DNA from: a virus
Strand: one strand, 5' to 3'
DNA: 37,206 nucleotides
Virus record (IMG/VR): IMGVR_UViG_3300024433_000021
Location: 1 to 37,206 of that record
This document shows, one piece after another, positions 1 through 37,206 of the stretch (the stretch's first letter is position 1; every line of letters starts with the position of its first letter). A program made the position numbers and the translations under genes. The notes under the pieces are model-generated. The model did no database searches. It was not told the origin of the DNA and worked only from the letters and a program-made list of their open reading frames with translations.

Positions 1-283
1 AGACTCCTTCTTTCGCTTCTTCTTCCTCTTTCTTCTTTTTATAAAGAGATTGGGTCCGAGATTGCAGTTCCTTCTTGCATTGAGGACTACATGTTGACTC
101 TCCAAATCGTGGTATAAAAAGAGAGGGGCATATTAAGCAGCTTTTCTGTTTCTTTTCCGTGAATTCTTTATAGGGAGATTTAGCAGTCTCTAGACATGAG
201 TGACAATAAACTTGGGTGTCATTGTCCCTTACGAAACAAACCCGACAGCTCTTACACAGACTACGCCTCTTCAGATGATTCAT
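1..283 (-). CDS. Zinc-finger protein, N-terminal part (gene crosses the circle junction)
   Basis: Starts at ATG 283 after AGAGGAAC, inside the end of the DUF551 gene. The N-terminal 95 residues have paired cysteines (CKSCRVC, CHSC, CLIC, CSPQC), suggesting two zinc-binding knuckles, then a Lys/Glu-rich helix. The reading frame runs off the left end. Joining base 4 to base 37080 continues it without interruption through the right end of the window to a TGA at 36920, for 146 codons in total. Bases 1-3 do not match the right-hand copy (AGAC-TCC here, AGACCTCC there), which looks like a one-base loss at the contig end. Zinc knuckles suggest nucleic-acid binding. The precise role is unknown. It lies between a TerS-like gene and the terminase genes, so a packaging or nuclease-accessory role is possible. 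Confidence 0.6.
   Translation of the reverse strand, partial: MNHLKRRSLCKSCRVCFVRDNDTQVYCHSCLETAKSPYKEFTEKKQKSCLICPSLFIPRFGESTCSPQCKKELQSRTQSLYKKKKEEEEAKEGV
4..129. repeat. Terminal direct repeat, left copy (contig circularisation overlap)
   Basis: These 126 bases recur exactly at 37081-37206. A gene reads continuously across the join. The simplest explanation is an assembly overlap of a circular or circularly permuted molecule, so the unique unit is about 37,077 bp. A true short terminal repeat is less likely because the repeat is purely intragenic coding sequence. Confidence 0.9.
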
Positions 284-464
284 GTTCCTCTGGGGGTAAT
301 GGTAATGGCATCCAATGAGTGATGGGAGACTTTTCTCTCCAGAAGGTTTTTTTTCTAAATCTTCTGGTTCGGATGTAGGGATCTTTCTCTGTTCCAAACC
401 CACAATAAATGAGGACAACAGCGTTGGGCTCCGGAAGAGAATCTCGTACATCAATCCACTTCAT
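261..464 (-). CDS. DUF551-like small protein
   Basis: 67 codons. It shows the DUF551 pattern: an N-terminal W-I-D-V-x-D-S-L-P-E (residues 3-12), a central basic beta-rich stretch, then T-H-W-M-P-L-P (residues 49-55). DUF551 proteins are common small phage and prophage proteins of unknown function. The start overlaps the end of the upstream TerS-like gene by 14 bases, and the end overlaps the start of the zinc-finger gene, so the three are probably co-translated. Two other copies of the family lie at 19079 and 34535. Confidence 0.75.
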   Translation of the reverse strand: MKWIDVRDSLPEPNAVVLIYCGFGTEKDPYIRTRRFRKKTFWREKSPITHWMPLPLPPEEHESSEEA

Positions 465-831
465 CTTTTTTGAATTCCTCCGGATTTTTAATATTCTGAA
501 GCAGGTCTAAGAGTAAGGAAAGATTACCGTCGAATTCCTTTTCTTCCTTGGGCTCATCCTTCTGTCCCAGCCAGTTCTTCCCGAGCCAGATTTGGATAGA
601 AGTGTTTCCCTCTAAAGCGTTTTTTAATTGTGCTAAACGGAGGTTATTCTTTCCTTTACTTCTCTTTTGTGCACAATACTCATCAAAACCACAATTAAAC
701 TCTTTCTCTACTCTTCTATAAAAAGAGTTAGGGTGCATGTCAAAACTGGCAGCTATTTCAGTACCCGGAGTGTGCGCTTGGAGAAGCTTGTCCACGATGC
801 TCCAGTCTATTGGTTTTTCAGGTCTTCCCAT
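451..831 (-). CDS. HTH protein resembling phage terminase small subunits
   Basis: 126 aa. The N-terminus (G-R-P-E-K-P-I-D-W, residues 2-10) leads into a helix-turn-helix of about residues 11-45. A middle block follows (K-R-S-K-G-K, then N-T-S-I-Q-I-W-L-G-K-N-W-L-G-Q near residues 75-90) of the kind seen in phage HTH/small-terminase-like proteins, then an acidic tail. Known TerS proteins recognise the packaging site with such an N-terminal HTH. On the circle it is a few small genes upstream of terL and next to a ParB-like gene, a common arrangement. A rival TerS candidate directly abuts terL at 36022, so the assignment is unresolved. Confidence 0.55.
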   Translation of the reverse strand: MGRPEKPIDWSIVDKLLQAHTPGTEIAASFDMHPNSFYRRVEKEFNCGFDEYCAQKRSKGKNNLRLAQLKNALEGNTSIQIWLGKNWLGQKDEPKEEKEFDGNLSLLLDLLQNIKNPEEFKKDEVD

Positions 832-1101
832 TTAAAACTTCACTCTTTTGGTTTCCCTATCTCTTTGGAGGGTTATCGCGCAGTCCGTCTCAATGCATTT
901 ATCATTGCCACAGAACCACACCTTATGTTTGCCGTCTCTGCATGTATACCCTTCTGTATTTCCGCAGTCCTGACATGTCATTTGATCGGTACTGACCTTT
1001 ACACCATAGATAGTAGTTCTGCCCCTGCGAAGAATCCCATCAACCATTACTGGTTCTTTCTGGGTATGAATTTTAGGAAGGACCTGGGCTAAAGTTCTCA
1101 T
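832..1101 (-). CDS. Small zinc-ribbon protein
   Basis: 89 aa. The central region has C-x2-C (residues 43-46), then a basic turn and C-x4-C (about residues 64-69), consistent with one treble-clef or ribbon zinc site. No enzyme motif is visible. The start overlaps the end of the ParB-like gene by 4 bases (ATGA), and the stop directly abuts the ATG of the TerS-like gene, so it sits tightly within the same minus-strand operon. Function unknown. A nucleic-acid-binding role is only an inference from the zinc site. Confidence 0.65.
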   Translation of the reverse strand: MRTLAQVLPKIHTQKEPVMVDGILRRGRTTIYGVKVSTDQMTCQDCGNTEGYTCRDGKHKVWFCGNDKCIETDCAITLQRDRETKRVKF

Positions 1102-1616
1102 CTAATATTTACCTTGTAGCGTGCGGTGTTGTACTTAGAGATTACAGCCTTGATGTCTATCTCCGCCTCTCTCAGGTCATCTTCATTTTCGAACTTAGCG
1201 GTTAGAGTAAACTTGGTTGGTTTAGTCTCTTCCTCTAAGATATCAAGATGAAGCTCTTCAGCCGTAAAACCACTTTCGAGAAGAATGTCAATGTCCCAGA
1301 CGTTTGCGAGCATATCGAAATCCCAATCACCATGGTTTTTGTTAAGGCGGATTGTGAGCTCTTTAACTTCGGCATCTGATAAAGGAGTTTGGGGAGTGTA
1401 CACATCGACGTGCTTGGCCCCCATTTTCTTGAGCACTTTGAATCTTTGATGACCGCCGATAATCGTTCCATCTGGTTGGATAACGATTGGTTCACACTGC
1501 CCAAACTTACGAAGTGATTTTTTAAGCTCTTCGCCTTGTTTTTTTGATAAGCTGCGTGGATTATCGGGGTTTTCACGGAGGGTCTTAATCTCCCTGATTT
1601 CGCGTTGCCATTCCAT
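1098..1616 (-). CDS. ParB-like nuclease-domain protein
   Basis: 172 aa. Residues 8-75 match the ParB/Srx N-terminal fold: E-N-P-D-N-P-R-S near residue 15, then P-I-V-I-Q-P-D-G-T-I-I-G-G-H-Q-R-F, where G-G-H-Q-R is the signature nucleotide-binding and catalytic loop. The C-terminal 90 residues are acidic and lack the HTH of chromosomal ParB. In phages such proteins are often beside terminase or methyltransferase genes, where CTPase, nuclease or modification-related roles have been proposed. There is no ParA here. It is the first gene after a 58-bp gap and so may begin a transcription unit. A degenerate copy of the leader element lies just upstream at 1619-1638. Confidence 0.75.
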   Translation of the reverse strand: MEWQREIREIKTLRENPDNPRSLSKKQGEELKKSLRKFGQCEPIVIQPDGTIIGGHQRFKVLKKMGAKHVDVYTPQTPLSDAEVKELTIRLNKNHGDWDFDMLANVWDIDILLESGFTAEELHLDILEEETKPTKFTLTAKFENEDDLREAEIDIKAVISKYNTARYKVNIR

Positions 1617-1618
1617 AA

Positions 1619-1638
1619 GCCCTAAAGTGGTTCTCGGG
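1619..1638 (-). promoter_or_regulatory. Possible degenerate copy of the GAACCAC leader element
   Basis: Read on the minus strand this is CCC-GA-GAACCAC-TTTA-GGGC, three bases before the ATG of the ParB-like gene. It keeps the GAACCAC heptamer and a short GC stem but lacks the CAACACGAGG tail of the six clear copies. A chance match is possible. Confidence 0.25.
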
Positions 1639-1674
1639 TTCTTCTAACTATATCATATAAGATTAATTTTATTT

Positions 1675-1899
1675 TTAAGCTGTCTCTTGGTCTCCTTGAG
1701 GCTCCGGCTTCACATAAGGAACGAAATAGAAATACCTCAGGTGACTAAAATCAGCCCAAATCATCTTATCGTCATTTTGAAACATGTAGGGCTTTTGGCT
1801 TTCGATGCTGTTAAGCATGTCGTCCTTTTGTTCTTTCGTTACTTCCTGAATTTCTAACGGGTGCCCCGTATCAAAAACAAAACGTGCTGTTAGACTCAT
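1675..1899 (-). CDS. Hypothetical small protein
   Basis: 74 aa, acidic, with aromatic-rich W-A-D-F and Y-F-Y-F segments near the C-terminus. No family recognised. Its start lies 29 bases inside the end of the upstream gene, and it is the last gene before the short gap preceding the ParB-like gene. Compact operon packing and the absence of a better frame support it. Confidence 0.5.
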   Translation of the reverse strand: MSLTARFVFDTGHPLEIQEVTKEQKDDMLNSIESQKPYMFQNDDKMIWADFSHLRYFYFVPYVKPEPQGDQETA

Positions 1900-2185
1900 C
1901 GTTATTTTCTCCTTGAGTTTCTTTGATTTTAATTTCTATGGCCTCTTTGACCTTTTCACAAAAAATAGTGTAATGACCTGAATCAGGAAACCTGAAGTAG
2001 GACATTCTTTTTTTCTCCCCATCTTTCTCGTATTCTCTTGAGGGAAAGTTTACCCACCTTTTCCCATCCTTCTGATGGTATGTTAACCCATAGATCTCTA
2101 CTCCCCACTTGGGAACAAAGATATCTGCAAATCCTAGTAGGGTTCCTTTCACATAAGGATTATATTTAAAGCATTTAACCATCAT
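1871..2185 (-). CDS. Conserved phage protein, SpoVG-like pattern
   Basis: 104 aa. The block G-T-L-L-G-F-A-D-I-F-V-P-K-W-G-V-E-I (about residues 14-31), followed by a strand-rich D-G-K-R-W-V-N-F-P-S-R-E, is a pattern I associate with small phage proteins of SpoVG-like beta fold. It is often found near recombination and replication genes. That assignment is by eye and tentative. Two adjacent ATGs follow a good GGAGAT site. The first overlaps the stop of the upstream gene (ATGA), which indicates translational coupling. Confidence 0.6.
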   Translation of the reverse strand: MMVKCFKYNPYVKGTLLGFADIFVPKWGVEIYGLTYHQKDGKRWVNFPSREYEKDGEKKRMSYFRFPDSGHYTIFCEKVKEAIEIKIKETQGENNDESNSTFCF

Positions 2186-2502
2186 CCATCTCCTGGTGAA
2201 GGGCCAAAGTGTAGGTCTTCTTCAATGGGCTCATTGCCCCAATGACATTCAACTTCTGATCCATCTTCCTTTTTGATTCTCTTGTATCTTTCGAATCCTT
2301 CTTCAATGAGTTGCTTTCCCAACTTAATCTTTTTTTCCGTATCGGTATCACCAAAGAGACAAACTGTATTCACATACATGTTCACCAGCGATTGAACGAC
2401 TTCTCCTGCTGTAATGGATGAAAATTCTTCTTCAATCATCTGAAAGAAACGAGTTCCTAATTTCTTTTGCATCTCGCTATCGAGAGGAGGGGGGTTGTTC
2501 AT
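2182..2502 (-). CDS. Hypothetical acidic helical protein
   Basis: 106 aa, mostly helical with an acidic C-terminus (E-P-I-E-E-D-L-H). No family recognised. Its ATG overlaps by 4 bases the stop codon of the frameshifted gene just upstream, and its own stop overlaps the next ATG. It is therefore embedded in a translationally coupled chain. Function unknown. Confidence 0.55.
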   Translation of the reverse strand: MNNPPPLDSEMQKKLGTRFFQMIEEEFSSITAGEVVQSLVNMYVNTVCLFGDTDTEKKIKLGKQLIEEGFERYKRIKKEDGSEVECHWGNEPIEEDLHFGPSPGDG

Positions 2503-2640
2503 TTATTCTTTCCTTTGGTCTTCTTAACTTTTTTCGGCAACTTTTTTCCTTTCGGAGTGGCTTGTTCGAACTCTTTCGCTAGCCTTGGGTCTTTTGCATA
2601 TTAAGTAGGATCTCTGTTTTTCACTCACAAAAGGACACAT
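2499..2640 (-). pseudogene. Small conserved phage protein broken by one extra base
   Basis: Starting at ATG 2640 (CAGGAG seven bases upstream) the frame reads M-C-P-F-V-S-E-K-Q-R-S-Y-L. It then runs out of frame near bases 2597-2601. Dropping one base there lets it continue Y-A-K-D-P-R-L-A-K-E-F-E-Q-A-T-P and on to a Lys-rich tail, ending at a TGA that overlaps the next ATG. The rebuilt 46-aa product has the layout of a widespread small phage protein (P-F-x-S-E-x-Q-R-R-Y-L, then A-x-x-P-x-x-A-K, then T-P-K-G-K-x-L-P). The intact halves and the coupled stop argue for a real gene. Whether this is a mutation, a base-call error or programmed frameshifting cannot be told here. It overlaps the end of the endonuclease VII gene by 20 bases. 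Confidence 0.7.
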
Positions 2641-3160
2641 CTTTTACTCCTGTGTATTCGATAGCTTTCTTTTTAAATTCTGTTTCCATATCTAAAAATT
2701 TTATATTCACATTACATTTGTTACACAAAATCCCTCTTACTGTTCCGTCCGTGTGACAGTGATCTACGACTTCAGGATTTCTGTTACATAAGGCACACGA
2801 CCCTTTTTGGTTTTTTAATATTTCCATCCATTGGGGCTTTCCTATTCCATATCTTGCTGAACGCGCTCTCCAAGATTTATCTGGAACGCACTCTTTACAA
2901 AATCGAGTGTGATTAGACTGCACGGGTATAAAGTCTTTTCCGCAAATATCACATTCATGATCTATAGGATTTTTTAACCTTCCTTTCAAGATACATATAT
3001 ATCTATCATTGTAGCTTGCTTTTAAGCATTTTTCAGAACCACAGGTCCTATGGTAACCTTTTTTTCTCGGCTTCCCTTTTTTAGTTTCTATAATTCTTTC
3101 TTTTTGTGGGTTCTTACACCACTTACATTTTCTATCTTTATTTTGAGATCTAAAAACCAT
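2621..3160 (-). CDS. Recombination endonuclease VII family (Holliday-junction nuclease)
   Basis: 179 aa. The C-terminal domain (about residues 105-165) carries the T4 endonuclease VII signature: C122-x2-C125, then V-V-D-H-C-H (residues 131-136) and C146-x2-C149 within G-I-L-C-N-K-C-N. The cysteines bind zinc and the D-H pair is catalytic in the family. The N-terminal 100 residues add further paired cysteines (12/15, 40/45, 70/73, 88/91), giving several extra zinc knuckles. It would resolve branched DNA before packaging, or act as a free-standing homing-type nuclease. Start chosen at ATG 3160 after TTAGGAG. The same operon also encodes RusA, so there are two unrelated resolvases. Confidence 0.85.
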   Translation of the reverse strand: MVFRSQNKDRKCKWCKNPQKERIIETKKGKPRKKGYHRTCGSEKCLKASYNDRYICILKGRLKNPIDHECDICGKDFIPVQSNHTRFCKECVPDKSWRARSARYGIGKPQWMEILKNQKGSCALCNRNPEVVDHCHTDGTVRGILCNKCNVNIKFLDMETEFKKKAIEYTGVKDVSFCE

Positions 3161-3187
3161 GCCACTCCTAAGCTTGGTTTTAATCTA

Positions 3188-3421
3188 TCATTTTTGCTGT
3201 TGGCGGTCACTCAATTTTTTAGGTTTCTTTGGGCTTGGCTTTTTAAGGGCATTTTCTAATTCCTCTTTTCTTTCTTGAAGCTTAACTTTCTCTCTTTCTT
3301 TGGAGTGAATCCATGAGTCTTCTTGGGGAACGTTGACAAAGCCGCGCTGACAACCCAGACAGATCCCTGTATTGTTGGTCTGACAAATTCCGGAGCAGCT
3401 TCCACAATTCATAAACTTCAT
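3188..3421 (-). CDS. Cysteine-rich small protein
   Basis: 77 aa. The N-terminus packs cysteines as C-x2-C-x3-C, then C-x2-C-x-R-G-F (residues 6-27), a compact zinc-binding pattern. It is followed by an acidic/amphipathic helix and a Lys/Pro-rich tail. Its start overlaps the upstream stop by 4 bases. Function unknown, though zinc-dependent nucleic-acid binding is plausible. The longer overlapping frame at 3282-3527 has no such features and looks like a shadow. Confidence 0.55.
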   Translation of the reverse strand: MKFMNCGSCSGICQTNNTGICLGCQRGFVNVPQEDSWIHSKEREKVKLQERKEELENALKKPSPKKPKKLSDRQQQK

Positions 3422-3624
3422 GCAGCCTTCCCTCTAAAGTCATCCATAAAAAGTAAATCGTAGAAAAACAGAGCAGGGATACGAACTCTGTGTCCCTGAA
3501 ATGTAAAATGAGCTTCCCAAATGCCATCTTTTTCGACTAAGAGACCCCTAGTTCCTCCATAATAAGCAAAAGGATTCTTCGATTTAGGTTTCTCTTGATT
3601 AAACTTTCTCCAACCACCTAGCAT
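3418..3624 (-). CDS. Hypothetical small protein
   Basis: 68 aa, beta-rich in the middle (G-I-W-E-A-H-F-T-F-Q-G-H-R-V-R-I-P). No family recognised. It starts 7 bases inside the end of rusA and overlaps the next gene by 4 bases, so coupling in the operon is its main support. Confidence 0.55.
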   Translation of the reverse strand: MLGGWRKFNQEKPKSKNPFAYYGGTRGLLVEKDGIWEAHFTFQGHRVRIPALFFYDLLFMDDFRGKAA

Positions 3625-4217
3625 GCTTTTTCTCCGTATATTTCAAATAAGCCGCCTTCAAGACATATTGACCTGACAATATCAGAACAAGCGATCAATT
3701 GAGAATTTTGTGGATAAATCTTTTTCATATTGGCGGCGAAATGATACAGCTCATCTAAAGCTGCGTGCATTTCAACTGCGGCGTCTCCCATCATTCGTAT
3801 CTCCTCTAGAAGGCTCATTTTTTGCTCATGAATGGATATGTTGACTTTTCCTTCATAATCCCACACTTTCTCGGCATATGTTGAAGAAACCAACCTATCA
3901 TCGGTGTAAGCTATCCCGTTTAAAACATCTAAGCTCCACTTCATCAAGTTGTCGATATCTGGCTTGGAAGCCATTGGTTTCCCGAATTGCTCTTTCTTTC
4001 GCTTCTGTGACCATGATTTGGGCATAGGCATATGGAATATCATATTAACACAGATAGGCGATTCTAGGGGCCTTTCTGATCGTTGTGAGCGCATTTGCTT
4101 GGCCGCATCCCACTTGTATCCCAAAGATTTCTTCCGTTGAGGGTTGTAAACCTTCCCTTTTGCTCCGAAGCGTGGTCTTTGTTTAGATTCTGGTTTGTAA
4201 TCGAAAGTAAATTCCAT
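3618..4217 (-). CDS. rusA: RusA-type Holliday-junction resolvase with C-terminal extension
   Basis: 199 aa. Residues 1-130 fit the RusA fold: an N-terminal K-Q-R-P-R segment (12-16), K-P-D-I-D-N at 85-90 and Y-T-D-D at 104-107. D87, D89 and one of D106/D107 correspond to the family's metal-binding acidic residues. RusA dimers cut four-way junctions. The usual length is about 120-140 aa. Here a helical extension of about 65 residues with no recognised domain follows (131-199). It is downstream of the replication initiator and upstream of endonuclease VII, consistent with a replication/recombination operon. Confidence 0.85.
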   Translation of the reverse strand: MEFTFDYKPESKQRPRFGAKGKVYNPQRKKSLGYKWDAAKQMRSQRSERPLESPICVNMIFHMPMPKSWSQKRKKEQFGKPMASKPDIDNLMKWSLDVLNGIAYTDDRLVSSTYAEKVWDYEGKVNISIHEQKMSLLEEIRMMGDAAVEMHAALDELYHFAANMKKIYPQNSQLIACSDIVRSICLEGGLFEIYGEKAC

Positions 4218-4257
4218 TAATTATGCCTTTTTAATACTCAATACATAGCAAACATTT

Positions 4258-5253
4258 TTAGGTCAAATATTTAAACAGATCCATTCTTCTTAGTTCATTT
4301 TCTAATTGATCTTGAAAGCCATGTTCAGAATAATTTATGACGACTTTGTTTGGGTGAGAGCGCCTGCCTAGCTCAATGAAAGTTGAGCAGCAATCAATCA
4401 GAAAGTCTTTGTGAATAGGGTTTTTCTTTAGAATATCCACAATCTTTTTAGCTCCCTCTCTATTCAATTTTTCTCTTTGCTCTTTAGGAGGCTTTTTCTC
4501 TTTCTGCGCTTTTTGAAGAAGAAGTTTATCCGCATGCTTCCTAAGTTTCTTGGGACACAGGATGTTCTGACACCAGAAATCATCAGCATGAGCAAAATCA
4601 ATGAGGGAAACGATTTCTAAAGCCGAGTGATTATCTATTCGTAGGAGTTTATCCATGTCGTTTCGCCACTGATTCCAGGTGGTCTTGGTCTCTCTGGGAT
4701 CTTTGAACTTCACACCGTGGCTTTGGATCTTTTCGATAAGATGTTTACATAGCTTCTCTACATCTGAAGAAAAAGAAGGGAGGGAAGGAGCGATAGCGAC
4801 GTCTTGTGATATACCTTTAGGTATATCTTTCTTAGTAGAATCATTATTTAGTAAACTCCTTTCTTTGTAAGAGTCACCGTTTTGGGAACGGTCATTTTGC
4901 GGACTCCCTTTTTGGCCGTGCGCAAACATTTTTTGAAATTCTCTAGGAGATTCAAAGATTAGATAGTCTCCTCTTCCCCACTTTGGTCTTCCACTTTCGA
5001 AGGTTGTGCGCCGTTGAACATAATGGCAAAGTTGATTTTCCATGAGCTCTCTGAGAATACGGCGAACTCTTTTCTCTCCACCTTCAAAAGTACGGGAAAG
5101 GTTTTTTACATTAGTATTCCAATCATCGGGACGGGACAATAGGTAAGCCCATAATCCTTTAGCTTCCCATGAAAGAGAAGATATCTCTAAGGTTTTTTTA
5201 TTTAATTGTACGTAGGGATTGTCTTTATTATGAAAGACGCGTATATTAGCCAT
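4258..5253 (-). CDS. Replication initiator-like protein (O/DnaD type, N-terminal winged HTH)
   Basis: 331 aa from ATG 5253, preferred over the TTG at 5259 because the weak GAG site spaces better to it. Residues 10-90 form a winged helix (L-S-W-E-A-K-G-L-W-A-Y-L-L-S-R-P, then E-K-R-V-R-R-I-L-R-E-L) of the HTH_36 type found in phage and plasmid initiators. A polar, low-complexity linker of about residues 110-160 separates it from a helical C-terminal half. The DNA coding for the linker contains two strong inverted repeats, as in lambda-type phages where the origin lies inside the O gene. No helicase or primase follows, so host enzymes are presumably recruited. Confidence 0.7.
   Translation of the reverse strand: MANIRVFHNKDNPYVQLNKKTLEISSLSWEAKGLWAYLLSRPDDWNTNVKNLSRTFEGGEKRVRRILRELMENQLCHYVQRRTTFESGRPKWGRGDYLIFESPREFQKMFAHGQKGSPQNDRSQNGDSYKERSLLNNDSTKKDIPKGISQDVAIAPSLPSFSSDVEKLCKHLIEKIQSHGVKFKDPRETKTTWNQWRNDMDKLLRIDNHSALEIVSLIDFAHADDFWCQNILCPKKLRKHADKLLLQKAQKEKKPPKEQREKLNREGAKKIVDILKKNPIHKDFLIDCCSTFIELGRRSHPNKVVINYSEHGFQDQLENELRRMDLFKYLT
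4808..4827. repeat. Perfect inverted repeat inside the initiator gene
   Basis: Nine-base arms (GATATACCT and its complement) flank a TT centre. It lies in the segment coding for the low-complexity linker of the initiator, where intragenic origins sit in lambdoid phages. A binding site for the initiator itself is the natural inference. Confidence 0.5.
4876..4892. repeat. Second inverted repeat inside the initiator gene
   Basis: Arms ACCGTT and AACGGT flank TTGGG, 48 bases from the first palindrome and in the same linker-coding segment. Together they could mark an intragenic replication origin. No iterons of equal sequence were seen. Confidence 0.4.
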
Positions 5254-5259
5254 ATTCAA

Positions 5260-5527
5260 CTCGTTTCTTTAGTGGCTACACAATCTTCCCCAAGACCTGG
5301 TAGCCATTTTTTTTGATCTAATTTTTCATTTTAGGGCTTTCATAAATTTTTCGACCCTGTTATCGTCAGCAGCAACTTGATGGGGATACTATCTATCAAG
5401 GAGCGTTGGCCACGAGACGTTTCAAACAACTTGTGGACTTTCGTGTTGTTTGAGGAGGAATGCAGTGGTTCGCGGACCTCCTCGTCTTTTTCTATACTTT
5501 TGTTATTACTATAGCATTTCATAAAAG
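5260..5527 (-). ncRNA. Structured leader upstream of the replication initiator
   Basis: 268 bases with no convincing gene. Read on the minus strand it has three consecutive stem-loops. The first is GAGGAGG/CCTCCTC at 5452-5483, which is leader element F. The second is AAACAAC/GTTGTTT at 5424-5451, and the third is CTTGAT/ATCAAG at 5376-5400. An A/T-rich spacer then runs to the initiator ATG. The second stem captures the conserved CAAC sequence of element F, so the two could form alternative structures. A 60-codon frame here (5340-5522) is crossed by these stems and shows no protein-like features. It could be a regulatory leader or a separate small RNA. Confidence 0.55.
5442..5483 (-). promoter_or_regulatory. 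Leader element copy F (before replication initiator)
   Basis: On the minus strand: GAGGAGG, then UCCGC, GAACCAC, UGCAUU, CCUCCUC, then AAACAACACGAAAG. It has the longest stem of the six copies (7 bp), an extra 5-base insert before GAACCAC and no second hairpin. The tail here has CACGAAAG rather than CACGAGG, and no start codon follows directly. It lies about 10-15 bases after the predicted start of a transcript from the promoter at 5503-5531. Confidence 0.6.
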
Positions 5528-5531
5528 TTAA
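5503..5531 (-). promoter_or_regulatory. Predicted sigma70-type promoter for the initiator leader
   Basis: Minus-strand TTAACT (5531-5526), a 17-base spacer, then TAATAA (5508-5503). Each hexamer matches the consensus at four of six positions. Transcription would begin near 5495, just before leader element F. Confidence 0.4.
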
Positions 5532-5794
5532 GTTTTATCTTTGATTTTATGGCGAAATCTTCGTTTACGCCTTTCCATTAAACTATCGTATTCGGTTTCT
5601 CCAGGTTCCTGCAGAAAAAAGACATGCTCGAATTCATCAATAAACTTTTCAGCTTCTTCTTTTGAAGGGAAGGTAGCGCTATAAGTTAAATCTTTTTTTA
5701 CTTTTCTATCTCTTTCATAAACTCTTTTTCTAAACTGGACTTGCCACGTAACTTTTCCTGTTTTCTTAGAGGTGTATGAGCCTAAATATGCCAT
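5528..5794 (-). CDS. Small basic protein with Arm/AP2-like DNA-binding pattern
   Basis: 88 aa. Residues 1-60 (Y-L-G-S-Y-T-S-K-K-T-G-K-V-T-W-Q-V-Q-F-R-K-R, then F-P-S-K-E-E-A-E-K-F-I-D-E-F) resemble the three-strand-plus-helix arm DNA-binding domain of tyrosine integrases and AP2-like phage proteins. No catalytic domain follows. The C-terminus is strongly basic (E-R-R-K-R-R-F-R-H-K). It is the first minus-strand gene at a divergent junction opposite the recombination operon, so a regulator of that junction is plausible but unproven. Confidence 0.6.
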   Translation of the reverse strand: MAYLGSYTSKKTGKVTWQVQFRKRVYERDRKVKKDLTYSATFPSKEEAEKFIDEFEHVFFLQEPGETEYDSLMERRKRRFRHKIKDKT

Positions 5795-5835
5795 TATTTT
5801 CCTTATTTAGTTTTTTTGTGGCGACAATAATTATG

Positions 5836-5875
5836 TTCCATGCTAAGATGTTGACTAATTAACCTCAACATGGAA
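5836..5875. promoter_or_regulatory. Divergent control region with nested inverted repeats
   Basis: Between the divergent genes at 5794 and 5914. TTCCATG at 5836-5842 pairs with CATGGAA at 5869-5875. Inside that, ATGTTGA at 5848-5854 pairs with TCAACAT at 5865-5871. The right arm can therefore pair with either of two left arms. This is typical of an operator controlling both directions. No strong consensus promoter is visible. Confidence 0.5.
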
Positions 5876-5913
5876 GTGTGAGGTTTAGGACAACACGAAA
5901 TCGGAGAACCACG

Positions 5914-6204
5914 ATGAACCAAGAAGACCATTGGGACTATGAGCCCGAATCAGAATACATACATGTATCTGAGTTAGAAGATGTTGAACATGCTAAAGAG
6001 TTTCTTGCCGACGTAGTCGAAGGGCTATATGGCGACAAATCTTTAGATCAAATGGAGCGCTCTTTGGAAGAAGCTTGCGCTTATCTGGACGTTCCTTTTC
6101 CTAATAAGGAGCTAACAATCACGAAAAAGAACCCGTATTTTGAGTTTGGAGTAGCTTTATCGAAGCACCAAGCCCGAGTACTTTCTAGAACCACAGGAGA
6201 ATAA
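5914..6204 (+). CDS. Hypothetical acidic protein, first gene of the recombination operon
   Basis: 96 aa from ATG 5914, chosen because GGAGAACC lies just upstream. The longer frame from 5878 would begin with an implausible Arg/Thr-rich stretch inside the control region. The N-terminal half is very acidic (D-Y-E-P-E-S-E-Y, then S-E-L-E-D-V-E). No family recognised. The stop is one base before the ATG of the RecT-like gene, so it may be an accessory to recombination. Confidence 0.6.
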   Translation: MNQEDHWDYEPESEYIHVSELEDVEHAKEFLADVVEGLYGDKSLDQMERSLEEACAYLDVPFPNKELTITKKNPYFEFGVALSKHQARVLSRTTGE

Positions 6205-6205
6205 C

Positions 6206-7006
6206 ATGAAAGTGAACCACACTGTAGCTTTAAAACAACAAACAAAGCTTCCCGTCTTGCTGGAAGAATTCAACCAAACTAAATCCCTTTGCATGGAGCT
6301 TTTAAAAACAAAGCATTACCAACAAATGGGAGAAGCTGGCATCTTTGCCATTGTCCAAAAGGCCAACTCTTTATCGATTAATCCTATGGATGCATTGAAT
6401 GGAGGAATGTATTTCGTGCAAGGGAAAGTTGAGCTCTCAGCTATTATGATGGCCAAACTGATCAGAGCTAAAGGGCATTCCATTACACTAGATAAAAATT
6501 CTAACAATGACATTTGTATCCTTCACGGGAAACGTAAGGACAACGGAGACACCTGGAAAGTTTCCTTCTGTATTGAAGACGCGAAGAGAGCTGGGATCTA
6601 TAAGCAAGGTGGTCCGTGGAGTAAATATCCTGACACCATGTGCTACAACCGAGCTCTATCTAAGCTTGCTCGGCAGCTTTTTCCTGATGTGATTGGGAAC
6701 TGCTATATCGAGGGAGAAATCAGTGATGCGCCTCCCCTTTATGACACACCAGAAAATACAGTGGTAGAGCCAATTGAGGCCCATCCTCATAGGGAAGAAA
6801 ATACAGAGTCTCTTTCCAAAGAGGAAGTCCAAGAGATTGAAGAGATGATTGGAGATGATGAGGAAAGACGAAAGTCTGTTCTTTATTTCATCGAAGAGAA
6901 GTTTAAAGTAACCCAATTCGAACACTTAGCTCATGAAGACAAAGACTGGCTATGCAATAGGCTTAAAATGTCGAATGAACGTCAACAAGAAGAGGTAGTC
7001 GTTTGA
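6206..7006 (+). CDS. RecT-like single-strand annealing recombinase
   Basis: 266 aa. The core matches the RecT/Bet-type phage recombinases: P-M-D-A-L-N-G-G-M-Y-F-V-Q-G-K (residues 60-74), S-A-I-M-M-A-K-L-I-R-A-K-G-H (78-91), then W-S-K-Y-P-D-T-M-C-Y-N-R-A-L-S-K-L-A-R (138-156) and F-P-D-V-I (159-163). The C-terminal 90 residues are acidic and probably form the exonuclease- or SSB-contact region. These proteins anneal complementary strands after 5' resection. The partner is the YqaJ exonuclease two genes downstream, from which it is separated by a small gene and an HNH endonuclease gene. Confidence 0.8.
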   Translation: MKVNHTVALKQQTKLPVLLEEFNQTKSLCMELLKTKHYQQMGEAGIFAIVQKANSLSINPMDALNGGMYFVQGKVELSAIMMAKLIRAKGHSITLDKNSNNDICILHGKRKDNGDTWKVSFCIEDAKRAGIYKQGGPWSKYPDTMCYNRALSKLARQLFPDVIGNCYIEGEISDAPPLYDTPENTVVEPIEAHPHREENTESLSKEEVQEIEEMIGDDEERRKSVLYFIEEKFKVTQFEHLAHEDKDWLCNRLKMSNERQQEEVVV

Positions 7007-7194
7007 AAGAGTACCACTTGACTTGGAGAACCGTTCCCCTCTCGGGGAGCGTTTACTACAAAGGCGTTCTAACCATAAAAGCTAACTCATTTGATGAAGC
7101 TGTGGATGAAGCAGAAAGAATTATAAGAGCAAAGCCACACCAAAAGTTTAGAGACGTCCCATTACAAATCATTCAAAAAGGACAAGTATCATGA
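7003..7194 (+). CDS. Hypothetical small protein between recT-like and HNH genes
   Basis: 63 aa starting at TTG 7003, which overlaps the stop of the RecT-like gene, with AGAGGTAG six bases upstream. It has a beta-alpha pattern (strand-rich start, then F-D-E-A-V-D-E-A-E-R-I-I-R-A helix). The stop overlaps the HNH start (ATGA), so the four genes are translationally coupled. Function unknown. Confidence 0.55.
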   Translation: MKEYHLTWRTVPLSGSVYYKGVLTIKANSFDEAVDEAERIIRAKPHQKFRDVPLQIIQKGQVS

Positions 7195-7682
7195 ACGAAG
7201 AAACAAAAAGAACCAGAAGAATAGAAAGGCTCCTCAGTCGAAGAAAAATAGATAAGAAGGGGTGTTGGATTTTTACTGGCCCCTTAGATAAAGATGGGTA
7301 TGGAATGTTTGGGAATGGCCCTCTTTTTAGATCTAATCGCGCTTCTTTTATTCTTTTTAAAGGAGAGATTCCACAGGGCCAATGGGTCTTGCACAAATGC
7401 GATGAGAAATCTTGTTTTAATCCAGATCATTTATATCTAGGAGATGTAAAACAAAATGTAAAAGATGCGGTAGAAAGGGGGCAACACCCAAGGGGCCCAA
7501 ATCCGAAAAAAGCTCTTCCTCATGAAAAAAATGGCAACTCTAAATTAAAACTTGAGCAAGTGGTAAAAATTAGAGAGCTCTATGGGAAACCTTATAGTTG
7601 GTCTCGTCTAGCAAAAATGTTTGGAATTTCTAAAAGACAAATAGGAAGAATCCTTAAGGAGGAATCGTGGAAAGGAGTTTAA
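7191..7682 (+). CDS. HNH homing-type endonuclease
   Basis: 163 aa. H68-K-C70-D-E-K-S-C75-F-N77-P-D-H80 is the HNH core of the NUMOD/I-HmuI-like group, preceded by the usual C-W-I-F-T-G-x-L-D-K-D-G-Y-G (residues 25-38). Residues 118-160 form a C-terminal HTH (L-A-K-M-F-G-I-S-K-R-Q-I-G-R-I-L) for target binding. It sits between the annealing protein and its exonuclease, a typical homing insertion. The frame is continuous with both neighbours. Its last codons contain the AAGGAGG ribosome site of the exonuclease, so the insertion now supplies that signal. Confidence 0.85.
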   Translation: MNEETKRTRRIERLLSRRKIDKKGCWIFTGPLDKDGYGMFGNGPLFRSNRASFILFKGEIPQGQWVLHKCDEKSCFNPDHLYLGDVKQNVKDAVERGQHPRGPNPKKALPHEKNGNSKLKLEQVVKIRELYGKPYSWSRLAKMFGISKRQIGRILKEESWKGV

Positions 7683-8539
7683 CCCAAGGAACCAGCGAGT
7701 GGTTAGATATGAGAAAAAAGTTTGTGTGTGCCAGTGATGCTCCAATTATTATGGGCGTATCACCCTTCAAACGCGCTGACGGGCTCAGAAAGACCCCTCA
7801 CGTCTTATGGATGGAGAAGCTGGACCTCCTCCCCGCTGAAACAGAAACAGCGGCAATGAGGTACGGTAAAGAGATGGAGGAGACCGCTCGCCAATCTTAT
7901 GAAGAAAAGGTAGGAGACTTTTTTGCTCCTAAAGTTTGCTTCCATAAAGACATAAACTATCTGATGGCAAGCCTAGACGGCATTTCAATCGATGGTAAAA
8001 AGGTAGTGGAGATAAAGAATTCCAATGCTGAAGACCACTCGTTAGCTAAGAGTAAAAAAGTTCCGGATAAATATTATCCTCAGCTTCAACACCAACTGGC
8101 CTGTATCGGTCTCGATGGGATGCACTACTTTTCTTTCCATAAAGGAGAAGGAGTAGTGGTGGAAGTGGAGAGAGATGATAACTATTTGGAAGAGATGTAC
8201 GCTAAAGAGAAGGAATTCTGGGATTGCGTAAGAAATTTTAAAGCTCCAGCTCTGACTGACAATGATTATCGTGAAAGGGATAAGGAATGGTATAAGCATG
8301 CCTCCCGTGTCCTAGAAATCAAAGAGAGGCGTAAGACCTTAGAAAAGGAAGAGAAAGAGGCTGAAGCTGCTCTACGCACGATGTCGGACGGTAAGAATTC
8401 TTTCTTTGATGATTTGCGCTATACTGGTAGCATTAGGAAAGGAAGCGTGGATTATAAGAAAATTCCTGAACTGGAAGGGATTAATTTAGAGATCTACCGG
8501 AAGCCCAGCTCTTCAATGTGGACTCTCACGTCGCGATAA
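7667..8539 (+). CDS. YqaJ/lambda-exonuclease-family 5'-3' exonuclease
   Basis: 290 aa starting at GTG 7667, five bases after a perfect AAGGAGG. It begins with Q-G-T-S-E-W-L-D-M-R (residues 7-16), the family's opening motif. The catalytic residues visible are D104 in M-A-S-L-D-G and E115-x-K117 in V-V-E-I-K-N, followed by Y-Y-P-Q-L-Q-H-Q-L (136-144). The family resects double-strand ends to give 3' overhangs loaded with the RecT-type protein. A coiled segment and a short tail follow (residues 200-290). It is the last gene of the plus operon before a shared terminator. Confidence 0.9.
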   Translation: MERSLTQGTSEWLDMRKKFVCASDAPIIMGVSPFKRADGLRKTPHVLWMEKLDLLPAETETAAMRYGKEMEETARQSYEEKVGDFFAPKVCFHKDINYLMASLDGISIDGKKVVEIKNSNAEDHSLAKSKKVPDKYYPQLQHQLACIGLDGMHYFSFHKGEGVVVEVERDDNYLEEMYAKEKEFWDCVRNFKAPALTDNDYRERDKEWYKHASRVLEIKERRKTLEKEEKEAEAALRTMSDGKNSFFDDLRYTGSIRKGSVDYKKIPELEGINLEIYRKPSSSMWTLTSR

Positions 8540-8545
8540 AAAAGG

Positions 8546-8605
8546 GGGCCTCAATCGTTAGAATAAGAAAGTTAGACTTATTATTACGTAGGAAAAATGA
8601 GGCCC
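8546..8605. terminator. Convergent terminator between exonuclease and tail operon
   Basis: GGGCCTCA (8546-8553) pairs with TGAGGCCC (8598-8605), and a smaller stem AATAAG/CTTATT (8562-8582) lies within. On the minus strand the stem is followed by CCTTTTTTA, a good U-tract for the end of the tail-fibre operon. On the plus strand the tail is weaker (TATTTCT). Confidence 0.65.
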
Positions 8606-8639
8606 TATTTCTAATCCTAAACCTTCCATTAACATTCTA

Positions 8640-8963
8640 TTACCGATTCCTTAAGGGTCTTTTGGGGGTATCAACGTTATATCTTCCTGGAATAGGCTCG
8701 TAGCGCATGGTCTCTTCATCATAATAGTTCCAGAGAGGATCGTTCATTTTACGAAGGTATTCTAATTCTTCAGCATCATCAGGCATTTTCCCTTGATAGT
8801 GCTCGTCTCTTTCTCTTTTTGCTTTTTCGACCTTTTCTTCAACTTTTCTATGGTGTCGAGATTTATCCTTATGGGTTTTAGTCCCAAATAGAAACCCCCC
8901 CACTACAATAATCAGAAAAAATACTACGCTAGCCGCGCTAGCTCCTTCATATAATCCTTTCAT
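8640..8963 (-). CDS. Small single-pass membrane protein with charged coiled coil
   Basis: 107 aa. Residues 10-27 are a membrane segment (S-A-A-S-V-V-F-F-L-I-I-V-V-G-G-F-L-F), then a basic/acidic helix (H-H-R-K-V-E-E-K-V-E-K-A-K-R-E) and a Pro/Tyr-rich tail. Start at ATG 8963 after AGAGGGAAG. It is the last gene of the tail-fibre operon. The layout would suit an inner-membrane spanin or a small holin-associated protein, but no family match is visible. Confidence 0.5.
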   Translation of the reverse strand: MKGLYEGASAASVVFFLIIVVGGFLFGTKTHKDKSRHHRKVEEKVEKAKRERDEHYQGKMPDDAEELEYLRKMNDPLWNYYDEETMRYEPIPGRYNVDTPKRPLRNR

Positions 8964-8972
8964 CTTCCCTCT

Positions 8973-9635
8973 TTAAGTTACCTCTACAGTAAAATTTACT
9001 GACACTACACTATTATTAGCATACATTGCATCTGTAGACGAAATGAAAGCTACATTATTCCCGCATGTAAATAATCTAATTGTAGAGGATGATGCAAGAC
9101 AATTAATCAGTAATTGAGAGTGATTGGTATTAAATGTAAAAGCGTTCCAATTTCCAACACAGATAGATTGGTTAATACCACTAGAAAATGTTAGAGGAAA
9201 ACCGGTAAGAAGGGCATTGCCTGTAGAAGATCCTTTATTACTAAGAGTAAAAGCGCCATAACAGAAAGCGATGTTTCCTATTCGGATGTAACTACCAGTT
9301 TGCGCCGCATAAGTTATACCTGTCGTACCTCCTCCAAACGAGATGCCTGGGGTCCATGAAGTCGCTCCTACATAGGTGCTTAAAATGTTAGTTCCATCAT
9401 CGAAGGTGAGCCCATCCGCATAAACATTATCCCAGGAATTAGTAGCTGACCCTAAAGAATCTGCTCTGTCCCCACTCGGGACTATCGGAGCTGTTGTAAC
9501 AGAAACGTCCCCCGTTCCATCTGGTGCTAAGACAATGTCTCCATTGGTGTCAGTGGAGCTAAGGGTGTTTCCATCCAGCGTAAGATTATCAACAGCTAGA
9601 ATTGAAGCAGTATTATTGATAGCATTTTGGGTCAT
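8973..9635 (-). CDS. Small tail-fibre protein with receptor-binding-like C-terminal domain
   Basis: 220 aa. The N-terminal 85 residues contain fibre modules (L-T-L-D-G-N-T-L-S-S-T-D and S-L-G-S-A-T-N-S-W-D-N-V-Y) shared with the 1086-aa fibre next door. Residues 105-220 are a beta-rich head (Y-A-A-Q-T-G-S-Y-I-R-I-G-N, then G-N-A-L-L-T-G-F-P-L). The same pattern ends the 184-aa tail protein at 23907, so the domain occurs in two virion proteins. Start ATG 9635 after AGGAGAGAA. Probably a trimeric fibre tip. Confidence 0.6.
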   Translation of the reverse strand: MTQNAINNTASILAVDNLTLDGNTLSSTDTNGDIVLAPDGTGDVSVTTAPIVPSGDRADSLGSATNSWDNVYADGLTFDDGTNILSTYVGATSWTPGISFGGGTTGITYAAQTGSYIRIGNIAFCYGAFTLSNKGSSTGNALLTGFPLTFSSGINQSICVGNWNAFTFNTNHSQLLINCLASSSTIRLFTCGNNVAFISSTDAMYANNSVVSVNFTVEVT

Positions 9636-9647
9636 GAATTTCTCTCC

Positions 9648-12600
9648 TTATACTACTGTTAAATTTCCAACTACGGTTTCTACAACCCAGGTCGTGTTGG
9701 CTGTGATGCATCGATAAGTGACGCAATCATATTGAGTGGTAGAAGCTAAACTTCCTCCTGCTCCGGTAGTCGTAGATTGAGCCAAGAAATGAACCGTCTG
9801 ACCAGCGTTTTGGGCTATGAGCCATCCGCCAGCACCCTTTCCATCTACTTGAATTAGATCTCCTACTGAAGCAGTTGCAGGGAGTGTTAAGGTTACAAGA
9901 CCTGCATTATTGGCTATATATCCATTATCAACGACCATTGTTGCAGAGGTACCAGTTTCTTCGTTCCAGGTAACCCCTCCGGCAGTAGAGTCGATGGTAA
10001 TAGACCCAGCTCCGTTCGTTACCGTGATGCCAGTTCCAGCAGTTAAAGTTGCTAATACAGGATCTACCCCAGTACTTCCGACCAACAATTGTCCGTTAGT
10101 TGGCTGACCTGTTGCTGTTATAGCCCCTGTTCCTGATCCAAGGAGAATTCCTCCATCGGTAAGAGTAGTGGCTCCTGTCCCTCCATTAGCCACAGTCAGA
10201 GCAGTGACTAGGGAGAGGGAATTAATATTCACATCCCCAGAACTATCCCATATGAATTCGGTGGTGGAACTTAATTGAACTTCATCCATTATAGGAACTG
10301 TAGAAAGAGTGTTTCGGGTTCTTGTGATCCTTATTTCGAAACGTCCACTTGCATTGGTAGCCCATCCTGAAAGATCGGCTTCTATCCATAAGACGGCTCC
10401 CGTATTACGGAAACCATTAGTTCCATCCGCGGGAGTAAATGCTGTGAATCCTGCTCCCCCTGTAGAAAATTCATAAGTGGGAGCAATTCCTGCCCCAGAA
10501 GCAGGAGTATCTAAAATAAACTCCATTTCATTCCACTTGGCAGCTTCCCCAAATGTCATCGTATCGTTGTCTGCCACAAATGTGGTAATATTCCCCGCTC
10601 CTCCTGACGCCAAAGCTGCGGTTACATCGACAGCAATATTCAAAATGTTGTCAATATCTCCGAAAGTACCAGAGTTATGAAGCACCGGATTAATATTAAT
10701 CCCCGTAGTGTATCCATAAATTGAAGCTGACCCTTCCTCGGTCGTAAGAACTTGGTATCCAGCTACTGATCCTCCAGTCGAAGCTGATTCGTCAATATTA
10801 ACTAAGATGATTTCTTCCTCATCTCCAGCTGCAAGAGTTCCGGTAATATAATCAATATCGAGGGCTTTAACATCTCCGAACCCAGCGGCATCACAGACAA
10901 TTTCTAAAGCGTGGTCATCAGCTTCTGTGGATGTATGATCTAACTCCATTGCGCCCACTACATGAAATGTATCTAAAGGAGTAGTTATTCCCAGACCGAG
11001 TCGATTATTTGTGTCATCCCAGAAAAAATTGGAATTATCTTCAGCCAATGTTGACGCACCCATAAATATAACGGAGCCGGTTGTAAAGGAAGAAGCTCCT
11101 GTACCTCCGGAACCTACAGGTAATGGGTTTGCTAAAGTAATTATTTGGGAACTATCGAGTCTTAATCCTTCAACAGGAACCTGCGTGCCATCAGGAGAAG
11201 TAAGCATAATTATTCTTCCTGGCATATCATCGGCTCCAGGAGTGCCATCAACTTCGGTACGAATCTCTGCCGATTGGGCGTAATCAGTTCCATCGTATCC
11301 AGCGGATACTAATCGAGCTAAAGCATCATTGTCGGCTACTACAGTTGCAGCTCCTTCAGTGCCTCTAGAACGTAAATAAATAGTGTGGGCCCCAAATGCC
11401 GCCGTATCCGAATGCCTCTCTGTAACAAACCCTCCTAAGTCAGTGACTCCAGAAGTATGAACAGCTGCAACGGCATCTATAGAAGATCCATTAATCGTAA
11501 AAGTAATGTCTTGGACCGTTTCCCCGAGAGTCAAATTAGTAGGGATTATGACGCCTCCCGTACCATTAGGAGTAATAGAAAGGCTTCCGTTAACATCGGT
11601 GGTAGAAAGAGTATTTCCGTTTAACTCTAAATTATCGACTGTTAAATCGGTGAGTCCTAATACGTCTCCATCCAGATTGATAGTGAGGACATTGGTAGCT
11701 CCGGCAGTATTCATATTCGTCCCACCAACTACATCTAGAATATTAGCGGCTGGAGTGGCAGTTCCCGAATCGGTAGTGAATGAGGTTGGGACGCCGGCTC
11801 CGGCTTCTACATTCAAAGTATTGGAACCAGCGGTGATAGTAATTGTAGCCCCTGTTGAAGTTAAATCAGCAAATGCTGGGTCTACCCCTGTTCCCCCTAT
11901 AAGAAGCTGACCGTTTGTTCCAGCCGCTGTAGCCACCATGTCGGTCGTAGATCCTTGTCCCAGGATTACCCCATGATCAGTATAGTCTGACTTGTAGGTT
12001 CCGGAATAAGTATTTCTTCCCGTTACTGTTAATGAGCTAGAAATAGATGAATTCAGAATAAAATCTATTCCTCCTATAGCTAATGCTCCGGTTCCAGTTC
12101 CATCAATTGCTGGATTAGAAAGGGTATCCACAGTACATGTAGCAATTAAAAGAGGATTAGAGGAGTTCATTATAATCTGAGCATCTACTTCACATCCGAC
12201 TATTTCTCCTGCACTCGCATCTGAAAAAGTTATTGAGGCTAGATGAGCGTTATATTCAAGAAAAGGAATGCTATTTCCGACACATTCCATTGGAACTGCA
12301 ACAGCACAATCAAAAATTGAAATACTTCCTGATAGGGTCATGACATTAGAAGTGCCGGCCCCTACAGCTGCCGAAAAAATTGCAATCTCCGACCCCCCCG
12401 TATTATTTATAAACCCGTCGTGAGTAGATCCTCGGTCATTTACGTCATAAGTCTCTAATTTCCCGGTCCAATTTGGGACATTAAATGTATATCCATTGGT
12501 AACAATAATAGCTGCATTCCCTATAATTAAATGGCATGTTCCCGCAGCGGCAGAATTAAATATGTGAGTAGCGCTTTCTAATTGGACATAATTAAAAGAA

Positions 12601-12908
12601 AACCCGCCACTTAAAGGAGGCGTATGGATTCCTACAATAGTCACCCCTCCACCCGCATCGGCAAAAGTTAGACCCATTATATGAACGGCATCATACAGAG
12701 TTAGATCTTCGGTGTAGGTGCCCGGTTGAACAACAACTATTCCTCCTCCTGCGGCATTTGCGGCATCACAGGCAGCTTGGATAGTTTGATATCCGGCTTG
12801 ACCTGCTGGTCCGACTACATAGGGAGTGACTGGATAGCTTTGATCCGCACTTGTATCGTTAAGGACGCGATCGAACTCGCCAGTGAACGGATTATATTTA
12901 TACGCCAT
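9648..12908 (-). CDS. Large tail fibre/spike with N-terminal beta-helix region
   Basis: 1086 aa. Residues 1-20 (Y-N-P-F-T-G-E-F-D-R-V) look like a virion anchor. Residues 25-300 begin with a pectate-lyase-like signature (Y-Q-T-I-Q-A-A-C-D-A-A-N, then V-V-Q-P-G-T-Y-T-E-D-L-T-L) and continue as a right-handed beta-helix. Many fibre modules follow (T-V-D-N-L-E-L-N-G-N-T-L-S). The C-terminal 100 residues (A-T-A-S-V-G-D-L-I-Q-V-D-G-K-G-A-G-G-W) form a typical fibre end domain. The beta-helix region is clearly paralogous to that of the 1045-aa fibre upstream. Host recognition or surface-polysaccharide binding is inferred. No catalytic residues could be assigned. Confidence 0.75.
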   Translation of the reverse strand: MAYKYNPFTGEFDRVLNDTSADQSYPVTPYVVGPAGQAGYQTIQAACDAANAAGGGIVVVQPGTYTEDLTLYDAVHIMGLTFADAGGGVTIVGIHTPPLSGGFSFNYVQLESATHIFNSAAAGTCHLIIGNAAIIVTNGYTFNVPNWTGKLETYDVNDRGSTHDGFINNTGGSEIAIFSAAVGAGTSNVMTLSGSISIFDCAVAVPMECVGNSIPFLEYNAHLASITFSDASAGEIVGCEVDAQIIMNSSNPLLIATCTVDTLSNPAIDGTGTGALAIGGIDFILNSSISSSLTVTGRNTYSGTYKSDYTDHGVILGQGSTTDMVATAAGTNGQLLIGGTGVDPAFADLTSTGATITITAGSNTLNVEAGAGVPTSFTTDSGTATPAANILDVVGGTNMNTAGATNVLTINLDGDVLGLTDLTVDNLELNGNTLSTTDVNGSLSITPNGTGGVIIPTNLTLGETVQDITFTINGSSIDAVAAVHTSGVTDLGGFVTERHSDTAAFGAHTIYLRSRGTEGAATVVADNDALARLVSAGYDGTDYAQSAEIRTEVDGTPGADDMPGRIIMLTSPDGTQVPVEGLRLDSSQIITLANPLPVGSGGTGASSFTTGSVIFMGASTLAEDNSNFFWDDTNNRLGLGITTPLDTFHVVGAMELDHTSTEADDHALEIVCDAAGFGDVKALDIDYITGTLAAGDEEEIILVNIDESASTGGSVAGYQVLTTEEGSASIYGYTTGININPVLHNSGTFGDIDNILNIAVDVTAALASGGAGNITTFVADNDTMTFGEAAKWNEMEFILDTPASGAGIAPTYEFSTGGAGFTAFTPADGTNGFRNTGAVLWIEADLSGWATNASGRFEIRITRTRNTLSTVPIMDEVQLSSTTEFIWDSSGDVNINSLSLVTALTVANGGTGATTLTDGGILLGSGTGAITATGQPTNGQLLVGSTGVDPVLATLTAGTGITVTNGAGSITIDSTAGGVTWNEETGTSATMVVDNGYIANNAGLVTLTLPATASVGDLIQVDGKGAGGWLIAQNAGQTVHFLAQSTTTGAGGSLASTTQYDCVTYRCITANTTWVVETVVGNLTVV

Positions 12909-12914
12909 TTATCC

Positions 12915-13463
12915 TCACGAATAGGTATGATTTATTACTTCTCCATAGATCACAATTCCTGCGGAACTATAGGCAGTAAAAGCAGAAGTATCGATTCCAG
13001 AAAGTTCAAAAGTATTTCCAGCGCTATTAGCTACTGTATAAATATTGCTGCCGGTATAATTGACTTCCGTCATTCCCACCACTTCTTGGATGACAATTTG
13101 GTCTCCATCTTGAAGGGTAGAGATATCCGATACCGTAACTACTCCCGGATTAGCCTGGGAGATATTAGTGATGACGAGATCGGCGACGCTCGACCATATG
13201 AATTCATAATCTGGCGACGCATTTCCTTCAGAATCTTCAGGCCATGTTACTCTGGTCACCCCTTGGTTACTATCATAAGCAACTTTGCGGATTTGCCATT
13301 TATTATCGCTTAAGGGTTCTCCTGCTTTAGCCCTTCCCATAAAAATAGGGTTTCCGTCAGTGTCATTAATACAAACTAAACTGACTTCAGAATCTTGAAC
13401 GATTAATTCACGGCGGTCTCTTTCACCAAATTTAAATGGGCGATTTTGAGAAGATTTCGCCAT
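12915..13463 (-). CDS. Tail-associated protein with FCCH-like beta domain
   Basis: 182 aa. The N-terminal half (K-F-G-E-R-D-R-R, then V-C-I-N-D-T-D-G-N-P-I-F-M-G-R-A) is unassigned. Residues 95-170 (N-I-S-Q-A-N-P-G-V-V-T-V, then D-G-D-Q-I-V-I, V-V-G-M-T-E-V-N and F-E-L-S-G-I-D-T-S-A-F-T-A-Y) form a compact beta domain resembling the E1 FCCH module. The same module is in the stabilisation protein at 24461 and, more divergent, in the protein at 28456. Between two large fibre genes, it is probably a connector. Confidence 0.6.
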   Translation of the reverse strand: MAKSSQNRPFKFGERDRRELIVQDSEVSLVCINDTDGNPIFMGRAKAGEPLSDNKWQIRKVAYDSNQGVTRVTWPEDSEGNASPDYEFIWSSVADLVITNISQANPGVVTVSDISTLQDGDQIVIQEVVGMTEVNYTGSNIYTVANSAGNTFELSGIDTSAFTAYSSAGIVIYGEVINHTYS

Positions 13464-13491
13464 GACTACCTCTTGGTTTCAATTTTTACAA

Positions 13492-16400
13492 TTACGCTTG
13501 GAATCCAATTTTAAGGTTCTGGAGTCCTGCTTCACCAATCAAATCAGCGCCATTTAATATGTGACAAAAGAACATCACTTCATCAGTGTTATCAAAGGTA
13601 AACGAAGGTGCTACGCTTGCGGCAGATCCACCTACTTCAAAGGTGACTACGCCGGCCGCACTTACTAACACCTTGACGGTTTGAGCGGTGGTGTCACCTC
13701 CCCACGCATCCGTAGTGTCTGTGGCAGTTTGACCACCTGAATTCAATTCATCCAAAATAACTACATTTGTACTAGAGGTAGTATCGAACATCCCTATACA
13801 AGCATAATCTGTATAGTTGGCTATGGTCGCATTGTTAGCTTCCACCTTTCTAAAGCCGATCACCATTGGAAGACATCCGCTCATATCTGTAAGATAAATT
13901 GTTGCTTCACAGAAAAATGCATCACTCGTTCCGATAGTATAGACATGCTTAGCGTTACTTCGAGCTCCGAAGTTATATTCAGCCCCTTCAGTAGCTACTT
14001 GATCAAGAGCTAAATCCAATCCGTTGGCGGTCATTCTAGGGGCGATGATGGTTTGTCCAGCTCCCAAAATGAATTGTTCCATCAAGCAGCCATCTTGCAT
14101 TGCCATGATGTTAACATCTCCCGTTGCACCTGTGGGAGCTGCTCCTGTATTAGCATTTGACTGCATAATGGGAGATTGAGTAACGGTAAGATCGGTTCCA
14201 GAAGAAAAGGCAAACTCAGAGTTAACTTCTTTAACAGTTCCGCTAAGAGTAATGTCTCCTGTACCGGCAGCAATGGTAGTAGAACCTGCTCCCGTAGTTG
14301 TACCGATAGTAATAACATCTGCTGTTGCAGCTGCCCCGATGTTGACGGTCTTAATACCCGTTCCTCCACCAGCAATCTCGACTGTTCGAGCTCCTGTTCC
14401 TGAACCAATCCTTACAGTTCCAGTGTTTACCCCCGTAGAAGAGATGTCATATGTAGAAGCAACGTTTCCTTCGAGTGTAAAATTCCCTGTACCACAGAGT
14501 AAATCAAGGCTGGCTGCCCCAGTCACTGTTCCCATTGTGATGACATTATCAATGGCTCCGGTACCGATATTAATGGTCTTAATGCCCGTCCCGCCTGTTC
14601 CTAAGTTAACAGTTCTAGCTCCAGTTCCAGCTGCGATAGTGACGGTCCCTGTATTGGCTCCTGTGGCCGAGATGTCATAAGTTGAGGCGACATTTCCCTC
14701 TAGGGTAAAATTTCCCGTTCCACACAAAAGATCAAGGCTGGCTGCTGCTGTGACCGTACCGATTGTGATAACATTACCGATGGCTCCGGTACCGATATTA
14801 ACTGTTTTAACTCCGGTTCCTCCCGTCGCAAGATTAACAGTTCGGGCTCCTGTGCCAGCTGCGATAGTGACGGTCCCTGTATTGGCTCCTGTAGCGGAAA
14901 TATCGTAGGTAGAGGCAACGTTTCCTTCTAAAGTGAAGTTACCAGTTCCGCAGAGTAGATCTAAACTGGCTGCTCCAGTGACGGTCCCAATTGTAATAGT
15001 ATGAGCAGCTGCTGAATTACCTATTCCAATTGCTCTAGCTGTAGTACCTCCTCCAATATTAATAGCATTAGAGGCATTGTCTTGACCAACACCAAAGGTG
15101 CCTCCAGTTTGAGCAAAAGCTCCTGCAACTTTGAGGGCTGAAAATGTAAGAGTACCAGCCGAATTGACTGTAAATATATCCGTTCCATCTAAAGCTTCTA
15201 CTATAAAATCCGTAGCTCCAGCAGAATCTCCTAAAGTGAGAACTGATCCTTGGCCGGACGCACACACAAAGTCCAGATCAATTCCGGTTCCAGCTTCAAG
15301 TCCTCCACTATCAATAACAACATTCCCTGTTCCTTTAGGGGTAAGAGTAAGATCAATATTGGCATTAGAACCGTCAGCATCTATATCGCTTCCAGAGATA
15401 GTAAGACCTGCTCCCGCACTTAGTGTCTGGAAAGAACCTGATACATAATCCGAAGCAGTACTCACAGTTAAAGTTGCCGCCAGCTGAGCCCCATTTGCGA
15501 AGGATACGCCGGCTAAAGTAATAGAACCTGTTCCATCAATTGCTGGATTATTTGCGGTGGTAATATTACAATTAGAGAGCTCTAGCGCCCCACTCGAAGT
15601 AAGATTAATAGCGGTCCCACTAGCTGGGAAAAAGTTTCCTAATACTATTACTCCCGCCGCATCTCCGGATACAGTAACTGTTTGAGAAAATAAAGCGAAG
15701 TTGTGAAAAATTGTTCCAGAACTAATCGCCACAGGGCAATCTATGAAGCTTAGATCAAACCTTGTATCCCCGTTAGCAGTAAAAGTTTGGGTTGTACCGG
15801 CTCCAAACTGACCATTGTTGGTAAAGATATCAGCTCCACCTGTATTGGTAAAAAATCCATCATTAGTACCTGCTGATCCACAATCATTGCAATTTATGGT
15901 TCCGGTCCAATTAGGGAGGGTGAAGGTATGGCCATTAGTGACAGCAAACGTACATTCTTCGCATGAGATATTAGTAGACCCGGCTGCTGCACTATTGAAA
16001 ATAGCAGTTGCATCTGTAAATCTTATTCCTCGGACAGTTACTACTCCTGAATTAGGAGGAGTATGAGTACCGGCAATAGTTACCGGAGACGCATCTTCAT
16101 AAATAATATTTACTAAATGTACTTGATCAAACAAGGTTAAATCTTCAGTATACGTCCCAGGTTGAATGTATACCATTCCCCCTCCCGCTACATTTGCTGC
16201 ATTTACGGCTGCTTGAATAGTGGTATATCCAGCCTCTCCGGATGACCCCACAACGTAAGGAGTTATTGGGAATCCTCCTTCAGCATCTCTATTAATTGTA
16301 AGAGTACTACCAGCTCCTGCAACTGTGAGACCGTCTCCTCCTAAGATATTAATATTGCCGGCAGTGGGCGAGATGGCTCCCCCCGTATCTCCTGTCAAAG

Positions 16401-16629
16401 TATCAACTTCGGAGGCCCCAGGACCCGCTAAAATCCATACGGCGTCGCCGCTAGAATCCAGTCCCCCATAAAAATAAGAGGTACGTGTATCCCCATTTTT
16501 AAAAATCCATACAAACCCGTTAGGATAATTCTTATCAGATGTAGTGGGAGCAGAAGTTTTAGTTATTGGATCGGGAAACACACTCACGAAAGGAGTTGTT
16601 AATCCGTATACTCGTTTAGCGGAGACCAT
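13492..16629 (-). CDS. Large tail fibre with beta-helix, tandem 76-residue repeats and C-terminal beta domain
   Basis: 1045 aa. Residues 1-120 are an attachment region (V-F-P-D-P-I-T-K-T-S-A-P-T-T-S-D-K-N-Y). Residues 120-400 are a beta-helix with V-Y-I-Q-P-G-T-Y-T-E-D-L-T-L. Three tandem copies of a 76-residue unit (D-L-L-C-G-T-G-N-F-T-L-E-G-N-V) follow. The C-terminal 230 residues look lectin-like (LamG type), tentatively. Start ATG 16629 after CACGAGG, which is part of leader element E. It is the first gene of the tail-fibre operon, divergent from the RHH operon. Confidence 0.8.
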   Translation of the reverse strand: MVSAKRVYGLTTPFVSVFPDPITKTSAPTTSDKNYPNGFVWIFKNGDTRTSYFYGGLDSSGDAVWILAGPGASEVDTLTGDTGGAISPTAGNINILGGDGLTVAGAGSTLTINRDAEGGFPITPYVVGSSGEAGYTTIQAAVNAANVAGGGMVYIQPGTYTEDLTLFDQVHLVNIIYEDASPVTIAGTHTPPNSGVVTVRGIRFTDATAIFNSAAAGSTNISCEECTFAVTNGHTFTLPNWTGTINCNDCGSAGTNDGFFTNTGGADIFTNNGQFGAGTTQTFTANGDTRFDLSFIDCPVAISSGTIFHNFALFSQTVTVSGDAAGVIVLGNFFPASGTAINLTSSGALELSNCNITTANNPAIDGTGSITLAGVSFANGAQLAATLTVSTASDYVSGSFQTLSAGAGLTISGSDIDADGSNANIDLTLTPKGTGNVVIDSGGLEAGTGIDLDFVCASGQGSVLTLGDSAGATDFIVEALDGTDIFTVNSAGTLTFSALKVAGAFAQTGGTFGVGQDNASNAINIGGGTTARAIGIGNSAAAHTITIGTVTGAASLDLLCGTGNFTLEGNVASTYDISATGANTGTVTIAAGTGARTVNLATGGTGVKTVNIGTGAIGNVITIGTVTAAASLDLLCGTGNFTLEGNVASTYDISATGANTGTVTIAAGTGARTVNLGTGGTGIKTINIGTGAIDNVITMGTVTGAASLDLLCGTGNFTLEGNVASTYDISSTGVNTGTVRIGSGTGARTVEIAGGGTGIKTVNIGAAATADVITIGTTTGAGSTTIAAGTGDITLSGTVKEVNSEFAFSSGTDLTVTQSPIMQSNANTGAAPTGATGDVNIMAMQDGCLMEQFILGAGQTIIAPRMTANGLDLALDQVATEGAEYNFGARSNAKHVYTIGTSDAFFCEATIYLTDMSGCLPMVIGFRKVEANNATIANYTDYACIGMFDTTSSTNVVILDELNSGGQTATDTTDAWGGDTTAQTVKVLVSAAGVVTFEVGGSAASVAPSFTFDNTDEVMFFCHILNGADLIGEAGLQNLKIGFQA
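14308..14991 (-). repeat. Three tandem 228-bp coding repeats in the tail-fibre gene
   Basis: Units at about 14764-14991, 14536-14763 and 14308-14535, spaced exactly 228 bases (76 codons). The first two encode nearly identical protein. The third has diverged in its second half (R-I-G-S-G-T-G, E-I-A-G-G-G). DNA similarity is high enough for slippage or homologous recombination to change copy number and so fibre length. A shorter, degenerate unit follows on each side. Confidence 0.85.
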
Positions 16630-16636
16630 TATTATA

Positions 16637-16669
16637 CCTCGTGTTGAGAGCCTAGATGTGGTTCAGGCT
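16637..16669 (-). promoter_or_regulatory. Leader element copy E (before the 1045-aa tail fibre)
   Basis: On the minus strand: AGCCU, GAACCAC, AUCU, AGGCU, CUCAACACGAGG, UAUAAUA, AUG. Five-base stem, 11-base loop and no second hairpin. CGAGG serves as the ribosome binding site of the fibre gene. It lies in the divergent region opposite the RHH operon, so it must be near the 5' end of the fibre transcript. Confidence 0.65.
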
Positions 16670-16724
16670 TTTATTTTTTATTTTCTTCCGTAACGATTTT
16701 TATTCAACAAAAAAATAGCAATGT

Positions 16725-16738
16725 GGTAAACATTTACC
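16725..16738. promoter_or_regulatory. Palindromic operator candidate upstream of the RHH gene
   Basis: GGTAAA-CA-TTTACC, a perfect 14-base palindrome 14 bases before the preferred start of the RHH gene. RHH repressors usually bind short palindromes or tandem half-sites in their own promoters, so autoregulation is likely. Confidence 0.45.
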
Positions 16739-16752
16739 TAAATGAGGAATTG

Positions 16753-16944
16753 ATGAGATATCGTCCCCGTGAGGAAGAAGCTAAGTCTAAAAAGATTGTG
16801 GTGAACGTAACTCCCAGCGATCACCAATTTTTAAAGATTTTAGCCGTGGATAACGGAATAACTATGTCTCAATTTGTCATTAGGGCTCTTTGTCATTATC
16901 TTAAAGAAGTAATGAAGGAAGACAGAGAAATAGAAACGCGTTAA
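16753..16944 (+). CDS. Ribbon-helix-helix (CopG/Arc-type) regulator
   Basis: 63 aa from ATG 16753, preceded by GAGGAATTG. An upstream GTG at 16723 would run through the palindrome and is less likely. K-K-I-V-V-N-V-T (residues 13-20) is the DNA-contacting strand. Then H-Q-F-L-K-I-L-A-V-D-N-G-I-T-M-S-Q-F-V-I-R-A-L-style helices (divided by the turn N-G-I-T) complete the RHH fold. Such dimers act as repressors or plasmid copy/partition regulators. It heads a short plus-strand operon and sits beside the divergent fibre promoter, so it could control the lysis or late switch. Confidence 0.7.
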   Translation: MRYRPREEEAKSKKIVVNVTPSDHQFLKILAVDNGITMSQFVIRALCHYLKEVMKEDREIETR

Positions 16945-16952
16945 AATGAAAT

Positions 16953-16965
16953 CCTCCAAAGGAGG
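16953..16965 (+). promoter_or_regulatory. Hairpin sequestering a strong ribosome binding site
   Basis: CCTCC-AAA-GGAGG: the downstream arm is the core of a near-perfect Shine-Dalgarno (AAAGGAGGTG) for the ATG at 16972. Pairing would hide it from ribosomes. Translation of the upstream RHH gene, which ends 9 bases before, would open it. Confidence 0.5.
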
Positions 16966-16971
16966 TGTAAA

Positions 16972-17070
16972 ATGGTTATAAATTATGAAGAAATTATTTC
17001 TGTCTGCATCGTATTGGGCCTTGTGTGGAGCACTATTCGCTGGAATCGTGAAAGTTTCAGGGGGCTCTAA
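16972..17070 (+). CDS. 32-aa membrane peptide with a strong ribosome binding site
   Basis: Begins at ATG 16972, six bases after GGAGG. It has a short acidic start (N-Y-E-E), one hydrophobic segment (I-I-S-V-C-I-V-L-G-L-V-W, residues 8-19), then basic residues (R-W-N-R-E). It overlaps the next gene out of frame from base 16985 to its stop at 17070. The strong ribosome site belongs to this frame, not to the next one. It could be a holin-like peptide or a leader whose translation feeds the coiled-coil gene. Too short to classify. Confidence 0.45.
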   Translation: MVINYEEIISVCIVLGLVWSTIRWNRESFRGL

Positions 17071-17374
17071 ACTCTTTGCCTTTTCCCATAGCTTAGATCT
17101 TCATGCTGATGAAGAGGCCATCAAGAAGGAAGCCGAGAGGCGAATGCGGCAGGACGCAGCCGATCGCAAAGAAGCTCAATATTGGAAAGATTATCACGAG
17201 CGTCAAGCCCGAGAGAAAAAAGAAAAAGAAGAGAAAGAACGCAAGCGAGCGGAAGAAGAAAAGCGTCGAAAAGATGAAGAAAAGAAAGCTTGGGAAGAAC
17301 ACAAGAGAGATATAGCACGTAGAGAAAAAGAGAAAGAGGAAAGAGAACGAAAAGAGCGTGAAAAATCTAAATAA
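16985..17374 (+). CDS. Exported or membrane-anchored charged coiled-coil protein (spanin-like?)
   Basis: 129 aa. Residues 1-24 look like a signal anchor (K-K-L-F-L-S-A-S-Y-W-A-L-C-G-A-L-F-A-G). From residue 42 to the end it is an almost uninterrupted Glu/Lys/Arg helix. That is the topology of an inner-membrane spanin, although the coil is unusually charged. Its ATG has no ribosome site at the right distance, so it may be reached from the start at 16972. Another frame in this stretch (17103-17315) encodes only basic low-complexity sequence and was rejected. Function is inferred from layout only. Confidence 0.55.
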   Translation: MKKLFLSASYWALCGALFAGIVKVSGGSKLFAFSHSLDLHADEEAIKKEAERRMRQDAADRKEAQYWKDYHERQAREKKEKEEKERKRAEEEKRRKDEEKKAWEEHKRDIARREKEKEERERKEREKSK

Positions 17375-17666
17375 GCCTTTAATCGCTATCTCTATCTTTT
17401 CAATCATGTTTGGTGCCGGAACTCTATGGGAGAAAAAGTCTCCTCCTCCTTCATCTCCTATTACAGATGATTGTGGATGTTATTGTCACAAGCTTCATGA
17501 AAAAGAAGAGAAAGAAATTCTGGCTCAGATTAGAGAAGATAGAATGCTCCTGCAAGAAGAAAGAGCAAGAGAAAGTGAAAAAATAATGAAGTCCCAAGAA
17601 GAATATTGCAGCCAACCTTTTAGAGTATTTCTAGAGGAATATGGCAATTGTGCTTTACCTCACTGA
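17358..17666 (+). CDS. Membrane-anchored Cys-rich/coiled-coil protein (possible lysis partner)
   Basis: 102 aa starting at GTG 17358, 17 bases inside the previous gene. Residues 8-23 are hydrophobic (I-A-I-S-I-F-S-I-M-F-G-A-G-T), followed by a Pro/Ser stretch, C-G-C-Y-C-H (residues 39-44) and a helix (L-A-Q-I-R-E-D-R-M-L-L-Q-E-E). The overlap of two small membrane/coiled-coil genes recalls Rz/Rz1 pairs, but no lipobox is present. No endolysin is next to it. Function uncertain. Confidence 0.5.
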   Translation: MKNLNKPLIAISIFSIMFGAGTLWEKKSPPPSSPITDDCGCYCHKLHEKEEKEILAQIREDRMLLQEERARESEKIMKSQEEYCSQPFRVFLEEYGNCALPH

Positions 17667-17767
17667 GGAGCACGCATATTTTAAGTCCTCAAGCACCTCC
17701 TGTTGATCCGTTTTGTGGAGAGAGTTTAAATGGTCTCTAAGAAGAAAAATCGCTTCTATGAAGGTTA

Positions 17768-17785
17768 TTCTTTCATCAGAAAGAA
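17768..17785. terminator. Hairpin between convergent genes
   Basis: TTCTTTC-ATCA-GAAAGAA, seven base pairs with a 4-base loop, in the gap between the plus gene ending at 17666 and the minus gene ending at 17800. There is no clear U-tract, so terminator function is uncertain. A second weak repeat (TGAGGA/TCCTCA, 17664-17691) overlaps the plus stop codon. Confidence 0.3.
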
Positions 17786-17799
17786 CGATGTCCAAAGTC

Positions 17800-18018
17800 T
17801 CATCCATCGTTACACTCCTTTTGGAGCAGTTTTAGGACTTGGGAAAGGGACTCAGATAATGTCTGAATCTTGTCTTCTTGTTCTTTCCATCTCCGAAATA
17901 TCCCCTTGCGAAGATTACTTTGCTGCTCTTCCAGCTTTCTAATTTTTTCTCCATGTAAAAAGTCTGCTGTAAGAGGTCCCTCAAACATATCCATTTGCTG
18001 AATTGATAGTTGTTCCAT
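17800..18018 (-). CDS. Small coiled-coil protein downstream of the resolvase
   Basis: 72 aa from ATG 18018, chosen over an ATG five codons upstream because GGAG sits seven bases before it. Residues 28-70 are a continuous helix with heptad spacing (I-R-K-L-E-E-Q-Q, then I-Q-T-L-S-E-S-L-S-Q-V-L-K-L-L). No family recognised. A perfect TATAAT lies upstream, in the gap after the resolvase stop, so it may have its own promoter. Confidence 0.55.
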   Translation of the reverse strand: MEQLSIQQMDMFEGPLTADFLHGEKIRKLEEQQSNLRKGIFRRWKEQEDKIQTLSESLSQVLKLLQKECNDG

Positions 18019-18059
18019 GTTTACTCCAAACAAAAATTTAACTTATTTCTTACATAATA

Positions 18060-18065
18060 ATTATA
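18060..18065 (-). promoter_or_regulatory. Consensus -10 box before the coiled-coil gene
   Basis: Minus-strand TATAAT directly after the resolvase stop codon and about 40 bases before the next ATG. The matching -35 region would lie in the resolvase 3' end and is weak (AGCAAA at 17-base spacing). Confidence 0.3.
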
Positions 18066-18632
18066 CTACAATAGGGATTTATTTGCTCTCTTTATGTAAT
18101 TAAAAAGAGTAGTTTTCCCAATCCCGTACATTAATCGGATTTCCATTAAACTTAATCTTTTTTCATTGTAGATTTGGATCATGCGTTTGACCTGTTTTTC
18201 TGTCAGTTTTGGGGGACGCCCCCCTTTTCTTCCTCGGGCGCGAGCCCCCTCTAATCCTTTGAGGGTTCTTTCACGGATAAGATTTCTCTCAGCTTCCGCC
18301 ATCGCAGCCATGATAGAGTACATCAATTTGCCCGCTGAGGTAGAAGTATCCATGTCTAAGGATAATACGTGGATATGAATATTTTCTTTCTCCCATTCTT
18401 CTAGCAATCTCAGCAACAGACTGCTAGTTCTTCCCAACCTATCTAAAGAAGTGAGTGTCACCACATCTCCAGGTCTTAGGTGGGTCTGTAAGTGGAGAAA
18501 ACCTGGACGAGAGGATTTACTTCCCGTAACCACATCACTAAATATTTTTTCACATCCAGCATTTTCTAAATTTGCGATCTGATTTTCTAAAGATTGTTCA
18601 GGAGTAGAAACACGAGCATATCCAAATTTCAT
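18066..18632 (-). CDS. Serine recombinase of the resolvase/invertase family
   Basis: 188 aa. The N-terminal catalytic domain has Y-A-R-V-S9-T (nucleophile S9), R42-P-G-F and D64-R-L-G-R68, followed by the long E helix (M-A-A-M-A-E-A-E-R-N-L-I-R-E-R-T). G-R-P-P-K-L-T then leads into a Hin-like HTH (residues 145-186). Length and order are those of Tn3 resolvases, DNA invertases and plasmid multimer resolvases. No transposase or inverted repeats flank it. Start ATG 18632 after AGAGGAC. The adjacent gene-free region upstream is where a res site would be expected. Dimer resolution of a circular prophage or fibre-gene rearrangement are possible roles. Confidence 0.85.
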   Translation of the reverse strand: MKFGYARVSTPEQSLENQIANLENAGCEKIFSDVVTGSKSSRPGFLHLQTHLRPGDVVTLTSLDRLGRTSSLLLRLLEEWEKENIHIHVLSLDMDTSTSAGKLMYSIMAAMAEAERNLIRERTLKGLEGARARGRKGGRPPKLTEKQVKRMIQIYNEKRLSLMEIRLMYGIGKTTLFNYIKRANKSLL

Positions 18633-18800
18633 TTTTGTCCTCTAAAAGCAGTTCATAAACTATAGAATAGCAACCTTAAAGGATCTTAGATTTAAGAACC
18701 AGTTTTTAAAAGTGTCCACCCCCGTGCCGACATAAAAATTAGACTTTGTGCATTCCGTTCCTTTATGGGCGTATAGTGAACTGCGGGATTCGTAGATTTA

Positions 18801-18837
18801 ATCGGACGGTCTGATTATTAATGGGACGGTCTGATTA
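18801..18837. repeat. Two direct repeats, 20-bp period (iteron-like)
   Basis: ATSGGACGGTCTGATTA (S is C or G) at 18801-18817 and 18821-18837. Fourteen bases (GGACGGTCTGATTA) are identical. The 20-base spacing is close to two helical turns, as in iterons bound cooperatively on one DNA face. A degenerate third match begins near 18971. Confidence 0.7.
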
Positions 18838-18841
18838 GAGA

Positions 18842-18922
18842 AGGGGTACCTCTCTATGAAAAAACAGAGCAAAGAGGGGGTATTAATTTTGACTAGGGGG
18901 GTAGTCAAAAAAAGAGGGGGTA
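18842..18922 (+). repeat. Four G-run motifs (G4-6 followed by TA)
   Basis: AGGGGTA (18842), GAGGGGGTA (18874), TAGGGGGGTA (18894) and GAGGGGGTA (18914). The last three start at exact 20-base intervals, the same period as the neighbouring direct repeats. All G-runs are on the plus strand. A G-quadruplex is conceivable but the loops are long. Protein sites on one helical face fit better. Confidence 0.6.
18887..18910. repeat. Inverted repeat with six-G loop
   Basis: TTTTGACTA and TAGTCAAAA (nine-base perfect arms) flank GGGGGG. It is centred on the third G-run of the series. It would place an all-G loop on one strand and an all-C loop on the other if extruded. Confidence 0.65.
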
Positions 18923-19078
18923 GAATTCTAGCGGGTCTTTTTAAAAAAAACACTACCCTTTTTTAGTGGAGATGGACGGAACGATCTTTTTAATCTACAA
19001 ATTCGGGTTTTCTCATAGAGGAAAAAACAAAAAACAGGTATTCTGTCTTCAAATAGAATTCTTTCGGAGAATAATAAA

Positions 19079-19321
19079 ATGTCCTGGAACAGATACGGTG
19101 AGGAGCAACCCCCATTAAACCAGCTAGTTATTTTTTTGAGAGAAGGAAAAGAAAAATATTCTATTGGATCTTTACAAGAAAGTTATGAAGAAGAAGAAGA
19201 CGGAAGAGTTGTGGGACTTTACTGGGTAACCCAATTCTCCTCCATGTATTCTCCTTCGGGAAATGATCACTGGTTGACTTTTCCTTACCTTAAAATAACT
19301 CAGACCAAAGAATTCAAATAA
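19079..19321 (+). CDS. DUF551-like protein (second copy)
   Basis: 80 aa. It follows the DUF551 layout: W-x-x-Y-G-E-E-Q-P-P at residues 3-12, a central Y-S-I-G-S strand and D-H-W-L-T-F-P near the C-terminus. Start ATG 19079. The CGGAG ribosome site sits in the loop of a small hairpin (ATTCT/AGAAT). First gene after the gene-free region. Function unknown. Confidence 0.65.
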   Translation: MSWNRYGEEQPPLNQLVIFLREGKEKYSIGSLQESYEEEEDGRVVGLYWVTQFSSMYSPSGNDHWLTFPYLKITQTKEFK

Positions 19322-19326
19322 TGGAA

Positions 19327-19355
19327 TTGAAAAAAAAACTTGAACTCTATATCTT
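19327..19355 (+). promoter_or_regulatory. Predicted promoter for the beta-barrel gene
   Basis: TTGAAA (19327-19332), a 17-base spacer with an A-tract, then TATCTT (19350-19355), 26 bases before the GTG start at 19381. Hexamers match the sigma70 consensus at five and four of six positions. Confidence 0.45.
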
Positions 19356-19380
19356 TAAACCAATTTTTTAAGGACCACAC

Positions 19381-19905
19381 GTGAAAAAAATATCTCTATC
19401 GCTTATGCTTTCTCTCTTTGCACTATTCATCAATGGTTATGCTGAAGAAAATACTCCAAAATCTGAATTGTCTTTGGCTCTTTCCCGACACTCTCCTTAC
19501 ATCTCATATGACATATCAAGAGAAGAAGCTGGGATTGGATATCGCTATCAGCGCAACATTTTTATGTACGATTTCCATGGGACCTATAAGTTTCTGAATC
19601 TTTCATGGACTCATGGACATCTTACCAGCCTATCTTTTCACTTTCTTTCCATCGCAAAAGAAACTCCCTCATTTCTGTTCTATACTGGAGTAGGGGTAAG
19701 AGGAGAATTTTACTCCCTTAAGAATTCTTCTTACCGCAGAAAGGACCGCTTTTGTTGGTCCCCATCGTTTTGTTGGGGTTATTCTTTCAAGAGGAAGGAG
19801 GGACCTTCTCCGTTTGCGGAAATTTATTATATCCCTACTCGATTTTATAGAGGTACCCACGACCAGATCAATAAAATTGGGCTAAAAGTAGGGGTTTTGT
19901 ACTAA
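19381..19905 (+). CDS. Exported protein with beta-barrel (outer-membrane) character
   Basis: 174 aa from GTG 19381 after AAGGACC. Residues 1-21 form a signal peptide (K-K-I-S-L-S-L-M-L-S-L-F-A-L-F-I-N-G-Y-A). The mature part has alternating aromatic strands (G-I-G-Y-R-Y-Q-R-N, F-L-F-Y-T-G-V-G-V-R-G-E-F-Y, S-P-F-A-E-I-Y-Y-I-P) and ends in an aromatic residue after K-V-G-V-L, as outer-membrane barrels do. It has its own predicted promoter and a strong terminator, which is the moron layout. Possible roles are superinfection exclusion or altering the lysogen surface. No family is recognised, so this is inference from topology. Confidence 0.65.
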   Translation: MKKISLSLMLSLFALFINGYAEENTPKSELSLALSRHSPYISYDISREEAGIGYRYQRNIFMYDFHGTYKFLNLSWTHGHLTSLSFHFLSIAKETPSFLFYTGVGVRGEFYSLKNSSYRRKDRFCWSPSFCWGYSFKRKEGPSPFAEIYYIPTRFYRGTHDQINKIGLKVGVLY

Positions 19906-19961
19906 CTTGGTGGGGAGAACCCAAAGTTGATGTCCAGAGGGCGTCTCTCGTGCGCTATCTG

Positions 19962-19990
19962 AAGGGGAGTGGTATACTCCCCTTATTTTT
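19962..19990 (+). terminator. Rho-independent terminator after the beta-barrel gene
   Basis: AAGGGGAGT (19962-19970), loop GGTAT, ACTCCCCTT (19976-19984), then ATTTTTAT. Nine perfect base pairs and a T-run on the plus strand. A weaker imperfect repeat (AACTTGGT/ACCCAAAGTT) lies just before it. Confidence 0.85.
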
Positions 19991-20060
19991 ATAATAATCT
20001 CTTTATATCGCTTTTAAGTGACCTTGTGGTAGAATATGGTAAAATAAGGAGAATTAAAGG

Positions 20061-20126
20061 ATGGTAGAAGGAATCATAACTTTTTTCGCTTTCTTAGTCC
20101 CCATAGTATGGTTGTGCAACGACTAA
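20061..20126 (+). CDS. 21-aa membrane microprotein
   Basis: M-V-E-G then I-I-T-F-F-A-F-L-V-P-I-V-W-L, ending C-N-D. It is a single hydrophobic segment, preceded by AAGGAG ten bases upstream. It lies after the plus-strand terminator and six bases from the convergent ejection gene. Its size resembles phage or bacterial membrane microproteins. It may be spurious. Confidence 0.35.
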   Translation: MVEGIITFFAFLVPIVWLCND

Positions 20127-20131
20127 AGAAT

Positions 20132-21817
20132 TTATTTAGTTTCCGACTCTTCTTCGAGAGCATGTTTATCCATTGTCTTCAGATATCTTTCAACGGCTTT
20201 TTTATTTCCCGATTGGAGAGATTTTAAGAAATTTCTAAAATCCCTTTGTCCTTTTGGGTTAAGCAAAAAATAACCATAACCTAATTCCGATACCTTTTTT
20301 CCAGCTTGCAGAGGTATCCCTACTTTACCAAGTCCCAGTTTAGTTAGAAGTCCCCCGACAGCCGCGGATTTAACAATGTCGGTTACTCCTATTTCCTTTA
20401 GAAGTCCCAATTTATCTTGGACTTTTTCTAAATCTCTAGAAATAATCCTCATTTGTTCAAAAGATTTGGGGCCCACTTGTTTTCTTAATACTTTAGACTT
20501 TGAAGGAGATTTAAATATATTACTAAACTTTTTAGCATCTAAAACTCCTTTGGAAGTAACTTTTTCGATTATTTCTTCAAATGAATTAAGTTTTTGCAAT
20601 TCACTATATTGGGCATTCGTTTCTTTAAATAACTTTGAAAACGATTCTGGAGTTCCGTTTTCGAGCGTTTTCCCAATTTCTTTATTTAATCCTCCATAGA
20701 ACTGTCGGACCTGTCCCTTTTTACCTTCAATAAAAGCTCTTTCATATAAAGATTTCGCATCCTGATTTATTTTTCTAAATTGACTCACATACTCTTGAGG
20801 CGTAAAAAATCTCTTCCCTCCAACACTTTCCCCAAATTTATCTTTAAATTTAGAAATTAATCCTAATATTTCTTCTTCTTCTTTAGAGGGAACCGGCGTC
20901 AGTTTAATATTTTTTTCTGTTTTATTAAGATAATCAGAAATAAAATTACTTTCTATTTTATGATCCATTTTAGAAGCAAGTTTATTTAATTCACCTAAAT
21001 CTTTATTTAATCTTGCTTCAACATCAATTCCTTTTTCAATTTCTGCTGAAAGGGGGAATTTAGAAGATTTCATCGAATTGAGAAGCTCTTCAGCCTGCTT
21101 TGAAACTTTTTCATAGGCTTTTTCTTTGGCCTTAGGGAAAACCTTTCCTTTTATAAGTTTAAAGCCATCTTTAGTTTTATCCATAATTCTAGGAAGAACT
21201 AGACCAGATTTTTCTTTAACTTTTCCCACTGATTTTAGAGCAGAAACTGCTTTCTTAGCATCGGGAACCCCAATGCCTATCAATTCGGCTATCTCTTGTA
21301 TCCCTTCGGAAGCTCCGAGTTCTTTGGCTATTTGTCCTGAAGCACCCCCAATGACTGAAGGAGCCCCCATACCTTTTAAAGGGCCACGTCCATAGATATC
21401 TGCCGCACGCTCCGTAAATTCTGCTAGAGCTTCTTCTCCTGACCCATAACTTTTACCTAAAACATCTTCGACTAATCCCTTTAGCTGTTCTTGTCCGCCT
21501 TCTCCAATTTCTTGAAGAAACCTTCCAGCAGACTCTAAACCTTTACGAGGTGCACCTCTTAATCCTTCATCTTCCGGATAGATTTTAGATAATAATTCTA
21601 AGATTCCTCCGATCCCTTTAGAAGGAGCCGCTAATAAAGAGGCTGCGCCTCTTCCTGCGGTTCTTCCAAGGCCCTTTAAAGACTCGGTAAGAACTTCGGG
21701 AATATTTACTTTAGCCGGCTCTAGAGGAGTAAACTGCGACCACGCATCCATTTCTTGGGGAGTTTCGTTTCCAGGATCTAAAGGAGTATATTGTGACCAA
21801 GCGTTAGGGGAACTCAT
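20132..21817 (-). CDS. Ejection (internal virion) protein
   Basis: 561 aa, helical and Lys/Glu-rich, with Gly/Ala-rich stretches at residues 50-70 and 480-510 that could insert in membranes. This suits P22 gp16/gp20-type DNA-ejection proteins, but is judged by position and composition only. The N-terminus has a duplicated motif, A-W-S-Q-Y-T-P-L-D-P (residues 6-15) and A-W-S-Q-F-T-P-L-E-P (25-34), perhaps a docking peptide for the portal or scaffold. It is the last gene of the head-tail operon and overlaps the previous stop by one base. Confidence 0.6.
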   Translation of the reverse strand: MSSPNAWSQYTPLDPGNETPQEMDAWSQFTPLEPAKVNIPEVLTESLKGLGRTAGRGAASLLAAPSKGIGGILELLSKIYPEDEGLRGAPRKGLESAGRFLQEIGEGGQEQLKGLVEDVLGKSYGSGEEALAEFTERAADIYGRGPLKGMGAPSVIGGASGQIAKELGASEGIQEIAELIGIGVPDAKKAVSALKSVGKVKEKSGLVLPRIMDKTKDGFKLIKGKVFPKAKEKAYEKVSKQAEELLNSMKSSKFPLSAEIEKGIDVEARLNKDLGELNKLASKMDHKIESNFISDYLNKTEKNIKLTPVPSKEEEEILGLISKFKDKFGESVGGKRFFTPQEYVSQFRKINQDAKSLYERAFIEGKKGQVRQFYGGLNKEIGKTLENGTPESFSKLFKETNAQYSELQKLNSFEEIIEKVTSKGVLDAKKFSNIFKSPSKSKVLRKQVGPKSFEQMRIISRDLEKVQDKLGLLKEIGVTDIVKSAAVGGLLTKLGLGKVGIPLQAGKKVSELGYGYFLLNPKGQRDFRNFLKSLQSGNKKAVERYLKTMDKHALEEESETK

Positions 21818-22938
21818 TATAAAATTATTCCACCTTCTTTAGATTGCATTTCCTTAACTTTATTTTTGGGGACTGGATAGGTATTCCCATCTGGAGCAAG
21901 CATCCAGACAGTACCAGGCTCAGAAGGGAGACCTTTTACTCTCTTCCGTGCTTCTTCTAAAGCTAGACCACCAGAAGATTTAATTTTCCCAGCCCGAATG
22001 TCTCTAACATCTTTAGTAAATTCTTTTTGTTTTCTGTTAGTATACTCTTTTAATTGATTGTCTACCATAGACTGGAGGTTTCTAGGAGGCTCTAACCCCT
22101 TATCCAAGTATTTATTTCTTGTGTTGTCAAATATTTTTAATTTTTCCTTATTGAGATCATGTTTAAATTCTTGGAATCTAGTGATTATTCGATTGCTTTC
22201 TACATTTTTCCCGATCGTTTGTAGAGCCTCTCTCATGTTCTTTTCCAGATATTGATTTAAACGAGTCCCCGAAGGCATTTGCTGCATATCGGATAAAAAC
22301 TCTTCCTTGGTGGCGGATAATAATTCCGCTCCTTCCGCACTTCTAATAAATTCATTATCAAAATAATCGGCCATAAAGTTTTGCCAGGTCTTCACATTTC
22401 CAGAATCTAAAGCCTCATTAATCCTAAAAAGATTTATTTCCTTGGTAGCAAGTCCATCACGAATTTTATTCATTTGCTCTACAAAAGGTTTATTTTCTTC
22501 AAAAGCACGTTTAGAGGTTTCCATTTCCTCTTTCTGCGTCATCTTATCGCGAGCAAGCTGACCTTGTTGAAGCATAGAGGCAAGTTGAGGATTTGTACGA
22601 GCAATCTCGGCTAATTGCCTTTGATTATATTGTCGGGGTTGACCAGGCTCTTGTGATGGTTGTTGAGCCGCTGCCACAGCATTATTCCATAAGAAATCAA
22701 CTTGTTTTGGTTCCAGAAGCTCTCCGCTCTCATTTTCATAAGTTTGGAGCATATCTAAAAACTTGGTTCTAAATGCCTCATCTTCCCCAACATTTTGGGT
22801 TTGCTGCGGTTGAGGATTAAAAATCTCTTGGAATCGTTTATTTTCAGCTCTTTGTGAGAGGGCCTGCGCGAGAGCACTTCCTACCTGCTGAATTCCTTGA
22901 CCTAAGCCGCCTAAATTATTTTGTGTAACTAATACCAT
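21817..22938 (-). CDS. Ejection-type internal virion protein
   Basis: 373 aa. The N-terminus (L-G-G-L-G-Q-G-I-Q-Q-V-G-S-A-L-A-Q-A-L) is an amphipathic Gln/Ala-rich helix. The remainder is helical with a Gln/Pro-rich stretch near residues 90-105 and a short C-terminal domain (G-T-V-W-M-L-A-P-D-G-N-T-Y-P-V). Start ATG 22938 after AAGGAG. It is second of three genes in the ejection block, as in P22 (gp7-gp20-gp16). Assignment is by position and composition. Confidence 0.55.
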   Translation of the reverse strand: MVLVTQNNLGGLGQGIQQVGSALAQALSQRAENKRFQEIFNPQPQQTQNVGEDEAFRTKFLDMLQTYENESGELLEPKQVDFLWNNAVAAAQQPSQEPGQPRQYNQRQLAEIARTNPQLASMLQQGQLARDKMTQKEEMETSKRAFEENKPFVEQMNKIRDGLATKEINLFRINEALDSGNVKTWQNFMADYFDNEFIRSAEGAELLSATKEEFLSDMQQMPSGTRLNQYLEKNMREALQTIGKNVESNRIITRFQEFKHDLNKEKLKIFDNTRNKYLDKGLEPPRNLQSMVDNQLKEYTNRKQKEFTKDVRDIRAGKIKSSGGLALEEARKRVKGLPSEPGTVWMLAPDGNTYPVPKNKVKEMQSKEGGIIL

Positions 22939-22947
22939 TTTTTCTCC

Positions 22948-23448
22948 TTAAATAAGCGCGGCAGCGCCTACTTGACCTAAAGCTGCGATGAGTTGCCCTA
23001 GAATCCCTTGAGTTTGTTCTATATGAGGCTCAAAACCTCGTTGACCCGTTAAGCCACCGAGTTGTCCTAAAGCACCTAATTTATTTTGCTGTTGTTGGTT
23101 GAAGAAGTTCATGTATTGTTGTCCTAAACCCGTGGAAACATCCGAGGCGCTTTGAGCTAGAGCTCTGTTTAAAGACCCTGAGCCACTTTCATCCAATCCC
23201 AAAAAACTTTCCTTAAGACCAGGAATAATCTGTTGTTGAAGAGCTTGTTGAGACGGATCTATAAACGACTTTTGGAATAGGTCTTGGAATCCTTGCTGAT
23301 TATAGGGTTGTAAAAAGCTTGAGTAAGCTCCACTAGCAAGCTGCTGCTGCTGGGGTCCCAATGCACTGCTCAGAAAGCTGCTCTGCTGGGGCGATAGAAG
23401 GTCTATGTTCTCCTTCTGGGTGCTCCCTCCCATTAATGTCTTTCCCAT
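22948..23448 (-). CDS. Gln-rich virion protein, first of the ejection block (gp7-like)
   Basis: 166 aa, extremely Gln-rich, with a hydrophobic Gly/Ala C-terminus (I-A-A-L-G-Q-V-G-A-A-A-L-I). Composition and position fit a small ejection protein of the P22 gp7 sort. Start ATG 23448 follows GAGGTAAATC. The first 116 bases are also coding, in another frame, for the end of the GNAT-like gene, so one stretch of DNA constrains two proteins. Confidence 0.6.
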   Translation of the reverse strand: MGKTLMGGSTQKENIDLLSPQQSSFLSSALGPQQQQLASGAYSSFLQPYNQQGFQDLFQKSFIDPSQQALQQQIIPGLKESFLGLDESGSGSLNRALAQSASDVSTGLGQQYMNFFNQQQQNKLGALGQLGGLTGQRGFEPHIEQTQGILGQLIAALGQVGAAALI

Positions 23449-23914
23449 GATTTACCTCATTTTCTTCATTGTATTCCATCAACACGCTTTTTGCACGTTT
23501 AAATCCGTTCCTTTCGGAGTGTTTTGGATAGTTAGTAACCCAATAAATTTTATTAAGATTACCTTTCTTTCTTATTTCTTTAATATGAGTAGCTAGCTTT
23601 TTGACTGCTACTCCACGATTCCAATATTCTTTGTCCACACTAAACGTCTGGATTACTAAATCTTTAGAGAGAGGGTCCACGCAAAACCACAACGCCCCTT
23701 TCACTTCATTTTCTGGATTTGCAAGAACATAAAGGTGAGAAAAAGGATTGAGCTTAACATTCCCGTCGCTCCCCGGTATTGTGCAGTTGATTTCATGATA
23801 TTTATAAAAGTCTTCTACAGTAAAATCCCTATCTCTGACTTGTTCAACCAAGTATTTAGGGATATGAGAAGGCGTAAATATACGAATCCACTTTAGGTCG
23901 TCAATTTTATTCAT
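23333..23914 (-). CDS. GNAT-fold protein in the virion operon (T7 gp13-like position)
   Basis: 193 aa. Residues 70-150 match a GNAT acyltransferase core: G-A-L-W-F strand, then T-F-S-V-D-K-E-Y-W-N-R-G-V-A-V-K-K-L (acetyl-CoA loop R-G-V-A), W-V-T-N-Y-P and G-F-K-R-A. T7 gp13, an internal virion protein needed for assembly, has been noted as GNAT-like. The position before the ejection genes agrees. The last 40 residues, outside the fold, are read from DNA shared with the next gene and are low in structure. Whether it acetylates anything is unknown. Confidence 0.65.
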   Translation of the reverse strand: MNKIDDLKWIRIFTPSHIPKYLVEQVRDRDFTVEDFYKYHEINCTIPGSDGNVKLNPFSHLYVLANPENEVKGALWFCVDPLSKDLVIQTFSVDKEYWNRGVAVKKLATHIKEIRKKGNLNKIYWVTNYPKHSERNGFKRAKSVLMEYNEENEVNHGKDINGREHPEGEHRPSIAPAEQLSEQCIGTPAAAAC

Positions 23915-24461
23915 CTTCTACTCCTATGTAACGAATGTGTCCCCCTACTGCCCCACTGCCATAAACATTGATGGCGCTAGTATCTATTCCTGTTCCGTAC
24001 GCTTGAAAGGTGATCTGATAAGTCCCTGCGATTCCCAGTATAACTGCCTGAGTGGCTCCCACGGGAAAGGGGGCTTGATTCATGTAACAGCTTCCAACAA
24101 AAAATAGGTCTGAAATTTTCGTTTGCCTATATGGAAGATTAAGGCGCAATTGTCCTGTTGCTCCTCCTGCAGAGCTCCATCTTACTTCAAACCATACGTC
24201 TGTCATGAGACCCTGTCTTAAAACATAAGCTCCCTGACGAGTATAGGTAAAACTTCCTGCTGTGGAAGATCCAGCGAGCGTTGGAATATATTGAGACCCA
24301 TCTACATCTAAATGATTTCTAAAGACTCCATTGACATTTTGAGCAGTTTGCTCGTACATATTTTGGAGTTCGTAATTGAGGTCTTGAAGGTAAGAAGTCA
24401 TTTGCTCGGGAGACTTAACATCGTTAATTTCGGGTAGCTTATAATTGATTGGAAGAGTCAT
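23907..24461 (-). CDS. Tail protein with N-terminal coil and beta head
   Basis: 184 aa. Residues 15-45 are a short coil (M-T-S-Y-L-Q-D-L-N-Y-E-L-Q-N-M-Y-E-Q), then V-N-G-V-F-R-N-H-L-D. Residues 65-180 form a beta-rich head (Y-T-R-Q-G-A-Y-V-L-R-Q-G, then Q-L-R-L-N-L-P-Y). The head pattern recurs at the C-terminus of the small fibre at 8973. Its place just after the stabilisation gene fits a tail needle/knob or fibre adaptor. Overlaps both neighbours by 1-8 bases. Confidence 0.5.
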   Translation of the reverse strand: MTLPINYKLPEINDVKSPEQMTSYLQDLNYELQNMYEQTAQNVNGVFRNHLDVDGSQYIPTLAGSSTAGSFTYTRQGAYVLRQGLMTDVWFEVRWSSAGGATGQLRLNLPYRQTKISDLFFVGSCYMNQAPFPVGATQAVILGIAGTYQITFQAYGTGIDTSAINVYGSGAVGGHIRYIGVEDE

Positions 24462-26392
24462 TAGTTGATTGTCCTCCTTCCCCGAGGCTTGAAATACGGC
24501 TTAAAAGAATGAATGCGAAAAGGATCATTATCTCCACTCGCATCAAATCCTATCCTATGCTGGAAACCTATTCCCCCTGCATAAGCTCTTTTCCATGTTT
24601 TAGTGCGGTAAAAAGGACGAACATAAAGCCCTCCCCCACCAGTATAAGCAGTGAAGGCTGAACTATCGATACCATCCAGGGTAATATTATTTTCATCAAC
24701 GACCGTGACGGTATAGGCCATTCCCTCTTCCCCGCTATTGAGTTCCGTCATTCCCTTAACGAGATAAATATAAATTTCATCTCCTGTTGAAAGCCCATGC
24801 TCTGGAGAGTTTACATTGCAAGGGTTTGACTGATCGATTCCAGCAATCGAGACAATAAAATTTAAATCAGGAAGAAAATCAATGACTTGTTCTTTGTAGG
24901 GAGTTTGAGATGTATCTTTAAAAAAAGAGATTGTAGCAGTGGTTGAAGGGGAGGTCTCCACAAAAAAATCTATGTATGGCATCAAACATTCTCTTCCCCC
25001 CTCTTTATACGGGTTCCAAGCGGCGGACATAAATGTAGAAGTAATAGGAGAAGATAGGTCGGACGAAGTAGACTCTAATTCATAAATAAATCCGGATGTA
25101 TCCCCTCCTACAAAGAGCTGAATATTTTCCTGGAAATAATAGGATTGAAATGTTTCATCTTCATTGAAATCTTCGAAGGCAAAATCTTTATTGTTAGCAG
25201 CTGTAAAGTCTTGAAACTCATAATCAGAGCCTTGAATTCCATAACCCAATGCGTTTAAGGAAATATCATAGGTAGAAAACCCTTGGGAATCATCATCGTA
25301 AATTAAAGCTCTATCATTCCCACTGTCTCCTGAGCTGAATAAACTCCACCAGCGTCTATTGTTGTAATCTCGAGCGCAAAAGGTAGTGTCAAAGTTAGCT
25401 TGGGAAATTTCTTCTATAGTGAAATCGGAAATGCGCTGATCTATCCGATTAGTGTTACTTCCATCTGTTGCCGTAATTCCCCTTACTCCTAGAGCTCCCG
25501 TAAAGCGGTCATAAGCTACGCTTGCCATTTTACCATCACAGGATCTAAAGTTATTTATTTTTTGCCAGCGGAAAGCTTTATTAGGATCGGAAGTAGGGAT
25601 AAGAGACCAAACAGAGTTGGTAAAGAAAACAATGATTTGATTTTGCAGAAGTTGAGCTGAAATAATTTGATCCGAAGTGGCGGCGTCCGAAAAATCTCCC
25701 CCTCCAGCTACTGTATCATCCCAATTTGCGGGGTTTTGTTTCGCGCACCAGCGGGCTCTTTGAGGATATCTGGTAGAGGCAGTTCCTATTGTGGCAGCTT
25801 CAAAAGTATATAGGACGACCAGGCGTTGCCCTAAACTGAAAATAAGTTTGCCACCTACAAGAAAATTACTTCCTCCTGTTGTTGGAAGTAAGGGGGTGAC
25901 TGTTGTGCTTCCACTAAAATACCAAATCCCGTCGGTCTCATTGGTATTATTCCAGGAAAGACCATTAGTGAAATAGAGTCTATTCACATTGGAGATAGCT
26001 GTACTTTGCCAATTGGCAGTCCATACATAGTCACTATTCGTTCCGGAAAAGATGGTAGAGGACATTCCCCCGTAAGAGCTCGTTAATTGGGTAAAGGATT
26101 GGGTCCCTCCATTATATGAATAGGCGCTAAGAGTATCAAAAGCGATCATCGTTTGAGCCCCGGAGTCGGTTTCTATAAAAATTCCGAATCCAGTAACGGC
26201 AGTCCCATTAGATAATTGTGAGCTGACAGAGGGAGCAAAATATTGATAACCATTTCTTCTCTCAAGAAAACCATGTTCCAAATGAATATTATTGAGTTCA
26301 GAAAAGGAATCGGGAGGAGCAAGCCAAGGTTGTACATCTGTGTCCAACCCCGTCTTAAAAGGAGCTATCAACATGAGAGTTGGGTCGCTCAT
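24461..26392 (-). CDS. Packaged-DNA stabilisation / tail hub protein (P22 gp10-like)
   Basis: 643 aa. The N-terminus (P-F-K-T-G-L-D-T-D-V-Q-P-W-L-A-P-P-D-S-F) and following L-E-R-R-N-G-Y fit the gp10-type beta-propeller hub proteins of podoviruses. The body is strand-rich (D-G-I-W-Y-F-S-G-S). Residues 545-625 carry the FCCH-like module (I-D-Q-S-N-P-C-N-V, then K-G-M-T-E-L-N and D-G-I-D-S-S-A-F-T-A-Y) inserted near the C-terminus. In P22 gp10 closes the portal channel with gp4 and gp26. The gene follows the adaptor and fibre-domain genes in that order. Confidence 0.7.
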   Translation of the reverse strand: MSDPTLMLIAPFKTGLDTDVQPWLAPPDSFSELNNIHLEHGFLERRNGYQYFAPSVSSQLSNGTAVTGFGIFIETDSGAQTMIAFDTLSAYSYNGGTQSFTQLTSSYGGMSSTIFSGTNSDYVWTANWQSTAISNVNRLYFTNGLSWNNTNETDGIWYFSGSTTVTPLLPTTGGSNFLVGGKLIFSLGQRLVVLYTFEAATIGTASTRYPQRARWCAKQNPANWDDTVAGGGDFSDAATSDQIISAQLLQNQIIVFFTNSVWSLIPTSDPNKAFRWQKINNFRSCDGKMASVAYDRFTGALGVRGITATDGSNTNRIDQRISDFTIEEISQANFDTTFCARDYNNRRWWSLFSSGDSGNDRALIYDDDSQGFSTYDISLNALGYGIQGSDYEFQDFTAANNKDFAFEDFNEDETFQSYYFQENIQLFVGGDTSGFIYELESTSSDLSSPITSTFMSAAWNPYKEGGRECLMPYIDFFVETSPSTTATISFFKDTSQTPYKEQVIDFLPDLNFIVSIAGIDQSNPCNVNSPEHGLSTGDEIYIYLVKGMTELNSGEEGMAYTVTVVDENNITLDGIDSSAFTAYTGGGGLYVRPFYRTKTWKRAYAGGIGFQHRIGFDASGDNDPFRIHSFKPYFKPRGRRTIN

Positions 26393-26949
26393 TAGGTCAC
26401 TCTCCCTATCGCCACATAGTTGATCGTAGCAGTAATTCCGCTTCCACTATTATCTAATATAGAGGGAACAAAGTCGCTCGCCGTAGGAGTACCTTGAATG
26501 CGCTGATAAACTCGGTTGTTAGGAGGAGATCCCCCGACAATAAAGTTAACATAATAAGCTGCTTCAATAAAAGCTGTTGGAAAAGTAACGGTAGCTCCTG
26601 AGGCTACGGATACACTATTCCATTGAATAAGCATTCCTCCTGGGAGATAAATCTGGCCCGGCTTCCCATAGGTAGGGATTCCCCTCGTGAACTGAGTTAT
26701 CTGACTACTTTCATTTATTCCAAATAATTCTGCATTTCCAGCTGCATCATCCTTACAATAAAGAAGAAAAGCGTCCGTGATAGCTGTGGGATTAGCGGTG
26801 GGACCGGACACAGTACGATTATTGAAATTAATCGATTTAGGCTTAAAAGAAGTCTCCCCATCTTGAATAGCTACCCAGTTGTCTTGAATAACACCTGGGG
26901 CGAGTCTCAATTTAGTGGAGTCTGCCGGAAGGCTCGGATCAAAGGCCAT
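26392..26949 (-). CDS. Virion protein with gp53-like tail-fibre domain
   Basis: 185 aa. The C-terminal half (G-G-M-L-I-Q-W-N-S-V-S-V-A-S-G-A-T-V-T-F-P, then F-I-E-A-A-Y-Y-V) is the gp53-type tail-fibre C-terminal pattern. The N-terminal half (D-N-W-V-A-I-Q-D-G-E-T-S-F) may attach it to the tail. The stop overlaps the next ATG by one base. A minor tail fibre or plug is likely. Confidence 0.6.
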   Translation of the reverse strand: MAFDPSLPADSTKLRLAPGVIQDNWVAIQDGETSFKPKSINFNNRTVSGPTANPTAITDAFLLYCKDDAAGNAELFGINESSQITQFTRGIPTYGKPGQIYLPGGMLIQWNSVSVASGATVTFPTAFIEAAYYVNFIVGGSPPNNRVYQRIQGTPTASDFVPSILDNSGSGITATINYVAIGRVT

Positions 26950-26958
26950 AAATCTCTC

Positions 26959-27099
26959 CTAGTTTTTCCCGACTTTAGGTCCGAAGTAGAATTCTTTTTC
27001 TACACAGACATCTTGGTCGTCTTTTTTTAGATCACTTTTCATTGCTATGGTGCATCCGCTCATAAAGAAAAGGACGCTGATTAAAGCCATTTTTTTCAT
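26959..27099 (-). CDS. Small predicted lipoprotein inside the virion operon
   Basis: 46 aa from ATG 27099 with GAGGAAATA upstream. Signal M-K-K-M-A-L-I-S-V-L-F-F-M-S-G-C: a basic start, a hydrophobic core and a lipobox (M-S-G-C16), then a charged 30-residue mature peptide (K-K-D-D-Q-D-V-C). It lies between the adaptor and the gp53-like gene. Size and type match phage lipoproteins that block receptors (T5 Llp-like) or outer-membrane spanins, but there is no sequence match to either. Confidence 0.7.
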   Translation of the reverse strand: MKKMALISVLFFMSGCTIAMKSDLKKDDQDVCVEKEFYFGPKVGKN

Positions 27100-27106
27100 T
27101 ATTTCC

Positions 27107-28000
27107 TCAAAAATTAGGTGCAGACCTTGTATTTAGAAGGTCTTGACAGGTTCGTGTTAATACATAGTTTTTTTGTTCTTTATAGAGCTGAGTCGTCTCG
27201 GCATAAGCGTCGAGCTCTCCATAGTCAGAAAAAATTTCCCGAGCCGCTCCATAAGCAATCATTGGTCCCCATTCACTTAAATCGGGGGTGTCTGTGGCGT
27301 TAGTAAGTTCCGTAACAACCGAGTAGGCTCTCATCTTAATAATATAGGCCTGATCCGGAACTGGAAATAGCTGGAACTGGTTGTTGTACATTAGGATAGC
27401 CTGAGGCCTTCCGGACTGGAAAATAACATAATTCAGTTCTATGTTTTGACCATTGGCCGGAGCCGTGGCAAATGTGACACTCACAGTTCCATCGTTGTAG
27501 TTGATGGTTGCTGAGCCCCCTTGATCTCCTGTTATGTTTACGTTAGAAGTAGTCCAATCTTGGTTAGTATCTTCAAAAAGCTCAACAGAGTCATAAATTG
27601 TCAGTGTTCCAGGATAAATGGGAAATCCCGTGACAGTTGTGGTGAATAATAGAGTAGATCCATCTCCTGTCCAGGGGGTTAAAAAAGTGTATTGGAGTGG
27701 GTTATTTTCAAAGAAGTATGCAGGGTCTTGATACCAGAGCATGCTCAGATTATTTACAGTCGCTGGAGGCTCAAAATTTGTAAAAGTAGTCTCTGGCTGA
27801 TTATAATACGCCTGATTGGCAGAAGTCGTAAAAGAGTAGTACACATGCTTCTGCTCTAGCTTAACCTCAGCTGGGAACGTCAGGGTATAATATTTATTTA
27901 TATAGTCATCAAGTTGGGCGGTAGTGATTTCGTTATTGCTAAACCGCCCCGTAACCTGACGGACTTTTTGCCGAATATCGGCTAGGGTCCAAGTGCTCAT
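27107..28000 (-). CDS. Head-tail adaptor / tail accessory protein (gp4- or T7 gp11-like)
   Basis: 297 aa. The N-terminus (L-A-D-I-R-Q-K-V-R-Q-V-T-G-R, then L-D-D-Y-I-N-K-Y-Y) is the helical start typical of podovirus tail adaptors. A middle beta insert (T-P-W-T-G-D-G-S and Y-N-D-G-T-V-S-V) resembles a decorated hub domain. The C-terminus is helical again. Position between the post-capsid genes and the hub gene supports binding to the portal ring. Confidence 0.6.
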   Translation of the reverse strand: MSTWTLADIRQKVRQVTGRFSNNEITTAQLDDYINKYYTLTFPAEVKLEQKHVYYSFTTSANQAYYNQPETTFTNFEPPATVNNLSMLWYQDPAYFFENNPLQYTFLTPWTGDGSTLLFTTTVTGFPIYPGTLTIYDSVELFEDTNQDWTTSNVNITGDQGGSATINYNDGTVSVTFATAPANGQNIELNYVIFQSGRPQAILMYNNQFQLFPVPDQAYIIKMRAYSVVTELTNATDTPDLSEWGPMIAYGAAREIFSDYGELDAYAETTQLYKEQKNYVLTRTCQDLLNTRSAPNF

Positions 28001-28009
28001 ATTTCCTCT

Positions 28010-28369
28010 TTAAGCTCCAAAAGTTTGGCGCATTTGAAACCTAGGATCGTCCCCAACCTTCTGTTTATTCATGCGTCCTGTACCGTCTGGGCGCCATTTC
28101 CAAATAGGTTTTGCACAAGACTCCAAATGGCGAGCAATAAAACGTGGGAGTTTATATTTTCCTCCGTGGAAGAAAGTAAAGTTCTCTTTATTTTTTGCAT
28201 TTCCATATGGGAAAGTAATACTTAATCCAGGCTCTTCTAGATTCATGAATTCATATTCACAAATTTCTCTTAGAAACTGCTCTTCTTTTTCTGATTTAGG
28301 TTGTGCTCCTACAATAGGAAGGCCTTGAAGCTTATCTAGTTTACTTAAATCTTGAGAGTTCTCGTTCAT
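28010..28369 (-). CDS. Post-capsid virion-operon protein, controlled by leader element C
   Basis: 119 aa from ATG 28369. An upstream ATG at 28402 was rejected because it would translate through leader element C, whereas CACGAGG lies at the right distance from 28369. Residues 45-90 are aromatic/beta-rich (L-S-I-T-F-P-Y-G-N, N-F-T-F-F-H-G-G-K-Y-K-L-P-R). No family recognised. It follows a strong terminator, so it needs a new transcript or read-through. Confidence 0.6.
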   Translation of the reverse strand: MNENSQDLSKLDKLQGLPIVGAQPKSEKEEQFLREICEYEFMNLEEPGLSITFPYGNAKNKENFTFFHGGKYKLPRFIARHLESCAKPIWKWRPDGTGRMNKQKVGDDPRFQMRQTFGA

Positions 28370-28374
28370 ATTTA

Positions 28375-28420
28375 CCTCGTGTTGTTGTTCTCCCTGCCTC
28401 ATGGCAGATGGTTCGGAGAA
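28375..28420 (-). promoter_or_regulatory. Leader element copy C (before the 119-aa gene)
   Basis: On the minus strand: UUCUCC, GAACCA, U, then hairpin CUGCC-AUGA-GGCAG, GGAGAA, CAACAACACGAGG, UAAAU, AUG. Six-base outer stem and five-base inner hairpin. This copy has GAACCAU in place of GAACCAC. Its outer stem begins inside the U-tract of the preceding terminator, so the two are contiguous. Confidence 0.7.
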
Positions 28421-28448
28421 AAAGGGTAGGGATATTTAGTCCCCACCC
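28419..28448 (-). terminator. Rho-independent terminator after the capsid gene pair
   Basis: Minus strand: GGGTGGGGA... arm pairs with TCCCTACCC (one mismatch, loop CTAAATA), followed by TTTTTC. It lies 8 bases beyond the stop of the post-capsid beta protein. It should reduce expression of tail genes relative to the capsid genes. Confidence 0.8.
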
Positions 28449-28455
28449 AAGTTAT

Positions 28456-29064
28456 TTAAACTACAGAATTAGATCCGGTAGCAACGTAGGTAACTACATC
28501 GCTATTGGCTCCAACTACTCCAGTACCAAAAGTTAAGCCACGAATGGCTTTGTTTTCAGTTGCAATTGGAGTTCCATTAGTATCAGAAACTCTTGTTACT
28601 ACTCCTCCAGATACCCAAACGCTATACCCAGTTACCGAAGTATTGGCGGTAACGGTGATAGTTGTTGCTGTAATAGAGGTGATGGTAAAAGTTCCATTTA
28701 AGCTGTTAGTTCCAGTCAAATCGTCTGCTGCAACTTCAGATACTTCAATGGTATCTCCCGCTGCAAATCCAAAAGTCGCAGTATCATTTACTGTAATGAC
28801 TCCAGGGTTTGCATTGGTAAAAGCGCTAATAGTAGCGCCATATGCCGCGTTTTGTGCTAGAGGGGTAAACCCGTTTGAAGAGGTGTACGCTCCACTAGTT
28901 ACTGTAAAATAAGAAGCATCCGCCATAGAAGAGTTCCATGAAAAGATACTTCCAGCTGTTTGGTTGTAGACTGTGATTGCATCAACAGTGAAACCAAAGC
29001 TAATATTAGTGGCTGCCGTTCCCGATGAAGGATTGGTATAAGTGCCGACTTTCATTTGTGACAT
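28456..29064 (-). CDS. Post-capsid beta protein (decoration or head protein) with FCCH-like insert
   Basis: 202 aa, rich in Thr/Ser/Gly and beta strand throughout. Residues 78-150 (A-F-T-N-A-N-P-G-V-I-T-V, D-T-I-E-V-S-E, N-G-T-F-T-I-T-S-I) form a divergent copy of the FCCH-like module seen in the tail connector and hub. Flanking sequence (S-F-G-F-T-V-D-A-I-T-V-Y-N-Q) may be a second jelly-roll. It directly follows the major capsid gene and precedes a terminator, so it is likely abundant, such as a capsid decoration protein. Confidence 0.55.
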   Translation of the reverse strand: MSQMKVGTYTNPSSGTAATNISFGFTVDAITVYNQTAGSIFSWNSSMADASYFTVTSGAYTSSNGFTPLAQNAAYGATISAFTNANPGVITVNDTATFGFAAGDTIEVSEVAADDLTGTNSLNGTFTITSITATTITVTANTSVTGYSVWVSGGVVTRVSDTNGTPIATENKAIRGLTFGTGVVGANSDVVTYVATGSNSVV

Positions 29065-29076
29065 ATCTACTCCTCC

Positions 29077-30018
29077 TTAACTGTGGGTTGACATTAGGTT
29101 TAACATGAATGCATCATTAAGTATCCTAGCTACAAAGGGATGCTGCCATCCAACCGATCCTCTTTGATGAAGAGGGTCAGCAGAACCAGCAGATCCTAGA
29201 GGCTCAATATAGAAGTCTCCAGTTTCGCTACGAAGATGCACAAGTGCATACGCTTCTTTACCAACAATGAAGTTGTTATACACAGCAGGTGAAGCACTAG
29301 AAACAGATCCTACAGAAGTGTAGAGCCATCTTACGTTTCCAGTTGATCCCCATTCTGCATCCAGAACAGTTCCTTGTTGAGCATAGTTGCTTGTGTTCAC
29401 AAAGTTAGATACAAGTTCTAGATCATCTAGAAGGTCAGTATCAAGGTATCCCCAGAACGCAGGGCGAACAGGAGAGGTACCAAGAGCATCACGACCGGTA
29501 ACAACTTCAGAAATCATATCTGCGTCGTTTCCAAGAAGCGTTTTTACTGCTGCATCAATATCTTCTTTTGTAAGTTCTGTCGGTGTATTACCGTTAGAAC
29601 CATTAGAACACTGGAGAACTGAGCTAGTTGATGCAAGAACATCTCTAGTCACTTCATCCATTGTCTGAGCCATATTCTGTGCAAGAAGTCGCGCAGATTC
29701 ATTGAGAACACGGTCCTCAACGGTAAGCTCTACTTGGTTAGTAATAGTTACAAAGTTTCCGTAAAACGAAACTCTTGCCTTAATGTCTGTCGCACTTAAT
29801 GGTGCCCCAGGAGGGGTTGTACCATCAATTAGTGGGATAGGCACTGTCGAGAGTCTTGAATATCTACGGAACACAATAGTGTCACCACTCTTTTCGGGAA
29901 GAACACGTTTTTGAGCAAACTTGTTATAAACTAGCGTAGGATACGCAGTCATAAGCAAAAGTCTGTCATAGTATTCCCGAACAGCTGGAGGTAACACACT
30001 TACTGTGGTTATAGTCAT
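29077..30018 (-). CDS. Major capsid protein, N4-gp56 family
   Basis: 313 aa. N4-gp56-type features: E-Y-Y-D-R-L-L-L-M-T-A-Y-P-T-L-V (15-30), G-D-T-I-V-F-R-R-Y-S-R-L-S (44-56), L-I-D-G-T-T-P-P-G-A-P-L-S (63-75), Y-G-N-F-V-T-I-T-N-Q-V-E-L and L-L-A-Q-N-M-A-Q-T-M-D-E-V-T-R. This is an HK97-fold capsid family. Start ATG 30018 after CACGAGG, part of leader element A. Upstream is the scaffold, downstream the post-capsid beta protein and a terminator. Confidence 0.85.
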   Translation of the reverse strand: MTITTVSVLPPAVREYYDRLLLMTAYPTLVYNKFAQKRVLPEKSGDTIVFRRYSRLSTVPIPLIDGTTPPGAPLSATDIKARVSFYGNFVTITNQVELTVEDRVLNESARLLAQNMAQTMDEVTRDVLASTSSVLQCSNGSNGNTPTELTKEDIDAAVKTLLGNDADMISEVVTGRDALGTSPVRPAFWGYLDTDLLDDLELVSNFVNTSNYAQQGTVLDAEWGSTGNVRWLYTSVGSVSSASPAVYNNFIVGKEAYALVHLRSETGDFYIEPLGSAGSADPLHQRGSVGWQHPFVARILNDAFMLNLMSTHS

Positions 30019-30023
30019 AATTT

Positions 30024-30081
30024 CCTCGTGTTGTTGTTGTGCTCATCTCTCTAGCACTATGCTAGAGAAGTGGTTCTGAGC
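30024..30081 (-). promoter_or_regulatory. Leader element copy A (before major capsid gene)
   Basis: On the minus strand: GCUCA, GAACCAC, U, hairpin UCUCUAGCA-UAG-UGCUAGAGA, GA, UGAGC, ACAACAACAACACGAGG, AAAUU, AUG. The outer stem is 5 bp and the inner hairpin 9 bp. It begins only 6 bases after the scaffold stop, so it is inside an operon. CGAGG is the ribosome site of the capsid gene. Confidence 0.75.
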
Positions 30082-30087
30082 TTAGTC

Positions 30088-30768
30088 TTAAACGACTCCT
30101 AAATTACGGTTTACCAGTTCACGAAAGTCATCATCCTTCATGTCCTTGTACCTTCGGGCCTGAGATATTGGAGAAGTGGCCCCTAGGCTGGATAAACTAC
30201 CGGCCTGTGCCGAGTTTTCAACTATGCGTTGTGCATCTAGGGACTTCTTCTTTTGTTTGTTCTGACTTTTAAATCCATCAGAATTCTTTGCCAAATGGTA
30301 AGCAAGTTCATAATCTTGAGTCTGCTCCAGTGACCTGCGCAAAGCAGGATTCGTCTTTAAAACTTCCGGTAAATACCTTTGAATCACATCTTGATAGTCA
30401 GGATACTTTTGGGTCATCTTGAGTTCTTCAACCGAACCTTGATAGTTTTGCTGGACTTTACTGAGGAGTTTTTTAGCTTCTCCATAGGTAAGAACATCAC
30501 TATCATCTATACCTTCAAACTCGTCCTTTACAGGAGGAGCCGGTGCACGGTTTCGGTTAGACTCCATCAAAGCCAAATGATCCTTTATCATTCGAAGCTC
30601 TTCTTCTAAATGCTGGCGTTGCCCTCTTTCGGATTGCAAAGCTGCCAAAGGAACGACTTGCGCCTCTCCTTCTACTGCTTGCTCGTACTGAGAATGTTCA
30701 ACATTCGCTTCTAGTGGAGCGGCGGCCTCCAAATATTGTTCGCCCGAAACGTTAATTTCTTCGCTCAT
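30088..30768 (-). CDS. Capsid scaffold protein
   Basis: 226 aa, acidic, with a coiled segment at residues 40-70 (P-L-A-A-L-Q-S-E-R-G-Q-R-Q-H-L-E-E-E-L), a Pro-rich hinge, a helical middle (Q-K-Y-P-D-Y-Q-D-V-I-Q-R-Y-L-P-E-V-L) and a basic C-terminus (Q-A-R-R-Y-K-D-M). This is the common scaffold layout of short-tailed phages. It is directly upstream of the major capsid gene. Its leader (30769-30835) has hairpins but no GAACCAC. Confidence 0.75.
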   Translation of the reverse strand: MSEEINVSGEQYLEAAAPLEANVEHSQYEQAVEGEAQVVPLAALQSERGQRQHLEEELRMIKDHLALMESNRNRAPAPPVKDEFEGIDDSDVLTYGEAKKLLSKVQQNYQGSVEELKMTQKYPDYQDVIQRYLPEVLKTNPALRRSLEQTQDYELAYHLAKNSDGFKSQNKQKKKSLDAQRIVENSAQAGSLSSLGATSPISQARRYKDMKDDDFRELVNRNLGVV

Positions 30769-30835
30769 CGCGGTTAACTCCTTAATTTACGCCCGTTCTA
30801 GCACTCTTAGTGTTGAAGCGCTAATGTCGGCGGCA

Positions 30836-31207
30836 CTATTGTGTTACGTAGGCTCTTGGGATGGTTGTTGTTTCTACGACAACTTCATCACATGCCTTTG
30901 CTCCCAATCCTGGGAGGGCAGTAAAGTCAAACGGACGCTGAGGCATATTCACCTCCCAGTCGATAGTGCCTTTTGCATTATCAACCTTTCCAGCGATCAT
31001 CCCCACTTGAGATGAAGGCTCGGCCTTATAAGCTTTAATGTGTTTTATCAATGTGGGCTTTCCGTCTACGCTACTCTTGGAGGGTTTTGCAAATACGACG
31101 ATCCAATAAGGTTCCCGAAGGTTCTTATTTGCATCGACGATGTCGGCAATTTGTTTATTGTCCTCTTCAATAATAGCGTCGCGGGTTTCCCCAGTCTCTT
31201 GACTCAT
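30836..31207 (-). CDS. Hypothetical head-operon protein between portal and scaffold
   Basis: 123 aa. Residues 32-75 are mixed beta (P-Y-W-I-V-V-F-A-K-P, then L-I-K-H-I-K-A-Y-K-A-E-P-S-S-Q-V-G), ending with a Val/Thr-rich strand (E-V-V-V-E-T-T-T). No family recognised. Its start is governed by leader element B. The position suggests a head-assembly accessory. Confidence 0.55.
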   Translation of the reverse strand: MSQETGETRDAIIEEDNKQIADIVDANKNLREPYWIVVFAKPSKSSVDGKPTLIKHIKAYKAEPSSQVGMIAGKVDNAKGTIDWEVNMPQRPFDFTALPGLGAKACDEVVVETTTIPRAYVTQ

Positions 31208-31213
31208 AGTAAT

Positions 31214-31269
31214 CTCGTGTTGTTGTGCTCTATTTGTGTAGACAATGTCTGCACAAAGTGGTTCAGAGC
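31214..31269 (-). promoter_or_regulatory. Leader element copy B (before the pre-scaffold gene)
   Basis: On the minus strand: GCUCU, GAACCAC, hairpin UUUGUG-C-AGAC-AUU-GUCU-A-CACAAA, U, AGAGC, ACAACAACACGAG, AUUACU, AUG. Compared with copy A the outer stem changes A-U to U-A at the inner pair (compensatory), and the inner hairpin sequence is entirely different but still pairs. Confidence 0.75.
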
Positions 31270-31308
31270 GTTATTACCAATTACCTACCAATATCTAACG
31301 ATTTGGTA

Positions 31309-31587
31309 TTAATACTCGTAGTTCCAAGCTTCAGCAGGATAGCCTTTGCTACCCACGCTTTCGTATCGGACCCGACCCATGTCATATTGTTCCGAATTAG
31401 TGGAAACGTATTTAACTCCGCTGGCTTGTGTGCCATCTTTTAAGTTAAACACTCCTCCACGGTCCTTGGATTTGCGCATGCCGCGAGACTCATCTCTACG
31501 GTCAGAATAAGATTGCTTTTTACCACTCTCTTTCCCGCGTCTCATTCCAAGGCTTTCGTCCATTCGGGCGTCATATCCTTGTGCCAT
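31309..31587 (-). CDS. Small basic head protein with M-D-E-S-L-G-M-R-R-G-K-E-S motif
   Basis: 92 aa. Residues 9-28 contain M-D-E-S-L-G-M-R-R-G-K-E-S-G-K-K-Q-S-Y, which recurs almost exactly in the 51-aa protein at 34383. A degenerate second unit (R-R-D-E-S-R-G-M-R-K-S-K) follows. The C-terminal 45 residues are Tyr/Gly-rich. Basic, short and in the portal neighbourhood, it may be packaged or bind DNA. No family recognised. Confidence 0.6.
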   Translation of the reverse strand: MAQGYDARMDESLGMRRGKESGKKQSYSDRRDESRGMRKSKDRGGVFNLKDGTQASGVKYVSTNSEQYDMGRVRYESVGSKGYPAEAWNYEY

Positions 31588-31589
31588 AT

Positions 31590-33686
31590 CTAAACCTCCA
31601 AAGGTTCAGGCGTTTGTAATGTCTCCTGAGGGATACTTTGTCCCCCAAGAGGATTTGCGAGAGGAGAAGCAGCTTGCTCCGTTCCTCGTGCAGCTGTTGC
31701 GACATCATCCGACTTAATCTGTTCTTCTTTTGCTCGGTTCATCTCTTCCATCATCTGAACAATGCCTAAATATTTAATGAGCCTTTCATCATCAATCGAT
31801 GAGAGCTCCGTGATAGCCTTTGCCCTATCTAATGCCGCGGAGGCTCTATCATCAACAGCTCTCGCAGCTCTTTCATCTTCAAGTCCCATATTGGCTACAG
31901 CCCGAGTGAATCTTTCCTTACTTAGAGCAATATCTGAAATGGCCTTGGCTTGCTGTGATTGTCGCTGACCATCTACGAGAGACATTTGGACCTTTTGAGC
32001 CTCTTGAGCCTGCTCTGCCTGAGCTTTTTCTTCTTGTTCAAGTTCTTGGAGATATTCTCCTTTCCCTTGAATTGGAGCTGCTTTAGCAAGCATAGTTCCG
32101 GATACAGGTGCACCGGCGGCTTTAAGATCAAGGAGTTGCCTAAAGTACATTTGTTTTTGCGTTCCGGTGAGCATCCCTTCTTGGATACTAATATCGTACT
32201 TGATGAAGTCTTTAGAGAAGAATTGGTCGCTTGGCTTACGGTTTAAAATGCGTTCGATTTTTTGGGGTGTCCACTTCTGCATCATCTTGATACACTTCTT
32301 TGCTGCTTGCTTCTGAGCAAACCGAAGGTTTTCCATAAGGTCCTGGATATTTACTAGAGAGGCTCCTTGACGGAGCATCATCATAATTCCAGATTCCTGA
32401 TCATTTTGAGTTTCTCCGAAAGAAGCATCGTTAATACCAACAGCTGATAAAATATCTGCATCAAATTGTCGTTGAAGCTCAAACATACCAGCAGGTATTT
32501 GAGCCGGTTGAATCTTTTCAATTGCACCTGGCTTAGCATCTCTGTCTCTCCAAATTACTTTTCCTTGACTGGTTTGGAAAAGTGAACGAGGGTTGATGAC
32601 AGATTCTTCGTCTGCTATCCATCCTGAATTTATCTGTGAGTCTAAAATATCGACCATCTGGGAACGTCGACGATTAGATTCCTTTTGAGGATCGATCTGA
32701 GGGCGCACCAACGATTGGACCTTTAGACCCCAGTGTTCAGACTCAGGTTCAAATATCCCCACAAAAGGTACAAAAGGATATTCGTTGAGACCGTATTGAT
32801 TAATCTCAGTCTTCATGTAGTTATTGTTTAAGATGATATGGCACTCTACGTAGCGCTGGGGACGCATTACCTTCTTAATTTGGGGATACTGGTCCATGAA
32901 AAACTGCATGTCTTTCTCTTCCCCCTCCCACTCTATGAATTCACCAGTCTCCTCATCCACAAGCATAGGAACTTGTTTCCACTTCTGCTGATAGAATTCA
33001 TCGTAAGCAATAAAATCTTGTCCATTAGGTTGGGTCTGATAAGGAAGCCAAGTAAACTTGTCGTCTCTTGACCATCCCATCTTATGAAGTTCATAGACCT
33101 CTTTTTCCATCCCTGGGAGGAGAGAAGCAGCGTGCTCAGGACTAAGATATTTTCTTCTCATGACGTAAGAGCAGTCGGAGAAGTCTAATTGCGTAAAATA
33201 TGGATCAGTAATAAAGCCAGAATAAGGCTCTCTACCAAACCTAATGTCACCATTGATTGGGTCGTCACGATAATCCATCCACATTGTTAAAAGATTAAAT
33301 CCAGTTTTTAGCGCTCCACCAAAGGAATTGCTAATATGCCTATACCCTTCTCCGGTATCGAAAGCATAAAGAAGGAGTTCAGTGAGGTCGTCGGCAGACT
33401 GTTGATCAGTACTTTCTCGGGGCTGAACTACGGGACTATTTTGATGCTGGATATGGTAGCCCAGGATAAGATTGATATTTTTACGGATTAGATTGTAGGT
33501 GAACGCATTGCGGTTCTCTTGGAATAGCTTCTGCCTTTCTTTCTCATCCCACTGCTCTCCTAAATAGAAACGAAGGTCTCTATCGGCTAATGGGTAGAAA
33601 GGATTCCAGGCATAGTAGGCTTCTTGGTAGTAATCGTTATACTCATTAACAATCGATAAACCGTCGTAAACAGTCGACATTCGCAC
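31590..33686 (-). CDS. Portal protein (P22/T7-type)
   Basis: 698 aa. N-terminal R-F-Y-L-G-E-Q-W-D (residues 39-47), N-A-F-T-Y-N-L-I-R-K-N-I-N-L-I-L-G-Y (60-77) and the later V-P-F-V-G-I-F-E-P (about 320) are characteristic of large podovirus portals. The C-terminal 170 residues are a long Gln/Glu/Ala-rich helix (barrel region), ending with a short Pro-rich tail. It forms the dodecameric DNA channel for terminase docking. A 245-base structured leader including element D precedes it. Confidence 0.85.
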   Translation of the reverse strand: MRMSTVYDGLSIVNEYNDYYQEAYYAWNPFYPLADRDLRFYLGEQWDEKERQKLFQENRNAFTYNLIRKNINLILGYHIQHQNSPVVQPRESTDQQSADDLTELLLYAFDTGEGYRHISNSFGGALKTGFNLLTMWMDYRDDPINGDIRFGREPYSGFITDPYFTQLDFSDCSYVMRRKYLSPEHAASLLPGMEKEVYELHKMGWSRDDKFTWLPYQTQPNGQDFIAYDEFYQQKWKQVPMLVDEETGEFIEWEGEEKDMQFFMDQYPQIKKVMRPQRYVECHIILNNNYMKTEINQYGLNEYPFVPFVGIFEPESEHWGLKVQSLVRPQIDPQKESNRRRSQMVDILDSQINSGWIADEESVINPRSLFQTSQGKVIWRDRDAKPGAIEKIQPAQIPAGMFELQRQFDADILSAVGINDASFGETQNDQESGIMMMLRQGASLVNIQDLMENLRFAQKQAAKKCIKMMQKWTPQKIERILNRKPSDQFFSKDFIKYDISIQEGMLTGTQKQMYFRQLLDLKAAGAPVSGTMLAKAAPIQGKGEYLQELEQEEKAQAEQAQEAQKVQMSLVDGQRQSQQAKAISDIALSKERFTRAVANMGLEDERAARAVDDRASAALDRAKAITELSSIDDERLIKYLGIVQMMEEMNRAKEEQIKSDDVATAARGTEQAASPLANPLGGQSIPQETLQTPEPLEV

Positions 33687-33931
33687 TCACAAATAGGTTG
33701 TACTCTCACCGTATTGAAAGTGCGAGGCCGATGATACGGCATCGAAAGGAGAGCTACTCCAACCCCGCGTGTTGTTTAATTGGCTAGTAGTGGTTCAGCC
33801 AGTAAATTTGCCCATCCTCAATTTGTCGACGGATCTCGAAGGGCTACCGTCTTTCCCTGGGATAACTCCAGTCTCTTATTTAAGTCCGAGGTCGCGACTG
33901 CACAAACGTTACCAAAATGATAACATTGGTG
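33687..33931 (-). other. Structured leader of the portal gene
   Basis: 245 bases without a gene, less AT-rich than its surroundings. In order on the minus strand: a 9-bp hairpin (AAUGUUAUC/GGUAACGUU, two G-U pairs) right after the upstream stop, CAGTC/GACTG, GACGG/CCGTC, leader element D, a hairpin in the GGAGTAGCTCTCC segment, GCCG/CGGC, and CGCACT/AGTGCG enclosing CAATACGGTGA. The last phrase recurs before the HTH gene at 36441. It looks like a regulated leader or a small RNA. Confidence 0.5.
33768..33801 (-). promoter_or_regulatory. Leader element copy D (portal leader)
   Basis: On the minus strand: UGGCU, GAACCAC, UACU, AGCCA, AUUAAACAACACGCGGGG. Five-base stem, 11-base loop, as in copy E. 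CACGAGG is replaced by CACGCGGGG and there is no start codon within 10 bases. The portal ATG lies about 80 bases downstream, so direct control of its ribosome site is less obvious here. Confidence 0.6.
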
Positions 33932-34219
33932 TTATTTCTTCTTGCTGTCCCTAAGCTCAGGATACTTTCTATATACTGCGCTCTTAATACCAGAGGGCCT
34001 AGGAGCATTGTGCGCAAGTTTTAACGCGCTTTTCGCTCTAGCTTTTGTATTAATCGGATAGCTACCTTTTGGTGCACCACCCGAAGGTCCCGCAAAATCT
34101 TTAGAGGAAACGTTTTTATACTCTCCAACATTGGAGCCTCCAGCTTTCTTTTGCATCTTGGATTCTTTACCGCGAGGAACTTTCATTCCTTTTCCAATCG
34201 TTACTTTCTTAGTGGCCAT
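33932..34219 (-). CDS. Small basic head-associated protein (conserved phage type)
   Basis: 95 aa, Lys/Gly/Ser-rich. Residues 40-90 (K-D-F-A-G-P-S-G-G-A-P-K-G-S-Y-P-I-N, then A-R-A-K-S-A-L-K-L-A-H and V-Y-R-K-Y-P-E-L) match a pattern often seen in phage proteins near portal or prohead-protease genes. Function unknown. Start ATG 34219 after AAAGGACC, overlapping the previous gene by 11 bases. Confidence 0.6.
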   Translation of the reverse strand: MATKKVTIGKGMKVPRGKESKMQKKAGGSNVGEYKNVSSKDFAGPSGGAPKGSYPINTKARAKSALKLAHNAPRPSGIKSAVYRKYPELRDSKKK

Positions 34220-34382
34220 AACGAGGGGTCCTTTGCTTTAAAGCTTCACGAGTTTGCTCGACTGCTTCTTCTACGGGTTGTTGATAAGAGGGAGATCTAG
34301 CTACAATGGGAACATCGCAATAACTTGCGTTTGTCTCATGTCTCATTCTGGATTCTCTCTCTTTCATATATTCTTTATCCAT
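34209..34382 (-). CDS. Hypothetical 57-aa protein
   Basis: ATG 34382 follows AAAGGTAAGTAA at good spacing, directly after the stop of the previous gene. The protein is charged (M-K-E-R-E-S-R-M-R-H-E-T) with a helical C-terminus (V-E-E-A-V-E-Q-T-R-E-A-L). No family recognised. Tight packing on both sides supports it. Confidence 0.55.
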   Translation of the reverse strand: MDKEYMKERESRMRHETNASYCDVPIVARSPSYQQPVEEAVEQTREALKQRTPRYGH

Positions 34383-34538
34383 TTACTTACCTTTTTTGCT
34401 GCTGCCTCGTCCCATGGCTTTTTTCATGCCAGTAGACTCATGCCGCCTGCTCTTATAAGATTGTTTCTTCGTGGACTCTTTACCACGGCGCATACCTAAG
34501 CTTTCGTCCATCTTGTCTTTCTTAGTTTGTTTCTTCAT
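34383..34538 (-). CDS. 51-aa basic protein, paralogue of the 31309 protein
   Basis: ATG 34538 overlaps the stop of the DUF551 gene (ATGA) and has AAGGAAATAAA upstream. Residues 10-27 (M-D-E-S-L-G-M-R-R-G-K-E-S-T-K-K-Q-S) are nearly identical to the start of the 92-aa protein at 31309. A degenerate repeat (R-R-H-E-S-T-G-M-K-K) follows. Very basic. Two related short genes on either side of the portal suggest duplication and a shared structural or DNA-binding role. Confidence 0.65.
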   Translation of the reverse strand: MKKQTKKDKMDESLGMRRGKESTKKQSYKSRRHESTGMKKAMGRGSSKKGK

Positions 34539-34792
34539 TTTATTTCCTTGGGTTCCTGTAGCTCCATATCTTCTGGGAAAGCTGGTAGATACATCCAGTG
34601 TGTTGCTTCATCATCTAAATGATTATCGAACTCTCTTATAAAACAGACTTCACCTGTCTTTTCCTGGTGAGCCGCTGCATAGGCACCTATATAGGTATAC
34701 CCAGGGTAAAGTTTAGTTAATGTGCGAGTACAGACTAATACGCTCCTATAGGCTACAGGTAATTCTTTATCCACCCTAGTCCACTTATCCAT
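34535..34792 (-). CDS. DUF551-like protein (third copy)
   Basis: 85 aa. W-T-R-V-D-K-E-L-P (residues 4-12) and T-H-W-M-Y-L-P (65-71) are the family landmarks. It overlaps the end of terL by 8 bases. Known homologues are small phage proteins without assigned function. Having three in one phage is notable. Confidence 0.75.
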   Translation of the reverse strand: MDKWTRVDKELPVAYRSVLVCTRTLTKLYPGYTYIGAYAAAHQEKTGEVCFIREFDNHLDDEATHWMYLPAFPEDMELQEPKEIK

Positions 34793-36032
34793 ATATTTCC
34801 TCTAGTCTCTCGGCATCATCTTCGTTCATTGACGGGCCTAGCTTCTTGTTAAAAAAGTGCGTATAGAGCGCATACCTTTGCGCATCCATAGCATGATCAT
34901 TTTGCTTAATCGGCTTGTCTTCGCCCCTTTGCGAGGCTTTCGAATCCCAGAGATAGTTGCTGAACTCTTTGAGCGTTTGGGTGCAGTTGGCGCAGATTTT
35001 GTACGTACCATTGGTTAACAGTTGCCCCGTAAATCGGATTCCTGGAAGGACATCATTAATAGCGTCAGCGACATTTCCTACTCCATTTCTTCGTAGCTCT
35101 TGCCTAAAGGAGGCAGCGCTAGGATCTATATAGATTCTTTTTACATTGTATCCGGTAACAAATTCTTGTAAATCTTTTACATAATCATAATCACTTTTCT
35201 GTCTTAGTTCTTTTTTAGAATCGAAATAATACTCTTTTTCCAGCCACATATTAGGGTAACCACCAGGGTTATAACCGATAAGAGAAAATACGCAAGGGTT
35301 AGTAGTCCCGTAATCAACACCCACAATGTAATAATCAGCGACAGACTGAGGCATTTGTATAACGTGATAATCTTCATTAAAAAAGTCATAAACAGCTCCA
35401 TCCGCTAACACCCAATCCCCGAGGATATATCTTTTGTACCAGAGTCCCTGGTATTCCCGCGATATCTCCTCAATGAAGTTCTCACTAAGAGAAGGATTAT
35501 CCCGTATATTAAAGGAAAATATTTTTATGTTGAGTTCATCCGGCCGATCAATGTAGTCTGTTTTCAGCCAGTGATATGGCGAATCAGGATTTGTAGAAGC
35601 AAACAACTGAGCACCCTCGACAGATAATCGAGATAATAACATTTTAAAAAACCCTTCAGGGATCAATGTTGCTTCATCAATTAGCGCGCCGGCGAACTCG
35701 GAACCGCGTATCTTACCCTCTGCCCTTTCGTCATTGGCACCGACAACATACATAAGCCTATTATAGAGAGTAACTTCCCCCTTTCCAATTGAGTAATTTA
35801 AAGCGTTTCCAACGAGCTCTTGAAGAGGAAGAATAATATTTCTTTTTATGGTTTTATCTGTTCTCCCACAGATCAAAAGAGGTCCAGAAGGTCCAGTTCG
35901 ACAGAATTCCAGCCACCTCAGCATTGAGATGAAAGACTTCCCTGCCCTTACAGGACCCTCAAAGATATTGATCCGAGCGTCTGACTTTTGATAAGAGTCT
36001 AGCTGGGTCTGACTGAGCTGCTCAATGAACAT
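34785..36032 (-). CDS. terL: Terminase large subunit
   Basis: 415 aa. ATPase: Walker A G26-P-V-R-A-G-K-S33, Walker B A-L-I-D-E-A (116-121) and coupling motif S-T-N (146-148). Nuclease of RNase H fold: D240-Y-G-T-T, Y-I-D303-P and N-D-H-A-M-D383, giving the three metal-binding acidic residues. Length and motif spacing fit the PBSX/Terminase-6 groups. It cuts and pumps DNA into the prohead through the portal. Start ATG 36032 overlaps the HTH gene by 11 bases. Confidence 0.92.
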   Translation of the reverse strand: MFIEQLSQTQLDSYQKSDARINIFEGPVRAGKSFISMLRWLEFCRTGPSGPLLICGRTDKTIKRNIILPLQELVGNALNYSIGKGEVTLYNRLMYVVGANDERAEGKIRGSEFAGALIDEATLIPEGFFKMLLSRLSVEGAQLFASTNPDSPYHWLKTDYIDRPDELNIKIFSFNIRDNPSLSENFIEEISREYQGLWYKRYILGDWVLADGAVYDFFNEDYHVIQMPQSVADYYIVGVDYGTTNPCVFSLIGYNPGGYPNMWLEKEYYFDSKKELRQKSDYDYVKDLQEFVTGYNVKRIYIDPSAASFRQELRRNGVGNVADAINDVLPGIRFTGQLLTNGTYKICANCTQTLKEFSNYLWDSKASQRGEDKPIKQNDHAMDAQRYALYTHFFNKKLGPSMNEDDAERLEEIYG

Positions 36033-36441
36033 AAATGTTGTCTACTACCTTCCCAAGGTGAGCCGAGCGACTAAGAATAGGAAGGGTATTGGCTCTTTCC
36101 CGATCTATCTTGTCTAGAGTCTCTGGAGACACACGACATGTTATTGGCTTACTCTCAGCAGTAGCTGTCTTAGGCTTGAGGCAAGAAGTAATGTCCACCA
36201 CCTTTTTCTCATCAAGAGCCAGTTCTTCTTGCTCCTCATCAGGAATCTGGAATGTCTTTTTGAGATACTCTATAAAATCCTCTTGGCGTACTACCCATAT
36301 GCCATACTTCCCACCCATTTGGGTTCCTTTGATCACTCCCTTTTGAAGAGCGTTGGCCACGGTACTTTTCGTAACGCGCATGTACTCTGCTATCTCAGCA
36401 GTATTTAAAATATCTTTCTGTAAGTTTGATGGTAGGTCCAT
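36022..36441 (-). CDS. HTH plus RHH-like protein next to terL (possible small terminase or regulator)
   Basis: 139 aa. Residues 12-60 are an excisionase/MerR-like winged HTH (L-N-T-A-E-I-A-E-Y-M-R-V-T-K-S-T-V). A linker follows, then residues 98-135 (I-T-C-R-V-S-P-E-T-L-D-K-I-D-R-E-R) look like a ribbon-helix-helix. Two DNA-binding modules in one small protein directly before terL make it a candidate small terminase or late regulator. The TerS-like protein at 451 is the competitor. Start ATG 36441 after GGTGAAGAT. Confidence 0.55.
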   Translation of the reverse strand: MDLPSNLQKDILNTAEIAEYMRVTKSTVANALQKGVIKGTQMGGKYGIWVVRQEDFIEYLKKTFQIPDEEQEELALDEKKVVDITSCLKPKTATAESKPITCRVSPETLDKIDRERANTLPILSRSAHLGKVVDNIYVH

Positions 36442-36490
36442 ATCTTCACCGTATTGTTTTGTTTTCTAAGAACAGTCTTCCCTCTCTTCT

Positions 36491-36694
36491 TCATTGCTTC
36501 TGAAAAGCTTTCTTCTTTCTCCATGTGCTGTAAGACAGATTAGGGTCTTTTTGGTACCACACTTTTCTTCTCTTCTTCGTGCATTCTTTGCACTTTGGGA
36601 AGCAGGTCCCTCGACTGGGAGAAAACCCAAACTCAAATAGGGGAAGTTCTTTCCCGCATTCATTGCACTCTTGGGTTCTGTATTCTTCACTCAT
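36491..36694 (-). CDS. Zinc-knuckle protein
   Basis: 67 aa. C-N-E-C-G-K-E-L-P (residues 10-18), a hydrophobic F-E-F-G-F, then C-K-E-C-T-K-K-R-R (35-43) form one four-cysteine zinc site, like the N-terminal finger of phage HNH/Gcr-type proteins but without a nuclease. The C-terminus is basic. Start overlaps the upstream stop by 8 bases. A longer-named alternative frame (36466-36690) lacks these features. Confidence 0.65.
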   Translation of the reverse strand: MSEEYRTQECNECGKELPLFEFGFSPSRGTCFPKCKECTKKRRKVWYQKDPNLSYSTWRKKKAFQKQ

Positions 36695-36923
36695 GACTCT
36701 TGCTCTCCTCGTAGAATCTTATTACTTCTTCGCTGTAGGCATCAGGGAGGGGTCCCGTGTAGGAAGTTCCTATTTGATGCGTTAGATCTTTGAAATCATC
36801 ATCAGTCATCCCTAGAAGAGCGCTATAGACCTGTAGGATTGCGCAGATAGCTGTAATCTTATTTTCTTTTGAGGTGGGATATTCCAAAATATCTCTCCAT
36901 AGTCCGTATACTAATGGCATCAT
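36687..36923 (-). CDS. Hypothetical protein before the terminase cluster
   Basis: 78 aa with a helical middle (N-K-I-T-A-I-C-A-I-L-Q-V-Y-S-A-L-L-G-M-T-D-D-D-F) and an acidic C-terminus. No family recognised. The ATG at 36923 overlaps the stop of the junction-spanning zinc-finger gene, so the operon continues across the circle. Confidence 0.5.
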   Translation of the reverse strand: MMPLVYGLWRDILEYPTSKENKITAICAILQVYSALLGMTDDDFKDLTHQIGTSYTGPLPDAYSEEVIRFYEESKSHE

Positions 36924-37206
36924 TTACCGTACCCCTTCCGTTTGTAGTAAAGGGGGGCCTCCGAGTGTTTCCCAAAAACTCTGGAGTACTCCATTCGCTT
37001 GATTTGTTCGTGGAAAGGAACTGGCGATTTAGTTCCTCTTTTTTTCATATTAAGCCAGCGCTGAGCTTCTCTCGTAAGACCTCCTTCTTTCGCTTCTTCT
37101 TCCTCTTTCTTCTTTTTATAAAGAGATTGGGTCCGAGATTGCAGTTCCTTCTTGCATTGAGGACTACATGTTGACTCTCCAAATCGTGGTATAAAAAGAG
37201 AGGGGC
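36920..37206 (-). CDS. Zinc-finger protein, C-terminal part (continues from the left end)
   Basis: C-terminal portion of the gene that starts at base 283. After the Lys/Glu-rich helix in the repeat it reads G-G-L-T-R-E-A-Q-R-W-L-N, then a basic tail ending K-R-K-G-Y-G-K and TGA at 36920-36922. The stop overlaps the next ATG (ATGA). The continuity confirms that the two window ends are neighbours in the molecule. Confidence 0.65.
   Translation of the reverse strand, partial: PSLFIPRFGESTCSPQCKKELQSRTQSLYKKKKEEEEAKEGGLTREAQRWLNMKKRGTKSPVPFHEQIKRMEYSRVFGKHSEAPLYYKRKGYGK
37081..37206. repeat. Terminal direct repeat, right copy
   Basis: Exact copy of bases 4-129. The base before it is C, which restores the zinc-finger reading frame, whereas the left copy is preceded by A. 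Confidence 0.9.

Follow-up and report, generated by a model that had tools for sequence, protein, structure and literature searches.

A probable small RNA gene opposite the replication initiator leader of a virus, with predicted target sites in early and late leaders

The short region before the replication initiator gene of the virus analysed here probably codes for a trans-acting small RNA (sRNA) of the phage. The gene would consist of element F and its neighbours on the plus strand, end at the F hairpin, and give an RNA that pairs with many phage leaders and represses their translation. Two surfaces of this RNA, the exposed hairpin loop GUGGUUC and a seed just 5′ of the terminator, are complementary to two motifs that stand close to or within the ribosome-binding sites of eight or more other genes of the phage. 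The chances are about even for a wider proposal, in which this one RNA, antisense to the initiator, governs translation of the genes for replication, recombination, portal, capsid and fibre via coevolving two-part sites, as a protein-free means of immunity or timing, possibly in phages of Chlamydiae. If true, the RNA would play the part of a master repressor, immunity groups defined by RNA would be expected, and the sRNA with its target leaders would supply a data set of RNA-RNA coevolution.

The window, i.e., the whole stretch of DNA analysed, is a 37.2-kb virus record. It has an identical 126-bp terminal repeat at 4-129 and 37081-37206, so the genome is probably complete, either circular or with terminal redundancy. 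On the minus strand, the region of interest (5260-5531) sits between an 88-aa gene (5528-5794) and the replication initiator gene. Of the window genes that were inspected, none was recognised as an integrase or as part of a lysogeny module, and a tRNA search found none. The capsid protein has 146 confirmed matches in IMG/VR, with 77-97% identity among the 80 kept. One related phage, L137 (JAAKFB010000001.1), with a capsid identity of 85%, comes from a Chlamydiae MAG, in which it forms a 36-kb contig. This contig is the sole hint of the host, which is uncultured, and suggests that these are possibly phages of Chlamydiae; no F-like element was seen before its portal gene. Below, W denotes the window phage and G or L numbers denote its relatives; G1 is L121, and G7, G8 and G9 are L131, L132 and L136.

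A predicted small RNA gene on the antisense strand

A sequence-only reading of the region had described a leader of the initiator mRNA with a promoter-like TTAACT-17-TAATAA, element F, a stem capturing the AACAAC tail of F, and a third stem. All of them were located on the minus strand. There, F reads GAGGAGG..GAACCAC..CCTCCTC from 5483 to 5452 and is followed by the tail AAACAACACGA, and CAAACAAC/GTTGTTTG form the stem that captures the tail. The promoter-like sequence is weak, with 4/6 and 3/6 matches to the consensus, under the cut of the scanner; TTAACTTTTATG in this promoter region is kept in G1 and G2. Folding of the 272-nt stretch beats shuffled sequences (z -1.87; 6 of 200 shuffles were as good). 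The same reading had suggested a small RNA, and this part is retained as a prediction; the strand is reversed, since it is the antisense strand that has the terminator features.

Element F was compared in detail in 11 phages (W, G1, G2, L130, G6, G7, G8, G9, G11, G12, and G14). All 11 have a T-rich 3′ flank after antisense F, with four to nine T in nine bases. In 10 of the 11, the antisense hairpin equals or exceeds the sense hairpin in stability, for example in G2 (-17.2 vs -6.8), G8 (-18.4 vs -9.7), and G7 (-20.5 vs -15.7). The exception is L130, whose sense-strand hairpin has a slight advantage. The F stems of G2, G7, and G8 contain two or three G.U pairs on the antisense strand, at which the sense strand would have A.C mismatches. 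The predicted F terminators have the GC-rich hairpin and the U-rich stretch of an intrinsic terminator. The T stretch after F of G2 is weak (ACTTTGT). In W itself, F has a long loop, its T run begins only after a 3-nt spacer, and the terminator scanner does not call it. A sense-strand terminator after the F tail was found only in L132. The gene downstream of F is of the initiator type by homology in W, G1, G2, L130, and L131/L132/L136, and by reading the frame in G11, G12, G14, L164, and L165.

A 60-codon open frame covers much of the region, and its conservation as a protein had been named as a finding that would speak against the RNA. It is not conserved in this way: over the first 42 codons, W and G1 differ 3, 5, and 0 times at the three codon positions, none of the differences being synonymous, and no similar frame was found in G2. 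A coding role was thus rejected because the substitution pattern is non-coding. The non-coding frame, the T-rich flanks, and the asymmetry in stability and G.U pairing in favour of the antisense side together argue that what is conserved here is a gene for an antisense RNA.

From 5′ to 3′, the predicted sRNA has one or two hairpins, a seed, and a terminator with the loop motif (Table 1). The loop GUGGUUC and the adjacent seed UCGUGUUGUU are the complements of two motifs common to the target leaders. All 11 phages of the detailed comparison have this architecture, and a specific pattern scan for the seed, the loop, and the T run added two further contigs. The scan gave five matches in 2.9 million IMG/VR records, three already known and two new; in both new records the match lies opposite an initiator-like frame, and each contig also encodes RecT and ParB-like homologues. 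The seeds vary among relatives (ACUCGCGUGUAGGUU in G7, CCUCGUGUGUAGGU in G8, and CUCUCGCGUGUAGGU in G9), as do the loops (GUGGUAU in G2, GUGGUUU in G6, and GGUACUC in L130). In L130, L164, L165, G14, and G2, the seed lies partly within a small hairpin. This is the tail-capturing stem of the sequence-only reading, which recurs in relatives as CUACAC..GUGUAG, GACAC..GUGUC, or UCCAA..UUGGA; the stem exists, and a seed-bearing hairpin of the antisense sRNA is a better reading of it than the arm of a switch.

I infer a promoter for the sRNA and a repressive sign of its regulation from the sequence; no convincing consensus of a conserved promoter was found among the phages compared. The region has no match in Rfam, either at the gathering threshold or at E<=1, and hence no detectable homology to a known RNA family. 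As IMG/VR queries, the initiator protein gave nothing new and RusA gave only G1, G2, and L130 plus remote matches, while a pattern scan for the motif and tail gave mostly chance matches, only L121 being real. A 36-nt imperfect direct repeat (75%; 5388-5423 and 36335-36370, with GAGCGTTGGCCACG in common) is shared between the sRNA region and the gene 36022-36441.

The third stem (TGGCTAC..GTAGCCA) also stands as a structure, and its role changes with the strand. In the four closest phages (W, G1, G2, and L130), seven to nine T follow it on the antisense strand, so that it looks like an antisense terminator. The stems of G2 and L130 have G.U on the plus strand and A.C on the minus strand, and comparable terminators are present in L131, L132, and L136. 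Inside the initiator gene, TATATT/TATAAT of a candidate antisense promoter is kept in G1, G2, and L130, and the Ile codon there is ATA in 4/4 cases (genome frequency 0.19-0.31). A shorter antisense RNA of about 60 nt is possible though weakly supported; it would be driven by TTGTCT-17-TATATT, cover the ribosome-binding site of the initiator, and stop at the third stem.

Table 1. Positions of the predicted sRNA gene, the initiator locus, and the putative target sites in the window
Feature	Positions	Strand	Remarks
Replication initiator gene	4258-5253	minus	HTH; DnaD-like/O-like, PHROG E 3e-19
Candidate antisense promoter TTGTCT-17-TATATT	5219-5247	+	inside initiator codons 3-4; weakly supported
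Third stem GTGGCTAC..GTAGCCA, then TTTTTTTT; putative intrinsic terminator for antisense transcription upstream of the sRNA	5272-5314	+	T run kept in G1, G2, L130
60-codon open frame, non-coding	5340-5522	minus	W-G1 substitution pattern; no similar frame in G2
Predicted sRNA gene	5376-5491	+	5′ end uncertain; hairpins 5376-5400 and 5410-5436, seed 5437-5453, terminator 5452-5491
sRNA hairpin CCACGAG..CTTGTGG	5410-5436	+	G.U pair on + strand only, A.C on minus; A-U in G1
Seed ACUUUCGUGUUGUUUGA	5437-5453	+	complementary to target-leader tails (AACAACACGA)
Element F, predicted antisense terminator hairpin GAGGAGG-AATGCAGTGGTTCGCGGA-CCTCCTC, then GTCTTTTT	5452-5483	+	loop GUGGUUC complementary to GAACCAC
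Promoter-like TTAACT-17-TAATAA of initiator mRNA	5531->5503	minus	overlaps extended -10 (TGCTATAGT)
Putative target at start of ParB-like gene 1098-1616	1598-1639	minus	tail CAACGCGAAA pairs via G.U; tail inside gene start
Putative target at RBS of 5914 gene (RecT operon), GGACAACACGAAAUCGGAGAACCACGAUG	5888-5916	+	order tail-SD-motif
Probable target at RecT RBS (GAACCAC..AAUAACAUGAAAGU)	6188-6220	+	best duplex in window, -17.2 kcal/mol
Putative target before fibre gene (AGCCT-GAACCACATCT-AGGCT-CTCAACACGAGG)	16637-16669	minus	motif + tail
Putative target before gene 28010-28402	28375-28420	minus	GAACCAT instead of GAACCAC
Putative target before major capsid gene	30024-30081	minus	motif + tail
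Putative target before gene 30836-31207	31214-31269	minus	motif + tail
Putative target in portal leader	33763-33801	minus	element in portal leader of about 20 related records

Putative target sites and their concerted change

It had been claimed that F is common to the initiator and the capsid and fibre genes. In the window, GAACCAC lies within 60 nt of CAACACGA (1 mismatch) at seven places, F included, while letter-shuffled pairs give 0.10 on average and one at most; the sharing is thus far beyond chance. The proposed link between replication and morphogenesis through the shared element holds as well, as F-type sites precede the initiator, capsid, portal, and fibre genes. The shared unit is a short P1 stem of variable sequence around GAACCAC, sometimes a second hairpin, and a tail ending CAACACGAGG; it precedes the capsid, fibre, portal, 28010, and 30836 genes. 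A strong P1 was seen in 29 of the 30 target copies examined, and the P1 results comprise 28 distinct ones. When P1 half-elements were swapped between phages, 48% of the swaps reached the threshold, and this test discriminates weakly since the stems are alike.

The position of the motifs relative to the Shine-Dalgarno (SD) sequence differs between the two classes of genes. The tail of late leaders extends into the SD, whereas in early leaders the motifs flank it, their order being reversed (ACAACACGAAAUCGGAGAACCACGAUG at 5888-5916 in W; similar in L130, G6, G7, G9, and G11). The portal target lies about 80-110 nt upstream of the start codon. Many other MCP relatives have no such element before the capsid gene.

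Do the motifs in the leaders change together with F? The co-occurrence of motif and tail is far above that of shuffled motifs in W, G1, G2, G7, G9, G11, and G12, while the strict motif pairs are few in G8 (two) and L130 (one), F included. The leaders of W and G1 carry GAACCAC and AACAACACGA. Those of G2 have AUACCAC and CCAACAC, in F and the targets alike. In G6, AAACCAC occurs at five sites and GAACCAC at none, and the same variant is found in F. The L130 leaders have GAGUACC and AGCUAGACAC, and ACACGUGAG of G14 is found in two other leaders. Some deviating targets still pair as G.U, namely AACCUAUACGCGAG in the G7 portal leader, ..ACACGCGAGG in the G8 portal leader, and GGCAACGCGAAA at the 1098 gene of W; the targets were located with a G.U-tolerant score, and retained G.U pairing is supporting evidence only. 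The duplex energy of seed and leader alone showed no enrichment over shuffled seeds in most phages. Among 200 shuffled seeds, the number as good as the real one was 18 in W, 10 in G2, 5 in G7, 77 in G1, 167 in G9, and 141 in L130, and such seed-only enrichment is not taken as proof because it is not significant in most phages. The leaders are A-rich, which raises the background complementarity.

Proposed action, rival explanations, and known RNAs

In the proposed mechanism, the sRNA loop would pair with GAACCAC and/or the seed would pair with the tail. Repression of translation would be the simplest outcome, with the pairing covering the SD and start region, because the late tails run into the SD and the early motifs flank it. 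I infer that the initiator gene is the cis target, for whose leader the sRNA would be a perfect antisense. By blocking replication or recombination genes and virion genes together, the sRNA would probably act as a phage-wide brake for immunity, timing, or copy control. The portal target overlaps GCGAGG, which is able to pair with a downstream CCUCGC, and the sRNA may therefore remodel the leader structure there. Several observations count against the sRNA: the missing consensus promoter, the seed energies, the few strict motif pairs of G8 and L130, the reversed motif order, the weak T stretch of G2, the sense-strand preference of L130, the T-rich fibre copy, the distant portal site, and the many MCP relatives that have no element before the capsid gene. 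With the order tail-SD-motif, simple antiparallel zippering would not let the loop and the seed pair at the same time.

A flexible motif order would be no obstacle if the sites were read by a protein. All copies including F might be sense-strand cis elements, where a phage translational repressor or activator recognises GAACCAC and the ACACG tail with no sRNA involved. A hairpin of variable sequence maintained around the motif, with P1 strong in nearly all targets, would suit such a protein, and its coevolution would likewise give a concerted change of the motifs. It leaves the longer stem, the T-rich 3′ flank, and the better opposite-strand pairing of the initiator copy unpredicted, however, and no candidate protein was identified, so that I regard it as unlikely. 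The perfect complementarity with the initiator leader, and the conservation of the F and third-stem terminators antisense to it, would equally be expected of an antisense RNA that controls the initiator in cis only, like plasmid copy control, the late leaders being unrelated or relics. However, the motifs co-occur and change in concert in the capsid, portal, fibre, and RecT leaders, and control in cis only appears quite improbable.

The sequence-only reading had offered, as one of two possibilities, a switch or riboswitch made of mutually exclusive stems in the sense-strand leader of the initiator mRNA. Stems of this kind are compatible with the minus-strand sequence, and folding of the region beats shuffles. 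However, conserved pairing on the mRNA strand was not found, as A.C mismatches break the sense F stem in G2, G7, and G8; the third stem is better on the plus strand in G2 and L130, Rfam similarity is none, and both the stability and the T-rich flank of F favour the antisense strand. A two-state switch is thus highly improbable. Even if A-rich leaders raise the background complementarity, functionless chance hairpins and local repeats, or a short protein-coding frame, would hardly give the family-wide conservation, the five specific pattern matches in the whole of the records scanned, and the non-coding substitutions, and this explanation has only the slightest chance of being correct.

How would the predicted sRNA compare with known RNAs? 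Bacterial trans-encoded sRNAs have a hairpin, a short seed, and a terminator with a U stretch, and pair imperfectly at many ribosome-binding sites. The predicted sRNA shares that layout; in contrast, it is phage-encoded, has phage targets, and would use the terminator loop as a second contact. A possible chlamydial host would probably lack Hfq.

Among phage RNAs, the system might work like the P4 CI and P1 c4 RNAs, the new part being a far wider regulon. As with these, the prediction is of an untranslated RNA gene with its own terminator and complementarity to the leaders or ribosome-binding sites of phage genes. The c4 RNA of phages P1/P7 is an antisense RNA whose loop complementarities block the ribosome-binding site of ant and which controls phage development (PMC12197685). 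The predicted RNA resembles it in the loop complementarity to ribosome-binding sites; however, c4 RNA targets one gene, whereas here at least eight leaders of early and late operons would be targeted by an RNA antisense to the initiator leader. The CI RNA of the satellite phage P4 is a small trans-acting RNA that pairs with seqA and seqC and thereby terminates transcription of the replication genes (PMC4825925). The likeness lies in the predicted pairing of a small trans-acting RNA with leaders of replication genes. Unlike CI RNA, which causes premature termination in one transcript, the present system generally lacks a sense terminator after the target (L132 being the only case), includes structural genes among its putative targets, and shows no Rfam homology to it at E<=1. 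Lambda OOP RNA, P22 sar, and lambda aQ are cis-antisense RNAs near replication or regulatory genes (PMC12197685), and each acts on the single gene that it overlaps, whereas a genome-wide target set would be the feature of the present system. The phage antisense RNAs in the literature consulted act on one gene or one transcript; here, the putative sites lie before early and late operons.

Further features of the target leaders

A terminator-like stem (GGGTGGGGACTAAATATCCCTACCCTTTTT) lies at about 28421-28450 on the minus strand, directly before the 28010 target, and similar stems are present in G1, G2, and L007. Between the portal target and the start codon (33709-33768, minus strand), there is a larger conserved structured RNA with the GCGAGG..CCUCGC stem, for which no Rfam match was found. 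It is also present in L028, L045, L052, L056, L062, L075, and others, and many relatives have an inner hairpin with UGAUCA. A hairpin loop of this RNA (CCGUAU in the window and CCGCUA in relatives) can pair with a downstream AUACGG/UAGCGG, the two sides covarying.

In the fibre copy (16637-16690), a T-rich stretch follows the hairpin on the plus strand too (AGGCTTTTATTTTTTATTTTC), in W, G1, and G2, and this hairpin is possibly a second antisense terminator. It adjoins a divergent small gene (16723-16944) that is ribbon-helix-helix-like by eye. About 1.4 kb from the fibre gene, 18066-18632 encodes a protein of the serine resolvase/invertase family, by which inversion of the fibre region is possible.
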